NCBI RefSeq assembly: GCF_900188295.1
Contig: NZ_FZNM01000005.1
Span: 62,001 to 126,000, forward strand
Direction of reading: 5' to 3'
DNA length: 64,000 nucleotides
Source of the DNA: Paracoccus sediminis
GTDB lineage: Bacteria; Pseudomonadota; Alphaproteobacteria; Rhodobacterales; Rhodobacteraceae
In this document: piece by piece, positions 1-64,000 of the stretch
How positions within the stretch are numbered: the stretch's first letter is position 1
Layout: every line of letters begins with the position of its first letter
The notes under the pieces: model-generated
Told to the model about the DNA's origin: nothing
What the model saw: the letters and a program-made list of their open reading frames with translations, nothing else
Databases searched by the model: none
Position numbers and translations under genes: made by a program

Positions 1-1
1 C

Positions 2-1495
2 GAGGCCGACAACATCGTCGTGGCCATCGCGGACCTGCGCGAGGGAACCCCGGTCGAGGGCGCCGTCCGCGCCAGCCGCCGCATCCCGCGCGGCCACAAG
101 ATCGCGTCCCGCGCCATCGCCCCCGGCGAACCGATCCGCAAGTTCGGCCAGATCATCGGCTTTGCCAGCACCCCGATCGCGCCGGGCGACTGGGTGCACG
201 AACAGAACGTCACCATGGGCGATTTCGACCGCGACTATGCCTTCGCGTCCGAGGCCCGCGCCCCCGAATCCCTGCGCCAAGGCGAGGTTCCGGCGCATTT
301 CCAGGGCTTTCGGCGCCCTGACGGACGGACAGGCACGCGCAATTACATCGGCATCCTGTCGTCGGTGAACTGTTCGGCCACCGTGGTCGACTACATCGCC
401 GATCAGGCGATGCGGTCGGGAATGCTGGACGATCACCCCGACATCGACGGCTTTGTCGCCCTGCCCCACGGACAGGGCTGCGGCATGGCGTCCAGGGGCG
501 AAAGCTATGACCTGCTGGCGCGCACGACCTGGGGCTATGCCAGCCATCCGAACTTTGCCGCCGTGCTGCTGGTGGGCCTGGGATGCGAGGTGTTCCAGAT
601 CGCGCGGCTGAAGGACGCCTATGGCATCGCCGAGGGCGATCATTTCCAGTCCCTGACCATCCAGGACACGGGCGGCACCCGCCGCGCCATCGACGCGGGC
701 GTGGCGAAGCTGCGCGACCTGCTGCCCGTCGCGGCGCGGGCGCGGCGCGAGCCTATCCCCGCGTCCGAACTGACCCTGGCGCTGCAATGCGGCGGATCGG
801 ACGGATATTCCGGGCTGACGGCCAATCCCGCGCTTGGCGTCGCCGCCGACATGCTGGTGCGCCAGGGCGGCACCGCGATCCTGTCGGAAACGCCCGAGAT
901 CTTCGGCGCCGAACACCTGCTGACGCGCCGCGCCGAAACGCCCGAGATCGGCCGCAAGATCGTCGAGCTGATCGACTGGTGGACCGATTACACCACCCGC
1001 AACGGCGGAGAGATGAACAACAACCCCTCGCCCGGCAACAAGGCGGGCGGGCTGACCACGATCCTGGAAAAATCGCTGGGCGCGGTCGCCAAGGGCGGCA
1101 CCTCGACCCTGCGCGGGGTCTATCGCTACGCCGAACGGATCGACCGCAAGGGGTTCGTCTATATGGACACGCCGGGATACGACCCGGTGGCGGCGACGGG
1201 GCAGGTGGCGGGGGGCGCCAACGTGCTGTGCTTCACCACCGGGCGGGGGTCGGCCTATGGCTGCAAGCCGGTGCCGTCCATCAAGCTGGCCACGAACACG
1301 CCCCTGTTCCAGCGGATGGGGGACGACATGGACATCAACTGCGGCGACATCGTGGACGGCGTGCCGCTGGAGGAAAAGGGCGCCGAGATCTTCCAGGCGA
1401 TCCTGGCCACCGCCTCGGGCCGAAAGACCAAATCCGAGGATCTGGGCTATGGCCGGCATGAATTCGTGCCCTGGCAGATCGGCGCGGTGATGTAG
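2..1495 (+). CDS. UxaA-family sugar-acid dehydratase (altronate/galactarate dehydratase-like), 5' end cut by the window edge
   Basis: The reading frame is open from the first bases. A GTG at 20 could start it, but residues encoded upstream (E-A-D-N-I-V before VAIADL) match the usual N-terminus of this family, so the true start lies outside the window. About 497 residues are visible, close to full length. An N-terminal SAF-like segment is followed by the UxaA body: PHGQGCGM near residue 155, GLGCEVF, LQCGGSDGYSG, NNNPSPGNKAGGLTT, MDTPGYDP and FTTGRGSAYG. The family dehydrates sugar acids such as D-altronate or galactarate to 2-keto-3-deoxy acids, with a metal at the active site. The conserved Cys/Gly motifs support that chemistry, but the substrate cannot be read. 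A TctABC carrier follows 123 bases downstream and may import the substrate. Sulfolactate lyases also belong to this family, so the substrate could differ. Confidence 0.88.
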   Translation, partial: EADNIVVAIADLREGTPVEGAVRASRRIPRGHKIASRAIAPGEPIRKFGQIIGFASTPIAPGDWVHEQNVTMGDFDRDYAFASEARAPESLRQGEVPAHFQGFRRPDGRTGTRNYIGILSSVNCSATVVDYIADQAMRSGMLDDHPDIDGFVALPHGQGCGMASRGESYDLLARTTWGYASHPNFAAVLLVGLGCEVFQIARLKDAYGIAEGDHFQSLTIQDTGGTRRAIDAGVAKLRDLLPVAARARREPIPASELTLALQCGGSDGYSGLTANPALGVAADMLVRQGGTAILSETPEIFGAEHLLTRRAETPEIGRKIVELIDWWTDYTTRNGGEMNNNPSPGNKAGGLTTILEKSLGAVAKGGTSTLRGVYRYAERIDRKGFVYMDTPGYDPVAATGQVAGGANVLCFTTGRGSAYGCKPVPSIKLATNTPLFQRMGDDMDINCGDIVDGVPLEEKGAEIFQAILATASGRKTKSEDLGYGRHEFVPWQIGAVM

Positions 1496-1510
1496 GGCGC
1501 GATTTTTTCG

Positions 1511-1554
1511 AAACACGACGCTCATGTCAGGCTGATGACAGGTTCATCGTGTTT
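1511..1554. promoter_or_regulatory. nested inverted repeat between uxaA-like gene and tctC
   Basis: Outer arms AAACACGA (1511-1518) and TCGTGTTT (1547-1554) and inner arms TGTCA (1525-1529) and TGACA (1536-1540) share one dyad centre at 1532/1533. It lies in the 123-base gap before tctC. It could be a regulator-binding site or an RNA hairpin that separates the two genes. No T-run follows, so a standard terminator is unlikely. Confidence 0.4.
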
Positions 1555-1618
1555 GGTCGCCTCATCCGGGCTGGAGGGTCCGGTCCGCACGTCCGTGCAT
1601 CTGGGAGGATGACAAACC

Positions 1619-2563
1619 ATGAAACGCACCCTTTTCGCAGGGCTGATCGCCGCCGCCCTCGCGGTTCCGGCCCATGCCGAAAACTATACCATCATCGCGC
1701 CCGCGGCGCCCGGCGGCGGCTGGGACCAGACCGCCCGCACCATGCAGGAAGCCTTGCAGGGCGAAGGCATTTCCGACACCGTGCAGGTCCAGAACGTCCC
1801 CGGCGCGGGCGGCACGGTGGGCCTGGCGCAGTTCGTGGCGTCCGCCCAGGGCAAGGCCGACCAGCTGATCGTCGGCGGCTATGTGATGGTCGGCGCGATC
1901 CTGACCAATGCCAGCCCCGTGTCCCTGGCCGACGTGACGCCCATCGCGCGGCTGACCGGCGAATACGAGGCGATCGTGGTTCCCGCCGCGTCCGACATCC
2001 AGGACATCGGCCAGTTGGTGGAAATGCTGAAGGCCGATCCCGGCGCGGTCAGCTGGGCCGGCGGATCGGCGGGCGGCGCCGACCACATCGCCGTGGGGCT
2101 GATCGCCAAGGCGGCGGGCGTGGATCCCACGAAAATCAACTATATCGCCTATTCCGGCGGGGGCGAGGCCCTGGCCGCGATCCTGGGCAGCCAGGTCACG
2201 GCGGGCATTTCGTCCCTGGGCGAATTCAAGGCCCAGGCCGATGCGGGGACGCTGCGGATCCTGGCCGTGTCGTCGGACGAACGGATCGAGGGGGTGGACG
2301 CGCCCACGCTGAAGGAAGCGGGCCTGGACGTGTCCCTGCAGAACTGGCGCATGGTCGCCGCCGCGCCCGGCCTTACCGACGAACAGAAGGCCGCGATCGG
2401 CGCCGACATCGACGCCATGGTCAAATCCAAGACCTGGCAGGATGCCTTGGCGACCAAGGGCTGGGCCGACACCTATCTGGCGGGCGACGAATTCCAGGCG
2501 CAGCTTGAACAGGACATCGCCGCCACCGATACGGTCCTTCGGGACATCGGTCTGGTGAAATGA
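1619..2563 (+). CDS. tctC: tripartite tricarboxylate transporter substrate-binding protein TctC
   Basis: This 314-residue periplasmic receptor belongs to the TctC/Bug family. It has a cleavable signal peptide (residues 1-20, ending AHA) and then the family start YTIIAPAAPGGGWDQTART, followed by VQNVPGAGGTVGLAQF. These are the ligand-carboxylate binding loops of the Bug fold. A GGGAGG ribosome binding site stands 9 bases before the ATG. Its stop overlaps the tctB start by 4 bases. The ligand is a carboxylate, perhaps the sugar acid handled by the UxaA-like enzyme just upstream, which is an inference from position only. Length and domain structure are normal for the family. Confidence 0.93.
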   Translation: MKRTLFAGLIAAALAVPAHAENYTIIAPAAPGGGWDQTARTMQEALQGEGISDTVQVQNVPGAGGTVGLAQFVASAQGKADQLIVGGYVMVGAILTNASPVSLADVTPIARLTGEYEAIVVPAASDIQDIGQLVEMLKADPGAVSWAGGSAGGADHIAVGLIAKAAGVDPTKINYIAYSGGGEALAAILGSQVTAGISSLGEFKAQADAGTLRILAVSSDERIEGVDAPTLKEAGLDVSLQNWRMVAAAPGLTDEQKAAIGADIDAMVKSKTWQDALATKGWADTYLAGDEFQAQLEQDIAATDTVLRDIGLVK

Positions 2564-3066
2564 ACGGAACCACCCCCGAAACGCGTCGCCCCGATGGGGC
2601 GACGCTGGTGGCCGCGGCGATCCTGGCCGCCATCGCCATCGTCATCTGGCGCGACGCCGCGCGTCTGCCGCAGGCGGGGGGTTATGCGGGCGTCGGTCCC
2701 GCCGACGTGCCCCGCTGGATCGCCATCGGCCTGGGCGGCCTGGCGCTGTGGTCGCTGGTCGAGGCGTTCCGTTCCGGCAAGACCGGGCGAGAGCCGCAGA
2801 ACGTCGGCCCGATCCTGTGGATCATCGGCGGACTGGCCGCGCAGCTGGCGCTGCTGACCACGGCGGGGTTTTCCATAGCCACGGGGCTGCTGTTCGCCGC
2901 CACGGCCCACGCCTTCGGCAAGCGCAACCTGGTTCTGACCGTGCCGGTCGGCATCGTCTTTGCCCTGGTCGTGTATCTGATCTTCGCGGGGCTTCTCAAG
3001 CTCAGCCTGCCCGCCGGTCCGCTTGAAGGGCTGATCTGGGGCCTGTTCCGGGGGACGCCCGCGTGA
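2560..3066 (+). CDS. tctB: TctB small membrane subunit of tripartite carboxylate carrier
   Basis: This is a 168-residue integral membrane protein with about four hydrophobic segments: residues near 10-30, 45-65, 85-110 and 125-150. The early motif [20 protein letters not shown] is typical of the TctB small subunit. It overlaps tctC by 4 bases (ATGA) and tctA by 4 bases (GTGA), so translation of the three genes is probably coupled. TctB is needed with TctA for sodium- or proton-driven import. Sequence conservation in this subunit is low, so the assignment rests as much on size, topology and position as on motifs. Confidence 0.88.
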
Positions 3067-4580
3067 CCACCTTCGATTTCCTGTTGCAGGGCCTGTCGGT
3101 CGCGCTTGATCCGATGATCCTGATGTATGCGCTGATCGGCGTGACGCTGGGCACCGCCGTGGGCGTGCTGCCGGGCATCGGCCCCGCGCTGACCGTGGCG
3201 CTGCTGCTGCCCGTCACCTATGGGCTGGACCCGGCCGGATCGCTCATCATGTTCGCGGGGATTTACTACGGCGGGATGTATGGCGGATCCACGACCTCGA
3301 TCCTGCTGAACACGCCCGGCGAAAGCGCGTCCATCGTCACGGCGCTTGAAGGCAACAAGATGGCCCGCGCCGGGCGCGGCGGCCCGGCCCTGGCGACCGC
3401 CGCCATCGGATCGTTCATCGCCGGTCTGGGGGCCACGCTGCTTCTGGCCTTCGTCGCCCCCACCGTGGTCAAGCTGGCCCTGGTGTTCGGACCCCGCGAC
3501 TATTTCGCGCTGATGGTTCTGGCCTTCGTCACCGTGTCGTCCGCCTTTGGGGAAAGCGCGCGCAAGGGGCTGATCTCGCTGTTCGTCGGGCTGGCGCTTG
3601 CGCTTGTTGGAATCGACCAGCTGACCGGCCAGGCGCGGCTGTCCTTCGGCGTGCCGCAGCTGCTGGACGGGATCGAGGTCACGACCCTGGCCGTCGCCAT
3701 GTTCGCCGTGGGCGAGGCGCTGTTCGTGGCAGCCAGGCGCGACACCGTCGATGACGAGGTGATCGCGGTCAAGAGATCGGTCTGGATGACCGCCCGCGAC
3801 TGGGCGCGATCGTGGAAACCCTGGCTGCGCGGCACCGCCATCGGCTTTCCCATCGGCGCCATGCCCGCGGGCGGCGCCGACATCGCCACCTTTCTGTCCT
3901 ATGCCGCCGAAAAGCGCATGTCCATGCACCCCGAGGAATTCGGCAACGGCGCCATCGAAGGCGTCGCGGGGCCGGAGGCCGCCAACAACGCCAGTGCCGC
4001 CGGAACGCTGGTGCCCCTGCTGACGCTGGGCCTGCCCACCACGGCCACGGCGGCGATCATGCTGGCGGGGTTCCAGCAGTTCGGCCTGCAACCCGGCCCG
4101 CTGCTGTTCGCCACCAACCCCCAGCTGGTCTGGGGCCTGATCGCGTCCCTGCTGATCGCCAACCTGATGCTGCTGGTTCTGAACCTGCCGCTGATCGGGC
4201 TGTGGGTCAGGCTGCTGACCATACCGCGCCCCTGGCTTTATGCCGGGATCCTGGTGTTCGCGACGCTGGGCACCATTGGCGCCAACCCGTCGCCGGTCGA
4301 ACTGTCGATGCTGCTGATCTTTGGCGTCATGGGCTATGCGATGCGGCTTTACGGCTATCCCATCGCGCCGGTGGTGGTGGGGCTGATCCTGGGACCGATG
4401 GCCGAACAGCAGTTGCGCCGGGCCTTGTCGATCAGCCAGGGCGATCTGTGGACGCTGGTCGGATCGCCGGTGTCGGCCACGCTGCTGGGGCTGTCGGCCA
4501 TCGCGCTGATCGTGCCGCTGATCCTGCGGGCGCGGGGCAAGGGCGCCGTCCTGAACCAGTTGGCCTCGGACGAGGACTGA
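3063..4580 (+). CDS. tctA: TctA large permease subunit of tripartite carboxylate carrier
   Basis: This 505-residue polytopic membrane protein starts with GTG at 3063, inside the end of tctB. It carries the TctA signatures [20 protein letters not shown] (residues about 29-48), [23 protein letters not shown] (about 68-90) and, in the second half, a repeat of the same type ([32 protein letters not shown]). The inverted duplicated halves form the transport pathway. It works with the periplasmic receptor TctC and small subunit TctB encoded immediately upstream. It is full length with no disruption. Substrate is unknown beyond the expectation of a carboxylate. Confidence 0.95.
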
Positions 4581-4600
4581 GGAGATCCGGGCATGGCCGC

Positions 4601-4627
4601 ATGGCTCCGGCGCGATGCCGGGGCCAT
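4601..4627 (+). terminator. GC-rich hairpin after tctA
   Basis: An 11-bp stem ATGGCTCCGGC/GCCGGGGCCAT (one T-G wobble) with a 5-base loop starts 20 bases after the tctA stop. There is no T-run, so it may act as a transcript 3'-end stabiliser or a weak terminator rather than a canonical intrinsic terminator. Confidence 0.4.
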
Positions 4628-4783
4628 CCATGATGCAAACGGCATCCAAGCGGTCGGGGCCTGGTCAGGATCGATTACCCATGCACGGGTCGCATGACCG
4701 ATCTGCGCATTTGCTGCGTTGCGGCGCGACCGGGAAAGCCCCATCTTTCGTCTGTCAACCAACGACAGAAAAGAGAGATGACC

Positions 4784-4957
4784 ATGACCGCCCTCCGCAC
4801 CGCCGTGACCCGCATCCGCGCGTTTCTGGACGTGATGGATGCCGCCATTTCCGCGTCGGCCGCAGTGCGTTCGCACCATGTGCCCGCCATCGCCGACCTG
4901 CGCCGCCTGGGGATCGATCCGAACCGCGCCGCACTGGACGCCCTGTCGCGCGTCTGA
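4784..4957 (+). CDS. small DUF1127-like protein
   Basis: This is a 57-residue basic, alanine-rich protein whose C-terminal half reads HHVPAIADLRRLGIDPNRAALDAL. That pattern (DLRRLGID) is typical of the small DUF1127-like proteins of Rhodobacterales. The start at 4784 is preferred because the purine run GAGAG ends 6 bases before it; the ATG at 4778 abuts that run. A strong intrinsic terminator follows 21 bases after the stop, so it is a monocistronic gene. The family has no single agreed function; some DUF1127 proteins affect small-RNA or phosphate and stress responses. The function here is unknown. Confidence 0.68.
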   Translation: MTALRTAVTRIRAFLDVMDAAISASAAVRSHHVPAIADLRRLGIDPNRAALDALSRV

Positions 4958-4978
4958 TCCGCGCCCGCCCGGATGGTC

Positions 4979-5003
4979 AGGCCCGCCGACTGGCGGGCCT
5001 TTT
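4979..5003 (+). terminator. intrinsic terminator
   Basis: A perfect 9-bp stem AGGCCCGCC/GGCGGGCCT with loop GACT is followed by TTTT (5000-5003). It sits after the small DUF1127-like gene and before the convergent end of the xylose-type operon. Confidence 0.85.
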
Positions 5004-5038
5004 GCGTTGCGGATCGCGCCGGCCATGGGCCGGACCAG

Positions 5039-5986
5039 TCAGAACGGGCTGTCGGGGTAATAATAGGTTTCGGCGTTGTCGGGCGTGACCAGCACCGATC
5101 CGATGATGAAATCGCCCGACACCGGCGCCGGCGAGACCATGCCCACGGCGGTCAGTTCGATCGCGGTGGCGATCATGGCGGGGGGATAGGTGACATTGGC
5201 GGGGATCATCGCGTCGCCGTCCATGGTGCGCTTGACCATCTCCTTCATGCCCGCGCCCCCCAGGACGAACTTGATGTCGTCGCGGCCCGCCGCCTCGATG
5301 GCGCCCAGAACCCCGACCGCCATGTCGTCGTCGGATGCCCAGACCGCATCGATCTGCGGATATTTGGACAGGAAATCCTGCATGACGGTAAAGGCCTTGT
5401 CGCGGTTCCAGTCGCCGTGTTCCATGCCCAGGACTTCGATGTTCTTGCCCTCGATCGCGGCCTGGAACCCTTCGACGCGTTCGTTGTCGATGGTGGTGGG
5501 GATGCCGCGCAGCACGACGATCTTGCCGCCATCCGGCATGGCCTGGGCCATGTATTCGCCCGCGACGCGGCCGAAGCCGGGGTTGTCGCCCGCGACATAC
5601 AGATCCTCGATCCCGTCCTGCGACAGTCCGCGATCCACCACGGTGATCCAGGCGCCGGACGCCTTGACGTTCTGGACCGGCCCGGTCAGCGGTTCGGATT
5701 CGAAGGGCAGCACCACAAGCGCGTCGATGTTGCGGGTGGCCACCATGTCCTCGATGTCGTTGACCTGCTTGGCGGGGTCGGATGCCGTCGCCAGCACGAA
5801 ATCCAGTTGCGGATAGGTTTCCTCCAGCCGGTCCACGGCGGCCTGCGCGAAATAGTTCATGCCGCCCGCCCAGCCATGCGTGGCGGCCGGGATCGACACG
5901 CCGATCACCTTGGTTTCCCCGTCCTGCGCAAGCGCGGGCGCGGCCAGCGCGGCGGCGATGGCCAGACCCGATACGAAATGCTTCAT
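5039..5986 (-). CDS. sugar ABC transporter periplasmic binding protein (RbsB-like)
   Basis: This 315-residue receptor has a signal peptide (MKHFVSGLAIAAALAAPALA) and a type-I periplasmic binding protein fold. Recognisable features are IGVSIPAATHGWAGGMNYF at the N-terminus, DIDALVVLPFESEPL-type loop, and DAVWASDDDMAVGVLGAIEAAG in the second lobe. ATG at 5986 is preceded by GGGAGG. It is the last gene of a minus-strand operon that begins at the LacI-type regulator, and it follows its permease by 26 bases. The neighbouring xylose isomerase suggests D-xylose or a related pentose as ligand. The sequence alone does not fix the sugar. Confidence 0.9.
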   Translation of the reverse strand: MKHFVSGLAIAAALAAPALAQDGETKVIGVSIPAATHGWAGGMNYFAQAAVDRLEETYPQLDFVLATASDPAKQVNDIEDMVATRNIDALVVLPFESEPLTGPVQNVKASGAWITVVDRGLSQDGIEDLYVAGDNPGFGRVAGEYMAQAMPDGGKIVVLRGIPTTIDNERVEGFQAAIEGKNIEVLGMEHGDWNRDKAFTVMQDFLSKYPQIDAVWASDDDMAVGVLGAIEAAGRDDIKFVLGGAGMKEMVKRTMDGDAMIPANVTYPPAMIATAIELTAVGMVSPAPVSGDFIIGSVLVTPDNAETYYYPDSPF

Positions 5987-6012
5987 GGTTTTCCCTCCCA
6001 GTTGGACCCGGC

Positions 6013-7002
6013 TCATGCGCGGGCCTTGCCGTCGCGCTGCAACACCACAGCGAGAACGATGATGGCCCCCTGAATGGCGCCGTTCAGATAGGGCGATACG
6101 AAATCCGTCAGATTCAGCAGGTTGCCGATCAGCGTCAGGATCAGCACACCGATGACCGTGCCCCAGACCCGGCCGAACCCGCCCTTCAGCACCGTGCCGC
6201 CGATGATGACGGCGGCGATGGCCTCCAGTTCCCACAGCATCCCGGTCGCGGATGACGCGGATCCCAGGCGCGGCACATACATGATGGTGGCGATGCCGAC
6301 CAACAGCCCGAGTGCTGCATAGGTCGTCAGCCGCACCCGATCCACGCGGACCGACGAATACTTGGCGACCTGTTCGTTCGATCCGATGGCCGCGCAATGG
6401 CGGCCAAAGGCGGTGGATCGCATGACGATTTCGCCAAGGACCACCACCACGGCAAAGACGATGATGGGCCAGGTGATGCCCGCGATGCCGCCGTAATAGA
6501 CCGGCTGGTACAGGCTGCGCAGGTTGAAATCCAGCGACAGCGTGCCCCCGTCGGCCAGCCATGTGACCAGGCTGCGATAGATCCCCATGGACCCCAGGGT
6601 GACGATGAACGCCTCGATCCCCAGGCGGGTAATCAGGATGCCGTTCAGCAGCCCCGCCGCCAGACCCGCCAGCAGCGCCACGGCCATGCCGACCAGGATC
6701 ACCGGAATGCCGACGCCCATCGTGGGCACCAGGCTGTTCATCACCAGGATCATCAGCCCGGCGATGAACGCGGCCATGGATCCGACCGACAGGTCCAGCC
6801 CGCCCGCCGTGATGACGAAGGTCATGCCCACGGCGATGATGCCGATGAAGGCCGACCGGGCCAGCACGTTCGTCACGTTGTCCCAGCCCAGGAAGTTCGG
6901 GTTCATCAGCGCCCCCGCGACGACCAGCAGGACCAGGGCCAGGATGGGGCCGATCACGGTCATGCGGATGCGGCGGGGGGCCGGTGCGGCGGCGTCGGTC
7001 AT
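6013..7002 (-). CDS. sugar ABC transporter permease (RbsC/XylH-like)
   Basis: This 329-residue inner-membrane permease has the BPD_transp_2 pattern: IGIIAVGMTFVITAGGLDLSVGSMAAF near residues 50-76, GILITRLGIEAFIVTLGSMGIYRSL in the middle, and ELEAIAAVIIGGTVLKGGFGRVWGT as the C-terminal cytoplasmic coupling region. ATG at 7002 overlaps the upstream ATPase stop by 4 bases. It forms the channel with the dual-domain ATPase and the RbsB-like receptor encoded on either side. Length is usual for the family. Confidence 0.94.
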   Translation of the reverse strand: MTDAAAPAPRRIRMTVIGPILALVLLVVAGALMNPNFLGWDNVTNVLARSAFIGIIAVGMTFVITAGGLDLSVGSMAAFIAGLMILVMNSLVPTMGVGIPVILVGMAVALLAGLAAGLLNGILITRLGIEAFIVTLGSMGIYRSLVTWLADGGTLSLDFNLRSLYQPVYYGGIAGITWPIIVFAVVVVLGEIVMRSTAFGRHCAAIGSNEQVAKYSSVRVDRVRLTTYAALGLLVGIATIMYVPRLGSASSATGMLWELEAIAAVIIGGTVLKGGFGRVWGTVIGVLILTLIGNLLNLTDFVSPYLNGAIQGAIIVLAVVLQRDGKARA

Positions 7003-8486
7003 GCGGGTTCCCTTTCCGTCGCAACGCCCATGGCGAGCTTGACGATGGCATCCTCGGTCGCGTTCGCGCCCAACTCGCCGGTGACGCGGCCGTGGCGCAT
7101 GACCAGGATGCGGTCGGCCAGCCCGATCACCTCCTGCATTTCCGACGAGATGACGACGATGGCCCGCCCCTCGGACGCCAGCTTGCGGATCAGGGCGTAC
7201 ATCTGCTGCTTGGTGCCGATGTCGATGCCGCGCGTGGGTTCGTCGATGACGATGATCCGCGGGTCCGCCAGCAGGGTCTTGGCGAACAGCAGCTTCTGCT
7301 GGTTGCCGCCCGACAGGTTGCCGACCAGGGCGGCCCGATCGCCGCGGATGTCGAAATCGGCAATGGCCTGGTCCAGGGCGCGTTCCTCGGCCCCCGTGTC
7401 GATCAGGCCCCGGTCGAATTTCGCCAAGGCCTGCAAGGTCAGGTTTTCGCGCAACCCCTTGGACAGCAGCAGGCCGCGCGTCTTGCGATCCTCGGTCAGG
7501 TAGCACAGGCCAAGCGCCTGGGCCTGCCATGGGTGGTCGATGCGGACGCTTTCGCCAAAGATCCTCACGTCCCCGGTGGCGGGGCGCAATCCGCACAGCC
7601 CCTCGAAGGTCTCGGTGCGGCCCGATCCGATCAGGCCCGCAACGCCCAGGATCTCGCCGCGCCGCAGGGTAAAGCCGACATCATGGGAAAAGCCCGGCAC
7701 GGTGAGGTCGCGGACCTCCAACGCGACCTCGCCCGGCGTCGAAACCTTGGCGGGGAACAGATCCGACTTTTCCCGGCCCACCATGGCATTGGCCATCGCG
7801 TGCTGGTCCATGCGCGACGCCTCTCCGGTCCAGACGACGCGGCCGTCGCGCATGATGGTCAGGTCGTCGGCGATGTCTTCCACCTCGTCCAGCTTGTGGG
7901 ACGTGAACAGCACCGCCGTTCCCGCATCGCGCAACGCGCGGACCTGGCGCAGCAGGATCGCGGTTTCCGCCCGCGTCAGCACGGCGGTCGGTTCGTCCAT
8001 CACCAGCACGCGCGTGTCGCGCAGCAGGGCCTTGGCGATTTCCACCATCTGCTTGTCGCTGTTGGACAGGGTCGAGACCACCCGGTCGGGCGCGACGCGG
8101 CATTCCAGCCGGTCCAGCAGTTCCCGCGTCCGTGCCCGCATCGCGGGCTTGTCCAGCAAAGGGCCACGTTTCAGTTCCCGGCCCAGGAAGATGTTCTGTT
8201 CCACCGTCAGCTGTTCGGCCAGGTTGAATTCCTGGTGGATCATGGAAATCCCCTGCGCCTCGGCCTGGCCCATGTCGGCAAAGGCCACCGGCCGGCCGTC
8301 CAGAGCCACCTGCCCCGACGAGGGCGGCTGGTATCCCGCCATGATCTTCATGGTGGTGGACTTGCCGGCGCCGTTTTCGCCGATCAGCGCGTGGACCCGG
8401 CCGGGGCGCAGGGCGATGTCCACGCCATGCAGCACCTCGATCGGGCCAAAGCTGCGGCTGACGTTTTTCAGGGCCAGCACGCTCAC
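6999..8486 (-). CDS. sugar ABC transporter ATP-binding protein (RbsA/XylG-like, two NBDs)
   Basis: This 495-residue protein has two nucleotide-binding domains. The first holds Walker A GENGAGKST near residue 38, LSNSDKQMVEIAKAL as signature and VLVMDEPTAVL as Walker B. The second has the degenerate P-loop GLIGSGRTET, LSGGNQQKLLFAKTL and IIVIDEPTRGIDIGTK, as usual in the RbsA/MglA group. The start is GTG at 8486, which overlaps the stop of the Gfo/Idh/MocA gene by 4 bases (GTGA). It powers the importer formed with the two downstream genes. Confidence 0.95.
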   Translation of the reverse strand: MSVLALKNVSRSFGPIEVLHGVDIALRPGRVHALIGENGAGKSTTMKIMAGYQPPSSGQVALDGRPVAFADMGQAEAQGISMIHQEFNLAEQLTVEQNIFLGRELKRGPLLDKPAMRARTRELLDRLECRVAPDRVVSTLSNSDKQMVEIAKALLRDTRVLVMDEPTAVLTRAETAILLRQVRALRDAGTAVLFTSHKLDEVEDIADDLTIMRDGRVVWTGEASRMDQHAMANAMVGREKSDLFPAKVSTPGEVALEVRDLTVPGFSHDVGFTLRRGEILGVAGLIGSGRTETFEGLCGLRPATGDVRIFGESVRIDHPWQAQALGLCYLTEDRKTRGLLLSKGLRENLTLQALAKFDRGLIDTGAEERALDQAIADFDIRGDRAALVGNLSGGNQQKLLFAKTLLADPRIIVIDEPTRGIDIGTKQQMYALIRKLASEGRAIVVISSEMQEVIGLADRILVMRHGRVTGELGANATEDAIVKLAMGVATEREPA

Positions 8487-9625
8487 AGCGTCACCCAGGC
8501 GGCATTGTCGCGGGACGACCGGATGCAGGCGTCGATGAAGCGCATTCCGGCCAGCCCCGCGTCCAGCCCCGGCAGCAGGTCCAGGTCGGGCGCGCGTTCG
8601 CCGCGCTGCGCCGCCCGGATCGCCCGCGCGGCCCCGGCATAGATATTGGCGAAACCTTCCAGATAGCCCTCGGGGTGGCCGCCCGGCGTGCGGCTGACCG
8701 CGTTGGCAGCCTCTGACGCGCCCGCGCCCCGGCGGGTCAGCAGGCGCTTGGGTTGGCCAAAGGGCGCGAACCACAGATAGTTCGGATCCTCCTGCCCCCA
8801 TTCCAGCCCGCCCTTGTCGCCATAGACGCGCAGGCGCAGGCCGTTCTCGTTGCCCGGCGCGACTTGCGAACACCACAGCATCCCGCGCGCGCCATCGTTC
8901 AGGCGCAGCAGGATATGGGCGTTGTCGTCCACCCGCCGCCCCGGCACGAAGCTGTGCAGGTCGGCGGACAGTTTTTCCACCGTCAGCCCGGTCACGAAGC
9001 AGGCCAGGTTGTGCGCGTGCGTGCCGATGTCGCCGATGGATCCGCCCGCCCCGGACCGTTCGGGATCGGTGCGCCATTCGGCCTGCTTGTTGGCGCCCGT
9101 CTGTTCCGCAGCCTCGGTCAGCCAGTCCTGGGCGTATTCGACCTGCACGATGCGGACCCGGCCCAGATCGCCCGCCGCGACCATGGTGCGCGCCTGCCGG
9201 ATCATCGGATAGCCGGTATAGTTGTGCGTCAGGATGAACAGCGCGTCCGAGGCCCGGATCGCGGATTCCAGATCCGCCGCCTGATCCATCGTCGCCGTCA
9301 GCGGCTTGTCGCAGATCACGTGGATGCCGCGTTCCAGGAACGCCGCCGCCGCCGGGGCGTGGACATGGTTCGGCGTGACGATGGCCACCGCCTCGATCCC
9401 GTCGGGACGCGCCGCCTCGGCCTCGGCCATGTCATCGAAACGGCCGTAGCAGCGGTCGGGATCCAGCCCCAGGGCCGCGCCGCTGTCGCGCGCCTTTTCG
9501 GGCGTTGATGACAGCGCCCCCGCCACCAGGTCGAAGTCCCCGTCAAGACGCGCGGCGATGCGGTGGACCGCGCCGATGAACGCGTCCTTGCCGCCCCCGA
9601 CCATGCCCAGCCTGATGCGCGCCAT
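8483..9625 (-). CDS. Gfo/Idh/MocA-family NAD(P)-dependent sugar dehydrogenase
   Basis: This 380-residue protein has an N-terminal Rossmann motif (RLGMVGGGKDAFIGAVHR), the catalytic-lysine region CDKPLTAT and a C-terminal GFO_IDH_MocA fold with GSIGDIGTHAHNL, where the His/Asp pair lines the active site. ATG at 9625 shares one base with the stop of the TIM-barrel gene; a GTG at 9628 is an alternative. A GGGGA box lies 7 bases upstream of the ATG. The gene is between a TIM-barrel isomerase and an ABC importer in the xylA operon, so it probably oxidises or reduces a sugar or inositol-like compound taken up by that importer. The substrate is not readable. Confidence 0.85.
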   Translation of the reverse strand: MARIRLGMVGGGKDAFIGAVHRIAARLDGDFDLVAGALSSTPEKARDSGAALGLDPDRCYGRFDDMAEAEAARPDGIEAVAIVTPNHVHAPAAAAFLERGIHVICDKPLTATMDQAADLESAIRASDALFILTHNYTGYPMIRQARTMVAAGDLGRVRIVQVEYAQDWLTEAAEQTGANKQAEWRTDPERSGAGGSIGDIGTHAHNLACFVTGLTVEKLSADLHSFVPGRRVDDNAHILLRLNDGARGMLWCSQVAPGNENGLRLRVYGDKGGLEWGQEDPNYLWFAPFGQPKRLLTRRGAGASEAANAVSRTPGGHPEGYLEGFANIYAGAARAIRAAQRGERAPDLDLLPGLDAGLAGMRFIDACIRSSRDNAAWVTL

Positions 9626-10680
9626 CACGAGATCCCCAGCATCCGGCGGTTCGCGGCGTCGTCCGTGCCGCCGTCCGCGAAATCGTCAAAGGCCTTGTCC
9701 GTCACCCGGATGATGTGGTCGCGCACGAATGCGGCGCCTTCGCGCGCGCCGTCCTCGGGGTGTTTCAGGCAGCATTCCCATTCGACCACCGCCCAGCCGT
9801 CGAAATCGTTGGCCGCCATCTTGGAAAAGACCGCGCCGAAATCGACCTGCCCGTCGCCCAGCGACCGGAACCGCCCGGCCCGGTCCACCCAGGGCTGGAA
9901 GCCGCCATAGACGCCCTTGCGCCCGGTCGGGTTGAATTCCGCGTCCTTGACGTGGAACATGCGGATCCGGTCGCGATAGATGTCGAGGTTGTCCAGATAG
10001 TCCAGGCATTGCAGGACGTAATGGGACGGATCGTACAGCATGTTGGCCCGCGCGTGGCCGTTCACGCGGTCCAGGAACATCTCGAAGCTGTCGCCGTCGT
10101 GCAGATCCTCTCCGGGATGGATTTCATAGCAGATGTCCACGCCGCAGTCCTCGGCATGGTCCAGGATCGGGCGCCAGCGGCGGGCCAGTTCGTCAAAGGC
10201 CATCTCCACCAGCCCCGCCGGGCGCTGCGGCCAGGGATAGACGAAGGGCCAGGCCAGGGCGCCGGAAAAGCTGGCCATCGCGGTCAGGCCCAGGCGGCGG
10301 CTGGCACTCAGCGCCTTTTTCACCTGATCCACGGCCCATTCCTGCCGGGCCTCGGGATTGCCGCGCATGTCCGGCACGGTGAATCCGTCGAAGGCGGCGT
10401 CATAGGCCGGATGGACGGCGACCAACTGGCCTTGCAGATGGGTGGACAGTTCGGTGATCCGCACGCCGTTCGCGGCGGCCACGCCCGCGATCTCGTCGCA
10501 GTAATCCGTGCTGTCCGCCGCACGGGCCAGGTCGAACAGCCGCCCGTCCCAGCTTGGCACCTGGACGCCTTCGTATCCGCAATCGGCCGCCCATGCCGTG
10601 ATGCCGTCCCATGTGTCGAACGGCGCCTGATCGCCCACGAACTGCGCCAGAAACAGCGCCGGTCCCTTGATGGTCTTCAT
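9625..10680 (-). CDS. sugar phosphate isomerase/epimerase-like TIM-barrel protein
   Basis: This 351-residue protein belongs to the AP_endonuc_2/xylose-isomerase-like TIM-barrel superfamily. Likely metal ligands are the Glu in ICYEIHPGED, the Asp and His in LYDPSHYV, the His in FHVKDAEF and the Glu in AVVEWE. The start ATG at 10680 is 12 bases after the xylA stop. It is followed by a Gfo/Idh/MocA gene, a pair often found together in sugar and inositol catabolic operons. It may isomerise or epimerise the keto-sugar made by its partner dehydrogenase; that is inference. No signal peptide is present, so it is cytoplasmic. Confidence 0.85.
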   Translation of the reverse strand: MKTIKGPALFLAQFVGDQAPFDTWDGITAWAADCGYEGVQVPSWDGRLFDLARAADSTDYCDEIAGVAAANGVRITELSTHLQGQLVAVHPAYDAAFDGFTVPDMRGNPEARQEWAVDQVKKALSASRRLGLTAMASFSGALAWPFVYPWPQRPAGLVEMAFDELARRWRPILDHAEDCGVDICYEIHPGEDLHDGDSFEMFLDRVNGHARANMLYDPSHYVLQCLDYLDNLDIYRDRIRMFHVKDAEFNPTGRKGVYGGFQPWVDRAGRFRSLGDGQVDFGAVFSKMAANDFDGWAVVEWECCLKHPEDGAREGAAFVRDHIIRVTDKAFDDFADGGTDDAANRRMLGIS

Positions 10681-10692
10681 GGCCGTCCCCCT

Positions 10693-11997
10693 TCACACAT
10701 AGCGATTGACCAGGTTTTCCAGAATCTCCTGCCGGCCCGAGACCGGGTGCGGATCCAGCCCCGCTGCCGACGCCCGGTCGGCGATGCCGTCCAGCGTCGC
10801 GCCGGGGTCCAGCATCGCCCGCGCGTCCGGGCGGTCCCACCCGGCATAGCGGTCACGGCGCGCGGCCTCCAGCCGGTCGTCCTCCAGCATCGCGGCCGCC
10901 GCCGTCAGCCCGCGCGCGCAGACATCCATGGCGCCGGCATGGGCCATGACCAGATCGGCGGGGTCCAGCGACTGGCGCCGGATCTTGGCGTCGAAGTTCG
11001 TGCCCCCCGTGGTGAAGCCGCCGCCCCTCAGGATCTCGTAATAGGCCAGCGTCACGTCGGGCACGTTGTTCGGGAACTGATCGGTGTCCCAGCCCGACTG
11101 CGGGTCGTTGCGGTTCATGTCGATGGATCCGAAGATGCCGAGCGCGTTGGCAAGCGCGATCTCGTGTTCGAAGCTGTGGCCCGCCAGGATCGCATGGCCC
11201 TGTTCGATGTTGACCTTGACCTCGGTTTCCAGGCCGCAGCGTTTCAGGAGGCCATAGACCGTGGCCACGTCGAAATCGTACTGGTGCTTGGTCGGCTCCT
11301 GCGGTTTGGGTTCGATCAGGATGGTGCCCTTGAAGCCGATCCTGTGCTTGTACTCGACAACCATCGACAGGAACCGGCCCATCTGGTCCAGCTCGCGGCC
11401 CAGGTCGGTGTTCAGCAAGGTCTCGTAGCCCTCGCGCCCGCCCCACAACACGTAATTCTCGCCCCCCAGGCGATGCGTCACGTCCAGGCAGTCGCGCACC
11501 GTGGCGGCGGCATGGGCGAACACGTCCGGGTCGGGATTGGTCGCGGCCCCGGCCATGTAGCGGCGGTTGGAAAACAGGTTGGCCGTCCCCCACAGCAGGC
11601 GCGGCCCGCCATCGGCCATCCGTTCGCCCATCCGGTCCGCGACGCGGTTCAGCCGGTCGCGGCTTTCGGCCAGGCTGGCGCCTTCGGGGCGGATGTCGTG
11701 GTCGTGAAAGCAGAAGAACGGCGCCCCAAGGATCCGAAAGAAATCAAAGGCGGCATCGACGCGCCGTTCGGCCAGATCCATCGTGTCGGCGGGAAACCAG
11801 GGACGCTCGAACGTCCGCCCGCCAAAGGGATCGCCGCCTTCCCAGCAAAAGCTGTGCCACCAGGCCGCGGCAAAGCGCAGGTGGTCGGCCAGCCGCTTGC
11901 CCATCACCATCCGATCCGGGTCGTAATGGCGAAAGGCCGGGCCGTCCGCGTCGGGATCGAAGGTCAGCGGCGGGATCGCGTCGAAATAGCCGGTCAT
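10693..11997 (-). CDS. xylA: xylose isomerase
   Basis: This 434-residue enzyme interconverts D-xylose and D-xylulose and has all the group-II XylA signatures: [28 protein letters not shown] with the catalytic His-Asp, [37 protein letters not shown] with metal-binding Glu, and [21 protein letters not shown]. Length is normal. ATG at 11997 overlaps the stop of the upstream LacI-type gene by 4 bases. No xylulokinase gene is present in the operon or elsewhere in the window, so XylB must be encoded elsewhere, or the enzyme serves another pentose such as D-apiose-like or D-ribose substrates. Confidence 0.95.
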
Positions 11998-12977
11998 GCG
12001 CAGTCCTCTGGCAGGTTGTCCTTGAAGAAGATGGCGGGCGTGATCGTCGCGGGGACCGGATCCTCGCCATCGGCAATGGACTTCAGCGCGTCAAGCGCGC
12101 GGGCGGCCTCCTCGGCGGGTTTCTGATCGATCACCACGTCGATCAGGCCGTCCTGCAACGCGGCGCGCGAATGCGGGGTCAGTTCGTGCACGACGGCGAA
12201 CGGCCGCCGCGCCATCCCGGCCATGACCGCAAACAGGCCGCGGTTGCCCGCGCCGATCGAATAGATGCCGGTGATGGCCGGATCGTCGGCCAGCGCCTGC
12301 CCCACCATCCGGCGCATCCGGTCGGGCTGGTCCCGGACCTGAACGGGCGGCAGCAGATCCAGATGGCCGTCCAGAACCTCGGCCGCGCCGGTCAGGCGGT
12401 CGCGGTGATCCTGCAAGGCCAGCGACCCCACCACCGGCAGGATGCGTCCCGGTCCGCCGCGATGCGCGATCCGCAGCAGGCGGGCGGCCGTGCGCCCGGC
12501 CACAAGATTGTCGATGCCCACGTAAAGACGCCGGCCCGGCATGTCGGACACCACCGCCACGACCGGCACGCCATCCGCGGACAGGCCGTTCGTCATTGTC
12601 CCCAGGCCTTCGGTCTGCGCGCCGACCATGGCGATGCCGTCGCACTCCGGGATCGGTGCGCCATCCGGCGGCAGGTCGCGCAGATCCAGCACAACCCGTT
12701 CCCCCGCTCGCGTCCGGGCCTCGTCCAGCAGGGCCTGCCGCAGATGCGAAAAGAAACCGTGGTCGCCGGGCGGGACATAGGCCACGAAGCGGTAGCTGCG
12801 CCCACGCGACAGATTGGCCGCGCTGATGTCGCGGCAATAGCCCAGATCGGCGATGGCCTGCCGGACCCGCAGCACAGACTTTTCGGCCACCCCGCCGCGT
12901 TGGTTGAGCACGCGGTCGGCGGTCGAATAGCTGACCCCGGCCGCCCGCGCCACATCGTGCAGCGTTGGGTTGCGCAT
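11994..12977 (-). CDS. LacI-family transcriptional regulator of the xylA operon
   Basis: This 327-residue regulator begins with a LacI helix-turn-helix ([26 protein letters not shown], residues 4-29; the hinge helix region follows at about 50) and a periplasmic-binding-like sensor domain ([15 protein letters not shown] onward). The TADRVLN recognition helix replaces the common TVSRVLN. It is the first gene of the minus-strand operon, translationally coupled to xylA. A 24-bp palindrome lies 36 bases upstream of its start, which suggests autoregulation together with the whole operon. It most likely acts as a sugar-relieved repressor. Confidence 0.9.
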
Positions 12978-13012
12978 GTCCCGATTGTCCTCCCTCGGGC
13001 AGCATCCGCGCG

Positions 13013-13036
13013 AAAATGAAAGACGTCAATCATTTT
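13013..13036. promoter_or_regulatory. 24-bp palindromic operator candidate for the LacI-type regulator
   Basis: Arms AAAATGA (13013-13019) and TCATTTT (13030-13036) lie symmetrically around a central GACGTC (13022-13027), with two unmatched A's on each side of the centre. An even-length palindrome with a central C-G step is what LacI-family dimers bind. It is 36 bases upstream of the regulator gene start. Confidence 0.55.
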
Positions 13037-13144
13037 TTGCGCCCCCGTGCCGGGCAGGCCGAAATCAGGGGCGCAGGCCATGTCCCCGGTGGGTTCCGAT
13101 GACGCACCATCACGATTTGGTTTCCGGGAATGCGCGTGTTTTTC

Positions 13145-13169
13145 GGAACTTGCAGCGCGTGTGCTGGTT
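13145..13169 (+). promoter_or_regulatory. possible ECF-type promoter before the PRC-barrel gene
   Basis: GGAAC (13145-13149) and GTT (13167-13169) are separated by 17 bases, a spacing like that of alphaproteobacterial general-stress (EcfG-type) promoters. It lies about 40 bases upstream of the PRC-barrel start. The match is short and could be chance. Confidence 0.3.
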
Positions 13170-13210
13170 GTCTGCCTGCAACCCCGATGGGTGTTCCAAT
13201 GAGGTATATG

Positions 13211-13771
13211 ATGACCAAGCTTCTGACGTCGACCGCCCTGATCGCCATGCTGGCTGGACCGGCTCTGGCGCAGACCGCGACGGATCCCGCCACCACCGCC
13301 CCGGCCACGACCGAGGCCCCGATGACCACGGAAACGATGCCGGCTGGCGATGCCGCCGCGATGCCCGCAGGGGACGCCGCCGCGACCACGGCGGCACCGA
13401 TGGGCACCGATGCCGGGTTCGGCTTCATGTCCGACCCCACCGACATGTCGGCCGAGACGTTCATCGGCAAGAACCTGTATGTCGCGGAAGCCGACGTCGA
13501 TATGAACGCCACCTATACCGAAGTCGATGCCGACTGGGATGACATCGGCGAGATCAGCGACATCGTCCTGTCGGCTGACGGGCAGATCAAGGGTGTGCTG
13601 ATCGATATCGGCGGTTTCCTGGGTCTGGGTGCCAAGACGGTCGCCGTTTCGATGGACCAGTTGCGCGTGATCCGCGACGGCGATGCCGAGAACGAGTATT
13701 TCATCGTGTTCACCTCGAACCGCGAGGCTCTGGAAGCCGCGCCGGAATACGAGTGGGCCGAACGCACCTGA
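13211..13771 (+). CDS. exported PRC-barrel domain protein
   Basis: This is a 186-residue secreted protein. Residues 1-20 form a signal peptide (MTKLLTSTALIAMLAGPALA). Residues about 21-65 are a low-complexity Ala/Thr/Pro/Met segment that contains the duplicated unit MPAGDAAA. The rest is a PRC-barrel (FIGKNLYVAEADVD, IGEISDIVLSADGQIKGVLIDIGGFLGLGAKTVAVSMDQL). The ATG at 13211 is 6 bases from GAGG (13201-13204); an adjacent ATG at 13208 is also possible. PRC-barrel proteins of this type are common in Rhodobacterales envelopes and are often stress-induced, but a precise role is unknown. A strong terminator follows, so it is a single-gene transcript. Confidence 0.85.
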   Translation: MTKLLTSTALIAMLAGPALAQTATDPATTAPATTEAPMTTETMPAGDAAAMPAGDAAATTAAPMGTDAGFGFMSDPTDMSAETFIGKNLYVAEADVDMNATYTEVDADWDDIGEISDIVLSADGQIKGVLIDIGGFLGLGAKTVAVSMDQLRVIRDGDAENEYFIVFTSNREALEAAPEYEWAERT

Positions 13772-13792
13772 TCCGAACGACCTTTCGGAACA

Positions 13793-13824
13793 AGCCCGAG
13801 GCGCAACCGCGCTTCGGGCTTTTT
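13793..13824 (+). terminator. intrinsic terminator after PRC-barrel gene
   Basis: The stem AGCCCGA/TCGGGCT continues after a bulge into GCGC/GCGC around loop AACC and is followed by TTTTT (13820-13824). Confidence 0.88.
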
Positions 13825-13912
13825 CGCATGACATCCACACCATGTGGGTCGGCGGTGCTGACGCGACAGCACCGCCCTTGCTGCGCAGTCGATCACGCCC
13901 CATATCGGCGGC

Positions 13913-14215
13913 ATGGCTGACGACCCCTGCTGCCCGCTGTGCCTGCGCCCGATCCCCCCGGATGTGGCGCAAAGCCTGCACCATCTGATCCCGCGCGCGA
14001 AAGGCGGCGCCAAGGGACCGACCGTGCTGCTGCACCACATCTGCCACAAGGAAATCCACGCCGCGATCCGCGAAACGGATCTGGCCCGGACGTTCAACAC
14101 GCCCGAGGCGCTGCGCAGCCATCCGCGCCTTGCCGCCTTTGCCGAATGGGTCCGCCGGCGCCCGCCCGGTTTCCTGTCGCGCGTCCCCGGCGGCACCCGC
14201 CGCACGCGGCGATGA
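13913..14215 (+). CDS. small HNH endonuclease-like protein
   Basis: This 100-residue protein has a CPLC zinc-knuckle pair at residues 7-10 and the HNH-like core HHLIPRAKGGAKG (about 23-35), LLHHICHKEIHA (about 39-50). His-His and the final His-x3-His are the metal and nuclease positions of the HNH superfamily. It is a stand-alone gene with no methylase or phage neighbour. Similar small HNH proteins are widespread in alphaproteobacteria and their targets are mostly unknown. The stop lies 4 bases from the convergent stop of the next gene. Confidence 0.8.
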   Translation: MADDPCCPLCLRPIPPDVAQSLHHLIPRAKGGAKGPTVLLHHICHKEIHAAIRETDLARTFNTPEALRSHPRLAAFAEWVRRRPPGFLSRVPGGTRRTRR

Positions 14216-14219
14216 CCGC

Positions 14220-15095
14220 CTAATCCCCCCGGTTCAGCCGGTGATAGGATCGGATCACCTGGCTGTCGTCCACCGCCCCGTCGCCGCGTCCGCTGGCGGC
14301 CAGGAACATCTGATGCGCGGCGGCGGCCAGCGGGGTGGCGGCCTTGACCTCTCGTCCCGCGTCCAGGACGATGCCCAGATCCTTGACGAAGATGTCCACG
14401 GCGCTTGTGACGGCGGGGTCGGTCTGGCTCATCCTCGGGCCGCGATCCCGCAGCATCCAGCTGGACGCGGACGATCCCGACAGGATCTCCAGGGCGACCT
14501 GCGGATCGACGCCGACCTTGGCGGCAAGCGCCAGCCCTTCGGCGGCAACGGCCAGATGCACCCCGCACAACAGCTGGTTCACGACCTTGACGGTCGCGCC
14601 AAGGCCGGGTTCGGCCCCGACATGGAACAGCTTGTCGCCCATCGCCCCCAGCACCGGCCGAAGGCGCGCGAACACGCCGGGGGGGGCAGCGGCCATGATG
14701 GTCAGCGTCGCGGCCTCGGCCCCCGCGGTGCCGCCCGACACGGGGGCATCGACGAAGGCCCGGCCCGTGGCCAGAACGCGTTCGGCCAGATCGCGCACCG
14801 ATCCCGGCGGGCAGGTCGCCATCAGCACGACGATCCCGTCCGGGGCCAGGGCGTCCAGGGCGCCGCCGTCGAACAGCACCTGTCGCGCCTGATCGGCATT
14901 CACGACCATCAGGATCAGCGCATCGGTGCCCCGCGCCGCGTCGGCCACCGACGCCGCAGGCTGCCCGCCGTTTTCGGCAAACCACCGCAACGCCGGCGGA
15001 TGGGCGTCAAAGCCCCGCACGGCAAACCCGGCCCGGACCAGGTTCCGGGCCATCCGGGTGCCCATGGCGCCCAGTCCGACGAATGACAGTTCCAT
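14220..15095 (-). CDS. beta-hydroxyacid dehydrogenase (3-hydroxyisobutyrate/L-threonate dehydrogenase-like)
   Basis: This 291-residue enzyme has an N-terminal Rossmann motif (FVGLGAMGTRMARNLVRAG), the substrate-binding DAPVSGGTAGAEAATLTIM and the catalytic-lysine block GLGATVKVVNQLL near residue 170. LLCGVHLAVAAEGLALAAKVGVD resembles L-threonate (LtnD) and glyoxylate/succinate-semialdehyde-type members. It is transcribed divergently from a LysR regulator across a 138-base gap, so it may be that regulator's target. It could supply an NAD-dependent oxidation for the TRAP/transketolase pathway located beyond the regulator. The exact substrate is not determinable. Confidence 0.85.
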   Translation of the reverse strand: MELSFVGLGAMGTRMARNLVRAGFAVRGFDAHPPALRWFAENGGQPAASVADAARGTDALILMVVNADQARQVLFDGGALDALAPDGIVVLMATCPPGSVRDLAERVLATGRAFVDAPVSGGTAGAEAATLTIMAAAPPGVFARLRPVLGAMGDKLFHVGAEPGLGATVKVVNQLLCGVHLAVAAEGLALAAKVGVDPQVALEILSGSSASSWMLRDRGPRMSQTDPAVTSAVDIFVKDLGIVLDAGREVKAATPLAAAAHQMFLAASGRGDGAVDDSQVIRSYHRLNRGD

Positions 15096-15170
15096 GATGA
15101 TCCCCCATGCCCCGGCCCCAGCCTAAGGCAGCGGGTCGCGTGAGCTCAAATGAAATGACAAGGCCGATTT

Positions 15171-15185
15171 TTGAATTGGCTTCAT
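15171..15185. promoter_or_regulatory. operator candidate upstream of the LysR gene
   Basis: The sequence TTGAATTGGCTTCAT shares the pattern TGAATT-N3-TTCAT with the near-palindrome at 16149-16163. It lies 49 bases before the LysR start, in the divergent promoter region. LysR-type proteins often bind such AT-rich dyads near their own gene. Confidence 0.4.
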
Positions 15186-15233
15186 CCCCCTCGGCGTCCT
15201 AGGATCGGGCCGATTCCAGGGCACGAGGCCGCC

Positions 15234-16169
15234 ATGCGACGGATGCCATCGCTGAAATCCCTGCAAGCCTTCGAGGCGGCGGCCCGGCGCGGGTCGTTCA
15301 CGGCGGCGGCCAACGAACTGCACGTCACGGCATCCGCCATCAGCCACCAGATCCGCTTTCTGGAACGGGCGGTGGGTCTTGGCCTGTTTCACCGCGACAC
15401 CCGCACCATCGCCCTGACCGACGCGGGCGAGACTTATTTCCAACAGGTGTCCGAGGCGTTTTCCATGATTGAGGCCGCGACCCGGCAGATCGAACGGCAC
15501 GGCAAGTCCGACATCCTGACCGTCCATTCGGTGCCCAGCTTCGCCACGCAATGGCTGATGCCGCGCCTGTCGCGGTTCAGCGCCCAGCACGGCAGCATCG
15601 ACGTGCGGCTGTATGCCTCGACCGATCCGGCGGACCTGTCGGCGGGGCTGGTGGACGTGGACATCCGCTATGGCAGCGTGCTGCCATCGCGCGGGGTCGT
15701 CACCCTGCCCCTGCTGGACGAGGCGGTGATCGCGCTGTGTTCCCCCGATTACCGCGATCGCGCCGACCCCCCGCTGCGCGACCCCGCCGATCTGTCCCGC
15801 CACACCCTGATCCATTCCGAGGTGAACGTGCTGAAATGGGCCGACTGGGCGCGGCTGCACGGCGATGTGGCGCTGCAACTGGATCGCGGGCCGCGTTTCG
15901 ACCGGTCCTTCATGTCGATCAGCGCCGCCGCCGACGGGCAGGGCATCTGTCTGGAAAGCCATATCCTGGTGGAACGCGAATTGCAGACCGGCCGGCTGGT
16001 GCATCTGTTCGGGGACGACGGCCGCCGTCTCAACTGCCATTCGATCTCGATGCTGCGGGCCAAGCAGAACGTGCCCAAGATCAAGGCCTTCCAGACCTGG
16101 ATGGCCAGCGAACTGGGGCAATCGAGCGCCGAACGGGTGCTGGCCAGGATGAATTCAATTCATCAATAA
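15234..16169 (+). CDS. LysR-family (GcvA-like) transcriptional regulator
   Basis: This 311-residue regulator has an N-terminal winged helix-turn-helix (MPSLKSLQAFEAAARRGSFTAAANELHVTASAISHQIRFLE, residues about 4-44) followed by a LysR substrate-binding domain. The sequence AASAISHQIR-type recognition helix and the overall layout resemble GcvA. ATG at 15234 was chosen because a GAGG box stands 5 bases upstream; a TTG at 15171 would add a non-conserved 21-residue tail. It is divergent from a beta-hydroxyacid dehydrogenase and precedes the TRAP-carrier operon. A shared dyad on both sides of the gene suggests that it controls itself and the carrier operon. Confidence 0.92.
   Translation: MRRMPSLKSLQAFEAAARRGSFTAAANELHVTASAISHQIRFLERAVGLGLFHRDTRTIALTDAGETYFQQVSEAFSMIEAATRQIERHGKSDILTVHSVPSFATQWLMPRLSRFSAQHGSIDVRLYASTDPADLSAGLVDVDIRYGSVLPSRGVVTLPLLDEAVIALCSPDYRDRADPPLRDPADLSRHTLIHSEVNVLKWADWARLHGDVALQLDRGPRFDRSFMSISAAADGQGICLESHILVERELQTGRLVHLFGDDGRRLNCHSISMLRAKQNVPKIKAFQTWMASELGQSSAERVLARMNSIHQ
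16149..16163. promoter_or_regulatory. near-perfect palindrome at the 3' end of the LysR gene
   Basis: ATGAATTCAATTCAT is a 15-base dyad with a single central unpaired base, located inside the last codons of the LysR gene, about 370 bases before dctP. It matches the element at 15171-15185 in both half-sites and spacing. Confidence 0.4.
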
Positions 16170-16305
16170 CCGTTCAGTTCGCGTTTGACCCTGCGGCACC
16201 CTGCCGCGACTATGAGGGTGCGGTCCCGTTCCGAGGAGGGGGCGGGCCTGCCGCGGGGCACGGCGCCGGTCCGCCTGCGATGCCTGAAAACAGGGGGAGC
16301 TTTCC

Positions 16306-16416
16306 ATGTCTCGGACCGCATTCGGCCTGCTGAACGGCATATCCATGCGGCGCCTGGCCGGACATCGTCGGCGCGGCCCGCAGGGCGCCGCCCTGCCGTC
16401 GGGCCGCCGATCCTGA
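16306..16416 (+). CDS. possible 36-residue leader peptide in the gap before the TRAP operon
   Basis: The 361-base gap between the LysR gene and dctP (16170-16530) contains one short frame with an AGGGGGAG box 5 bases before its ATG. The product is basic and arginine-rich with no recognisable domain. It may be a leader peptide or chance; codon bias cannot be judged at this length. Apart from this frame and the upstream dyad, nothing else is recognised in the gap. Confidence 0.22.
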   Translation: MSRTAFGLLNGISMRRLAGHRRRGPQGAALPSGRRS

Positions 16417-16530
16417 CGGTTCCGCGCAGGGCCTTGCGGCCATGCGCGCCGCCGGGGCCGCCACGACCGGCCCGGCTTTGCCCCGCGAGGCCGCGACGGC
16501 CCCGATCACAACACCATGGGAGGATGACAC

Positions 16531-17538
16531 ATGACGACCACGTTCAACCGCCGCGCCCTGCTGCGGGGCGCCACGGCCCTGCTGGCCGCCCCGGCGATCC
16601 TGGGCTTTCCGCGCGGCGCCCAGGCGGCGACCACGATGACGCTGGGCCACAACGCCGCCCCCGGCAACCCGCGCGGCACCGCCGCCGATGAATTCGCGCG
16701 CCTCGTGGCGGAAAACACCGGCGGCGAATTCGCGGTCCGGGTGGCGGGCGCCGAACAGCTGGGCAACGAACAGTCGCTGCTGACCAGCCTGCGCACCGGC
16801 GCGGTGGACATGACGGTGAACAGCCAGGGATCCTGTTCGGCCCTGGTGCCGGAAATCGCGGCGCTTGGCCTGCCGTTCCTGTTCGACACGTCCGAGGATG
16901 CGTTCCGCGTGCTGGCCGGACCCGTGGGGGCCGCCCTGGCGGACCGCTTTGCCGCCGTGAACATGGTGCCGCTGGGCTGGTGGGACAACGGCATCCGCCA
17001 CATCACCAATTCGCAGAAGCCCATCGTGGTCCCGGCGGATCTGGCGGGCCTGACCATCCGCACGCCCCCCGATCCGATGACCATCGACATCTTCACCACC
17101 CTGGGCGCCGCGACCGAGCAGATCAGCTTTGGCGAACTGTACATCGCGCTGCAACAGGGCGTGGTGGACGGCCAGGAAAATCCGCTGACCAACATCGCCA
17201 GCTCCAAGCTCTACGAGGTCAATCCCTATATCAGCCTGTCCGGCCACAAATGGGAGGTGTCGCCCTTCCTGATGTCCCAGATCCGCTGGCAACAGTTGAA
17301 CGACGACCAAAAGGGCCAGATCCAGGCCGCGGCCGACGCCGCGACCACGATGCAGCGCGGGCTGATCCAGGACAGCGAAAAGACCCTGTTCGACCAGTTC
17401 AGCGCCGATCCGAACCTCAAGATCAACGAGGTCGACAAGGAGGCGTTCCGCGCCGCATCGGCCCCCGTGGCCGATATCTGGACGGCCAAGCCCTTTGGCG
17501 ATTTCGTCCGCCAGCTGATCGACGCGGCCAAGGCCTGA
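16531..17538 (+). CDS. TRAP transporter solute receptor (DctP family)
   Basis: This 335-residue periplasmic receptor begins with a Tat-like signal (FNRRALLRGATALLAAPAILG, twin Arg at residues 7-8). The mature part shows the DctP pattern: TLGHNAAPGNPRGTAADEFARLV, AEQLGNEQSLLTSLRTGAVDMT, LAGLTIRTPPDPMTIDIFTTLGA with the substrate-carboxylate-binding Arg (IRTP), and LYIALQQGVVDGQENPLTNI. Start is preceded by GGGAGG. It is the first gene of a run that continues with both TRAP permease subunits and then metabolic enzymes. The ligand is probably an organic or sugar acid. Confidence 0.94.
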   Translation: MTTTFNRRALLRGATALLAAPAILGFPRGAQAATTMTLGHNAAPGNPRGTAADEFARLVAENTGGEFAVRVAGAEQLGNEQSLLTSLRTGAVDMTVNSQGSCSALVPEIAALGLPFLFDTSEDAFRVLAGPVGAALADRFAAVNMVPLGWWDNGIRHITNSQKPIVVPADLAGLTIRTPPDPMTIDIFTTLGAATEQISFGELYIALQQGVVDGQENPLTNIASSKLYEVNPYISLSGHKWEVSPFLMSQIRWQQLNDDQKGQIQAAADAATTMQRGLIQDSEKTLFDQFSADPNLKINEVDKEAFRAASAPVADIWTAKPFGDFVRQLIDAAKA

Positions 17539-17541
17539 TCC

Positions 17542-18135
17542 ATGACCCGGCCCAACGATCATCAGGAAGACCCGCAGCGCGACATCGCCACCGATGTCCC
17601 GCACCCGCCCGGCGGCCTGCTGCGGCTGGCCGACGGGCTGGACCGGATCATCTCGTTCGTGACGCGGACGGTCCTGATGGTCTCGGGCCTGGCGCTGCTT
17701 TTGCTGCTGTTCGCCAACGTCGTTGCCCGCTACGCGGCGGGCAGCGGCCTTCCCTTCGCGCAGGAACTGCCCGAACGGCTGTTTCCGTTCTTCATCGTCG
17801 CGGGCATCGCGCTTGGCGCGCAGCGCGGCGCCCACATGGCGGTCGAGGCCCTGCCCGAGATGTTCGACCGGCGCGGCAAGCAGGCCATCTATGTGCTGGC
17901 CCAGCTTTGCGTGATCGCGGGCAACGCCGTGGTGATGGTCGAGGCGTTCAAGGTCGGCAACATGTCCTGGATCGACCTCAGCCCGGTGCTGGGCCTGCCC
18001 GCCACCTACAGCTATTTCGCGCTGGCGGGCGGCGCCGCCCTGGTGATCCTGGCGACCGTCGCCATCATCATCCGTCTGGTCCGCATCGGCCCCGAGGCCC
18101 TGCCCATCCCCAACCCCGAGGAGACCGGCCAATGA
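17542..18135 (+). CDS. TRAP transporter small permease (DctQ family)
   Basis: This 197-residue membrane protein has four predicted transmembrane segments, at about residues 40-60, 75-95, 115-135 and 150-175. FANVVARYAAGSGLPFAQELPERLFPFFIVAGIALGAQRGAHMAVEAL is the typical DctQ core. It has a longer N-terminal soluble tail than many members. It starts 3 bases after dctP and ends in a 4-base overlap with the large permease. It joins the DctM subunit in the membrane complex. Confidence 0.92.
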   Translation: MTRPNDHQEDPQRDIATDVPHPPGGLLRLADGLDRIISFVTRTVLMVSGLALLLLLFANVVARYAAGSGLPFAQELPERLFPFFIVAGIALGAQRGAHMAVEALPEMFDRRGKQAIYVLAQLCVIAGNAVVMVEAFKVGNMSWIDLSPVLGLPATYSYFALAGGAALVILATVAIIIRLVRIGPEALPIPNPEETGQ

Positions 18136-19391
18136 CGCTTGCCCTTGTTCTGTCCTTCACGGTCCTGATGCTGCTGGCCGTGCCGGTGGGCCATGCGCTC
18201 GTGCTGGCCTCGGCCTTTGCGATCTATTTCTTCGCCGGGTTGCCGCTGTCCATCGTGGTCCAGCAACTGTACCAGCAGACGCAATCCTTTCCGATGCTGG
18301 CGTTGCCCTTCTTCATGCTGGCGGGCACGCTGATGCTGGGGGGCACGCTGGGCAACGAACTGCTGGCCTTCGCGTCCAAGGTCATGCAGCGGTGGAAGGG
18401 CGGCCCCTTGGCCACCACCGTCGTCGCCTCTGTGGTGTTCGGCGGCGTGTCGGGATCGGCCGTGGCCAATGCCAGTGCCTTGGGGTCGGTGCTGATCCCC
18501 TGGCAAAAGCGGCAGGGATACCCGGCGGCCTTGTGCTCGGCCAACAACTCGACCTCGGCGGTCATCGACATCCTGATCCCGCCGTCGATCCCGCTGATCC
18601 TGTATTCGCTGGTCTCGGGCACCTCCATTGCCGACCTGTTCACGGCGGGGCTGCTGCCCGGCGTGCTGCTGGCGGTGGGGCTGATCCTGTGCTGCAACTG
18701 GATCGCCCGGCGGCGCGGCTTTACCGCCACCGACAATTCCGCCACCCTGCGCGAACTGGCCCGCCTGGCGCTGCTGTCCAGTCCGGCGCTGCTGCTGCCG
18801 GTGCTGATCCTGCTGGGCCTGCGCTTCGGCATCGCCACGCCGACCGAGATTTCCGTCCTGGCCGTCGTCTATGCCCTGGGGATGAGCGTGTTCCTGTACC
18901 GCGACATCACCTGGGCGCGGTTCCAGGACAACCTGATCGAGGCGGGCGTGGCCACCGGCGTCGTGATGCTGGTCATCATGGGCAGCGCGGCGGTGGGCTG
19001 GATCCTGACCTTCGACCAGGTGCCGACGCGCTTTGCGGCCTGGATCACGGAAACGGTGGAAAACCCGATCCTCATCATCCTGTCCATGAATCTCCTGCTG
19101 CTGGTGATCGGGATGCCGCTGGACCTGCCGCCCGCGATCCTGCTGCTGGGACCGATCTTCGTGCCGCTGGCGGCTTCGATCGGCATGGATCCGGTGCAGC
19201 TGGGCCTGATGATGGTGCTGAACCTGGGGATCGGGCTTTACACCCCGCCCATCGGCACGACGCTGTTCATCTCGGCGTCCATCGCCAAGACCACGCTGGG
19301 GGCCACGACGCGCGAGCTGTGGCCGTTCTTCCTGGTGTCGATGATTGTGCTGGCGCTTGTCAGCTATGTCCCCGCGCTGACCCTCTATTGA
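18132..19391 (+). CDS. TRAP transporter large permease (DctM family)
   Basis: This 419-residue polytopic protein has about 11-12 hydrophobic segments. Characteristic stretches are LPFFMLAGTLMLGGTLGNELLAFA, VVFGGVSGSAVANASALGSVLIP, NNSTSAVIDILIPPSIPLILYSLVSGTSIADLFTAGLLPG and NLGIGLYTPPIGTTLF. It forms the ion-driven translocation channel, with DctP delivering the ligand. Start ATG at 18132 overlaps the DctQ stop. A short hairpin follows before the transketolase genes, which are in the same direction, so all may be one transcript. Confidence 0.95.
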   Translation: MTLALVLSFTVLMLLAVPVGHALVLASAFAIYFFAGLPLSIVVQQLYQQTQSFPMLALPFFMLAGTLMLGGTLGNELLAFASKVMQRWKGGPLATTVVASVVFGGVSGSAVANASALGSVLIPWQKRQGYPAALCSANNSTSAVIDILIPPSIPLILYSLVSGTSIADLFTAGLLPGVLLAVGLILCCNWIARRRGFTATDNSATLRELARLALLSSPALLLPVLILLGLRFGIATPTEISVLAVVYALGMSVFLYRDITWARFQDNLIEAGVATGVVMLVIMGSAAVGWILTFDQVPTRFAAWITETVENPILIILSMNLLLLVIGMPLDLPPAILLLGPIFVPLAASIGMDPVQLGLMMVLNLGIGLYTPPIGTTLFISASIAKTTLGATTRELWPFFLVSMIVLALVSYVPALTLY

Positions 19392-19393
19392 CC

Positions 19394-19411
19394 GGGGCGC
19401 CCGCGCGCCCC
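19394..19411 (+). terminator. hairpin between TRAP genes and transketolase genes
   Basis: A perfect 7-bp stem GGGGCGC/GCGCCCC with a 4-base loop begins 2 bases after the dctM-like stop, followed only by TT. It probably reduces or stabilises transcripts rather than ending them. Confidence 0.4.
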
Positions 19412-19470
19412 TTCCCATCCAACCCCTTGCCCGCGCCCCCCATCATCGGGGCCGCCAGAAGGAGACTGCC

Positions 19471-20316
19471 ATGAGCGGGACGACCGCACGACCCAACATG
19501 AGCCTGCCGCGACGCGCCTGGGAAATCCGCCGCAAGGCCGTCCGCATGGGCGAGGTCCAGGGCCAGGGCTATGTCGGCCAGGCCCTTGGCGTCGCCGACG
19601 TTCTGGCCGTGTCCTATTTCCACGCCCTGAACCACCGCCCCGACGATCCCGAATGGGAAGGCCGCGACCGCTTCCTGCTCTCCATCGGCCATTACGCCAT
19701 CGCGCTCTATTCCGCGCTGATCGAGGCGGGGATCCTGCCCGAAACCGAACTGGAAACCTATGGCGCCGACGATTCGCGCCTGCCCATGTCCGGCATGGCC
19801 GCCTATACGCCGGGGATGGAGATCACCGGCGGGTCCCTGGGCCAGGGCCTGGGCATCGCGGTCGGCATGGCGCTCGGCCTGCGCGCCAAGAAGAACCCGG
19901 CCTTCGTCTACAACCTGATGTCGGACGGCGAACTGGGCGAGGGGTCCACCTGGGAGGCCGCGATGGCCGCCGCCCATCACCGCCTGGGAAACCTGATCTG
20001 CATCGTCGATTTCAACGACCAGCAGGCCGACGGAAAATCGACCGAAACCCTGTCGGCCGAACCCCTGCCCGACAAATGGGCGGCCTTCGGCTGGCATGTG
20101 CAGCGCGTGGACGGCAACGACATCGGCGCCCTGGTCGCGGCCTTCGACACCGCGCGCACCCTGCCCGGCGACCGCCCGCGCGCAATCATCTGCGACACGG
20201 TGATGTGCAAGGGCGTGCCCTTTTTGGAGGCCCGAGAGATCACGCATTTCGTCCGGGTCGAGCCCGACGAATGGCAAAAGGCGCTGACCGTCCTTGACGA
20301 AACCCGGCCGGAGTGA
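19471..20316 (+). CDS. transketolase N-terminal subunit (split transketolase)
   Basis: This 281-residue protein corresponds to the thiamine-diphosphate PP domain of transketolase. It shows GQGYVGQALGVADVLAVSYFHALNHRP, GGSLGQGLGIAVGMALGLRAKK and the ThDP/Mg motif SDGELGEGSTWEAAMAAAHHRLGNLICIVDFN. GGAGA is 6 bases before the ATG. The partner subunit follows 4 bases after the stop. Split transketolases serve specialised pathways such as D-apulose-4-phosphate or sulfosugar cleavage. No sugar kinase sits in this operon, so the donor cannot be named. Placement beside a TRAP carrier suggests a catabolic role. Confidence 0.9.
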   Translation: MSGTTARPNMSLPRRAWEIRRKAVRMGEVQGQGYVGQALGVADVLAVSYFHALNHRPDDPEWEGRDRFLLSIGHYAIALYSALIEAGILPETELETYGADDSRLPMSGMAAYTPGMEITGGSLGQGLGIAVGMALGLRAKKNPAFVYNLMSDGELGEGSTWEAAMAAAHHRLGNLICIVDFNDQQADGKSTETLSAEPLPDKWAAFGWHVQRVDGNDIGALVAAFDTARTLPGDRPRAIICDTVMCKGVPFLEAREITHFVRVEPDEWQKALTVLDETRPE

Positions 20317-20320
20317 CCCC

Positions 20321-21361
20321 ATGACCATCCAGCACCGTTACGACCCGCACCGCAAATACGAACCCCGCCAGCCCGTCGGCGGCGGGGCCAAGACCTCGGC
20401 CATGATCGCCTCGCTTGCGGCCGAGGGCTATGATTCCGTGTCCGCCCCCTTCGGCCACGCGCTTGTGGACGCCGCCCGGAACGATCCGCGCATCGTCGGC
20501 CTGACGGCCGATCTGGCGAAATACACCGACCTGCACGTCTTCGCCGAGGCGTTCCCGGACCGCTTCTACCAGATGGGCATGGCCGAACAGGTGATGGTGT
20601 CCGCCGCCGCCGGCATGGCGCGCGAAGGCTTCGTGCCCTTCGCCACCACCTATGCGGTGTTCGCATCCCGCCGCGCCTATGACTTCATCGCCATGGCCAT
20701 CGCCGAGGAATACCTGCCCGTCAAGATCGTCTGCGCCCTGCCCGGCCTGACCACCGGCTACGGTCCCAGCCACCAGGCGACCGAGGATCTGGCGATCTTT
20801 CGCGGCCTGCCGAACCTGACCATCGTGGATCCCTGCTGTGCCATCGACGTGGCCGGGGCGGTGCCCGCGATCATCGACCATCCCGGCCCGGTCTACATGC
20901 GCCTGCCGCGCGGCAAGGTGCCCTCGGTGATCCGCCGGCATTGCCCGGATTACACCTTCGAACTGGGCCGCGCCAAGCTGCTGCGCGACGGCGGCGACGC
21001 CCTGGTGATCTCGTCCGGCTTCATGACGATGCGCGCGCTCGATGCCGCGGTCGAAATGGAAAAGGACGGCATCTCGGTCGCGGTGCTGCACTGCCCGACC
21101 ATCAAGCCGCTGGACACCGAAACCATCCTGGCCGAGGCCGGGCGCGGCACCCGCCTGGTCGTCACCGCCGAAAACCACACCCGCATCGGCGGGCTGGGAG
21201 AGGCCGTGGCATCCACCCTGCTGACCAACGGCGTCACGCCCGCGTTCCGCATGATCGGCCTGCCCGATCAGTTTCTGGACGCGGGCGCCCTGCCCACGCT
21301 GCACGACCGCTACGGCATCTCGACCACGGCCATCATCCAGCAGATCCGCGGCTGGCTTTGA
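20321..21361 (+). CDS. transketolase C-terminal subunit (split transketolase)
   Basis: This 346-residue protein has the Pyr and C-terminal domains of transketolase. Features are FGHALVDAARNDPRIVGLTADLAKYTDLHVFAEAFPDRFYQMGMAEQVMVSAAAGMAREGFVPFATTYAVFASRRAYDFIAMA, where the E of MAEQ activates ThDP, and TTGYGPSHQATEDLAIFRGLPNLTIVDPC. The start at 20321 follows a CGGAG box; an upstream in-frame TTG at 20294 would overlap the previous gene. The N-terminal 30 residues extend beyond the usual domain. It pairs with the upstream PP-domain subunit to make one active enzyme. Confidence 0.9.
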   Translation: MTIQHRYDPHRKYEPRQPVGGGAKTSAMIASLAAEGYDSVSAPFGHALVDAARNDPRIVGLTADLAKYTDLHVFAEAFPDRFYQMGMAEQVMVSAAAGMAREGFVPFATTYAVFASRRAYDFIAMAIAEEYLPVKIVCALPGLTTGYGPSHQATEDLAIFRGLPNLTIVDPCCAIDVAGAVPAIIDHPGPVYMRLPRGKVPSVIRRHCPDYTFELGRAKLLRDGGDALVISSGFMTMRALDAAVEMEKDGISVAVLHCPTIKPLDTETILAEAGRGTRLVVTAENHTRIGGLGEAVASTLLTNGVTPAFRMIGLPDQFLDAGALPTLHDRYGISTTAIIQQIRGWL

Positions 21362-21383
21362 CTTTTTCCAACGGAGGACACCC

Positions 21384-22142
<759 letters not shown>

Positions 22143-22148
22143 CGAAGC

Positions 22149-22176
22149 GGCGCCGGACCGACCGGCGCCCATTTTT
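22149..22176 (+). terminator. terminator-like hairpin with T-run between SDR and TIM-barrel genes
   Basis: A perfect 8-bp stem GGCGCCGG/CCGGCGCC (22149-22169) with a 5-base loop is followed by CATTTTT. The next gene in the same direction starts only 11 bases later with a strong GGGAGG box, so it may be an attenuator that lowers expression of the last gene. Confidence 0.65.
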
Positions 22177-22187
22177 GGGAGGGGACC

Positions 22188-23003
22188 ATGAAACTCGGCC
22201 TCGGCAGCTATGCGTTCCGCTGGAACATCGGCATCAAGGACCAACAGCCCGCCACGCCCATGACGGCGATGCAGGTGCTGGAGGTGGCCCACGGCCACGG
22301 GCTGGCGGTCGTGCAATACGCCGACAACCTGCCGCTGGACCGGCTGTCGGCCGACGACCACCGGGCGCTCAAGGCGCGGGCCGACGCATACGGCATGACG
22401 CTGGAACTGGGCACCCAAGGCTTCAACGCCGCCGAACTGGCCCGCTATATCCCCATCGGCCAGCGGATCGGATCAACCATCCTGCGCGTGGCGCTTGACG
22501 CCGAAGACGCGCGGATCCCGGTCCCGGCTCTGGCCGCGCAACTGCGCGAGCTGCTGCCCGACGGCAAGGCGGCGGGCCTGCGCTTTGCCATCGAGAACCA
22601 CTTCAACTACCCCTCGCCCCGCATGGTCGAATTGCTGGACGCGGTGGCCGACGACGCGCTTGGGGTCTGTCTGGACGTGGCCAATTCCATCTGCGCGGGC
22701 GAATGGCCGATGGACACGGTGCGGATGCTGGCGCCCTATGCCATCAACCTGCACTTCAAGGACTATCAGATCACGCCCGACCCCTACGGCGTGGGCTTCC
22801 GCATCCACGGCACGCCGCTGGGCGAGGGCCGGGCCGAGCTGGACCAGGTTCTGGACGCGCTGTCCCATTGCCCCCCGGATCTCAGCGTGATCCTGGAACA
22901 CTGGCTGCCGCAGACCGGCGACATGGCGGCGACCCGCGCCCTGGAACATGTCTGGCTGGATCGCAGCGTGGCGGCGGCGAAACGGCTGGTGGCCGGGCGC
23001 TAG
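22188..23003 (+). CDS. sugar phosphate isomerase/epimerase-like TIM-barrel enzyme
   Basis: This 271-residue protein belongs to the xylose-isomerase-like TIM-barrel superfamily. Likely metal ligands are Glu in FAIENHFNYP, Asp in VCLDVANS, His in LHFKDYQ and Glu in VILEHWLP. It closes the TRAP/transketolase operon behind a terminator-like hairpin. Some members of this fold are decarboxylases (for example the 3-oxo-isoapionate decarboxylase of D-apionate pathways), others isomerases or epimerases, so it may act on a branched or oxo-sugar acid. Its stop overlaps the convergent DoxX gene stop by a few bases. Exact reaction unknown. Confidence 0.85.
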   Translation: MKLGLGSYAFRWNIGIKDQQPATPMTAMQVLEVAHGHGLAVVQYADNLPLDRLSADDHRALKARADAYGMTLELGTQGFNAAELARYIPIGQRIGSTILRVALDAEDARIPVPALAAQLRELLPDGKAAGLRFAIENHFNYPSPRMVELLDAVADDALGVCLDVANSICAGEWPMDTVRMLAPYAINLHFKDYQITPDPYGVGFRIHGTPLGEGRAELDQVLDALSHCPPDLSVILEHWLPQTGDMAATRALEHVWLDRSVAAAKRLVAGR

Positions 23004-23401
23004 CCCGCCCTGCCCCGCCCCCCGCCCCGCCGCCCGCGTCCGAACCAGACCCACCGCCCCGGACCCTGGGCGGCCAGCACCAGCAGCCCGCCCGCGACCG
23101 CCCAGTTCTTGACGGCGATCGTCACCTGCCAGGGATCGGCGCGCAACTGCCAGTGAAACCAGCTTGTCGCCAGGCAATAGGCCGCCAGCACCACCGCCCA
23201 GGCCCGGATGCGAGGCCCCACGATCAAGGCGATCCCCGCGGCCGCATTGAACAGCGCCAGGGGCCAGACCGCCGCGCCGGGCAGGTCGGCCATTCCCAGC
23301 ATCGCCCGGACCGGATCCGGGTCGGCGACCTTCTGCGCCGCGCCCCCCAGAAACAGCAGGGCGATCAGCACCCGGCCCGCAAGGTTGGCCAGATCGGTCA
23401 T
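23000..23401 (-). CDS. DoxX-family small membrane protein
   Basis: This 133-residue protein starts LAGRVLIALLFLGGAAQKVADPDPVRAML, the typical DoxX first helix and loop, and has about four membrane helices. The C-terminal tail is rich in Gly and Arg. Its ATG overlaps the stop of the replication initiator gene by 4 bases (ATGA), so it is translated from the initiator transcript. DoxX-family proteins are linked to redox or sulfur metabolism but most are uncharacterised. The coupling to a replication gene is unusual and may have no functional meaning. Confidence 0.8.
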   Translation of the reverse strand: MTDLANLAGRVLIALLFLGGAAQKVADPDPVRAMLGMADLPGAAVWPLALFNAAAGIALIVGPRIRAWAVVLAAYCLATSWFHWQLRADPWQVTIAVKNWAVAGGLLVLAAQGPGRWVWFGRGRRGGGRGRAG

Positions 23402-24615
23402 CGGGCCGGGGCGTCCCCGTCGCCGGACACCAGGTCGGGCGCCATCTCGTGCCAGAACCGGGCGATCCGCGCGGCGTTCAGCGGCGACAGCCAGCCGTGG
23501 CGTTCGAAATCGTCGCGCAGCCGGGCCTCGGGCAACTGGCTGGCGAACAGCCGCTTGTCGGCGTCGCGCTGCGTGGGGGTGCGGGCCTTGACCGCCGCCA
23601 GGATCCGGCGCAGCCGTTCGGCGCGCGGGGACGGCGCCGGGGTCAGCGCCACGCCGGTCAGCGCCACGCCAGCCTGCGGCGCGGGGGCGTCGGCCGCGCC
23701 CTGAAAGGCGGCGGTCAGATAGCCGATCTTGCTGCGCACGTCGTCCTTGGCCTCGACATAGGCCAGCTTGGCCGACACCTGATCCTCGCCATGCGCGGCC
23801 AGCCACTGCCGGGCCAGCCGGTCGCTGACGCCAAGCGCGCGCAGCCGGGCATAGACCGGCCCGTGGCGCGCGCCCTCGCCGTCGTCGATGTCCAGGATCG
23901 CCAGCTGCGGGTTTTCCCGGATGCGGAACCGGATGTCCGTCACCGCCCGCCCGGTCTTCTTCGTTTCCGGCGCCAGAATGATGTTGCTGGTGCGGTTCAC
24001 CTCGGCCACGGCGGGTTTGATGATCTTGGCGTTCAGATGCTTGAACGTCTCGTAATAGGCCGACCCGTCCACGCCCATCAGCCGCCGGAACAGCTCGATC
24101 GGCCACCAGCCGGTCGATCCGGTCCTGACGAAGCGATAGCAGTTCTCGTACAGCGCCAGCGCGTGCCCGCTGGTGAACCGCCGCTGGATGTTCAGGTTGA
24201 TAAGCGCGAACACCTTGGGATCGTTCAGCTTTTCGGCAAGCGCGGGGGAATAGGCGTATTCGCAGACGCCGCCCTTCAGCTTGGCATAGGACAGCAGGCT
24301 GCTGACCCCCCATTCCTGCTGGCCCTTGTCGTCCAGCATGTCCCATTCCGCGACCGTTTCCACCAGCCCGCGCAGCGACTGCTTCAGCGTGTCGATGTCG
24401 TTGGAATTATAGCCGATCATCAGGCACAGGGTGCGGGCGTCGATCTGGTGGCGGGCGCTGCTGGTCAGCGTGTCATAGGCATTGAGCAGCAGCACGTTCG
24501 ACAGCTTGCGCTGCAACAGCGTCAGCTTGCCCGACACATGGATCGCCGCCACGTGCTTTTTCACCGCGCCCCGGCGCAGCGCGCCCGTCAACTGATCGCG
24601 AGGGATGTCGTCCAT
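23398..24615 (-). CDS. plasmid replication initiator (Rep_3/RepB-type)
   Basis: This 405-residue protein matches the Rep_3-type initiators of alphaproteobacterial plasmids. Recognisable blocks are SGKLTLLQRKLSNVLLLNAYDTL (residues about 28-50), LALYENCYRFVRTGSTGWWPIELFRRLMGV (about 151-180) and HLNAKIIKPAVAEVNRTSNI followed by GRAVTDIRFRIREN. These belong to the two winged-helix domains that bind iterons. A short direct repeat GVALTGVALT occurs in the linker near residue 310. The gene reads away from the iteron region at 24.66-24.93 kb, as expected for an autoregulated iteron-controlled origin. It shows that this DNA is part of an independent replicon. Confidence 0.88.
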   Translation of the reverse strand: MDDIPRDQLTGALRRGAVKKHVAAIHVSGKLTLLQRKLSNVLLLNAYDTLTSSARHQIDARTLCLMIGYNSNDIDTLKQSLRGLVETVAEWDMLDDKGQQEWGVSSLLSYAKLKGGVCEYAYSPALAEKLNDPKVFALINLNIQRRFTSGHALALYENCYRFVRTGSTGWWPIELFRRLMGVDGSAYYETFKHLNAKIIKPAVAEVNRTSNIILAPETKKTGRAVTDIRFRIRENPQLAILDIDDGEGARHGPVYARLRALGVSDRLARQWLAAHGEDQVSAKLAYVEAKDDVRSKIGYLTAAFQGAADAPAPQAGVALTGVALTPAPSPRAERLRRILAAVKARTPTQRDADKRLFASQLPEARLRDDFERHGWLSPLNAARIARFWHEMAPDLVSGDGDAPAR

Positions 24616-24659
24616 GGCCGCCCGGTCTACCGCCTGTCTGTTCCGCCGCGCCGACTATG

Positions 24660-24785
24660 CCCCGAAAAGGTACCCGCTGGCAACGCATCATCGGGCACCG
24701 AACCCGCTGTGCGCCCGGCCCGGCCCAGTCCCGGAAACGGGTGCCCTTGGCAATCGCGTCCGGGCCGAGGCACCCGTTTTCGGGA
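24660..24785. repeat. dispersed iteron copies of the replication origin
   Basis: Outside the tandem block there are further copies of the 17-18-base unit TCCCGGAAACGGGTGCCC: a diverged copy at 24660-24675, a perfect copy at 24729-24746 and an inverted copy at 24769-24785. A partial inverted match containing GGCACC lies near 24694. They lie between the initiator start and the tandem block, where they could mediate autoregulation. Confidence 0.7.
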
Positions 24786-24851
24786 TGGCTCCCCGGCCCT
24801 GAACCGTCAAGGACGCCGATTTACGCCGGGTTTCGCCTCGAAAGGGGCCAT

Positions 24852-24934
24852 TCCCGCGAATCGGTGCCCCCTTGCCCGGATTCGGGCGCCCATCGTCCCG
24901 TGAACAGGCGCCCTTGGTCCCGGAAACGGGTGCC
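24852..24934 (+). repeat. four tandem iterons at exact 22-bp spacing
   Basis: Units start at 24852, 24874, 24896 and 24918, each 22 bp apart, i.e. about two helical turns. All match TCCC-G-N-GAA-N-CGG-N-GCCC allowing a few changes; the last is identical over 17 bases to the copy at 24729. Direct iterons on one helix face are the binding sites of Rep_3-type initiators. Together with the adjacent AT-rich stretch they define the origin. Confidence 0.82.
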
Positions 24935-25040
24935 GGATTTTCGATACGGCATTGAAAGGGCTTGCTTATCGGATCGCAAAGATTCTAAAGCGAATCATAG
25001 ATCTTCTAAATCCGGCGATGATTTTCCATCGCAATTTGGG
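24935..25040. other. AT-rich unwinding region of the replication origin
   Basis: Immediately beside the iteron block, about 100 bases are clearly richer in A/T than the surrounding sequence, with repeats of GATTCTAAA/GATCTTCTAAATC and ATCGCAA. This is where an iteron-bound initiator would open the helix. The rest of the 527-base gap (to 25142) contains only the first parS-like site and the parA promoter region. Confidence 0.6.
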
Positions 25041-25042
25041 GA

Positions 25043-25055
25043 TTTCGCGGCGAAA
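25043..25055. other. parS-like centromere site 1
   Basis: TTTCGCGGCGAAA, the core of the 15-base palindrome GTTTCGCSGCGAAAC, with one outer base changed. It lies 87 bases upstream of parA. See the identical elements at 26604 and 27656. Confidence 0.6.
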
Positions 25056-25142
25056 CCGCGCGCGGCGATTCCCCTGCGGGGTTTCATGTGCAATAGATGC
25101 GGGGACGCGCCTTCATAAGCAGCACATCGCGGGAACAGCGAC

Positions 25143-26549
25143 ATGTCATCAGGCAAGGATCCCCTGCCCCCCTATTTCAGCATCGATCCGGCCAAGGCGG
25201 CCCGGCGGCTGGCCGATCCCATCGACACGGCCCGATTCGCCAGGGCGGCGGCCTTTGCCGCGCGGGGCCGCCAGGATCTAGCCGAACGCGGCTATGCCCC
25301 CGACGGGAACAAGCGCCTGCGCCGGTTTTCAACCTGGGAGATCTGCCGCTATCTGATCCCCGTGGCCCCCGCCCATTTCCGCCGCGTGCTGCGCCGCTTT
25401 CCCGACCTGCCCCAAGGCGTGGGCGAGGGGAATTCGAAGTGGTTCACCCTCGAGGACGTGCTGCGCCTGCGCGATCATTTCGCGGCCGAAGGGGCGGCGG
25501 GCCGCGAATACCGCCCCTGGCGCCCCGAGGGGCTGCCCGCCAAGACCATCGCGGTGGCCAATTTCAAGGGCGGGGTGGGCAAGACCTCGACCGCCGCGCA
25601 TCTGGCCATGTCGGCGGCGCTCGATGGCTACAAGGTGCTGGTGGTCGATCTGGACAGCCAGGGCAGCATGACCTCGATCATGGGGGGGACGGTGGCCGAC
25701 GAATGGTCCACGGCCTTTCCCCTGCTGGCCAAGGATTATGCCCTGGCCCTCCAGGACGAGAACCGCGTCCGCGAGGCGGCGGGCCAGCCGCCCCTGCCCT
25801 TTGACGAAACCCTGACCGAGGCGTTGACGATCACCGCCCGCGACGTGATCCAGCCGACCCACTGGCCCAACATCGATCTGCTGGGCGCGCAGCTGAACCT
25901 GTACTGGGCGGAATTCCAGGTGCCGGTCTGGCGCATGAACCTGCGCGGCTGGCCCTTGTGGGACGCCCTTGGCAACGCGCTGCGCAACGACCGCATCGTT
26001 AACGATTACGACATCATCCTTCTCGATACTCCGCCCGCGCTTGGCTATCTGACGATCAACGCCCTGGCGGCGGCCGACATCCTGCTGGTCCCCCTGGGCG
26101 CGTCGTTTCTGGAATTCGATTCGACGGGGCGGTTCTTCGACATGCTGTATTCGACCTTTGCCAGCGTCGAGGACGGGGAAAACGCCGCCCGCAGGCGCGA
26201 GGGCCTGCCCGAGATGCGGTTCGAATGGGACGCGGTGCGGGCGATCATCACCCGCTTCGACGCGGCCCAGCAGACCGATCTGGCCAATGTCATCCAGGCC
26301 TATTTCGGCGATTTCATGACCACGTTCCGCCAGGACGTGACGGCCATGGTGGGCCAGGCGGGCGAACAGGTGAACGGCATCTACGAGGCCGATTACCGCG
26401 AATTCAACCGCGACACCTATGTGCGCGGCCGGGAAACCTTTGACCGCACCTGGGCCGAGGTGAAGGAGCTGATCCTGGGCACCTGGTGGCGCGATCTTCA
26501 GATGGAACAGGCCGAAAGGGCCGCAGGGACGGAGCAGGCCGATGGTTAA
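25143..26549 (+). CDS. parA: ParA-type plasmid partition ATPase
   Basis: This 468-residue protein is a type Ia ParA. The first ~110 residues hold a DNA-binding helix-turn-helix region (FSTWEICRYLIPVAPAHFRRVLRRFPDLPQG). The ATPase domain follows with the deviant Walker A FKGGVGKTST (Lys147), VLVVDLDSQGSMT, and IILLDTPPALGYL as Walker B. The large N-terminal domain fits an autorepressor of the par operon. It overlaps parB by 8 bases. With ParB and the parS-like sites it would move plasmid copies to daughter cells. Confidence 0.93.
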   Translation: MSSGKDPLPPYFSIDPAKAARRLADPIDTARFARAAAFAARGRQDLAERGYAPDGNKRLRRFSTWEICRYLIPVAPAHFRRVLRRFPDLPQGVGEGNSKWFTLEDVLRLRDHFAAEGAAGREYRPWRPEGLPAKTIAVANFKGGVGKTSTAAHLAMSAALDGYKVLVVDLDSQGSMTSIMGGTVADEWSTAFPLLAKDYALALQDENRVREAAGQPPLPFDETLTEALTITARDVIQPTHWPNIDLLGAQLNLYWAEFQVPVWRMNLRGWPLWDALGNALRNDRIVNDYDIILLDTPPALGYLTINALAAADILLVPLGASFLEFDSTGRFFDMLYSTFASVEDGENAARRREGLPEMRFEWDAVRAIITRFDAAQQTDLANVIQAYFGDFMTTFRQDVTAMVGQAGEQVNGIYEADYREFNRDTYVRGRETFDRTWAEVKELILGTWWRDLQMEQAERAAGTEQADG

Positions 26550-27654
26550 GCGCAGGCGTCTGGAAACCCCCAGCAGCGACGATCTGACCCGGATCGAGGA
26601 GGAGTTTCGCCGCGAAACCCATGGCCGCCCGGCGGTCGGGCCGGGGATCGCGCCGATCGCCCAGGTGGCGGCCGAAACCGCCGCCGCAGGGTCGACCGAG
26701 GGCGCGGACGCGCGCGCCGCGCGGGCGCGGGACCGGGCCGACGCCGAACGCCTGCGCCTGGCCGAGGAGCGGGGCCTGCTGATCGCGGATCTGCCCACGG
26801 ACCGGATCGACGACGGCGCGATGATCCGCGACCGCATGGTCATGGGCGAGGACGAGATGCAGGAACTGCGCCTGTCCATCGCCGCCCACGGCCTGCGCCT
26901 GCCCGTCGAGGTGTTCGCGATCCCCGCGCCGGGCGGGCAGGCGCCGCGCTATGGGCTGCTGTCGGGCTATCGCCGCCTGCACGCGGTGCGCGCGCTGCAC
27001 GCCCTGACCGGGGCCGATGCCCACAGCCGGATCCGCGCCCTGATCCGCCCCCCCGCCGACGCCGACGCGGCCTTCGTCGCCATGGTCGAGGAAAACGAGG
27101 TCCGCGAGGATCTGAGCCATTTCGAGCGCGGCCGAATCGCCGTGATCGCCGCGAACCAGGGCGCCTTCGCCAATGTCGAGGATGCCGTGAACCGCCTTTA
27201 CGCCACCGGATCCAAGGCCAAGCGGTCCAAGGTCCGGTCCTTCGCGCTGATCTTCGAGGAACTGGGCGACATGCTGGCCTTTCCCGAATCGCTGACCGAA
27301 AAGCGCGGGTTGCGCCTGGCCTCGGCGCTGCGCAACGGGGCCGAGGGGCGGCTGCGCCAGGCCCTGTCGGCCCGCACCCCCGAGGATGCAGAGGCCGAAT
27401 GGCTGCTGCTGGAACCCGTGATCGCCGGGTCCGAGGACGCCCCCCGGCCGCAGCCCAGGGGCGGACGGCCGCGCGGCAAGGCGCCCGTGCAGTACGGCTG
27501 GCTCGACGACCGGACCGTCCGCACCACCGGCGGCATCACCATCCGCCGCGCCCGCGACGGCGACGCCCATGTCCTGCGCTTCGAAGGCGCCTCCATCGAC
27601 GGCGACCTGATGGACAGCCTGATGGCCGAAATCCGCGCCCTGCTGGACCGCTGA
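26542..27654 (+). CDS. parB: ParB-type centromere-binding protein
   Basis: This 370-residue protein has a basic N-terminal ParA-interaction tail, the ParB N-terminal nuclease-like region (GLRLPVEVFAIPAPGGQAPRYGLLSGYRRLHAVRAL) and the Arg patch ENEVREDLSHFERGRIA, then a helix-turn-helix segment (YATGSKAKRSKVRSFALIFEELGDMLAFPESLTEKRGLRLA) and a C-terminal dimerisation part. It starts within the last codons of parA. A parS-like palindrome lies inside its own coding sequence near codon 21-26, and another follows 1 base after the stop codon. Confidence 0.92.
   Translation: MVKRRRLETPSSDDLTRIEEEFRRETHGRPAVGPGIAPIAQVAAETAAAGSTEGADARAARARDRADAERLRLAEERGLLIADLPTDRIDDGAMIRDRMVMGEDEMQELRLSIAAHGLRLPVEVFAIPAPGGQAPRYGLLSGYRRLHAVRALHALTGADAHSRIRALIRPPADADAAFVAMVEENEVREDLSHFERGRIAVIAANQGAFANVEDAVNRLYATGSKAKRSKVRSFALIFEELGDMLAFPESLTEKRGLRLASALRNGAEGRLRQALSARTPEDAEAEWLLLEPVIAGSEDAPRPQPRGGRPRGKAPVQYGWLDDRTVRTTGGITIRRARDGDAHVLRFEGASIDGDLMDSLMAEIRALLDR
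26604..26618. other. parS-like centromere site 2 (inside parB)
   Basis: GTTTCGCCGCGAAAC, a perfect 15-base palindrome apart from the central base, within codons of parB that encode E-F-R-R-E-T. It is identical in both arms to the copy at 27656. Confidence 0.6.
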
Positions 27655-27655
27655 G

Positions 27656-27670
27656 GTTTCGCGGCGAAAC
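27656..27670. other. parS-like centromere site 3 (after parB)
   Basis: GTTTCGCGGCGAAAC, the same palindrome as sites 1 and 2, starting 2 bases after the parB stop. Its G/C at the centre is the only difference from site 2. Confidence 0.62.
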
Positions 27671-27741
27671 CCGGCGGCGCGGGATGCGAACGGGAATCAG
27701 GACAATCTTGCCAATCTGTCCGGGATCGCCAAGATGGGATC

Positions 27742-29127
27742 ATGACAAGCTGGTCCCCAGATCCCGCCGGGCTGCACCGTCCGGCCTATGTGTCGCTGGC
27801 GGACCAGTTCGCCCGCGCCATCGGCGAAGGGCTGCTGCCCGCCGGCGCGCGCCTGCCGCCGCAGCGCAAGCTGGCCGACCGGCTGGATCTGTCGGTGCAG
27901 ACGGTCTCGCGCGCGTACGAGGATCTGATCCGGCGCGGCCTGGTGGTCGGAGAGGTCGGGCGCGGCTCCTTCGTGCTGCCGGCCGGGGCGGAAAACAGCC
28001 CGCCCTATCTGGCCCGGCGTCCGGGCGAACTGATCGACCTGTCGATCCTCAAGCCCGTCACCGACCGGATGCACCTGGACCGGTTCCGCGACGGGATGCG
28101 GTGGCTGGCCGACAATCTGGCCGCGCCCTCGGCCCTGTCGTTCCGGCCGAATTCGGTGCTGCCCGCCCATCAGGCCGTCGCAAGCGCCTGGCTGCGCCGC
28201 GCCGGGATCGAGGCCGCGCCGGACCACATCGTCATCACCGACGGCGTGACCCAGGCGATGACCACGGCGGTGATGACCGCGGTTCCCCCCGGCGGCACGC
28301 TGGCGGCGGCGGCGCTGACCCATCACCTTCTCATGCCGCTGTCGCGCTATCTGGGCCTGCACCTGGAAGGGCTGCCCATCGATGGCCAGGGCATCCTGCC
28401 CGCGCCCCTGGACCAGCTCGCCCGGCGCGGCAGCCTGCGCGCGCTCTACATGCAGCCAAGCGCGATCAATCCCACGGCGACCGTCACCGGCGCCGAGCGA
28501 CGCGCCGAGATCGCCGCCATCGCCCGCCGCCACGACCTGCTGATCGTGGAAAACGACATGCTGAACGCGATGATCGTGGATCGCCCCCCGCCCATGGCGG
28601 TGCTGGCGCCCGAACGGACGCTGCACATCAACGGCTTTACCAAGACCACCATGCCGGGGCTGCGGCTGGCCTATCTGGCCGCGCCCGCGCATCTGGCGGC
28701 AAGGGTGGCGAACCGGCATCTTGTCACCAACTGGATGGCGACCCCCGCCATGGTCGAACTGCTGAGCCACTGGATCGGCGACGGCACCGTGGACGACCTG
28801 ATCGGCTGGCAGCGCGCGGCCCTGGCCGACCGCCACCGGATCGCCGCGCAGGTTCTGGGCGGCACCGGCTATCGCTGGCATCCGCAAAGCCTGCACATCT
28901 GGCTGGAACTGCCCCCGGATCGGGACGAGGACGGGTTCGTCGCCCAGGCCCGGCAGGCGGGGGTGGCCATCGCCTCGGGGCGGGCCTTCCGGCTGAGCGA
29001 GCGGGACCGGCGCAACGCGGTGCGCATCGCCTTGGGATCCACCGGACCCGAGGACTTGCGGCGCGGGCTGGTTCTGGTGGCCGAGACCCTGGCCCGCGAT
29101 CCCGAACCGCTGCTGCCCATGGTTTAG
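27742..29127 (+). CDS. enuR: MocR/GntR-type regulator of ectoine catabolism (EnuR-like)
   Basis: This 461-residue protein joins a GntR winged helix (VSLADQFARAIGEGLLPAGARLPPQRKLADRLDLSVQTVSRAYEDLIRRGLV, residues about 17-67) to an aminotransferase fold-I domain. The PLP-binding lysine is in INGFTKTTMPGLR at Lys301, next to the Lys302 reported for Ruegeria EnuR. In the characterised system the regulator binds an ectoine-degradation intermediate via PLP and relieves repression. It stands immediately upstream of the ectoine importer and catabolic genes in the same direction, with a 91-base AT-rich promoter gap between. It is almost certainly their local repressor. Confidence 0.87.
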   Translation: MTSWSPDPAGLHRPAYVSLADQFARAIGEGLLPAGARLPPQRKLADRLDLSVQTVSRAYEDLIRRGLVVGEVGRGSFVLPAGAENSPPYLARRPGELIDLSILKPVTDRMHLDRFRDGMRWLADNLAAPSALSFRPNSVLPAHQAVASAWLRRAGIEAAPDHIVITDGVTQAMTTAVMTAVPPGGTLAAAALTHHLLMPLSRYLGLHLEGLPIDGQGILPAPLDQLARRGSLRALYMQPSAINPTATVTGAERRAEIAAIARRHDLLIVENDMLNAMIVDRPPPMAVLAPERTLHINGFTKTTMPGLRLAYLAAPAHLAARVANRHLVTNWMATPAMVELLSHWIGDGTVDDLIGWQRAALADRHRIAAQVLGGTGYRWHPQSLHIWLELPPDRDEDGFVAQARQAGVAIASGRAFRLSERDRRNAVRIALGSTGPEDLRRGLVLVAETLARDPEPLLPMV

Positions 29128-29141
29128 ACAGTCCGCCCTAA

Positions 29142-29180
29142 AATTGATATGATATTATTTTGTTAATTGACCTGATTTAA
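29142..29180. promoter_or_regulatory. direct-repeat operator candidate before ehuA
   Basis: Two copies of AATTGANNTGATNTWA (29142-29157 and 29165-29180) are spaced 23 bp apart in the AT-rich gap between the regulator and ehuA. MocR-family regulators commonly bind paired direct repeats, so this is a good candidate for the EnuR-type site and the ehu promoter. Confidence 0.5.
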
Positions 29181-29218
29181 ATGCGGTGCAATCTTTGCCC
29201 TGAACGCAAGGGGACCGC

Positions 29219-30004
<786 letters not shown>

Positions 30005-30027
30005 TGCCAACCCGACAGGAGAGAACC

Positions 30028-30849
30028 ATGAAGAAAGCCGTGATCGCGGCCCTGATGCTGGCCGCGCCGCTGCCGGCCCTGGCCGATACGCTGGACGACC
30101 TGAAGGAACAGGGCTATGTCCGCATCGCCATCGGCAACGAGCCGCCCTATACCGCCGTCGCGTCCGACGGCAAGGTGTCGGGCGCGGCCCCCGACGTGGC
30201 GCGCGCGGTGTTTGCCGCGCTCGGCATCGCCGACTTGGAAGCCTCGATCGCCGAATACGGCGCGATGATCCCCAGCCTTCAGGCCGGGCGCGTCGATGCG
30301 ATCACCGCGGGCCTGTTCATGAAGCCCGAACGCTGCGACGCGGTCGCCTATTCCGAACCGATCCTGTGCGACGCCGAGGCGCTGCTGGTGCCCGCGGGCA
30401 ATCCCAAGGGCTTTCAGTCCTATGCCGACATCGCCAACGACCCCGAGGCGACGATGGGCGCGCCGGGCGGCGGGACCGAGGAAAAGCTGGCCCTGGACGC
30501 GGGCGTGCCGCGCGACCGGCTGATCGTGGTGCCCGATCCGCAATCGGGGCTGAAGATGATCCAGGACGGGCGCATCGACGCCTATTCGCTGCCCGTGCTG
30601 TCGCTGAACGACCTGCTGGCCAAGTCCGGCGACACCGGCCTGGAGGTGTTCGCCCCGGTCCAGGGCGCCCCGGTCTATTGCGACGGGGCCGCCTTCAACA
30701 AGAACGACACCGCGCTGCGCGACGCCTTTGACGTCGAACTGGCCAAGCTGAAGGAATCGGGCGAGTTCGCCCGGATCGTCGAGCCTTACGGCTTTTCGGC
30801 CGCGGCGGCGATGTCCACCACCCGCGACCAGCTTTGCGCGGCGCAGTGA
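30028..30849 (+). CDS. ehuB: ectoine/hydroxyectoine-binding protein EhuB
   Basis: This 273-residue periplasmic receptor has a signal peptide (MKKAVIAALMLAAPLPALA) and the SBP_bac_3 fold: YVRIAIGNEPPYTAVASDGKVSGAAPDVARAVFAALGI, then GRVDAITAGLFMKPERCDAVAYSEPI and a C-terminal EFARIVEPYGF. NEPPYT and the GxFMKPERC segment fit known EhuB ligand-binding residues. ATG at 30028 follows AGGAGA. It captures ectoine or 5-hydroxyectoine for EhuCD. Position inside the eut/doe operon supports the ligand. Confidence 0.88.
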   Translation: MKKAVIAALMLAAPLPALADTLDDLKEQGYVRIAIGNEPPYTAVASDGKVSGAAPDVARAVFAALGIADLEASIAEYGAMIPSLQAGRVDAITAGLFMKPERCDAVAYSEPILCDAEALLVPAGNPKGFQSYADIANDPEATMGAPGGGTEEKLALDAGVPRDRLIVVPDPQSGLKMIQDGRIDAYSLPVLSLNDLLAKSGDTGLEVFAPVQGAPVYCDGAAFNKNDTALRDAFDVELAKLKESGEFARIVEPYGFSAAAAMSTTRDQLCAAQ

Positions 30850-30911
30850 CGCAACCGGGCGGGGCGTGATCCCCGCCCTTTCCGGCAACAAAAGAAAGGC
30901 GGCGGCGGCGC

Positions 30912-31568
30912 ATGGGCGACTGGGCGGGATATCTGACCCTGATCCTTGGGGGGGCCTGGGTGACGGTCAAGCTGACCATCCTGGGGTCCGCCCTGGCGCT
31001 TGTCGTGGCCTTTGTCGCGGGCTTGGGGCGGTTGTCGCGCCGCGCCGCGCTGCGGTGGACCGCCACCGCCTATATCGAGTTCTTTCGCGGCACCTCGATC
31101 TTTGTGCAGCTGTTCTGGATCTATTTCGTGCTGCCGCTGACCGGGGTGCAGCTGTCGCCATTGCAGGCCGGGGTGATGGCGCTTGGCCTGAACGTCGGCG
31201 CCTATGGGGCCGAGGTGGTGCGCGGCGCGATCCTGGCCGTGCCGCGCGACCAGTACGAGGCCTGCACCGCCGTCAACCTGACCCGGTTCCAGCGGATGCG
31301 CCATGTGATCCTGCCGCAGGCGCTGCCGCTGATGCTGCCCACCTTTGGCAACAATGCCATCGAATTGCTGAAGGCCACGTCCGTCGTGTCGCTGATCTCG
31401 CTGGCCGACATGACGTTTCAGGCGCAGGTGGTGCGGTCGCAGACCGGCAACACGCTGATCCCCTTTGCCATGATCCTGCTGATCTATTTCGCGCTGTCGT
31501 CGATCATCTCGTTCGCGATCCGGCGGTATGAACGGCGGGTCACGCGCGGCCTGGACGGGGTGCGCTGA
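30912..31568 (+). CDS. ehuC: ectoine/hydroxyectoine ABC permease EhuC
   Basis: This 218-residue His/Glu/Gln-type permease has LGGAWVTVKLTILGSALALVVAFVAGLGRLS at the start, EFFRGTSIFVQLFWIYFVLP and the EAA-type loop GAYGAEVVRGAILAVPRDQYEACTAVNLTRFQRMRHVILPQALP. About five membrane helices are expected. It shares one base with the ehuD start (TGATG), so the two permease genes are coupled. It pairs with EhuD as heterodimer. Confidence 0.9.
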   Translation: MGDWAGYLTLILGGAWVTVKLTILGSALALVVAFVAGLGRLSRRAALRWTATAYIEFFRGTSIFVQLFWIYFVLPLTGVQLSPLQAGVMALGLNVGAYGAEVVRGAILAVPRDQYEACTAVNLTRFQRMRHVILPQALPLMLPTFGNNAIELLKATSVVSLISLADMTFQAQVVRSQTGNTLIPFAMILLIYFALSSIISFAIRRYERRVTRGLDGVR

Positions 31569-32227
31569 TGGAATGGGATTGGGAATTCGCCTGGTCGATC
31601 CTGCCGCAGCTATTGCAAGGATTTGCGATCACGCTGGTCGCCACGGCCCTGGGCGCGGCGGTCGCGGCCGTGCTGGGGCTAGTGTTCGCGATCCTGCGCC
31701 GGTCGCGGAACCGGCCGGTGGCGCGGGCCACGGGGTTCGTCGTGGAATTCATCCGGGGCACGCCGCTGCTGGTCCAGCTTTACGTCATCTTTTATGTCCT
31801 GCCCGACCTGGGCATCCGCCTGCCCGCCCTGGCCGCCGGGGTGATCGGCATGGGGCTGCATTACGCGACCTATGCCGCCGAGGTGTATCGCGGCGGCATC
31901 GAGGCCGTGGCCCGCGGCCAGTGGGAGGCCGCGAAGGCCACCAACCTGACCGCGCGGCAGACCTGGATCCACGTGATCCTGCCGCAGGCGGTGCCGCCGA
32001 TGATCCCGGCCATGGCGAATTACCTGCTGGCGATGTTCAAGGAAACGCCGCTGCTGTCGGCGATCACCGTGCTGGAATTGATGAACCAGGCCAAATCCGT
32101 GGCCAACAGTTCCTATCGCTATGTCGAGCCGATGACGATGGTGGGGGTGATGTTCCTGGCCGTCAGCGTGGTGTCGGTCATCGGGCTGCGGTGGCTGGAA
32201 CGCCGATACGGAAGGATCGGCGGATGA
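31568..32227 (+). CDS. ehuD: ectoine/hydroxyectoine ABC permease EhuD
   Basis: This 219-residue permease resembles EhuC in size and motifs: LLQGFAITLVATALGAAVAAVLGLVFAIL, EFIRGTPLLVQLYVIFYVLP and the cytoplasmic coupling loop ATYAAEVYRGGIEAVARGQWEAAKATNLTARQTWIHVILPQAVP. Its stop overlaps the ATG of eutA by 4 bases. It forms the second half of the Ehu channel. Confidence 0.9.
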   Translation: MEWDWEFAWSILPQLLQGFAITLVATALGAAVAAVLGLVFAILRRSRNRPVARATGFVVEFIRGTPLLVQLYVIFYVLPDLGIRLPALAAGVIGMGLHYATYAAEVYRGGIEAVARGQWEAAKATNLTARQTWIHVILPQAVPPMIPAMANYLLAMFKETPLLSAITVLELMNQAKSVANSSYRYVEPMTMVGVMFLAVSVVSVIGLRWLERRYGRIGG

Positions 32228-32958
32228 GCCTGCGCATCGTTCTGGACGACCGCCCGCTGCCCCGCCGCGTCGGCCTGGTGACGCTGGCGACCGACCACAC
32301 GACCGAGGTGGATTTTTCGGTCCTGCCCGCGCGCGGCATCGGCGTCTATGCGGCCCGGATCCCCTTTGCCAATCCGGTGACGCCGGAACGGCTGGCGGCG
32401 ATGGCGGGCGACGTGACCGCCGCCGCCGCCCTGATCCTGCCGGATGAACCGCTGGACGCGGTGGTCTATTCCTGCACCTCGGCATCGGTGGTGATCGGCG
32501 ACGATGCGGTGCGTGCGGCGATCCGGGCGGGCAAGCCGGGGACGGTCGCGGTCACGCCGATCTCGGCCGGGTTCGCGGCGCTGCGGGCGTTGGGCGCGGA
32601 CCGGGTCACGCTGCTGACGCCCTATGTGGCCGAGACCGCGCAGCCGATGGCCGATTGCTTCGAGGCCGGGGGCTTTGCGCTGCACGGCGTGTCGTCCCTG
32701 GGCCTGGCCGACGACCGGGACATGGCGCGGCTGTCCCACGGCACGATCGTCGATGCCGCGCGCGCGGCGGTCGCGCCGGGCAGCCAGGCGCTGTTCGTCG
32801 CCTGCACCGCCGTTCGCGCCTGCGCCATCATCGACCGGATCGAGGATGCCGTGGGCGTCCCCGTCGTGTCGGCCAATTCCGCGACGCTGTGGGCCGCCGC
32901 ACGGGCTTGCGGCGCGACGGGGCCCATCGCGCCCGGCCAGTTGATGAGGGTGCCATGA
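32224..32958 (+). CDS. eutA: ectoine utilization protein EutA (Asp/Glu racemase superfamily)
   Basis: This 244-residue protein belongs to the Asp/Glu/hydantoin racemase-maleate isomerase superfamily. The two active-site cysteines are in VVYSCTSASVVIG and LFVACTAVRAC, one in each half, as in arylmalonate decarboxylase and maleate isomerase. In ectoine clusters EutA, with EutB and EutC, is thought to convert 5-hydroxyectoine or its products into the ectoine route; the exact step is not settled. It overlaps ehuD and eutB by 4 bases each, so it is tightly coupled to both transport and degradation. Confidence 0.86.
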   Translation: MSLRIVLDDRPLPRRVGLVTLATDHTTEVDFSVLPARGIGVYAARIPFANPVTPERLAAMAGDVTAAAALILPDEPLDAVVYSCTSASVVIGDDAVRAAIRAGKPGTVAVTPISAGFAALRALGADRVTLLTPYVAETAQPMADCFEAGGFALHGVSSLGLADDRDMARLSHGTIVDAARAAVAPGSQALFVACTAVRACAIIDRIEDAVGVPVVSANSATLWAAARACGATGPIAPGQLMRVP

Positions 32959-33914
32959 CCGTCACGCCGGCCGACATCCGCACCGCTGCCGACCGCATCC
33001 GCGATCATGTCGTGGACACCCCGCTGCTGCCCGACGAGGCATTGTCCGCGATGCTGGGCCAGCCGGTGCTGATGAAATGCGAACACCGCCAGACCACCGG
33101 CGCCTTCAAGCTGCGCGGCGCCGCGAACGCCATCCTGTCGCTGGACCGGGGCGCGCTGCGGGGCGTCGCCACCGCATCGACCGGCAACCACGGTCGCGCG
33201 GTGGCCCATGCGGCCCGCGCGTTGGGGGTGCCCGCCGTGGTCTGCCTGTCCCGGCTGGTGCCCGCCAACAAGGTCCGCGCGATCCGCGACCTGGGCGCCG
33301 ATGTGCGCCTTGTCGGCGACAGTCAGGACGACGCCATGGCCGAGGTGTCCCGCGCCGTGACCCGCGAGGGACTGACCGAGATCCCGCCCTTCGACCACCC
33401 CGCCGTGGTGGCGGGACAGGGGACCGTCGGGCTGGAAATCGGCGCGCCCGATACGGTTCTGGTGCCGCTGTCCGGCGGCGGCCTGGCGGCGGGCATCGCG
33501 GTGGCCGTCAAGGCGCTGTCACCCCGGACGCGCGTGATCGGCCTGACCATGGAACGCGGCGCCGCGATGGCCGCCAGCCTGCGCGCCGGGCATCCGGTTG
33601 CCGTCACCGAAACGGCCACGCTGGCCGACAGCCTGGGCGGCGGCATCGGCTTGCAGAACCGCGTGACCTTTGCCCTGTGCCGCGACCTGCTGGACAGTGT
33701 CGTCCTGCTGACCGAGCCCGAGATCGCCCAGGGGATCCGCCATCTGGGCCGCCTGGGCCACATCGTCGAAGGCGCCGCCGCCGTGGGCACCGCCGCCCTG
33801 CTGGCCGGCAAGGTCGTGCCCCGTGGCCCCACGGTCGCGATCCTGTCCGGCGGCAACATCGACCCCGCCCTGCACGCCCGCGTCATGGCCGGCGCGGACA
33901 CGGTGGCCGCATGA
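32955..33914 (+). CDS. eutB: ectoine utilization protein EutB (threonine dehydratase-like)
   Basis: This 319-residue fold-II PLP enzyme shows the threonine/serine dehydratase pattern: HRQTTGAFKLRGAANAI with the PLP lysine near residue 52, ATASTGNHGRAVAHAARALG, and the phosphate-binding loop PLSGGGLAAGIA. ATG at 32955 overlaps eutA's stop. In characterised regulons EutB participates in 5-hydroxyectoine breakdown, possibly by removing the hydroxyl as water. It overlaps eutC by 4 bases. Confidence 0.9.
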   Translation: MTVTPADIRTAADRIRDHVVDTPLLPDEALSAMLGQPVLMKCEHRQTTGAFKLRGAANAILSLDRGALRGVATASTGNHGRAVAHAARALGVPAVVCLSRLVPANKVRAIRDLGADVRLVGDSQDDAMAEVSRAVTREGLTEIPPFDHPAVVAGQGTVGLEIGAPDTVLVPLSGGGLAAGIAVAVKALSPRTRVIGLTMERGAAMAASLRAGHPVAVTETATLADSLGGGIGLQNRVTFALCRDLLDSVVLLTEPEIAQGIRHLGRLGHIVEGAAAVGTAALLAGKVVPRGPTVAILSGGNIDPALHARVMAGADTVAA

Positions 33915-34888
33915 GGCCGCCCGTCGCCATCCTGACCGAGGCCGATCTGCGCGGGCTTGTGCCGTTGGACGCGGAGGCCGTGGCCTGCGTCCGAGACGCC
34001 TTCGTGGCGCTGGCGACCAGGGCGGTCGCCATGCCACCGATCCTGCGGCTGGACATCCCCGAACATCGCGGAGAGGTGGACGTGAAGACCGCCTATGTGC
34101 CGGGCCTGTCGCATTTCGCCATCAAGATCTCGCCCGGATTCTTTGGCAATCCGGCGATCGGCCTGCCCTCGACCAACGGCATGATGGTGGTGCTGTCGGC
34201 CACGACCGGGCTGGTCCGGGCGCTGCTGTTGGACAACGGCTGGCTGACCGATCTGCGCACGGCCGCCGCAGGCGCGGTGGCTGCCGACGCCCTGGCCCGC
34301 AAGGACGCGACCCGCGCCGCGATCCTGGGCGCCGGGATGCAGGCGCGGATGCAGTTGCGGGCGCTGACCCTGGTGCGGCCGCTGACGCAGGCGGCCGTCT
34401 GGGCGCGCGACGGGGCCAAGGCGCGGGCCTTTGCGGCGGAAATGACCGATGCCCTGGCGATCCCCGTCACCGCCGCCGCCACGGTGGCGGACGCCACGCG
34501 AAACGCCGATCTGATCGTCACCACCACGCCCGCCGAACGCCCGATCCTGACCGCCGCGGACGTGGCCCCCGGCACCCATGTCACGGCGATGGGATCGGAT
34601 GCTGGACACAAGAACGAGATCGCCCCCGGCCTGATCGCCGCCGCCCATTACGTCGCGGACCGCCTGTCGCAGACCCGCAGGATGGGCGAACTGCATCATT
34701 CGCCGCTGGCCGCCCGGAACTTTCCCGAACTGGGCCAGATCCTGGCCGGGCAGGCGCCGGGCCGCACCGGCGACATGCAGATCACCCTGGCCGACCTGAC
34801 CGGCACCGGCATCCAGGACACCGCCATCGCCACCCTTGCCCTGATCCGCGCGGACGCGGCCGGGGCGGGCCAGACCTTCACCCCCTGA
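33911..34888 (+). CDS. eutC: ectoine utilization protein EutC (ornithine cyclodeaminase/mu-crystallin family)
   Basis: This 325-residue protein has the OCD/mu-crystallin organisation: an N-terminal substrate part (EVDVKTAYVPGLSHFAIKISPGFF), then a Rossmann segment AAILGAGMQARMQLRALTLVRP near residues 137-158 and MGSDAGHKNEIAPGLI. The family uses NAD(P) for deamination or imine reduction. With EutA and EutB it forms the hydroxyectoine-specific part of the pathway. Intact and full length. Confidence 0.9.
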   Translation: MRPPVAILTEADLRGLVPLDAEAVACVRDAFVALATRAVAMPPILRLDIPEHRGEVDVKTAYVPGLSHFAIKISPGFFGNPAIGLPSTNGMMVVLSATTGLVRALLLDNGWLTDLRTAAAGAVAADALARKDATRAAILGAGMQARMQLRALTLVRPLTQAAVWARDGAKARAFAAEMTDALAIPVTAAATVADATRNADLIVTTTPAERPILTAADVAPGTHVTAMGSDAGHKNEIAPGLIAAAHYVADRLSQTRRMGELHHSPLAARNFPELGQILAGQAPGRTGDMQITLADLTGTGIQDTAIATLALIRADAAGAGQTFTP

Positions 34889-34898
34889 GAGCAGCCCC

Positions 34899-36080
34899 AT
34901 GACCGATGCCACCTTGAAATTCACGCGCGAGGAATACGCGGACCGCCTGGCCAAGACCCGCCGCGCGATGGAGGCGAAAGGCGTCGATCTGCTGATCGTC
35001 ACCGACCCGTCGAACATGAACTGGCTGACCGGATACGACGGCTGGTCGTTCTATGTCCATCAATGCGTGGTCGTGCCCCCGGACGGAGAGCCGATCTTTT
35101 TCGGGCGCGGCATGGATGCGGTGGGCGCGCGGTTCACCGCATACTTGTCGGAAGCCAACGTCATCGGCTATCCCGACAATTACGTCCAGAACACCCAAAA
35201 GCATCCGATGGACCTGCTGTCGCGGATCCTGCGCGACAAGGGCTGGGGCGGCAGACGCGTCGGCGTGGAAATGGACAATTACTGGTTCACCGCCGCCGCG
35301 TTCGCGTCGCTGCAAGAACACCTGCCCGATGCGCGCTTTCACGACACCACCGGGCTGGTGAACTGGCAGCGGGCGGTGAAATCGGCCACGGAACTGGATT
35401 ACATGCGCAAGGCGGGCGCCATTGTCACCAGAATGCACGAACGCATCTTCGACGTGATCCAGCCGGGGATGCGCAAATGCGATCTGGTGGCGGAAATCTA
35501 TGACGCGGGGATCCGTGGCACCGACGGTTTCGGCGGCGATTATCCGGCCATCGTGCCCTTGCTGCCGTCCGGGCGCGAGGCGGCGGCCGCGCATCTGACC
35601 TGGGACGACCGCCCCCTGCGGGCGGGCGAAGGCACCTTCTTCGAGATCGCGGGCTGCTATCACCGCTATCACGCGCCCCTGTCGCGCACCGTGTTCCTGG
35701 GCAAGCCGCCCCAGGTGTTCCTGGACGGCGAACAGGCCGTGCTGGAGGGGATGGAGGCCGGGCTGGAGGCGGCGCGCGCGGGCAACACCTGCGAACAGTT
35801 CGCGGGCGCGTTCTATGCGGTGCTCGGGAAATACGGCATCCTCAAGGACGGACGCACCGGATACGGCATCGGCGTCAGCTATCCGCCCGACTGGGGCGAA
35901 CGCACCATGTCGCTGCGTCCGGGCGACCGGACCGTGCTGCAACCCGGCATGACCTTTCATTTCATGACCGGCCTGTGGTCCGACGCGATGGGGCTGGAGA
36001 TCACCGAGTCCATCGTCATCACCGAGGGGGCGCCCGAACTGCTGGCCGCCGTCCCGCGCAAGCTGTTCGTGAAGGACTGA
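34899..36080 (+). CDS. doeA: ectoine hydrolase DoeA (EutD)
   Basis: This 393-residue protein has the M24/creatinase fold: an N-terminal creatinase domain (DYAARLAKTR-like start, LLIVTDPSNMNWLTGYDGWSFYVHQ) and a pita-bread C-terminal domain (FGGDYPAIVPLLPSGREAAAAHLTWDDRPLRAGEGTFFEIAGCYHRYHAPLSRTVFLG). DoeA opens the ectoine ring to N-alpha-acetyl-L-2,4-diaminobutyrate, the inducer bound by EnuR. A short purine box precedes the ATG, 10 bases after eutC. Its identity rests on family features plus the surrounding ectoine genes. Confidence 0.9.
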   Translation: MTDATLKFTREEYADRLAKTRRAMEAKGVDLLIVTDPSNMNWLTGYDGWSFYVHQCVVVPPDGEPIFFGRGMDAVGARFTAYLSEANVIGYPDNYVQNTQKHPMDLLSRILRDKGWGGRRVGVEMDNYWFTAAAFASLQEHLPDARFHDTTGLVNWQRAVKSATELDYMRKAGAIVTRMHERIFDVIQPGMRKCDLVAEIYDAGIRGTDGFGGDYPAIVPLLPSGREAAAAHLTWDDRPLRAGEGTFFEIAGCYHRYHAPLSRTVFLGKPPQVFLDGEQAVLEGMEAGLEAARAGNTCEQFAGAFYAVLGKYGILKDGRTGYGIGVSYPPDWGERTMSLRPGDRTVLQPGMTFHFMTGLWSDAMGLEITESIVITEGAPELLAAVPRKLFVKD

Positions 36081-36084
36081 TGGG

Positions 36085-37107
36085 ATGCTGCACATGCAAC
36101 TGACGCCCTCGCCCGTCACGGCAACGGTGGATTTCGCGGCGCCGGGGGTCAATCACGGCTTCCTGCGCCTGCCCTATTCGCGCGACGACGCGGCCTGGGG
36201 GTCGGTGATGACGCCGATCACCGTGGTGGTGGGCGGCGACGGCCCGACCGCGCTGCTGACCGGGGCCAACCACGGCGACGAATACGAAGGGCCGATCGCG
36301 CTGTTCGACCTGGCGTCCAGCATCCGGGCGCAGGATGTGACGGGCCGCATCATCATCGTGCCCGCGATGAACTGGCCGGCCTTCGGGGCGGGCACGCGGA
36401 CGTCGCCCATCGACCGGGGCAACCTGAACCGCAGCTTTCCGGGCCGTCCCGACGGCACCGTGACGCAGAAGATCGCCGATTATTTCCAACGCGTGCTGCT
36501 GCCGATGGCGGATGTGGTGCTGGATTTCCATTCCGGCGGCAAGACGCTGGATTTCCTGCCCTATTGCGCGGCCCACATCCTGCCCGACAAGCGCCAGCAG
36601 GCGCAATGCTTTGACCTGGTGCGGGCATTCGGCGCGCCCTGGTCGGTCAGGATGCTGGAAATCGACGCGGTGGGCATGTACGACACCGCGGCCGAGGAGA
36701 TGGGCAAGATCTTCGTCACCACCGAACTGGGCGGCGGCGGCACCGCGACCGCGCGCACGGCGGGCATCGCCCGGCGCGGCCTGCGCGACCTGCTGGTCGC
36801 CGCCGGCGTGTTGCGCGGCGAGGTCCAGGCCCGGCCGACGCAATGGCTGGACATGCCCGACGACGACTGCTTCACCTTCGCCGAGGACGGCGGACTGATC
36901 GAATTCCTGGCCGATCCCGGCGACCGGATCGAACGGGACCAGCCCGTCGCCCGGATCTTTCCCGTGGCCCGAACCGGCCTGCCGCCCGTCACCGTCACCG
37001 CCCGCCGCGCCGGGCTGTTCATGGCGCGCCATTTTCCCGGCATCGTCAAGCCCGGCGACTGCGTGGCCGTGATCGGCGTCGAGATCGGGGATGACCATGC
37101 TGTCTGA
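36085..37107 (+). CDS. doeB: N-alpha-acetyl-L-2,4-diaminobutyrate deacetylase DoeB (EutE)
   Basis: This 340-residue protein belongs to the AstE/AspA zinc deacylase family (M14-like). Zinc-site residues are in LLTGANHGDEYEGPIAL (His and Glu near residues 58-61) and VVLDFHSGGKTLDFLP (His near residue 150). It removes acetate from N-alpha-acetyl-diaminobutyrate made by DoeA to give L-2,4-diaminobutyrate. It starts 4 bases after doeA, and overlaps the start of the next gene by 17 bases. Confidence 0.9.
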   Translation: MLHMQLTPSPVTATVDFAAPGVNHGFLRLPYSRDDAAWGSVMTPITVVVGGDGPTALLTGANHGDEYEGPIALFDLASSIRAQDVTGRIIIVPAMNWPAFGAGTRTSPIDRGNLNRSFPGRPDGTVTQKIADYFQRVLLPMADVVLDFHSGGKTLDFLPYCAAHILPDKRQQAQCFDLVRAFGAPWSVRMLEIDAVGMYDTAAEEMGKIFVTTELGGGGTATARTAGIARRGLRDLLVAAGVLRGEVQARPTQWLDMPDDDCFTFAEDGGLIEFLADPGDRIERDQPVARIFPVARTGLPPVTVTARRAGLFMARHFPGIVKPGDCVAVIGVEIGDDHAV

Positions 37108-38560
37108 CATGACGTTGATGCGGCCCGACGCCTTTGTCGGCGGCGAATGGATCGCTGCCGCCGCGCGCTTTGCCGTGACCGACCCGGCCACCGGCCGGAC
37201 CGTCGCGCAGGTCGCGAAACTGGATGCGGGCGGGGCGCGCCGGGCCGTCGATGCCGCGCAATCGGCCTTTGGCCCATGGGCCGGCAGGGTGCCGCAGGAC
37301 CGGTCGGCCATCCTGCGCCGCTGGTTCCGCCTGCTGCTGGACCACCGCGAGGATCTGGCCCGCCTGATGACCGCCGAACAGGGCAAGCCCCTGTCCGAGG
37401 CGCGCGGCGAGATCGACTATGCCGCCAGCTTTGTCGAATTCTATGCCGAGGAGGCCAAGCGCCCGAACATCGAAAGCGTGACCTCTCATCTGGCGACGGC
37501 CGAGATGGAGCTGTGGCGCGAACCCGTGGGCGTGGCGGCCCTGGTGACGCCGTGGAATTTTCCCTGCGCGATGATTACCCGCAAGGCCGCGGCGGCCCTG
37601 GCGGCGGGCTGCACGGTGGTCGTGCATCCGTCCGCCGAAACGCCGCTGTCGGCCACGGCCCTGGCGGAACTGGCGCGGCGCGCGGGGTTTCCGGCGGGCG
37701 TCTTCAACGTCGTGACCGGCGATGCGCCGGAAATCGTGGCCGAATGGTGCGCCGATCCGCGCGTGCGGGCGCTGTCCTTTACCGGATCGACCGAAATCGG
37801 CAAGCTGCTGTACCGGCAATCCTCGGACACGGTGAAACGGCTGGTGCTGGAACTGGGCGGCCACGCGCCCTTCATCGCCTTTGCCGATTGCGATCTGGAT
37901 CTGGCGGTGGACGAGGCGGTCAAGGCCAAGTTCGCCACCTCCGGGCAGGATTGCCTGGGCGCCAACCGTTTCCTGATCGAACGGCCGATCCATGCCGAAT
38001 TCTGCCGCCGCTTTGCCGATCGCGCCGCCGCGCTGACGCTGGGGCCCGGCGATCAGGATTGCGACCTTGGCCCGCTGATGAACGAAGCCGCCGCAGCCAA
38101 GCAGGAAGCCCATGTCGCGGATGCCCTGGCACGCGGCGCGCGGCTGCTGACCGGAGGCACGCGCGACCCCCAAGGCCCGCTGTTCTTCCGGCCGACCGTG
38201 CTGGCCGACGTTCCGGCCGAGGCGCTGATCTTTCGCCAGGAAACCTTTGGCCCCGTCGCCGCCATCGCCCCCTTCGACACCGAAAACGAGGCCGCCCGGA
38301 TCGCCAACGCCACCCAATACGGCCTTGTCGCCTATCTTCACACCCAGGATCCGCGCCGGATCTATCGGCTGTCGCGCGCCCTGGAATTCGGCATGGTTGC
38401 CGTCAACCGCACCAAGGTCACCGGCGCGCCGATCCCCTTTGGCGGCATGAAGCAGTCGGGCCTCGGCCGCGAGGGAAGCCGTCACGGCATGGAAGCCTTT
38501 ACCGACATCAAATACGTCTGCCGCGACTGGGCGGACCACAGGAGTGCCCCGGAATGCTGA
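37091..38560 (+). CDS. doeC: NAD-dependent semialdehyde dehydrogenase DoeC/Ssd
   Basis: This 489-residue aldehyde dehydrogenase has [36 protein letters not shown] (cofactor loop), [12 protein letters not shown] with the general base Glu and [14 protein letters not shown] with the catalytic Cys, then [10 protein letters not shown]. In ectoine degradation this enzyme oxidises aspartate semialdehyde to aspartate. ATGs at 37091, 37097 and 37109 are in frame; the first overlaps doeB by 17 bases. Family members also act on succinate semialdehyde. Confidence 0.88.
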
Positions 38561-39924
38561 CGAATGACGAACTGGCCAAATGGGACCGCGAGAACCTTTT
38601 CCATCCTTCGACCCACCTGGGCCAGTTCGCGCGCGGCGATGCCCCCCAGCGGATCGTCCAGGGGGCCGAGGGCGTCCACATCATCGACCGCGACGGAAAC
38701 CGCCTGCTAGACGGGTTCGCGGGGCTTTACTGCGTGAACGTCGGCTATGGCCGCTGGGAAATCGCCGAAGCCATCGCCCGGCAGGCCCGCGAGCTGGCCT
38801 ATTACCACAGCTATGCGGGGCACGGGTCCGAGGCGTCGATCACGCTGGCCAAGATGGTGATGGACCGCGCGCCCAAAGGCATGGCGCGGGTCTATTTCGG
38901 CCTGGGCGGGTCGGACGCCAATGAAACCAACATCAAGCTGGTCTGGTATTACAACAACATCTTGGGCCGCCTGCAGAAGAAAAAGATCATTAGCCGCTGG
39001 CGGGGCTATCACGGATCGGGACTGATGACCGGCAGCCTGACCGGGCTGGATCTGTTCCACCGGAAATTCGACCTGCCGCTGGCGCAGGTCCTCCACACCG
39101 AGGCGCCCTATCCTTTCCGCCGTCCCGACCCCGGCATGACCGAGGCCGATTTCGTCGCCCATTGCGCCGAACGGCTGGAATCGCTGATCGCGGCCGAAGG
39201 GGCCGACACCATCGCCGCCTTCATCGGCGAGCCGGTCCTGGGCACCGGCGGCATCGTGCCCCCGCCCGCCGGATACTGGCCCGCGATCCAGGCGGTGCTG
39301 GACCGTCACGACATCCTGCTGATCGCGGACGAGGTGGTAACGGGTTTTGGCCGGCTGGGCAGCATGTTCGGCAGCGATCATTACGGCATCAGGCCCGATC
39401 TCATCACCTGCGCCAAGGGGCTGACCTCGGCCTATGCGCCCCTGTCGGGCAGCATCGTCGGGCAGCGGATGTGGGACGTGCTGGCGCGCGGGACCGACGA
39501 GAACGGCGTCTTCGGGCACGGCTGGACCTATTCCGCCCATCCCATCGGCGCGGCGGCGGGCATCGCCAACCTGAAGCTGATCGACGATCTGGGCCTTGTC
39601 GGGAACGCCGGAACGGTCGGCGCCTATCTGAACGACCAGATGCGCGCGGCGCTTGGCGATCACCCCCATGTCGGAGAGATCCGGGGCGAGGGGATGCTGT
39701 GCGCCGTCGAACTGGTCCGCGACCGCGACGCGCGCCAGTTCTTCGACGCGTCCGAGGGGATCGGCGCCAGGACCGTGGCCGCCATGCTCAAGCGCGGCGT
39801 GATCGCCCGCGCCATGCCGCAGGGCGACATCATCGGCCTTGCCCCGCCCCTGTGCCTGAGCCGGGCCGAGGCCGACACCATCGTCGCGGCGGCGCGGGAC
39901 GCGGTGGCGGACATCCTGGGCTGA
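38554..39924 (+). CDS. doeD: diaminobutyrate transaminase DoeD/Atf (class III PLP aminotransferase)
   Basis: This 456-residue enzyme has the class-III fold: [59 protein letters not shown] for cofactor phosphate, [19 protein letters not shown] with the PLP Asp, and [14 protein letters not shown] with the Schiff-base Lys. It converts L-2,4-diaminobutyrate to aspartate semialdehyde. ATG at 38554 overlaps doeC by 7 bases and follows AGGAG. The open frame extends far upstream, but that part is antiphase to doeC and not real. It completes the pathway from ectoine to aspartate. Confidence 0.9.
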
Positions 39925-39928
39925 CCGG

Positions 39929-39962
39929 GCGCCGCGCCGTTGCGCGCATCGTGGCGCGGCGC
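39929..39962 (+). terminator. long GC hairpin after the ectoine operon
   Basis: A perfect 10-bp stem GCGCCGCGCC/GGCGCGGCGC with a 14-base loop starts 4 bases after the doeD stop. It lacks a T-run, but its location suggests it marks the 3' end of the ectoine transcript. Confidence 0.45.
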
Positions 39963-40044
39963 GGCAGGCAAGGCCGGGGCATCCGGTCCGTGACGCCTTC
40001 CATTGCCGGACCGGGAATGGGATGAACGCACCGGACAACCGATC

Positions 40045-41439
40045 ATGGACCGCGCCATGCCCCCGAACCCCGCGACCCGCCGCGCTTATCCGACCCTGGC
40101 CCAGGCGGCCCGCGTCTGGGCGCGCATCGGCCTGCTGAGCTTTGGCGGGCCGGCGGGCCAGATCGCCCTGATGCACCGCGTCCTGGTCGAAGAACACCGG
40201 TGGCTGGGCGAACGCCGGTTCCTGCACGCCCTGAACTTTTGCATGCTGCTGCCCGGACCCGAGGCGATGCAGCTGGCGGTCTATATCGGCTGGCTGATGC
40301 ACCGCACGGCGGGGGGCATCGTCGCGGGCCTGCTGTTCGTGCTGCCCGGCGTGGCGTCGATCATGGCGCTGTCCTGGATCTATGCCTTATGGGGCGATAC
40401 CGGCGCGCTCGAGGGGCTGTTCTTCGGGCTGAAGGCCGCCGTGCTGGCCATCGTCGTGCAGGCGCTGATCCGCATCGGATCGCGGGCCTTGAGGAACGGC
40501 GCGATGATGGGCGTCGCGGCGGCGTCGTTCGCGGCGATCCTTGTCTTTGGCGTGCCGTTCCCGGCCATCATCGCGGCGGCGGGCCTGATCGGGTTTATGG
40601 GCGCGCGCGCGGGCTTGTCCGCGTTCCGCGCGGGCGGCGGGCGCGGCAAGGCCGGTGCGGTGCAGGTCGATGACACCGACACCCTGCTGGGCGACGAGCC
40701 GCCCGATCACGCGCCGATCAGCGCGGCCTGGGCCGCGAAGACCGCGGCGGCGTTCCTGGCGCTGTGGCTGGTGCCGGTGGCGGCGCTGTTCCTGATCCTG
40801 GGACCGCAGAACGTGTTTTCCCGGATCGCCGGATTCTTCAGCGTCATGGCGGTCGTGACCTTTGGCGGCGCCTATGCGGTGCTGGCCTATGTGGCCCAGC
40901 AGGCGGTGGACACCTTCGGCTGGCTGGCGCCGGGGGAAATGATGGACGGGCTGGGCATGGCCGAAACGACGCCCGGCCCGCTGATTATGGTCACGCAGTT
41001 CGTGGGATTCATGGGCGCGATGCGCGACGCGGGCACGATGCCGCCCCTTGTGGCGGGCACGCTGGGCGGGCTGCTGACGACCTGGGTGACATTCGTGCCG
41101 TGCTTTCTGTGGATCGTCCTGGGCGCCCCCTTCATCGAGCGGCTGCGCGGCAACCGCGCCCTGTCGGCGGCGCTGACGGCGGTGACGGCGGCGGTGGTGG
41201 GGGTGATCGGGAACCTGGCCGTCTGGTTCGGCCTGCATGTGCTGTTCGGCCAGTTGCGCCCGGTCGCGGCCCTGGGCCTGGATCTGGATCTGCCGGTCTG
41301 GCGCACGCTGGATCCGGCGGCCCTTGTGCTGGCGGTCGCGGCGATGGTGGCCGTGTTCGGGTTCCGTCTTGGCGCGGTCGCTGTTCTGGCGGGCTGCGCC
41401 ATGGCCGGGCTGGCCCTGCGCCTGGCCGGGATCGTCTGA
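40045..41439 (+). CDS. chrA: chromate transporter family protein ChrA (two-domain)
   Basis: This 464-residue membrane protein has two homologous halves, typical of long-chain CHR proteins: [56 protein letters not shown] in the first and [56 protein letters not shown] in the second. The family exports chromate and perhaps sulfate. A start at 40045 was chosen; upstream ribosome-binding signals are weak and an in-frame ATG at 40057 is possible. It is a single gene with no chrB regulator adjacent. Confidence 0.88.
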
Positions 41440-41583
41440 CCCTGCAATCCGGACCGCGGGGACCGCGCCGGCCTGCCCCGGCACCCGTGAAATCCAGCAG
41501 ACTCAACAGCCTTGTTGCCGCCGCCCGGAACCCGAACGATGCGGCGGCGCTTGTGTCAGAAGCGACCAGCGGCGGGCAGGGCG

Positions 41584-42099
41584 ATGACGGACATCGGGCA
41601 ATTGCCGGTTCCTCCGATCCGGGCGGACGGCCTGCAAATGCAGGAATACCGCGACCGGCAGCGGCGGTACTGGCGGATACAGCGCATGGGGTGGTGGGGC
41701 TTTGGCGCAATCATGCTGCTGGCGATCCTGGGGCTGACCGGCAGCGGCGGCGTCTTTCAGACACAGACGCTTCGCTTTGCCGATGCCACGGTCGAGGTTC
41801 CGCGCGTGTCCCGCTGGGAAGGGACGGACGGCGTGTCGATCGTCTTCGCCAAATCCGAAGCCCGGCACGAGGTGCGGATCGGCCAGCCGTTCTTCGACCG
41901 CTTTTCCATCCGGCGGATCCAGCCCGAACCTGACCGGAACCTGCTGATCCCCGGTGCCCAGTCGCTGGCCTTCACGGCCGAAGGCCTTGGCCCGCACCAG
42001 GTCAGGATGGACCTGCGCGCCCTGCATTTCGGCTGGACCGCGTTCGACATCACGATCGGGAACGAAACCCGCCGCGCGTCCTTGATCGTTCTGCCCTGA
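41584..42099 (+). CDS. membrane-anchored protein of unknown function
   Basis: This is a 171-residue protein with a cytoplasmic N-terminus (about 40 residues, rich in Arg), one hydrophobic segment (MGWWGFGAIMLLAILGLTG, residues about 35-53) and a predicted extracytoplasmic beta-rich domain (FADATVEVPRVSRWEGTDGVSIVF). No family is recognised. It starts at ATG 41584 and ends 7 bases before the DUF421 gene, so it is probably co-transcribed with DUF421 and Ku. The single-helix anchor with a periplasmic domain suggests a membrane accessory to DUF421. Confidence 0.6.
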   Translation: MTDIGQLPVPPIRADGLQMQEYRDRQRRYWRIQRMGWWGFGAIMLLAILGLTGSGGVFQTQTLRFADATVEVPRVSRWEGTDGVSIVFAKSEARHEVRIGQPFFDRFSIRRIQPEPDRNLLIPGAQSLAFTAEGLGPHQVRMDLRALHFGWTAFDITIGNETRRASLIVLP

Positions 42100-42106
42100 G
42101 GTCATC

Positions 42107-42553
42107 ATGGATTCGGTCATACGCGGTCTTGTCATCTATGCCATCCTGCTGATCGGGACGCGCCTGACGGGGCGCCGGACGCTGGCGCAGATGACGCCCT
42201 TTGATCTGGTGCTGGTGCTGATAATCGCGGAAACGACCCAACAGGCGCTTCTGGGGGACGACTTCTCGATCACCAACGCGGCGGTGCTGATCGTCACGCT
42301 GTTCGCCACCGATGTGGTGCTGGCGTGGATAAAGGGCCGTTCGAACCGCATCGCCTCTCTGCTGGACGGAAATCCCACGGTGCTGATGAGCGAGGGCACC
42401 CTGGATCCCGAGGCCATGCGGCGGTCGCGCGTCAGCGTGGGCGACGTGCTGGAGGCGGCCCGCGCCCAGCACGGCCTGAAGGCCCTGTCCGACATCGACG
42501 CCGCGGTGCTGGAGGTCGGCGGCGGCATCAGCATCATTCCCAAGGAAAGATAA
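42107..42553 (+). CDS. DUF421 (YetF-type) membrane protein
   Basis: This 148-residue protein has two to three N-terminal membrane helices (VIRGLVIYAILLIGTRLTGRRTLAQMTPFDLVLVLIIAETTQQALLG) followed by the DUF421 soluble domain (GNPTVLMSEGTLDPEAMRRSRVSVGDVLEAARAQHG). It is shorter than the Bacillus YetF (about 230) but similar to many alphaproteobacterial members. The function of the family is unknown; some members matter for spore or stress physiology in other bacteria. It is 7 bases after the preceding gene and 12 bases before ku. Confidence 0.85.
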   Translation: MDSVIRGLVIYAILLIGTRLTGRRTLAQMTPFDLVLVLIIAETTQQALLGDDFSITNAAVLIVTLFATDVVLAWIKGRSNRIASLLDGNPTVLMSEGTLDPEAMRRSRVSVGDVLEAARAQHGLKALSDIDAAVLEVGGGISIIPKER

Positions 42554-42565
42554 GGCAGGCGTCCC

Positions 42566-43384
42566 ATGGCAGCGCGCACGTTCTGGAAGGGGTATCTGAC
42601 ACTGTCGCGGGTGACATGCCCCGTCAGCATGATCCCCGCGACCACCGAGGGCGAGAAGGTGCGGTTCCACACGCTGAACGCCGAAACCGGCAACCGCGTC
42701 GTCAGCCAATATGTCGATGCCGTGACCCAAAGGCCGGTACGCGAGCACGATCAGGTCAAGGGCTATCAACGCGGCGAGGACGATCATGTCATTCTGGAGG
42801 ACGAGGAGATCGAGGCCGTCGCCCTGGACAGCACCCGCACCATCGACATCGGCATGTTCGTGCCCGACCGCTCGATCGGCTGGGTCTGGTACGACACGCC
42901 GCATTTCCTGATGCCGGGGGACGGGGCGGGGCAGGACGCCTTTGCCGTGATCCGCGACGCCATGGCCACGACCGGCACCGCGGGCCTGTCCCGGCTGGTG
43001 ATGTATCGCCGCGAACGCGCCGTGATGCTGAAGCCGCGCGGCAGGGGGATCGTCCTGTGGACGCTGCGCTTTGGCGACGAGATACGCGACGAGGGCGAGG
43101 TTTTCGACCTGCCCGCTATCGGCGCGCCCGAGTCCGGGGCACTGGACCTGATGCGCAGGCTGATCGGGGAACGCACGGTGTCCTGGGATGCGGGCATGGT
43201 GGACGATCCGGTCCAGGACCGGCTGCTGGACATCATCGCGGCCAAGAAAAAGGCCAAACGGCGCGCCGGCCGCGCCAAGGCCGCACGGGCCGAGGATGCC
43301 GCGAACCGGTCCAACGTCATCGACATCATGGAGGCGCTGACGAAAAGCCTGGGGTCCGAAAGGGGTGGTGGCGGCAGCCGGTAA
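42566..43384 (+). CDS. ku: Ku protein (non-homologous end joining), copy 1
   Basis: This 272-residue protein is bacterial Ku: ARTFWKGYLTLSRVTCPVSMIPATTEGEKVRFHTLNAETGNRVVSQYVDAVTQRPV, DQVKGYQRGEDDHVILEDEEIEAVAL and LIGERTVSWDAGMVDDPVQDRL. The C-terminus carries a basic Lys/Arg/Ala tail (AKKKAKRRAGRAKAARAE) typical of Ku tails that bind DNA. It forms a homodimer ring on double-strand ends. No LigD is in the window. A second, different Ku gene follows convergently 27 bases away. Confidence 0.93.
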   Translation: MAARTFWKGYLTLSRVTCPVSMIPATTEGEKVRFHTLNAETGNRVVSQYVDAVTQRPVREHDQVKGYQRGEDDHVILEDEEIEAVALDSTRTIDIGMFVPDRSIGWVWYDTPHFLMPGDGAGQDAFAVIRDAMATTGTAGLSRLVMYRRERAVMLKPRGRGIVLWTLRFGDEIRDEGEVFDLPAIGAPESGALDLMRRLIGERTVSWDAGMVDDPVQDRLLDIIAAKKKAKRRAGRAKAARAEDAANRSNVIDIMEALTKSLGSERGGGGSR

Positions 43385-43411
43385 GGGGACGGCGGCCTGG
43401 CCGCCAGGGAT

Positions 43412-44266
43412 TCACCCGGCCTTCTTGTCCGACCGGCCCGACCGCGCGGTCCGGGGCGCGCCGCGGGGCTTTGCGGGCCGGCGGGCGGGGTCGGTCCGGG
43501 CCGCGCTGTCGCGCAGGGCCGCCAGCAGATCGACGCTCTCGCAGGGGGCGGGTTCCCTGGGGGGCGGCAGTCTGCGACCCTCGGCCTTGGCGCGGACCAG
43601 ATCGGCCAGGGCATCCTCGTAACGGTCAACGACCGTGCCGGGATCGAAAGCACCGCGCCGGGTTGCGACAAGGGCGCAGGCCAGATCCAGCATCTCGTCC
43701 CCGGTCCGGGTGTCGGGCAGATGCGCGAACGCCTGGGCGGGATCGCGCACCTCGTAGGCGAAGTTCAGCGTCGTGCCGATCAGCCCGTCGTGATGGGCGC
43801 GGATCAGCACGGTCCTGGCCCGCCGGAACAGCACCGTCTGCGCCAGGGCCGCCACCTTTTCGGCCCGCATCCCGTCCCGGATCAGGGCAAAGGCCTTGAT
43901 GGCGCCGGGATCGGCATGGGCGATGTAATAAGGCTTGTCGAAATACAGGTCGTCGATGTCGTCGCAGCCGACAAAGGCACTGACCGACAAGGTCTTGTCG
44001 TTGTCGGGCAGGGCGGCCTCGATCTCGTCGGGGTCCAGCATGATGTGGTCGCCGGCCGCAGTCTCGTATCCCTTGACCTGATCGTCGGGGTCCACGGGCT
44101 TGCCCGTGCCGCTGTCCACGAAGATGCGGCGGACGCGGTTGCCGGTCTTTCGGTTCAGCGTGTGAAACCCGATGCGGTCCGATGTCGAGGACGCCGGATA
44201 GAGCGCGACGGCGCAGCCGATCTCGGCGATCTTCAGGAAACCCTTCCAGCTTGCCCTGGGTGCCAT
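43412..44266 (-). CDS. ku: Ku protein (non-homologous end joining), copy 2
   Basis: This 284-residue Ku paralogue has PRASWKGFLKIAEIGCAVALYPASSTSDRIGFHTLNRKTGNRVRRIFVDSGTGKPVDPDDQVKGYETAAGDHIMLDPDEIEAALPDNDKTLSV and AHLPDTRTGDEMLDLACALV. Divergence from copy 1 is large, so this is an old duplication and not a recent copy. Its tail (PRTARSGRSDKKAG) is basic. It lies 15 bases downstream of the GT-glycosidase gene on the same strand and may be the last gene of that operon. Multiple Ku genes occur in several alphaproteobacteria. Confidence 0.92.
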   Translation of the reverse strand: MAPRASWKGFLKIAEIGCAVALYPASSTSDRIGFHTLNRKTGNRVRRIFVDSGTGKPVDPDDQVKGYETAAGDHIMLDPDEIEAALPDNDKTLSVSAFVGCDDIDDLYFDKPYYIAHADPGAIKAFALIRDGMRAEKVAALAQTVLFRRARTVLIRAHHDGLIGTTLNFAYEVRDPAQAFAHLPDTRTGDEMLDLACALVATRRGAFDPGTVVDRYEDALADLVRAKAEGRRLPPPREPAPCESVDLLAALRDSAARTDPARRPAKPRGAPRTARSGRSDKKAG

Positions 44267-44281
44267 GGCGAACCTTTCCGA

Positions 44282-46603
44282 TCAAGGCGGATCCGAACGG
44301 CTCAACGGAAATCCGGTTCCATCCCGCATCCGCCCCGTGACCTGCCGGACCTGGTCCGCCAAAGGCCCCTCGATCAACCGCGCGCCGCCCGAGGGATCGT
44401 CGCCCAGAAGCCCGTTGGGACACAGCCGGTCGTCGTCCCAGCCGGGATGGTTGGCCACAGGATACAGGCAGACGCCCTCGACACGGGCGCCCCGCGCGCG
44501 GGCGCGGGCCACCTGATCGCGGACATAGGCGAACCAGGACGCGCGCCTTGCGCCTTCGGTCCCGGTTTCGGCGATCATCAGGGGGCGGTCATACCGCGAC
44601 GCGACCTCGACCAGCAGGTCGGACAGGGGGCGATAGCGGGGATGGTCCATGTCGATGGGCGGGCCGCCGTGGATCCACTGGTTGTTCCAGTAGTAATTGA
44701 CCCCGACGATATCCAGCAGGGACGGATCGCCGCCCAGTTGCGGCCACATCCGGCCCGAGATCAGCTCGAACGCCTGGAACTGCGCGTCGTGATGGCCTCG
44801 CGCCTCCCACAGCGGCTTGCCGTTCTGCGGGTCGTGATGGATCGCCAACAACGGTTCGGCGTGAACGAAACGCGCGCGCGGATCGACGGCGCGCAATTCG
44901 CGCATCGCGGCGATCGACGCGCGGGCCAACTGGCATTTCAGCTCGTATCCGCGATGGGACGCGAAGGGGTTGAGATACCGCGCGTCCCCCCCGGCCCAGG
45001 ACAGGAAGCTGATCTCGTTGACCGGGCACCAGAAGGGCACCGCGTCGGTGATGTCCCGATGGTGCCGGGCCACGATGCGGGCGAAACCCGCGAAACGGTC
45101 CACGAAGGCGGGGGTCCAGATGTCCAGATCGTCCGGCCATCCGTAATGCAGCAGATCCCAGATGACCTGCGTGCCGGTGTCGGCCGCGGCCTGCATCATC
45201 GGCGTCAGGTTGGAAAGGTCGTACCGGCCCGGCGCGGTCTCGATCCGGTGCCACCGCGCGCCGTCGCGGCAGGCGCGGATGCCCAGATCCGCCAGTTGCC
45301 GGTAATCCTGCGCGGCATGGGTGTCGTGGCCGATGGCGGCGATCAGATCCAGGCGGCGCCCGTTGCGCAGGCGGTGGGTCGATGCCTCCCATCCGCCCAG
45401 CACGACGCTGGCAAAGGTCGAGGGCGGCGGCGCGGGCCGGCGTTCGGCCAGCACCCGGTCAATCAGCGCCCGCCATTGCGGCACCACGACCGGCGCGGAA
45501 TAGGTGGCCCGGACATGATCGCGCAGGGCGGCGCCCAGCCGTCGGCGCAGGGGCGCGTCGTCCAGCAGCCGCGTCATGGCCCCGGCCACGGCGGCCGGAT
45601 CCTCGTGCGGCACGAACAGGCCGCTGATGCCATCGGTGATCTGTTGCAGGGCGCCGTTGTCGGGGGTGGCGATGACGGGCAGGCCCGCCGCCCCGGCCTC
45701 GGCGATGACATGGGGCATCCCCTCGCCCCGCGACAGCCAGCAGAAGATGTCCATGGCGGCCAGCAGATCCGGCACGTCCGGGCGGTTGCCGGTAAAGATG
45801 ATGCGGTGGCCCAGGGGCGCGGCCATGCGGCGCAACTCGTCGGCATAGTCCGGCATGAAGGCATCCGGGCCGCCGACGATCACGAAGCGCGCCCTGGGAT
45901 GGGCCGGTGCAACGCGCAGCGCGGCGGCGATGACATCCTCGACCCGCTTCTTGCGGTCCAGGCGGCCGACCCAGCCGATCAGGATCTCATCCGCAGCGAT
46001 GCCCAGGGACGCACGGACCCCATCGCGCCGGTCGGGGCGGAATTCCTCCAGATCGACCATGGACGGGATTTCCACCGCATCCCCCGGCCGATCCGGCATC
46101 CCGCCCGCCGCCGCCGCCCGGATGCTGTCGCAGACCCCGACATAGCGGGCCGTCAGATGCTTTGGTCCCGCCAGGGCCTCGGACACCAGCCCGCCATGTT
46201 CGATCAAGGGCGGGCGCAGGGCCATCCCTTCCAGGGCAGGATAGATGTCGGCGACGTTCTGGCAGGACACGACCACATCGGCGCCCGAGAGCGCGCGGCG
46301 CAGGTAATCGACCGTCTCCTCGAACCCCAGGGCATAGGGGGCGGTGTCCACCTGCACGCCCAGCTCGGCCAGTTGCCGGTGGGTCTGGTCGGGCATCCCG
46401 TCCTTGCGGAAACAGGGGATGACGGTGATGCGATACCGGTCGCGCGGCAGGGTGCGGGCCAGCAGGCGGATTTCGGTCTCCTCGCCGCCCACGACCAGCC
46501 AGGCCATGACGAAGGTAATGCGGATCAGGCGGTGGCCGTCATGGGGCGCGGGAAAGGTTTCGGGGGGCACGAAGCCCCAGACCTGCCGGTCGTCCATGCT
46601 CAT
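44282..46603 (-). CDS. GT4 glycosyltransferase fused to a GH-A clan glycosidase-like domain
   Basis: This 773-residue protein has two unrelated domains in one frame. Residues about 1-390 are a GT-B fold GT4 glycosyltransferase (IRITFVMAWLVVGGEETEIRLLARTL, GWVGRLDRKKRVEDVI, CWLSRGEGMPHVIAEAGAAGLPVIATPDNG). Residues about 393-773 resemble family-1-like beta-glycosidases: YDLSNLTPMMQAAADTGTQVIWDLLHYGWPDDLDIW, WCPVNEISFLSWAG with acid/base Glu530 and LMIAETGTEG with candidate nucleophile Glu679. Both catalytic glutamates are retained. No signal peptide, so it acts in the cytoplasm. The ATG overlaps the preceding dehydrogenase stop by 4 bases. Function may be trimming or building of a glycan, not known. 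Confidence 0.85.
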   Translation of the reverse strand: MSMDDRQVWGFVPPETFPAPHDGHRLIRITFVMAWLVVGGEETEIRLLARTLPRDRYRITVIPCFRKDGMPDQTHRQLAELGVQVDTAPYALGFEETVDYLRRALSGADVVVSCQNVADIYPALEGMALRPPLIEHGGLVSEALAGPKHLTARYVGVCDSIRAAAAGGMPDRPGDAVEIPSMVDLEEFRPDRRDGVRASLGIAADEILIGWVGRLDRKKRVEDVIAAALRVAPAHPRARFVIVGGPDAFMPDYADELRRMAAPLGHRIIFTGNRPDVPDLLAAMDIFCWLSRGEGMPHVIAEAGAAGLPVIATPDNGALQQITDGISGLFVPHEDPAAVAGAMTRLLDDAPLRRRLGAALRDHVRATYSAPVVVPQWRALIDRVLAERRPAPPPSTFASVVLGGWEASTHRLRNGRRLDLIAAIGHDTHAAQDYRQLADLGIRACRDGARWHRIETAPGRYDLSNLTPMMQAAADTGTQVIWDLLHYGWPDDLDIWTPAFVDRFAGFARIVARHHRDITDAVPFWCPVNEISFLSWAGGDARYLNPFASHRGYELKCQLARASIAAMRELRAVDPRARFVHAEPLLAIHHDPQNGKPLWEARGHHDAQFQAFELISGRMWPQLGGDPSLLDIVGVNYYWNNQWIHGGPPIDMDHPRYRPLSDLLVEVASRYDRPLMIAETGTEGARRASWFAYVRDQVARARARGARVEGVCLYPVANHPGWDDDRLCPNGLLGDDPSGGARLIEGPLADQVRQVTGRMRDGTGFPLSRSDPP

Positions 46604-47697
46604 GCCTCGAACACGATTTGCAGGAAATCGGGGCGTTCGGCCAGCAGGCGGCGCAGGAAATCGGGCGCGTCGCCATAGGGCACGACATGGGTAATCATGT
46701 GCTGCCGGATCAGGTGGCCTTCCGTCTGCAACAGCCGCAGCGTTTCCCCCGCCAGCCGCCGCTGGTCCCAGGCATGGGCCACCGGGCGCGGCATCCGGTT
46801 GATCTGCGCGCAGCGGATCGCCAACCCGTTGTGGTGGAACTCCTCGCCCAGCCGGGCGCCGTCCATGCCGCCCTGATAAAAGGCCAGGTCGATCACCGTG
46901 CCCTGCGGGCGCAGCGCCTGAAGGCAGCGGTGCAGGCTGTCGGACCGCGCGCGGGTCTGGAACACGTATTCCGCCCCGCGCCCGCCGACCTTGTGGTGCC
47001 AGGCCGATTTGGCGTATCGCACGGCCTCGTCCTCGGCCATGGCGGCAAAGCCCATCCTGCGCGCGATGTCCTGGCGGAAGGGCGACGGGTCCACCACGAC
47101 GATTTCCGAGGCCCCGCCCTGGCGCGCGAACAGCGCGCAGAACAGCCCCACCGTGCCGCCGCCCCAGACCAGGACGGGGCGACCTTCGACCCCCGCGCCC
47201 AGATACGGGACCGATGCGCCGAACTGGTCGGCATCGGCATGCAGGATGCCGTTGGCGGCGATCGGCCCCATCTGCGCCACGAAGATGCCCAGGATCGGAT
47301 CCAGGCCGTCGGGCAACGCCAGCAGCAGGTCATGGGCGGGGTTCGCGGTGTGCCCGGTCTTGTGGCCAAAGGTCGTGGCCACGACATCGCCGCTGGCAAA
47401 GCCCGGCGCGCGGGCGTCGATGACGCGCGCTACCTCCATATAGCCCAGGAAATTCACCGGGAAATGCGCGGACGGCTCTCCGGGAACGAACAGGCCCTGC
47501 CCGTCGTCCCAGCGGCTGTGCAGATAGGGATTGCTGCCTTTCAGGAAGGTCAGCTCGGTCCCCGCCGACAGGCCCGTGTACATCAGGTCCAGCCGCACCT
47601 GCCCGTCGCCCGCCGGGCCTTCGTCATAGCCGAAGAAATACGGCTCGTGCGGGCGTTCGATCCCCAGGGACCGGATGTGGCGATGCTCATGCGGCAT
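46600..47697 (-). CDS. zinc-type alcohol dehydrogenase-like (MDR) oxidoreductase
   Basis: This 365-residue MDR-superfamily protein has a GroES-like N-terminal part (DLMYTGLSAGTELTFLKGSNPY, VNFLGYMEVARVIDARAPGFASGDVVAT) and a Rossmann part (VLVWGGGTVGLFCALFARQGGASEIVVVDPS). The usual catalytic zinc Cys and structural zinc Cys are not evident, so it is a zinc-free or atypical member. Related proteins occur beside Gfo/Idh/MocA genes in polysaccharide clusters as a bipartite oxidoreductase, and that is the situation here. The start at ATG 47697 is preferred over GTG 47724 and overlaps the upstream stop by 11 bases. Confidence 0.82.
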   Translation of the reverse strand: MPHEHRHIRSLGIERPHEPYFFGYDEGPAGDGQVRLDLMYTGLSAGTELTFLKGSNPYLHSRWDDGQGLFVPGEPSAHFPVNFLGYMEVARVIDARAPGFASGDVVATTFGHKTGHTANPAHDLLLALPDGLDPILGIFVAQMGPIAANGILHADADQFGASVPYLGAGVEGRPVLVWGGGTVGLFCALFARQGGASEIVVVDPSPFRQDIARRMGFAAMAEDEAVRYAKSAWHHKVGGRGAEYVFQTRARSDSLHRCLQALRPQGTVIDLAFYQGGMDGARLGEEFHHNGLAIRCAQINRMPRPVAHAWDQRRLAGETLRLLQTEGHLIRQHMITHVVPYGDAPDFLRRLLAERPDFLQIVFEA

Positions 47698-49777
47698 GGT
47701 CGGAGCCTTGCGCAGCGGATGCACGAAAGATGGGCTGCGGGTCAGCCCGCAGCCCCTCCATCGTCACAAGGGCGCCGTCGCGGGCGGACTGCGCGACCGC
47801 CAGGGCCACGCGGTGGGTCATCAGCGCCTCGGCGTAGGGACAGCGGATGCGGTTTTCGCGGCCCTGGACGGCCTCGATGAAATCCCGGTCCTCGCGCCAG
47901 ACGGGATCGCCCTGCGCATGGCGGACGGGACGCCCCCGGCCCACATCGATCATCAGGTCGTGGTCGGTGATCTCCAACGCCATGCCGTCGGCAAAGACGT
48001 GCAGGCCGACGCGGTGGTTCCACCGCAAAAGACAGGTGGCCGACAGGTTGGCGATGGCGCCGCTGGCGAAGCGCAGCGTGGCCGCCGTCGCGGTGGGCAC
48101 GGTCAGGCCCTGGAAATCGGCGCGGTCGCGGCGGGCGGCCATACCGAACACCTCGGTCACGTCGCCGGCCAGGAACCGGGCCGCGTCGATCACATGGGTC
48201 GCCTGTTCGACCACCTGCCCGCCGCTGCGGTCGTGGTCCCACCACCATTGCGGGGGCGGCGTCTGGTCCAGCCAGAATCCCTGGATCAGATGCGCGGGGT
48301 TCTGCGCCAGATGCGCCCGCGCCTCGTCCATCGTGTCCAGATAGCGCCAGTGGTATCCCACCGCCGTCACCAGTCCCGCCGCCGCCACCTCGGCCGCGAT
48401 CTCCTCGGCCAGGGCGAGGTTCAGCGAGACGGGCTTTTCGACAAAGAGCGGCAGCCCGCGCGCGATGCAGGCGCGTTCCGGCGCGCCATGGGCAAAGGGC
48501 GGCACGCAGATATAGACGGCGTCCAGATCCTCGGCCGCCAGCATGGATTCGTGATCGGCATAGGCCACCGCGCCGTTCGCCTCGGCCGCTTGGCGCGCGC
48601 GGTCCCCGTCAGGGTCGCAGACGGCGGCGATCTGCACGTCCTCCATCGTGCGCAGCACGCCGAAATGGCGGTGCGCGATGCCGCCCGCGCCGATGAAGCC
48701 TAGCCGTGTCTTGGTCATTCCGTCCTCGCTTCGCTGCCGCATCACATCGCGGTAGATCGTTTGAACTTGGTCCGCCATGCGGGCGGCGGTAAAGCGTTCG
48801 GCCCAGCGGCGGCGGCCGTCGCGGGCCACGGCGGCGCGGCGCACGGGATCGGCCAAGGCCTCGGCAAGCGCATCGGCCAGGGCGCGCGACCGTCGCGGCG
48901 GGACCAGCCAGGGATGATCGGACCCCAGGGCCTCGGCCGTGCCGGTCACGTCCGTCGCGACGACCGGCAGGCCGATGGCCATGGCCTCGAGCACGACCAG
49001 CGGCAGCCCCTCGAACCCCGAGGGCAGAACCAGCAGGTCCGCGGCGGCCATCCGCGCGGGGACATCGTCGCGCCGGCCCAGGAAACGCACGGCATCCGAC
49101 AATCCCAGCCGCGCCGCCCAGCTTCGCAGGCGGTCCATGCCCGGCCCCTGCCCGACCAGATCCAGCCGCGCGCGCATCCCCCGGCGGTGCAGGCGCGCCA
49201 GGGCCGTCAGCAGCGTCCGATGCAGCTTTTGCGGGGTGAAACGGCCGACGCACAGCAGGGTCAGCCCGTCCCCGCCCCGATGATCCACCCCCGGACGGGC
49301 CGTGCCGTTCGGGACGGCATGAACCGGCAGGCCGCGTCCGATGGACCTCATCGCGTCGCGCCATCCCTGTGCCGCCGCGTCTGACACGGCGATCAGACGG
49401 TCCACGCCGTCGCTGGCGTCGGCATAGGCCTCGATCTGGCGGGAACAGGTCAAAAGCCAGGGCAGATGTTCAGTGCGGATCACCGCCATGCCCGCCCGCG
49501 CCGCAGCGGCCGCGATGGCATGGCCTTCCCAGCCGATCCCCGCGTGAAGATGGACGATCCGCGCCCGGCTGGCCGCGATCAGGGCCGGGGCGTCGCCGGG
49601 ATCGAAGGTCCGGGCCGCGATCCCCGACGCCGCGGCCCGTGCGGCCAGGGCCTGTCCCGCGGCGTGATCGGGAAATGCCAGCGTCGCCATGCCGGGCGGC
49701 AGACCTGCCGCCAGCGTCAGCATGTGTTCGCCGACGCCCGATGGGTCGGGACTGTCTGTCACCAGCAGGGCGCGCAT
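47687..49777 (-). CDS. GT4 glycosyltransferase fused to Gfo/Idh/MocA oxidoreductase
   Basis: This 696-residue frame joins two complete enzymes with no stop between. Residues 1-353 are a GT-B GT4 transferase (LLVTDSPDPSGVGEHMLTLAAGLP, LLCVGRFTPQKLHRTLLTALARL, VLPSGFEGLPLVVLEAMAIGLPVVATDVTG). Residues 354-696 start MTKTRLGFIGAGGIAHRHFGVL and contain the lysine motif VEKPVSLN and GGQVVEQATHVIDAARFL, a full Gfo/Idh/MocA protein. An internal ATG at 48718 has GAGG 5 bases upstream, so the second domain could also be made separately. Start ATG 49777 lies 10 bases after the preceding gene; its own ribosome site is weak. Confidence 0.82.
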   Translation of the reverse strand: MRALLVTDSPDPSGVGEHMLTLAAGLPPGMATLAFPDHAAGQALAARAAASGIAARTFDPGDAPALIAASRARIVHLHAGIGWEGHAIAAAAARAGMAVIRTEHLPWLLTCSRQIEAYADASDGVDRLIAVSDAAAQGWRDAMRSIGRGLPVHAVPNGTARPGVDHRGGDGLTLLCVGRFTPQKLHRTLLTALARLHRRGMRARLDLVGQGPGMDRLRSWAARLGLSDAVRFLGRRDDVPARMAAADLLVLPSGFEGLPLVVLEAMAIGLPVVATDVTGTAEALGSDHPWLVPPRRSRALADALAEALADPVRRAAVARDGRRRWAERFTAARMADQVQTIYRDVMRQRSEDGMTKTRLGFIGAGGIAHRHFGVLRTMEDVQIAAVCDPDGDRARQAAEANGAVAYADHESMLAAEDLDAVYICVPPFAHGAPERACIARGLPLFVEKPVSLNLALAEEIAAEVAAAGLVTAVGYHWRYLDTMDEARAHLAQNPAHLIQGFWLDQTPPPQWWWDHDRSGGQVVEQATHVIDAARFLAGDVTEVFGMAARRDRADFQGLTVPTATAATLRFASGAIANLSATCLLRWNHRVGLHVFADGMALEITDHDLMIDVGRGRPVRHAQGDPVWREDRDFIEAVQGRENRIRCPYAEALMTHRVALAVAQSARDGALVTMEGLRADPQPIFRASAAQGSDHAA

Positions 49778-49787
49778 CACGATGCCG

Positions 49788-52124
49788 TCACGCCAGGGGC
49801 GCCATCGCGCCCGGCGCGGCCAGCCGTTGGTCCAGCCGCCCATGGAGGGCAAGCGCCTGCGCCACCACCCGATCCATGCTGCACCAGCGATAGCCGGCCA
49901 GACGCCCCGCGAAGATCACGTCCGGTTCGGCTGCCGCAAGCGCGTCATAGCGGCGGAACAGCGCCAGATTTTCGGGCGTCGGGACAGGATAGAACGGATC
50001 GCCGTCGTCTGCCGGGTATTCATGGGTGATCGTGGTCCGCGCGTGGATCTGTCCGGTCAGATGCTTGTGTTCGACGATCCGCGACCAGGGCACGTCCTCG
50101 GCCGGGAACGCGACGACCCCGGCCTGCTGGAACTGCGGCCGGTCCAGGGTTTCATGCCGGAACCGCAGGCTGCGATAGGGCAGCGCGCCGAAGCGGTGCC
50201 CGAAATAGGCGTCGATGGGACCGGTATAGACCGTCAGGCGGCCCGTGTCCGCTGCGCCGAGGTCATGGAAATCGGTGCCAAGCGCCACCTCGATGCCGGG
50301 ATGATCCAGCATCCGTTCGAACATCCGGGTATAGCCGTCGCGCGGCATCGCCTGATGCCGGTCGGTGAAACGGCGGTCGTCGGCATCCGTCCGGGCCGTC
50401 ACGCCCGACGCGGCAGACGGGTCCAGCAGCGACGGATCCAGGCCCCACCGCTTGCGCGAACTGCCCTGAAGGAACCGTTCGTACAGATCGGTCCCGACCG
50501 CCTTCACCATGGCGTCGCGCGCGGTGCGGATTTCCGGGACGGGCGGCGCGATGCGGGCCAGAAAGGTCCGGGCCTCGGCTTCGGTGCGCATGTCAAGGCC
50601 GTGGACGGCGTTCAGCGTCGTGCGGTTGATCGGCATTGGCACCGTCATGTCCCCCACGCGGGCCATCACCCGGTGTTCATAAGGGCGCCATTCGGTGAAC
50701 CGGCCCAGCCAGGCGAACACCTCGTCGCTGTCGGTGTGGAAAACATGCGGGCCATAGCGATGGACCCGGATCCCCGCCTCGTCCGGGCTGTCAAAGGCGT
50801 TGCCGGCGATGTGGTCGCGTCGGTCCACCAGCAACACGCGTTTGCCCGATTCCTCGGCGAACTGGCGCGCCAGCACTGACCCGGCAAAGCCCGCGCCGCA
50901 GATCGTCACGTCGTGCTTTCGGGCGCCGCGCAGGGTCGGCGGGGCGGGCACGTTGACGGCCGGTCCGATGGCCAGCCGCGTGCCGGACACCCGGTTCAGG
51001 CAGGCCCGCATCCGCTGGAAGGTGTTGTCCCAGCTGAGATCGGACAGCAGCCGGTCCGCCGCGTCGCGCCACGCCGCGGGCTGCCTGCTGCGGGCCAGGG
51101 CGGATTCGCAGGCGCGCACGAAGGCCGGGGCGTCGTTGGCGATGTGGACCGCCGACAGTCCGCCGTAATGGCGCACCACATCGCGCACCGGGGTGGATAC
51201 AACCTGCACCCCGCCCGCCAGATATTCCGGCGTCTTGGTGGGGGATATGAAGCGCGTCGCGTCGTTCATCGCGAACGGCATCAGCGCCACGTCCCATCCC
51301 GCCAGATAGTCCGGCAACCGGTCATAGGTCCGCTGCCCCAGCCAGTGGATGTTGGGCGCGCGGGGCAGATCGTCCGGGCTGATCTTGGCAAGCGGGCCGA
51401 TCATCACCACCGACCAGTCGGGATGGGCCTTGGCCACTGCCGCGATCAGGCCAAGGTCCAGCCGTTCGTCGATGACCCCGTAATAGCCCATCCGGGGCCT
51501 GGGCAGCACGGCCTGGTCCGCGGGTTCGGCCACGGTGCCGCGCGCGCGGGCGAAATGGGTCGTATCGACCGATGACGGAAAGGGGTGGATGTTGCGGTGC
51601 CGCCCGGCCTTGGCCTCGAAGATCGAATGGCCACCGGTAAAGACGACATCCGCCGCCGCCATCAGCGCGGCCTCGTTCGCGGCCAGGCCGGGCGGGGCAA
51701 AGCGAAAGGCCGACAGTTCGTCCATGCAGTCATAGACCACGGCCGCCGCATCGACATGAGCCGCGATGGGCCACATCATCGGCGTATAGAACCACAGGAC
51801 CGGGCGATGAATGCCGGTCAGGCCCATCATCTGATCCAGAAGATCCGACAGGGCGCGGGCCTGATCCTCGGGCGGCCACCCGGCGGGAACGCGGGGACGG
51901 ATGGACTGGACGGTCGTGCCGTCGAAGGCGTGGAATTCCAGATAGGGCAGGTGGTGATCGGTGGGGATCGCCTCCTCCCAGAAGAACAGGCGGTAATGAT
52001 CGGCAAAGCGCGACATCAGGTGCTGCGGGCGCTGCAACACGAAATCCCAGCGGAGATGCGAAAAGCAGATCAGAGCGGGGCGGGCCGGGGGAACAAGGGG
52101 GATCAACGGGTTGGCATTGGTCAT
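49788..52124 (-). CDS. glycosyltransferase fused to UDP-galactopyranose mutase
   Basis: This 778-residue protein has a TuaH-like glycosyltransferase N-terminal half (ICFSHLRWDFVLQRPQHLMSRFADHYRLFFWEE, YGVIDERLDLGLIAAVAKAHPDWSVVMIGP, FISPTKTPEYLAGGVQVVSTPVRDV) and, from residue about 401, a complete UDP-galactopyranose mutase: FAD motif DVTICGAGFAGSVLARQFAEESGKRVLLVDRRDHIAGNAFD, RYGPHVFHTDSDEVFAWLGRFTEW and MPINRTTLNAVHG. The mutase interconverts UDP-Galp and UDP-Galf. Fusion to a transferase suggests galactofuranose is made and transferred in one polypeptide. Start at 52124 overlaps the previous gene by 4 bases. Confidence 0.86.
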   Translation of the reverse strand: MTNANPLIPLVPPARPALICFSHLRWDFVLQRPQHLMSRFADHYRLFFWEEAIPTDHHLPYLEFHAFDGTTVQSIRPRVPAGWPPEDQARALSDLLDQMMGLTGIHRPVLWFYTPMMWPIAAHVDAAAVVYDCMDELSAFRFAPPGLAANEAALMAAADVVFTGGHSIFEAKAGRHRNIHPFPSSVDTTHFARARGTVAEPADQAVLPRPRMGYYGVIDERLDLGLIAAVAKAHPDWSVVMIGPLAKISPDDLPRAPNIHWLGQRTYDRLPDYLAGWDVALMPFAMNDATRFISPTKTPEYLAGGVQVVSTPVRDVVRHYGGLSAVHIANDAPAFVRACESALARSRQPAAWRDAADRLLSDLSWDNTFQRMRACLNRVSGTRLAIGPAVNVPAPPTLRGARKHDVTICGAGFAGSVLARQFAEESGKRVLLVDRRDHIAGNAFDSPDEAGIRVHRYGPHVFHTDSDEVFAWLGRFTEWRPYEHRVMARVGDMTVPMPINRTTLNAVHGLDMRTEAEARTFLARIAPPVPEIRTARDAMVKAVGTDLYERFLQGSSRKRWGLDPSLLDPSAASGVTARTDADDRRFTDRHQAMPRDGYTRMFERMLDHPGIEVALGTDFHDLGAADTGRLTVYTGPIDAYFGHRFGALPYRSLRFRHETLDRPQFQQAGVVAFPAEDVPWSRIVEHKHLTGQIHARTTITHEYPADDGDPFYPVPTPENLALFRRYDALAAAEPDVIFAGRLAGYRWCSMDRVVAQALALHGRLDQRLAAPGAMAPLA

Positions 52125-53281
52125 GGCACCATCCTTGCCGTGCGGATCTGGGTCAGCGTGTCGGCCAGCCGGGCCATGCTGGGCCGCCATCCCCAGCGGG
52201 ACAGGGCCACGTCGCGCGGGTCATAGCGCGCATGATCGCGCAGCAGCCTGTCCAGGGCCTCGGCGAAATCGGCGCCCTCATGGGCCGCGATCCCGGTTTC
52301 CGGCGTGATGAATTGCAGCCCGCAGGACAGACGGGCATTGGCCAGGACCGGCAGGCCCGCCAACTGGTATTCGGTCAGGATCGCGGGCGCGCCATCGTCC
52401 TCGCCGCAGACCACGCCCACGCGGGCGCGGTTGATCTGACGGTTCACCTCGTCATGGCTGATCGCCGGGGGGCCGACGATGTCCAGATCCAGCCCCTCGC
52501 GCGCGGCACGGTCGCGGAATTCATCGGTCTGGTGGCCATAGCCCACGACCAGCAGCCCCCGCGTGCCGGGACGCCGCGCCATGGCGTCGAACAGGATGTC
52601 GTGGCGCTTGTAGGGCTGGGCGCAGGCCACATAGACCACATCGCGGTCCTTGTCGGCGCCGGTCGGAAAGAAGGTCTGGCCAGACGCGAAGGCCGGGCCG
52701 ATGGGCAGCACCAAGGTCCGCGCACCCGGAATCCGCGCCTCGATTTCCCGCGACTGCCAGTCGGCGCCGGTCAGAAACAGGTCGAAACGCGCGGCCAGAC
52801 CGTCGGGGATGCGCAACGCCGGGGCGTCGATCGAATTGTAGATCTTCAGCGACGCGGCGCAGGCGTCCAGCAGCGCGGCGTCCACCCCCAGCCCCCACAC
52901 GCACAGGATGTCGGGCGGACCGACCGCGCGGATGAAGTCCACCGCCTCGGCCGAGCCATAGGGGGCAGGTCCATCGGCGCGAAAAACGCGCCGGGTCAGC
53001 ACGGGGTTCAACGGATCGGGGGTGCCCAGGGGCCGGCGGGCGTCGCGGTCGGATTCCCCGTCGCGTCCCGCAAAGGTCCAGATCTCGGCATGATCGACCA
53101 CCCCGCCGGCCACCGCCGCCAAGGGCAGGCGTTCCAGATAGCCGCCCGTCACCGCAACCGACCGGGAACGGTCCGGCCGGGCAAAGGCAGGCTGCCAGCC
53201 ATCGTCCTTGACCGGATTTTGTGGAACGCTGGGCGGAACTTGCGAGCAAAAGTCGGAAATCGCAACGATCCAGCCGGGCAT
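52121..53281 (-). CDS. TuaH-like glycosyltransferase, first gene of the glycan operon
   Basis: This protein of 386 residues (from ATG 53281) is a GT-B fold glycosyltransferase. The C-terminal half has DRDVVYVACAQPYKRHDILFDAMARRPGTRGLLVVGYG and the E-x7-E donor-binding motif in VVCGEDDGAPAILTEYQLAGLPVLANARLSCGLQFI. The N-terminal part contains YNSIDAPALRIPDGLAARFDLFLTGADWQ, similar to the TuaH/biofilm GTs that act with the Glf-fused neighbour. An ATG at 53422 is possible but the added residues lie in the divergent promoter region and look non-coding. Operon direction is minus; six genes down to ku copy 2 follow. Confidence 0.8.
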   Translation of the reverse strand: MPGWIVAISDFCSQVPPSVPQNPVKDDGWQPAFARPDRSRSVAVTGGYLERLPLAAVAGGVVDHAEIWTFAGRDGESDRDARRPLGTPDPLNPVLTRRVFRADGPAPYGSAEAVDFIRAVGPPDILCVWGLGVDAALLDACAASLKIYNSIDAPALRIPDGLAARFDLFLTGADWQSREIEARIPGARTLVLPIGPAFASGQTFFPTGADKDRDVVYVACAQPYKRHDILFDAMARRPGTRGLLVVGYGHQTDEFRDRAAREGLDLDIVGPPAISHDEVNRQINRARVGVVCGEDDGAPAILTEYQLAGLPVLANARLSCGLQFITPETGIAAHEGADFAEALDRLLRDHARYDPRDVALSRWGWRPSMARLADTLTQIRTARMVP

Positions 53282-53442
53282 GGTTCCATCCGCCATTGAA
53301 GCGACAGTCAACGGGGCGTGTTCACGAAAGGTTGCGTTGATCTTTATTAACGTGACAATCCCGTCCGGCGGTGGCGCGAAATTGGGCGTCGACGGCGCCG
53401 CGGTTTCCGGCGACAGTCCCATTCAGCCATACGGAGGACGGG

Positions 53443-54432
53443 ATGACCACGCTGATCGACGCCATTCGCATTTCGGGCTTCGGGGGGCGGAATGTCCTGT
53501 CCCTGGACCGGATCGACCTGCCCGCGCCCGGACCGGGAGAGATCCAGTTGCGCCACCTGGCCATCGGTCTGAACTTCATCGACATCTATCACCGCAAGGG
53601 GGTCTTTGCCGCGCCGTTGTCCCTGCCCAGCGGCCTGGGGGTCGAGGGCGTGGGCGAGGTCACACTCATCGGCGACGGCGTCGCGGGCATCGCGCCGGGC
53701 GATCGGGTGGCTTATGTCGGCGGGCCGCCGGGGGCCTATGCCACGGCGCGCAACCTGCCCGCCGCACGCGCCATCACGGTGCCGGACGGCATCGACAGCG
53801 CCACGATGGCGGCGATGATCTTCAAGGGATTGACCGCCGAATACCTGATCCACCGCTGCGTCGCGGTCCGGCCCGGCGACCGGGTGCTGTTCCACGCGGC
53901 GGCGGGGGGCGTCGGGTCCATCGCCTGCCAATGGTTGAAAGCCATCGGCGCCGAGGTGATCGGCACGGTCGGATCCGGCGCCAAGGCCGATGCCGCGCGC
54001 CGCAACGGCTGCGATCATGTCATCGTCACCGGGTCGGAGGACGTGGCCGCCAGCGTCCGTCGGATCACCGGTGGCAAGGGGGTGCGGGTCGCCTATGATT
54101 CCGTCGGCGCCGACACCTTTGCCGGGTCGCTGGACAGTCTGGCGCCGCGCGGCACTCTTGTCAGCTTCGGCGAAAGCTCCGGTCCCGTCGCGCCGCTGGC
54201 CGTGGCGTCGCTGGGGGCCAAGGGATCGCTGTTTCTGACCCGCCCATCCATTGCGCATTACACCGCGGACCGCGCCGAATACAAGGCTGCGGCGCAGCGC
54301 CTGTTCGCGGCCATGGCGGACGGGACGCTGGCGCCCCCGCAGGTCACGACCTATCCCCTGGCCGACGCAGCCCGCGCGCAGGACGACATGGAAAACCGCC
54401 GCACCCAAGGATCGGTCGTGCTGCTGCCCTGA
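53443..54432 (+). CDS. NADPH:quinone oxidoreductase-like protein (QOR family, MDR)
   Basis: This 329-residue protein is a zinc-free MDR of the quinone oxidoreductase group: LNFIDIYHRKGVFAAPLSLPSGLGVEGVGEV, the NADPH motif VLFHAAAGGVGSIACQWLKAIGAEVIGTVGS, and KGVRVAYDSVGADTFAGSLDSLAPRGTLVSFGESSG. GGAGGACGGG precedes ATG 53443. It reduces quinones or acts as zeta-crystallin-like reductase. It is a single gene, divergent from the GT operon and convergent with the RuBisCO-like gene, 4 bases from stop to stop. Confidence 0.93.
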   Translation: MTTLIDAIRISGFGGRNVLSLDRIDLPAPGPGEIQLRHLAIGLNFIDIYHRKGVFAAPLSLPSGLGVEGVGEVTLIGDGVAGIAPGDRVAYVGGPPGAYATARNLPAARAITVPDGIDSATMAAMIFKGLTAEYLIHRCVAVRPGDRVLFHAAAGGVGSIACQWLKAIGAEVIGTVGSGAKADAARRNGCDHVIVTGSEDVAASVRRITGGKGVRVAYDSVGADTFAGSLDSLAPRGTLVSFGESSGPVAPLAVASLGAKGSLFLTRPSIAHYTADRAEYKAAAQRLFAAMADGTLAPPQVTTYPLADAARAQDDMENRRTQGSVVLLP

Positions 54433-54436
54433 CGGC

Positions 54437-55678
54437 TCAGCCCCATTTCGCCAGCGACGCCGCAAGGTCCGGGTGATCCCTGGCGGCGGCCTGCAACGTC
54501 TCGCCCGCCGCGGCGGCCTGCCACGCGCGGCGAATGGCGCGCACGCCCGCCGCGGGGCCGTTCGGATGGCCGTGGATGCCGCCGCCGCCCAGATACATCA
54601 GGTCCAGCGTGCGGCCGGTGCGTTCATATGTTTCCACCGCTTGCCCGCCCCACTGGCCGGAACAGGCCACAGGCAGCGGCCGGTCGGCATCGGAAAAGAT
54701 CGGCGTCATCACATCATGGAAAGATTTTACAAAGCTGTCGTCCGGTTCCCAATATTTCGCCCGTATCCCGTTGATCTGGAACTGGTCCACGCCCAGCAAG
54801 CGCCAGATTTTCTGATAGGCGCGGAACTCCATCCCCAGGGCCGGATGGCGGGTCAGGATGTCCCAGCCGTTGCGGTGCGCGTGCAGGCAAAGCGCCGACC
54901 GCTTGCGCAGGAAGGCCATGCCGCCATGGCCCACCGAATTGATGTTGACCACCGCCGCATTGCCCCCCGCCGCCAGAACATGATCGTGGTTGCGCATCAT
55001 CACGTCCGGGTCGGCGGACGAGATGCCGAAGGCGTACATGACCGTCTTGCCGGTCCGGTCGGCGTGGCGCCGGATCACCGGCATGATCGCATCGACCCGC
55101 GCCGCCAGCGGCGAATAGCCGGGCGACATCAGCTTTTCGTCGTCCTTGATGAAATCCACCCCGGCCTCGCACAGGATCTGGACGACCTGCGCGGTATCCG
55201 GGGGCGAAAGCCCCAGCGAGGGCTTGATGATGGACGCGATCATCGGGCCTTCGGACACCCCCATCAGGCGCCGCGATCCCGCGATGCCGAATTGCGGGCC
55301 GGGATGGCCGGCAAAGGCGGACGGCAGGTCGAAATCCATGACGCGCACGCCGGTCAGCCCCCGGATGGCATGAACGCCGCCCACGGTGATCGTCATCAGC
55401 GCGGCGATGTCGGTGCCGATGGCCTCCAGGGGCCAGGCGATCGTCACGTCGGCGCGGTGAAAGGGACCGGGCGTGTCGGTCGGAAAGCCGGGGGTTTCGG
55501 CGTCGGGCAAGGGGTCGATCCGCTCGACTCGGGCGGCATGGCGGGCCTTCAGCGCCTCGGTTTCCCCCGGCAGGTCGGTGAAGGTTCCGGTGGACTGGTC
55601 GGCGGCGATCTTTGCGGCCAATGCCGCGATGCTGCCCGGCGTCTCGATGCGATAGGTGACGCGGATATGGTCGGTCAT
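54437..55678 (-). CDS. RuBisCO-like protein, probably 3-oxo-isoapionate-4-phosphate decarboxylase or transcarboxylase (OiaX/OiaT)
   Basis: This 413-residue protein has the RuBisCO large-subunit fold. It retains IASIIKPSLGLSPPDTAQ, where the second Lys of the usual KPK is Ser, and GVDFIKDDEKLMSPGYSPL, with the metal-ligand K-D-D-E set including the carbamylated Lys. AHRNGWDILTRHPALGMEF follows. It overlaps a DUF1537 kinase by 4 bases and lies close to a D-apionate oxidoisomerase. This trio is known from D-apionate pathways in which the RuBisCO-like protein acts on 3-oxo-isoapionate-4-phosphate. Whether it decarboxylates or transcarboxylates cannot be read. It is not a CO2-fixing RuBisCO. Confidence 0.8.
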   Translation of the reverse strand: MTDHIRVTYRIETPGSIAALAAKIAADQSTGTFTDLPGETEALKARHAARVERIDPLPDAETPGFPTDTPGPFHRADVTIAWPLEAIGTDIAALMTITVGGVHAIRGLTGVRVMDFDLPSAFAGHPGPQFGIAGSRRLMGVSEGPMIASIIKPSLGLSPPDTAQVVQILCEAGVDFIKDDEKLMSPGYSPLAARVDAIMPVIRRHADRTGKTVMYAFGISSADPDVMMRNHDHVLAAGGNAAVVNINSVGHGGMAFLRKRSALCLHAHRNGWDILTRHPALGMEFRAYQKIWRLLGVDQFQINGIRAKYWEPDDSFVKSFHDVMTPIFSDADRPLPVACSGQWGGQAVETYERTGRTLDLMYLGGGGIHGHPNGPAAGVRAIRRAWQAAAAGETLQAAARDHPDLAASLAKWG

Positions 55679-57024
55679 CTTGCCCCCCTTGGACCGCCGC
55701 CATCGCGGATCCAGCCGAAGTAATCCTCGGATCCCATCTGCCCGCCTTTCAGCGCGATCTCCAGCCCATCGTGGGGACCGTCGCCAAAGGCCCGGCACAG
55801 GGCCGCGCCGGGAACGGTCGGCGCCACCGCGACAAGCGCCGACAGCCCCAGCTGCCGCATTCCGTGCCCCGACGTGTCCCCGCCCGAAATCACCGCCCGC
55901 CGGATGTTCGTCGCGCGCAGCGTCGCGTCCAGGATCCGGCCCAGCGATTCCCCGATGCGGCGGTTGGCGGCGGCGGGGTCCATGCCGCTGCGGGCAAGGG
56001 CCGCGCGAAAGGCATCGACCTGCGGGCCTTGGCCGGATGCGGAATGGACCAGCGGGCTGTGGCCCGCCGATGCGGCGGCACGGGCGGCCTGGGTCAGGCG
56101 CCGTTCCTCGGCCGCCCTGTCGGCATCGCCGCCGGTCACGGCGCGGGCGTCAAAGGGCAGCAGCGCGAATCCGTTTCGCTCCGCCCAGTCCAGTTGCCGG
56201 GCGGTGGTGGGGGACACCGATCCCGACACCGCCACGATCCTGTCGCAACGGGCCACGCCGCCGGGCGGCGACACGGGCGGAATCGCGCCGCTGTCCTGCC
56301 AATGGCGGACAAGCGCGTATTCGACGCCCTGGCTGCCGGCGACAAGGCCCAGTTCCGCGCGGTTTTCCCAGATCAGCCGCCCCGCCGCCGTTTCGCTGGC
56401 CGGATCCATGCAGTCGATGGACAGGATCCGGGCGCCGGTCGCCAGGATCGACTGCAAGAACCGCGGGTCGGCAAGCCTTTCCAGCTCGATCAACGCCGAA
56501 GGCAGGTCGGTCTGGGTCGCCAGATGCCGCAACAGGTCGGATTCGCCCATCGGCGTGACCGGGTGACGCGCCATGACCGGATGACGGTCCAGCCGGAACA
56601 CCCCGTCCAGCGTGCCCGCGAACAGATGGCCAAAGGCCTGATAGCGACGCATCTGCGGCGCGGCGGTCAACAGGGGCACGGCGCGCGCGGGACGCGCCCG
56701 CAGCGCGATCTCGATCGCCGCGCCGATGGATCCGCTGTGGGGCGCGGAATCGAAGGTCGAGCAGATCTTGTAATGCAGGATCGGCGCGCCCAGCCGGTCC
56801 AGCCATTCCAGCATCGGAGGCAGGTTTCGCGCCATCCAGGCGGGGTCGTGGCTGCGCGCGGTCGTGGCAAGACCGACAGCCCGCCGATCCGCGAAACGGG
56901 CCGCCAGATCGTCCGAAGGGATGTCGGTGAACAGAACCGACGGCAGTCCGGCAAAGGCCAGCACCTCCATCACCGCGGCCGATCCGGTGAAATCGTCGCC
57001 CAGCCATGTCACCCACGGCGCCAT
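55675..57024 (-). CDS. oiaK: DUF1537 (four-carbon acid sugar kinase) protein, probably 3-oxo-isoapionate kinase OiaK
   Basis: This 449-residue kinase shows an N-terminal substrate domain (VTWLGDDFTGSAAVMEVLAFAGLPSVLFTD, HYKICSTFDSAPHSGSIGAAIEIAL) and a C-terminal ATP-binding domain (RRAVISGGDTSGHGMRQLGLSAL, LALKGGQMGSEDYFGWI-type end). The DUF1537 family phosphorylates 2-oxo- or 3-oxo-sugar acids. Next to the RuBisCO-like protein, the likely substrate is 3-oxo-isoapionate. Other DUF1537 members act on oxo-tetronate. It is divergent from the D-apionate oxidoisomerase gene across an 85-base promoter region. Confidence 0.82.
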   Translation of the reverse strand: MAPWVTWLGDDFTGSAAVMEVLAFAGLPSVLFTDIPSDDLAARFADRRAVGLATTARSHDPAWMARNLPPMLEWLDRLGAPILHYKICSTFDSAPHSGSIGAAIEIALRARPARAVPLLTAAPQMRRYQAFGHLFAGTLDGVFRLDRHPVMARHPVTPMGESDLLRHLATQTDLPSALIELERLADPRFLQSILATGARILSIDCMDPASETAAGRLIWENRAELGLVAGSQGVEYALVRHWQDSGAIPPVSPPGGVARCDRIVAVSGSVSPTTARQLDWAERNGFALLPFDARAVTGGDADRAAEERRLTQAARAAASAGHSPLVHSASGQGPQVDAFRAALARSGMDPAAANRRIGESLGRILDATLRATNIRRAVISGGDTSGHGMRQLGLSALVAVAPTVPGAALCRAFGDGPHDGLEIALKGGQMGSEDYFGWIRDGGGPRGAR

Positions 57025-57060
57025 CCCGTCCCTCCTTGACAGACTGTAATCGTTATTATC

Positions 57061-57074
57061 TCATCATACCAGTT
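57061..57074. promoter_or_regulatory. shared operator candidate, copy 1
   Basis: TCATCATACCAGTT in the divergent promoter between the oiaK-like and apnO-like genes. The same element with one change (T at position 11) occurs before the sugar-binding-protein gene at 57960-57973. TTGACA (57036-57041) nearby could be a -35 box. Confidence 0.5.
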
Positions 57075-57109
57075 TGGCAAGACTGATTCTTGCGGCGGAG
57101 GATGATGGA

Positions 57110-57940
57110 ATGACCAAGGTTGCCCTGTTCGGCGCGGGCGGAAAGATGGGTGTGCGCCTGTCCGCGAATCTGGCCAAGACGGATTTCCATGTGGCCCATG
57201 TCGAGGTAAGCGAGGACGGCCGCAACCGCCTGAAATCCGAACTGGGCTTCGACTGCGTGGACGGCGACGCCGCCCTGGCGGGGGCCGAGGTCGTGATCCT
57301 GGCCGTGCCGGATACCGTGATCCGCAAGGTCGCGGCGGCCGTGGTGCCGCAGGTGGCCGCCGGCACGATGATCGTGGTCCTGGACGCCGCGGCCCCCTTT
57401 GCCGGGCATCTTCCAGACCGCGCGGACATCACCTATTTTGTCACGCATCCCTGTCATCCCCCTATTTTCAATGATGAATCGACGCCCGAAGGACGGGCCG
57501 ACCATTTCGGCGGCGTCGCGGCCCGCCAAGGCGTGGTCAATGCCCTGATGCAAGGTCCGCGCGACCATTACGACCTGGGCGACCGCATCGCCCGCGCCAT
57601 CTATGCCCCCGTGGCCCGCAGCTACGACGTCACCGTCAAGCAGATGGCCATGCTGGAGCCGGGGCTGTCGGAAACCGTCTGCGCATCCCTGCTGATGGTC
57701 ATGCGCGAGGCGATGGACGAGGTCGTGGCCCGCAGCGGCGTCAGCAAGGAATGCGCCCGCGATTTCCTGCTGGGCCATATGAACATCCTGGGCGCGGTCA
57801 TCTTCGAGGAACGGCAGGGCCAGTTTTCCGACGCCTGCAACAAGGCCATCGAATTCGGCATCCCCATGCTGATGCGCGACGACTGGAAGAAGGTGCTGGA
57901 GTGGGACGAGGTCGCCGCCAGCATCGACCGGATCACCTGA
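57110..57940 (+). CDS. apnO: D-apionate oxidoisomerase-like protein (ApnO)
   Basis: This 276-residue NAD-dependent protein has the Rossmann start VALFGAGGKMGVRLSANLAKTDFHVAHVEVSEDG, the segment AGTMIVVLDAAAPFAGHLP and, in the second half, the phosphogluconate-dehydrogenase-like helical domain YDVTVKQMAMLEPGLSETVCASLLMVMREAMDEV. This layout matches ApnO, which oxidises and isomerises D-apionate to 3-oxo-isoapionate. ATG 57110 follows GGAGG with 9 bases spacing. It faces the kinase/RuBisCO-like pair and precedes the ABC importer. The name is assigned from architecture and context. Confidence 0.82.
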   Translation: MTKVALFGAGGKMGVRLSANLAKTDFHVAHVEVSEDGRNRLKSELGFDCVDGDAALAGAEVVILAVPDTVIRKVAAAVVPQVAAGTMIVVLDAAAPFAGHLPDRADITYFVTHPCHPPIFNDESTPEGRADHFGGVAARQGVVNALMQGPRDHYDLGDRIARAIYAPVARSYDVTVKQMAMLEPGLSETVCASLLMVMREAMDEVVARSGVSKECARDFLLGHMNILGAVIFEERQGQFSDACNKAIEFGIPMLMRDDWKKVLEWDEVAASIDRIT

Positions 57941-58996
<1,056 letters not shown>

Positions 58997-59052
58997 TCCC
59001 CGGCTGGCCCGGCGGCGCTGCCGGGCCGCTTTCCCCTGCACCGGAGTCCCGC

Positions 59053-59694
59053 ATGATGCGCGCGATGACCGCGATCCTTGGCCTGCTGCTGGCCCTGACG
59101 GCGCTTGGCGCCTGCAAGATCGTCCCGAACCCGGAACCCGGCAGCGAAAACGCCGCGGCCCAGACGGACGAGGATCGCATGGCCGCCAAGGCGGGCGAAA
59201 TCTATGCCGCCCGACTGGTTCCCTATGTCAGCGGCAAGGCCATCGACCTGCCCGTGCTGACCACGGCGCTGCAAGGCGGCCTTGACGCCGCAGGCAAGGC
59301 CCATGGCGTGCGTCCCCAGGCCGAGGGCAGCGCCTGGAACTTTCTGCTGAAAGGCCAGGGCACCGTGGTTCAGGCGAACCGGGAATCCCGCGCGGCCACC
59401 ATGGACCTGGACGTGACCGGCGACGGCCAGGCCGACGTGACGATCCAGCTTGGCCCGGTCATCAGGGGCACCGCGCTGCGCGACGCGGCCGATTTCATCG
59501 TCTTCACCGATTATCGTGACCAGATCGAATTCGCCAAGCTGGCCCGCGCGCTGAACGACCGCGCCCATGGGGCCATTGCGCTGCCCGAGGGCGACCTGAC
59601 CGGCCGGACCGTCCGCTTCGAAGGCGCGGCCACGTTGCGCGCCGCCACGGATCCGGTCCTGATCGTGCCCACCCTTCTGGAAATTCAGCCATGA
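59053..59694 (+). CDS. DUF2291 lipoprotein of the sugar importer
   Basis: This 213-residue protein has a lipoprotein signal with lipobox LGAC (Cys near residue 21) and a C-terminal beta-rich domain with the pattern FVVFTDYRDQIEF-type (visible as IVFTDYRDQIEFAKLARALNDR). DUF2291 proteins accompany RbsB-type importers in alphaproteobacteria; function is unknown. CCGGAG is 6 bases before ATG 59053. Its stop overlaps the ATPase start by 4 bases. Lipidation would anchor it in the periplasmic face of the membrane near the receptor. Confidence 0.82.
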   Translation: MMRAMTAILGLLLALTALGACKIVPNPEPGSENAAAQTDEDRMAAKAGEIYAARLVPYVSGKAIDLPVLTTALQGGLDAAGKAHGVRPQAEGSAWNFLLKGQGTVVQANRESRAATMDLDVTGDGQADVTIQLGPVIRGTALRDAADFIVFTDYRDQIEFAKLARALNDRAHGAIALPEGDLTGRTVRFEGAATLRAATDPVLIVPTLLEIQP

Positions 59695-61223
59695 CACAGG
59701 ACATCGGCTTGCAGATCCGGGGCGGCACCAAGGTCTATCCCGGCACGCGTGCGCTGAAGGGCGTCGATTTCGACCTGCGCATGGGCGCGGTCAACGTGCT
59801 GGTGGGCGAAAACGGCGCGGGCAAGTCCACGATGATGAAGGTCATCGCCGGGGTCGAGCAACTGACCGAGGGCCAGGTTCTGATGAACGGGGCCGAGGTC
59901 CGTTTCCACGGCACCGACGACGCCCGCCGCCACGGCATCGGCATCGTGTTCCAGGAACTGAACCTGTTCCCGAACATGACGGTCGCGGAAAACATCTTCA
60001 TCAACCGCGAAATCACGCGCGGGCGCATCGACATCGACATGGCCGCGCAGCGCCGGGCCACGCGCGCGCTGATGCGGCGGCTGGAACACGACATCGACCC
60101 CGACGCGATGGTGGGCGACCTGCGCGTGGGCCAGCAGCAGATCGTCGAGATCGCCAAAAGCCTGGCCCAGGACGCGCGCATCCTGATCCTGGACGAACCG
60201 ACCTCTGCGCTCTCCGCCGCCGAGGTCGAGATCCTGTTTCGGGTCATCGCCGACCTGCGGCGGCAGGGGGTGGGCATCGTCTACATCTCGCACCGGCTGG
60301 AGGAGCTGATCCGCATAGGCGATTACATCACCGTGCTGCGCGACGGCGCGATCACCGGGGCGCGCTCGATGGCGGGCGTGGACGTGGACTGGATCGTCCG
60401 CGCTATGATCGGCGAGGCATCCAGGGATTTCGCCAAGGACATCGACCACCCTTACGGCGCCGAGGTCTTCCGGGCCGAGGACGTGACCCTGCCCCGCGCG
60501 GGCGGCGGCATGGCCGTCGATCACGTCGGCATGTCGCTGCGCGCGGGCGAGATCCTGGGCGTCTATGGCTTGATGGGCGCGGGCCGCAGCGAGTTCCTGG
60601 AATGCGTGATCGGCCGCCACCCCCATTCGGGCGGGCGCATCTTCGTGGACGGCAAGCAGCTTCGGACAAAGACCGTCGCGGGCCGCATCCGGTCGGGGAT
60701 CGCGCTGATTCCCGAGGATCGCAAGAACGACGGGCTGGTGCAGATCCTGTCGATCCGCGAGAACATGACGCTGTCGTCGCTGGCCGCCTTCACCACCGGC
60801 TTTCACATGAACCTGGGCACGGAACGCGGCACCGTGCGGGACTTTGTGAAACGGCTGACGGTCAAGATCGCGTCGATGGAAAATCCCGTGTCCAGCCTGT
60901 CGGGCGGCAACCAGCAGAAGGTCGTCATCGGCAAGGCGCTGATGACCCGGCCCAAGGTGCTGCTGATGGACGAGCCGTCCCGCGGCATCGACATCGGCGC
61001 CAAGGCCGAGGTCTTCCGCACCATGCGCAAGCTGGCGGCCGAGGGGCTGGGCATCGTCTTCGTCACCTCGGACATGGAGGAGCTGATGGCCCTGTCAGAC
61101 CGCATCGTCGTCATGTCGAACGGCCGCGTCACCGGCGAATTCGACCGCAAGGACGCCACGGAAACCCTTGTCATCGCCGCCTCGGCCAAGGGCCACGCCC
61201 CCATCAAGGAATCCGCCGCATGA
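59691..61223 (+). CDS. sugar ABC transporter ATP-binding protein (two NBDs)
   Basis: This 510-residue protein has two nucleotide-binding domains in the RbsA arrangement. Domain 1: GENGAGKSTMMK, LRVGQQQIVEIAKSLAQDARILILDEPTSALSAAE. Domain 2: the degenerate P-loop GLMGAGRSEFL, LSGGNQQKVVIGKAL and VLLMDEPSRGIDIGAK. It overlaps the lipoprotein gene by 4 bases and the permease gene by 4 bases. It energises the importer served by the RbsB-like receptor upstream. Confidence 0.95.
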   Translation: MTQDIGLQIRGGTKVYPGTRALKGVDFDLRMGAVNVLVGENGAGKSTMMKVIAGVEQLTEGQVLMNGAEVRFHGTDDARRHGIGIVFQELNLFPNMTVAENIFINREITRGRIDIDMAAQRRATRALMRRLEHDIDPDAMVGDLRVGQQQIVEIAKSLAQDARILILDEPTSALSAAEVEILFRVIADLRRQGVGIVYISHRLEELIRIGDYITVLRDGAITGARSMAGVDVDWIVRAMIGEASRDFAKDIDHPYGAEVFRAEDVTLPRAGGGMAVDHVGMSLRAGEILGVYGLMGAGRSEFLECVIGRHPHSGGRIFVDGKQLRTKTVAGRIRSGIALIPEDRKNDGLVQILSIRENMTLSSLAAFTTGFHMNLGTERGTVRDFVKRLTVKIASMENPVSSLSGGNQQKVVIGKALMTRPKVLLMDEPSRGIDIGAKAEVFRTMRKLAAEGLGIVFVTSDMEELMALSDRIVVMSNGRVTGEFDRKDATETLVIAASAKGHAPIKESAA

Positions 61224-62260
61224 CCCATGCCGCCGCCGCCCCCGCCAACCTGCTTCTGGTGCTGCTGAAGGCCCGGACCTTCATCGCGCTGATCCTGGTC
61301 TTTGCCTTTTTCGCCTTTGCCGCGCCGAATTTCCTGTCCACGGCGAACATGGTCATCATGTCCAAGCACGTCGCGCTGAACGCGTTCCTGGCGATCGGCA
61401 TGACCTTCGTCATCATCTCGGGCGGGATCGACCTGTCGGTGGGATCCATTGTCGGTCTATGCGGCATGGTCGCGGGCTGGCTGGTGCTGTACGGCATCGA
61501 CCCCGGCCTTGGCTGGTCGATCCAGTTCAACACGGTCGAGATCTGCCTGATCGTGATGCTGGTGGGCGTCCTGATCGGGGCGGTCAACGCCTTTCTGGTC
61601 ACGAAACTGAACGTGGCGCCCTTCATCGCCACGCTGGGGACGCTGTATGTCTGCCGGGGCGCGGCGATGCTGTTTTCGGACGGGCGGACCTTTCCGAACC
61701 TGAACGGCAATCCCGAATACGGATCCGACACCTTTCGCCTGATCGGGGCGGGGAACGTGCTGGGCCTGCCGATCTCGATCTGGATGCTGATCGTGGTGGC
61801 AGGGATCGCGGCCTATGTCGCGCGGCGCACGCCCCTGGGCCGGTATATCTATGCCGTCGGCGGCAACGAACGCGGGGCGGCGCTGTCGGGGGTCAAGGTC
61901 AACCGGATCAAGTTCTTCGTCTATATGTTCAGCGGGCTTTGCGCCGCGCTTGTGGGGCTGATTATCTCCTCGCAACTGGTGGCCGCGCATCCGGCCACCG
62001 GCCAGTCGTTCGAACTGAACGCGATCGCCGCGGCGGTGCTGGGCGGCACGTCCATGTCGGGCGGGCGGGGCCGGATCGGCGGCACCATCGTCGGCGCCTT
62101 CGTGATCGGCGTTTTGTCGGACGGGCTGGTGATGATGGGCGTGTCGTCGTTCTGGCAAACGGTCATCAAGGGCCTTGTCATCATCGCCGCCGTGGTGGTC
62201 GATCAGGCGCAGCAGAAGTTGCAGGCCCGCGTCGCCTTGCAGGCCGAGGCGGGGAAGTGA
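61220..62260 (+). CDS. sugar ABC transporter permease (RbsC-like)
   Basis: This 346-residue inner-membrane permease has NAFLAIGMTFVIISGGIDLSVGSIVGLCGM, AFLVTKLNVAPFIATLGTLYVCRGAAML and FELNAIAAAVLGGTSMSGGRGRIGGTIVGAFVIGVLSDGL. These are the BPD_transp_2 pattern and the conserved coupling segment. ATG 61220 overlaps the ATPase stop. It shares architecture but not close sequence with the permease at 6.0-7.0 kb. It is followed by the apiose dehydrogenase-like gene after 1 base. Confidence 0.94.
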   Translation: MTHAAAAPANLLLVLLKARTFIALILVFAFFAFAAPNFLSTANMVIMSKHVALNAFLAIGMTFVIISGGIDLSVGSIVGLCGMVAGWLVLYGIDPGLGWSIQFNTVEICLIVMLVGVLIGAVNAFLVTKLNVAPFIATLGTLYVCRGAAMLFSDGRTFPNLNGNPEYGSDTFRLIGAGNVLGLPISIWMLIVVAGIAAYVARRTPLGRYIYAVGGNERGAALSGVKVNRIKFFVYMFSGLCAALVGLIISSQLVAAHPATGQSFELNAIAAAVLGGTSMSGGRGRIGGTIVGAFVIGVLSDGLVMMGVSSFWQTVIKGLVIIAAVVVDQAQQKLQARVALQAEAGK

Positions 62261-62261
62261 C

Positions 62262-63284
62262 ATGAAAGGCGCGCTGATCGGCTGCGGGTTCTTCGCGCAG
62301 AACCAGATGCATGGCTGGGCCGGGATCCCAGGCGTGGACATCGTGGCCGTCTGCGACCGCGATCCCACGCGGCGCAACGACACGGCGGCCCGTTTCGGCG
62401 CCCGCCCCTATGCCGACGCCGCCGACATGCTGGCGGCGGAATCGCCGGATTTCGTGGACATCGCCACCACCGTCGCATCCCACCGTCCGCTGGTCGAACT
62501 GGCGGCGGCGGCGGGGGTCCACGTCATCTGCCAGAAGCCCTTTGCCGAAACGATGCCGGACGCCCGCGCCATGGTCGCCGCCGTCGATGCGGCGGGAAGG
62601 ACGCTGATGGTGCACGAGAACTTCCGCTGGCAATCGGCGGTCCGCGCGGCCATCGAGGCGGTGCGCGGCGGCGCCGTGGGCCGGCCCTTTTTCGGGCGGG
62701 TCAGCTTTCGGTCGGGCTATGACGTGTTTTCGGGCCAGCCCTATCTGGCGACCGATCCGCGCTTCATCATCCAGGATCTGGGCATCCACATCCTGGACGT
62801 GGCGCGCGCGCTGTTCGGCGATGTGGCCACGCTGGCGGCCAGCACGCGGCGCATCAACCCGGCGATCCGCGGCGAGGATGTGGCGACCATGCTGCTGGAA
62901 CATGACAGCGGCGTGACCAGCGTGGTCGATTGCTCCTACGCGACCCGCCGCCTCCCCGAGACCTTTCCGGAAACCCTGCTGGAGATCGACGGCGACAAGG
63001 GCACGCTGCGGCTGGATGCGGGATACCGGCTGGTGATCCAGGCGGGCGGCGAGCAGATCCGCGACGTGGCCCCGCCGGTCCTGCCCTGGGCGGAACGGCC
63101 CTGGCACAACATCCAGGAAAGCGTGCGGATCATCCAGGCGCATTTCGTGGACTGCCTGCGCCGTGGCACGCAGCCCGAAACCTCGGGGCACGACAACCTC
63201 AGGACGCTGGCCTTGGTCGAGGCCGCCTATCGATCCGCCGCCGACCGGACGCGCATCGACATGCGGGCGCCGGAATGGACCTGA
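62262..63284 (+). CDS. apsD: Gfo/Idh/MocA dehydrogenase, probable D-apiose dehydrogenase (ApsD)
   Basis: This 340-residue protein has the Rossmann start MKGALIGCGFFAQNQMHGW, the catalytic-lysine motif CQKPFAETM and the second-domain dyad FIIQDLGIHILDVARALFG. D-apiose dehydrogenase ApsD belongs to this family and oxidises D-apiose to D-apionolactone. The assignment here depends on context: the next gene is an ApnL-like lactonase, and ApnO-, OiaK- and RuBisCO-like genes lie within 8 kb. ATG 62262 is 1 base after the permease gene. It overlaps the following gene by 10 bases. Confidence 0.8.
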   Translation: MKGALIGCGFFAQNQMHGWAGIPGVDIVAVCDRDPTRRNDTAARFGARPYADAADMLAAESPDFVDIATTVASHRPLVELAAAAGVHVICQKPFAETMPDARAMVAAVDAAGRTLMVHENFRWQSAVRAAIEAVRGGAVGRPFFGRVSFRSGYDVFSGQPYLATDPRFIIQDLGIHILDVARALFGDVATLAASTRRINPAIRGEDVATMLLEHDSGVTSVVDCSYATRRLPETFPETLLEIDGDKGTLRLDAGYRLVIQAGGEQIRDVAPPVLPWAERPWHNIQESVRIIQAHFVDCLRRGTQPETSGHDNLRTLALVEAAYRSAADRTRIDMRAPEWT

Positions 63285-64000
63285 CCGCCCTTTACGGCAC
63301 CGACAAGCCGCCGCGCCAAGGACAGGTGCTGCGCGCGGGCGCGGCGACGGCCACGCTGGAGGCGGGGCAGTTGCGCCATGTGCGCGTGGGCGGCGTCGAG
63401 GCGATCCGTGCGGTGTCCTTTCTGGTCCGCGACCGGGACTGGGGCACGGTGGATCCGGTGATAACCGGCCTGGCCCTTGACGGGGGGCGTGTCGCCTATG
63501 GCGCCCGGTATGACATGGGCGCGGGCCGTCTGGACGTGCAGGTCGCGCTGACCCTGACGCCGGACGGCCTCATCGCCGAAGCGGTCGCCACGGCCCATGG
63601 CACGGTGGAAACCAACCGCGCGGGTTTCACCGTCCTGCACCCCATCGAGGGCGTGGCGGGCGCCCCGGTCCGCGTCGGCCATCCGGGCGGCGTCGAGGAT
63701 GCGAGCTTCCCCGCGCTGATCGAACCCTGGCAGCCCTTTCAGGACATCACGTCCCTGACCCATCAGGCGGGCGGGCTGCGCATCGAATGCCGGGTTGAGG
63801 GCGATGTGTTCGAGATGGAGGATCAGCGCCAATGGGGCGATGCGTCCTTCAAGACCTACAACCGCCCGCTGGCCCTGCCATGGCCCTATGCCATCGGGGA
63901 TGGCGAAGAGCTGCGGCAGGCGGTGCGGATCGCCTGGACCCCCGCCGAGTCTGCCGATCCGGTCGCGCCGATCCGGGCCGAGGCTCCGGGCGCGGCCTTC
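63275..64000 (+). CDS. apnL: D-apionate lactonase-like protein (ApnL), 3' end beyond the window
   Basis: The first 242 residues are visible and the frame runs past the window end. The start ATG 63275 lies within the last codons of the dehydrogenase gene. Blocks such as ALYGTDKPPRQGQVLRAGAATATLEAGQLRHVRVGGVEAIRAVSFLVRDRDWGT and VETNRAGFTVLHPIEGVAGAPV agree with the long (about 600-residue) D-apionate lactonase family that opens D-apionolactone to D-apionate. This assignment is from remembered family features and from its position directly behind ApsD. It supplies the substrate for ApnO. Confidence 0.74.
   Translation, partial: MDLTALYGTDKPPRQGQVLRAGAATATLEAGQLRHVRVGGVEAIRAVSFLVRDRDWGTVDPVITGLALDGGRVAYGARYDMGAGRLDVQVALTLTPDGLIAEAVATAHGTVETNRAGFTVLHPIEGVAGAPVRVGHPGGVEDASFPALIEPWQPFQDITSLTHQAGGLRIECRVEGDVFEMEDQRQWGDASFKTYNRPLALPWPYAIGDGEELRQAVRIAWTPAESADPVAPIRAEAPGAAF

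Follow-up and report, generated by a model that had tools for sequence, protein, structure and literature searches.

A Paracoccus sediminis operon of glycosyltransferase fusions with a predicted galactofuranose step and a probable general-stress setting

Within a 64,000-nucleotide stretch of the Paracoccus sediminis genome (the window; the host genome has 3.64 Mb), we found a five-gene operon in which glycosyltransferases (GTs) are fused to a predicted UDP-galactopyranose mutase (UGM), to a Gfo/Idh/MocA oxidoreductase (Gfo) and to a GH1-like glycosidase domain (GH). We consider it fairly probable that this is an accessory general-stress operon making a galactofuranose-containing glycoconjugate, which would be exported and is perhaps a glycolipid. 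No description of the operon was found in the open-licence PubMed Central literature, which misses most subscription journals, in keeping with the initial annotation, which had named it the best candidate in the window for an undescribed system.

Gene layout and domain content

By reading of the open reading frames (ORFs), the five minus-strand genes A-B-C-D-E (53281-44282) are tightly packed. The stop of A and the start of B share an ATGA overlap, as do D and E; the end of C and gene D have 38 bases in common (47687..49777 and 46600..47724), and B and C are 10 bases apart. These A/B, D/E and C/D overlaps are a sign of translational coupling, and on coordinates the five genes are one coupled operon (Table 1). 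The initial annotation had reported three consecutive fused genes in one minus-strand operon, and this held: the fused ORFs are intact at 49788-52124 (B), 47687-49777 (C) and 44282-46603 (E), and Pfam and NCBIfam confirmed their domains. The ORF of gene A is open to 53422, but its start was corrected to 53281 (or 53296), likely on the evidence of relatives, which start at the equivalent position.

Table 1. Features of the operon and its immediate surroundings, in positions of the window.
Feature	Coordinates	Strand	Basis
Gene A: GT4-like glycosyltransferase	52121..53281	-	Glycos_transf_1, above cut-off at 43.5 bits
Gene B, N-terminal half: glycosyltransferase with a distant likeness to TuaH	50940..52124	-	Pfam/NCBIfam
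Gene B, C-terminal half: predicted UDP-galactopyranose mutase (UGM)	49788..50921	-	Curated cut-offs exceeded for GLF and TIGR00031
Gene C, N-terminal half: GT4 glycosyltransferase	48722..49777	-	Glyco_trans_1_4 122 bits
Gene C, C-terminal half: Gfo/Idh/MocA oxidoreductase	47687..48715	-	GFO_IDH_MocA 88.7 bits
Gene D: atypical medium-chain dehydrogenase (MDR)	46600..47724	-	ADH_zinc_N over cut-off
Gene E, N-terminal half: GT4 glycosyltransferase, its fold spanning residues 25-388	45440..46603	-	GT4 107 bits; AlphaFold2 model
Gene E, C-terminal half: GH1-like glycosidase, predicted	44282..45433	-	Model fold; both Glu invariant
EcfG-like site GCAAC-N-CGTT before gene A	53310..53335	-	Read in sequence; recurs in Paracoccus group
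EcfG-type site GGAAC-N16-CGTT of ku, inside the end of E	44296..44320	-	Motif reading
ku gene, stress-regulon neighbour, outside the glycan pathway	43412..44266	-	TIGR02772 236 bits versus cut-off 150

The GT half of B matches Glyco_trans_1_4 at residues 250-365 of the longer ORF 49788-52190. It also accounts for the TuaH-like glycosyltransferase listed by the initial annotation: resemblance to the teichuronic acid glycosyltransferase TuaH exists, but in NCBIfam it belongs to this half and not to gene A, and at 74.7 bits against the cut-off of 550 of NF047676 it lies far outside TuaH membership. The C-terminal half of B scored above the curated cut-offs of both mutase models (GLF, 211.9 versus 26.3 bits; TIGR00031, 320.9 versus 303.75 bits), and its nearest solved chain is a UGM (3hdq, E 5.3e-125); at family level it is a UDP-galactopyranose mutase, with that activity predicted. 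The Gfo half of C stayed well below the IolG model (TIGR04380, 109.4 bits versus a cut-off of 355), and its relatives in the PDB include inositol dehydrogenases and DgpA. Gene D, which is 62-84% identical to six relatives, had only ADH_zinc_N over the cut-off in Pfam and no ADH_N match, which divergence may hide.

The C-terminal part of E has no Pfam match over cut-off; since Glyco_hydro_1 reached 11.9 bits against a gathering cut-off of 22.6, we call the domain GH1-like and do not file it as GH1. Searched against the PDB, a profile of 11 GH sequences picked up beta-glucosidases of the GH1 type (best 1.7e-8). We modelled the whole fusion with AlphaFold2 on 43 aligned sequences (pLDDT 89.4, pTM 0.89; one sequence alone gave pLDDT 39.5), and obtained a GT4 fold joined to a GH1-type fold. 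Residues 391-766 match GH1 beta-glycosidases (1np2, Z 33.8, 2.9 Å over 345 residues), and the GT half has its best fold match in HepE (4xsr, Z 39.5, 2.2 Å over 343 residues), with further resemblance to the small-molecule GTs BshA and MshA (Z 34-36). In the barrel of the model, Asn529-Glu530 follows the strand 524-528 and Glu679 stands at the end of the strand 675-679, as expected of GH1. Both catalytic Glu residues noted by the initial annotation in a GH-A clan glycosidase-like domain are borne out: E530 (in PVNEIS, codon 45016-45014) and E679 (in IAETG, codon 44569-44567) are invariant in the alignment of 43 sequences and again across 13 divergent GHs, both sets having the window's own sequence among them, and in the second set Asn529, His486, Tyr638 and Trp722 are invariant as well. 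We take E530, E679, His486, Tyr638 and Trp722 to be GH1 active-site positions. On the model, the C-terminal part of E has a GH1-type fold and is a predicted glycosidase or transglycosidase.

Fusions and core enzymes in other genomes

A scan of named genomes returned 285 GH relatives; we read the 80 best loci, so that the counts lean towards close relatives: 28 are Paracoccus-like (27 so named and one Alphaproteobacteria MAG) and 52 are others, some of them cut by contig ends. The GH domain of E is present in 35 of 125 genomes of the genus; E was matched in 3 of 198 genomes of the family sample (E <= 1e-40), and the GH domain occurs in 5 of 385 genomes of the class sample.

The halves of E were fused in 25 of the 28 Paracoccus-like loci and separate in 3; among the other 52 loci they were fused in 45 and separate in 5, with the GT missing in 2. 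The GT and UGM of B were fused in 22 Paracoccus-like loci and separate in 1 (2 lacked the GT, 1 the UGM and 2 both), and fused in 27 of the others and separate in 7 (15 without UGM, 1 without GT, 2 without both); where both halves lay nearby, this amounts to fusion in 22/23 and 27/34, respectively. Gene C varied more within the Paracoccus group, with GT and Gfo fused in 15 loci and separate in 11 (1 without GT, 1 without both), compared with 36 fused and 8 separate elsewhere. Gfo and MDR were separate in all 27 Paracoccus-like loci that had them and fused in 31 of 44 others, one lineage carrying GT-Gfo-MDR in a single chain. Further arrangements include A, B and UGM in one frame (L127), GH-GT-flavoenzyme chains of ~1240 residues in Pantoea and Acinetobacter, and a GH-GT fusion with a separate glf in Comamonas.

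Since the fusions recur in relatives, sequencing error was rejected as their source. The order A-B-C-D-E recurs in other families, and in the best 80 of 285 loci the split genes mostly keep the same neighbours. The survey of synteny and unfused versions that the initial annotation had proposed thus revealed a conserved order, and its refuting case, genes always split and set among unrelated neighbours, was not what we observed. Its idea of repeated recruitment of one domain type found no support in that form, as the fusions join conserved-order neighbours and differ between lineages; from gene order, they look like merged operon neighbours. They may hold consecutive enzymes together, and substrate channelling, also suggested at the outset, is possible.

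Deinococcus gobiensis carries the GH in fusion with an acyl-CoA dehydrogenase-like part (L163, 9929-12277), and a similarly annotated protein lies under the GH match of D. proteolyticus. A GH-GT fusion is kept in a 1.1 Mb genome, in a stretch of 26% GC (L201, 3040-5376), where nearby genes look, by reading of the sequence, like carotenoid synthesis; the module would here have survived genome reduction, perhaps in a symbiont. An Amino_oxidase-family flavoprotein, fused to the same kind of GT, stands in place of the mutase in Pantoea, Acinetobacter and Methylomagnum (L161, 11974-15684; L167, 1371-3995). The two of these flavoproteins that were typed are PRK07208-like, below cut-offs, and the family is a possible non-orthologous mutase.

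From gene content, the core of the system is the GH with a B-type GT and UGM, and its carriers range from alpha-, beta- and gammaproteobacteria to Deinococcus. The three adjoin in Azospirillum, Skermanella, Mesorhizobium and Deinococcus actinosclerus; in D. gobiensis the GT and glf lie ~3 kb on from the GH fusion, and in D. proteolyticus no glf is annotated in the stretch examined around the GH. A phylum sample gave 14 GH matches in 13 of 398 genomes. Among the 12 of these 14 loci that were examined (the window and one Paracoccus being left out), a B-type GT was nearby in 10 and UGM or a UGM-like flavoenzyme in 9; two had the GH only, with no GT or UGM nearby, and one had GH and GT only. In Methylomagnum, galT and galK are part of the same gene run as the GH locus.

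The galactofuranose link drawn by the initial annotation is reinforced by 16 genomes in which the operon has the B-type GT and no UGM, namely P. aerius from the Paracoccus group and 15 from the 52 others: in each of them a single UGM match lies elsewhere in the genome. Likewise, in a sample of 121 genomes from the family of an Agrobacterium locus (L129), of which 28 have UGM and 10 the GH, UGM was present in 10/10 GH carriers versus 18/111 non-carriers (Fisher 1.0e-7, relatedness ignored). Across the genus, UGM occurred in 34/35 GH carriers versus 58/90 non-carriers; the contrast carries less weight here, UGM being common in the genus (92/125 overall).

The initial annotation had seen no exporter. 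This is true of the window operon, whose five genes include no exporter, lipid, polymerase or lipid-carrier gene, but it does not extend to the relatives: an MsbA-like exporter is the next gene after the GH in four Azospirillaceae loci (three typed), and an MsbA-like ABC protein stands next to the GH in five more (5 of 12 in the phylum sample), nine in all. The three typed exporters scored 369-377 bits against the MsbA_rel model, below its cut-off of 780; their relation to MsbA weakly favours an amphipathic product.

EcfG-type promoter sites and flanking genes

The stress-regulon context was absent from the initial annotation. Two regulon studies give the EcfG1 site of R. etli as GGAAC-N16-CGTT (PMC3892343) and the EcfG site of S. 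melonis as GGAAC-N17-20-GTT, with several GCAAC sites among the top genes (PMC6599016). We scanned for GGAAC-N16-18-GTT within 200 bp upstream, with dinucleotide shuffles and the opposite strand as controls; the GTT form was fixed after the upstream regions of A had been inspected and before those of B were seen. Outside the Paracoccus group, the site was found before B in 34 of 49 loci (shuffles, mean 0.45, maximum 2; opposite strand, 3) and before A in 20 of 43 (shuffles, mean 0.41, maximum 2; opposite strand, 3), and in 0/45, 0/44 and 1/50 loci before C, D and E, respectively. Most B upstream regions of these relatives carry promoter sites of the kind that defines the EcfG regulon. Their spacing is regular, with a spacer of 17 in 33 of 35 B sites and a position of -60 to -65 in 26 of 35. 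The strict CGTT form was present in only 3/43 loci before A and 0/49 before B, and the base preceding GTT in the B sites was never C. For comparison, the site occurs in 38 of 668 non-operon ORFs of such loci. Its GGAAC form was present in none of the 300-bp upstream regions of the 16 UGM genes outside the operon, which speaks against a tight coupling of those genes to it.

Within the Paracoccus group, a B site was found in only 1 of 25 loci. When the GCAAC variant was allowed, which we did after looking at the A upstream sequences, 12 of 19 A upstreams, the window's included, had a site (11 GCAAC, 1 GGAAC; shuffle mean 0.28, maximum 2; opposite strand, 1) and 7 had none. The window itself has only the GCAAC variant, before A. 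A GGAAC-N15-CGTT at 53264-53287 covers the start codon of A and was for that reason rejected as a promoter. The ku gene adjoining the operon has the strict site in 8 of 9 Paracoccus-group upstreams, the window included, and the second ku gene in 7 of 8, the window's being the one without, which indicates that the motif works as a marker in this group. The genome also encodes NepR, the EcfG anti-sigma factor. From these sites we infer that EcfG would control the operon.

Flanking genes were clustered in 52 other loci (51 of the best-80 set, without the short L147, plus L159). Twelve clusters recur in at least five of the 52 loci, and one representative was typed of each of those typed. The commonest are a PAS-domain HWE kinase (11 loci), DUF892 (11) and a large catalase (10), followed by an oligopeptide ABC ATPase (9 loci, in what is probably a broad cluster) and an SDR (7); of the seven clusters found in five loci, two were typed, as GSDH/PEBP and cold-shock proteins, and five are untyped. 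DUF892 has 62 copies in 20 genomes (~103 Mb), picked for genus spread after the flank counts were known, and lies in 7 of the 20 corresponding loci versus ~0.25 expected. LOV and other HWE/HisKA2 kinases are described as acting on the general stress response (PMC4438053, PMC12148442), and the flanking HWE kinase reads as LOV-type from its sequence.

Ku is part of 8 of 28 Paracoccus-group loci and 4 of 52 others. Annotated examples of the operon neighbourhood are R. leguminosarum pR132503 and Paracoccus AK26 pAK1; in pAK1, a GT and E are all that accompanies Ku-LigD-Ku. The window has two convergent ku genes (42566-44266) with 27 bases between their ends and, unlike related loci, no ligD between them, and the LigD_N domain was not found in its own genome (a Paracoccus LigD does score), which would leave Ku here lacking the ligase that normally partners it. 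On the other side of the operon, the 54437-57024 region encodes OiaX, a RuBisCO-like 3-oxo-isoapionate-4-phosphate decarboxylase (772 bits versus a cut-off of 700), beside an OiaK-like kinase (450.9 bits, below the cut-off of 700); this region is probably devoted to apiose/isoapionate catabolism.

Proposed pathway, alternatives and known systems

In the pathway that we favour, stress would lead EcfG to transcribe the operon, as the promoter sites suggest. UGM, assigned at family level, would convert UDP-galactopyranose to UDP-galactofuranose, a likely donor, and sugars would be attached in the cytoplasm by the GTs of A, B, C and E. Between them, Gfo and MDR might oxidise and reduce one hydroxyl, giving a rarer sugar. 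The GH1-like domain, which should be cytoplasmic because it is welded to a GT, would trim or transglycosylate the product before it reaches an exporter, MsbA-like where encoded; such an exporter would suggest that the product is a glycolipid or oligosaccharide of amphipathic character and not a Wzx/Wzy polymer. Sequence evidence gives good backing to EcfG control and to the use of UDP-galactofuranose, whereas the product, the GH reaction and a common product for Gfo, MDR and GH are proposals.

The product could instead be a soluble cytoplasmic glycoside, such as a compatible solute or small protectant, which the GTs would make and the GH would recycle, with no exporter needed. We regard this as unlikely. 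It would fit the absence of an exporter from the window operon, the oligopeptide-type ABC ATPase as sole transporter part among the typed recurrent flanks (five clusters untyped), the BshA- and MshA-like fold of the GT of E, and the stress regulation, which suits solutes; however, the MsbA-like exporter follows the GH in nine loci, four GTs and a UGM are much for one small solute, and the top match of that same GT fold is HepE, whose role is in heterocyst envelope polysaccharide. There is also a small chance that we are looking at an ordinary locus for surface polysaccharide or LPS decoration in stress islands, with export and polymerisation genes elsewhere. UGM and GT4 enzymes are typical of surface polysaccharide loci, and a UGM elsewhere in the genome can be shared. 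In addition, the genes for survival of desiccation listed by a Salmonella transposon screen include a putative UGM together with the putative GT encoded right after it (PMC5596212). The typed recurrent flanks, with five clusters untyped, include no flippase, polymerase or initiating transferase, though, and both the GH1-like enzyme welded to a cytoplasmic GT in the core and the operon's own promoter sites speak against it.

A very improbable explanation is that the GH1-like domain no longer hydrolyses and serves just for scaffolding or binding, the fusions being neutral by-products of lost stop codons. The weak score against the GH1 model and the variation of the fusion state between loci would agree with it, but the invariance of Asn529-Glu530, Glu679, His486, Tyr638 and Trp722 in 13 divergent sequences and the confidently modelled fold of E argue against it.

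Several known systems come close to the operon in part. With the Glf galactofuranose pathways of bacterial galactan loci, the operon shares a mutase family over curated cut-offs and GT partners; it differs in the fusion of the mutase to a GT, in its GH1-like, Gfo and MDR partners, in its stress-type promoters and in having no polymerase or lipid-carrier gene. HepE (Alr3699) of Anabaena, the best fold match of the GT half of E, has ~20% identity, and its solved chain is without a GH part. With the EcfG general stress regulon of Alphaproteobacteria, the operon shares the promoter type and the Ku and catalase neighbours. The S. melonis regulon list includes Ku and several glycosyltransferases in the accessible part of PMC6599016, and we did not recognise the operon genes among the published regulon genes in the available portions of that study or of the R. 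etli study (PMC3892343). UGM pathways and stress regulons are known kinds of system, and we did not find their combination in this operon described in the open-licence PubMed Central literature.

Plant SFR2 belongs to GH1. It is described as a galactolipid:galactolipid galactosyltransferase (GGGT) of freezing and dehydration tolerance (PMC8065580, PMC11525325). Its likeness to the operon GH is one of working idea, an analogy in the GH1-type barrel, the stress setting and a possible galactose transfer; the operon GH is bacterial, cytoplasmic, GT-fused and UGM-linked. A bolder and quite doubtful extension by this analogy would be that bacteria widely make a stress galactofuranose glycolipid, remodelled by a GT-joined cytoplasmic GH1-type transglycosidase as a convergent SFR2 counterpart.

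Most of what is known of galactofuranose comes from pathogen and fungal envelopes. The operon would tie this sugar to general stress responses in bacteria of soil and plants, and its multi-enzyme fusions let pathway steps be predicted. If our reading is true, rhizobia, Paracoccus, Azospirillum, Pantoea and Deinococcus, which have the core enzymes in common, may make a stress-protective glycoconjugate that has gone unnoticed.
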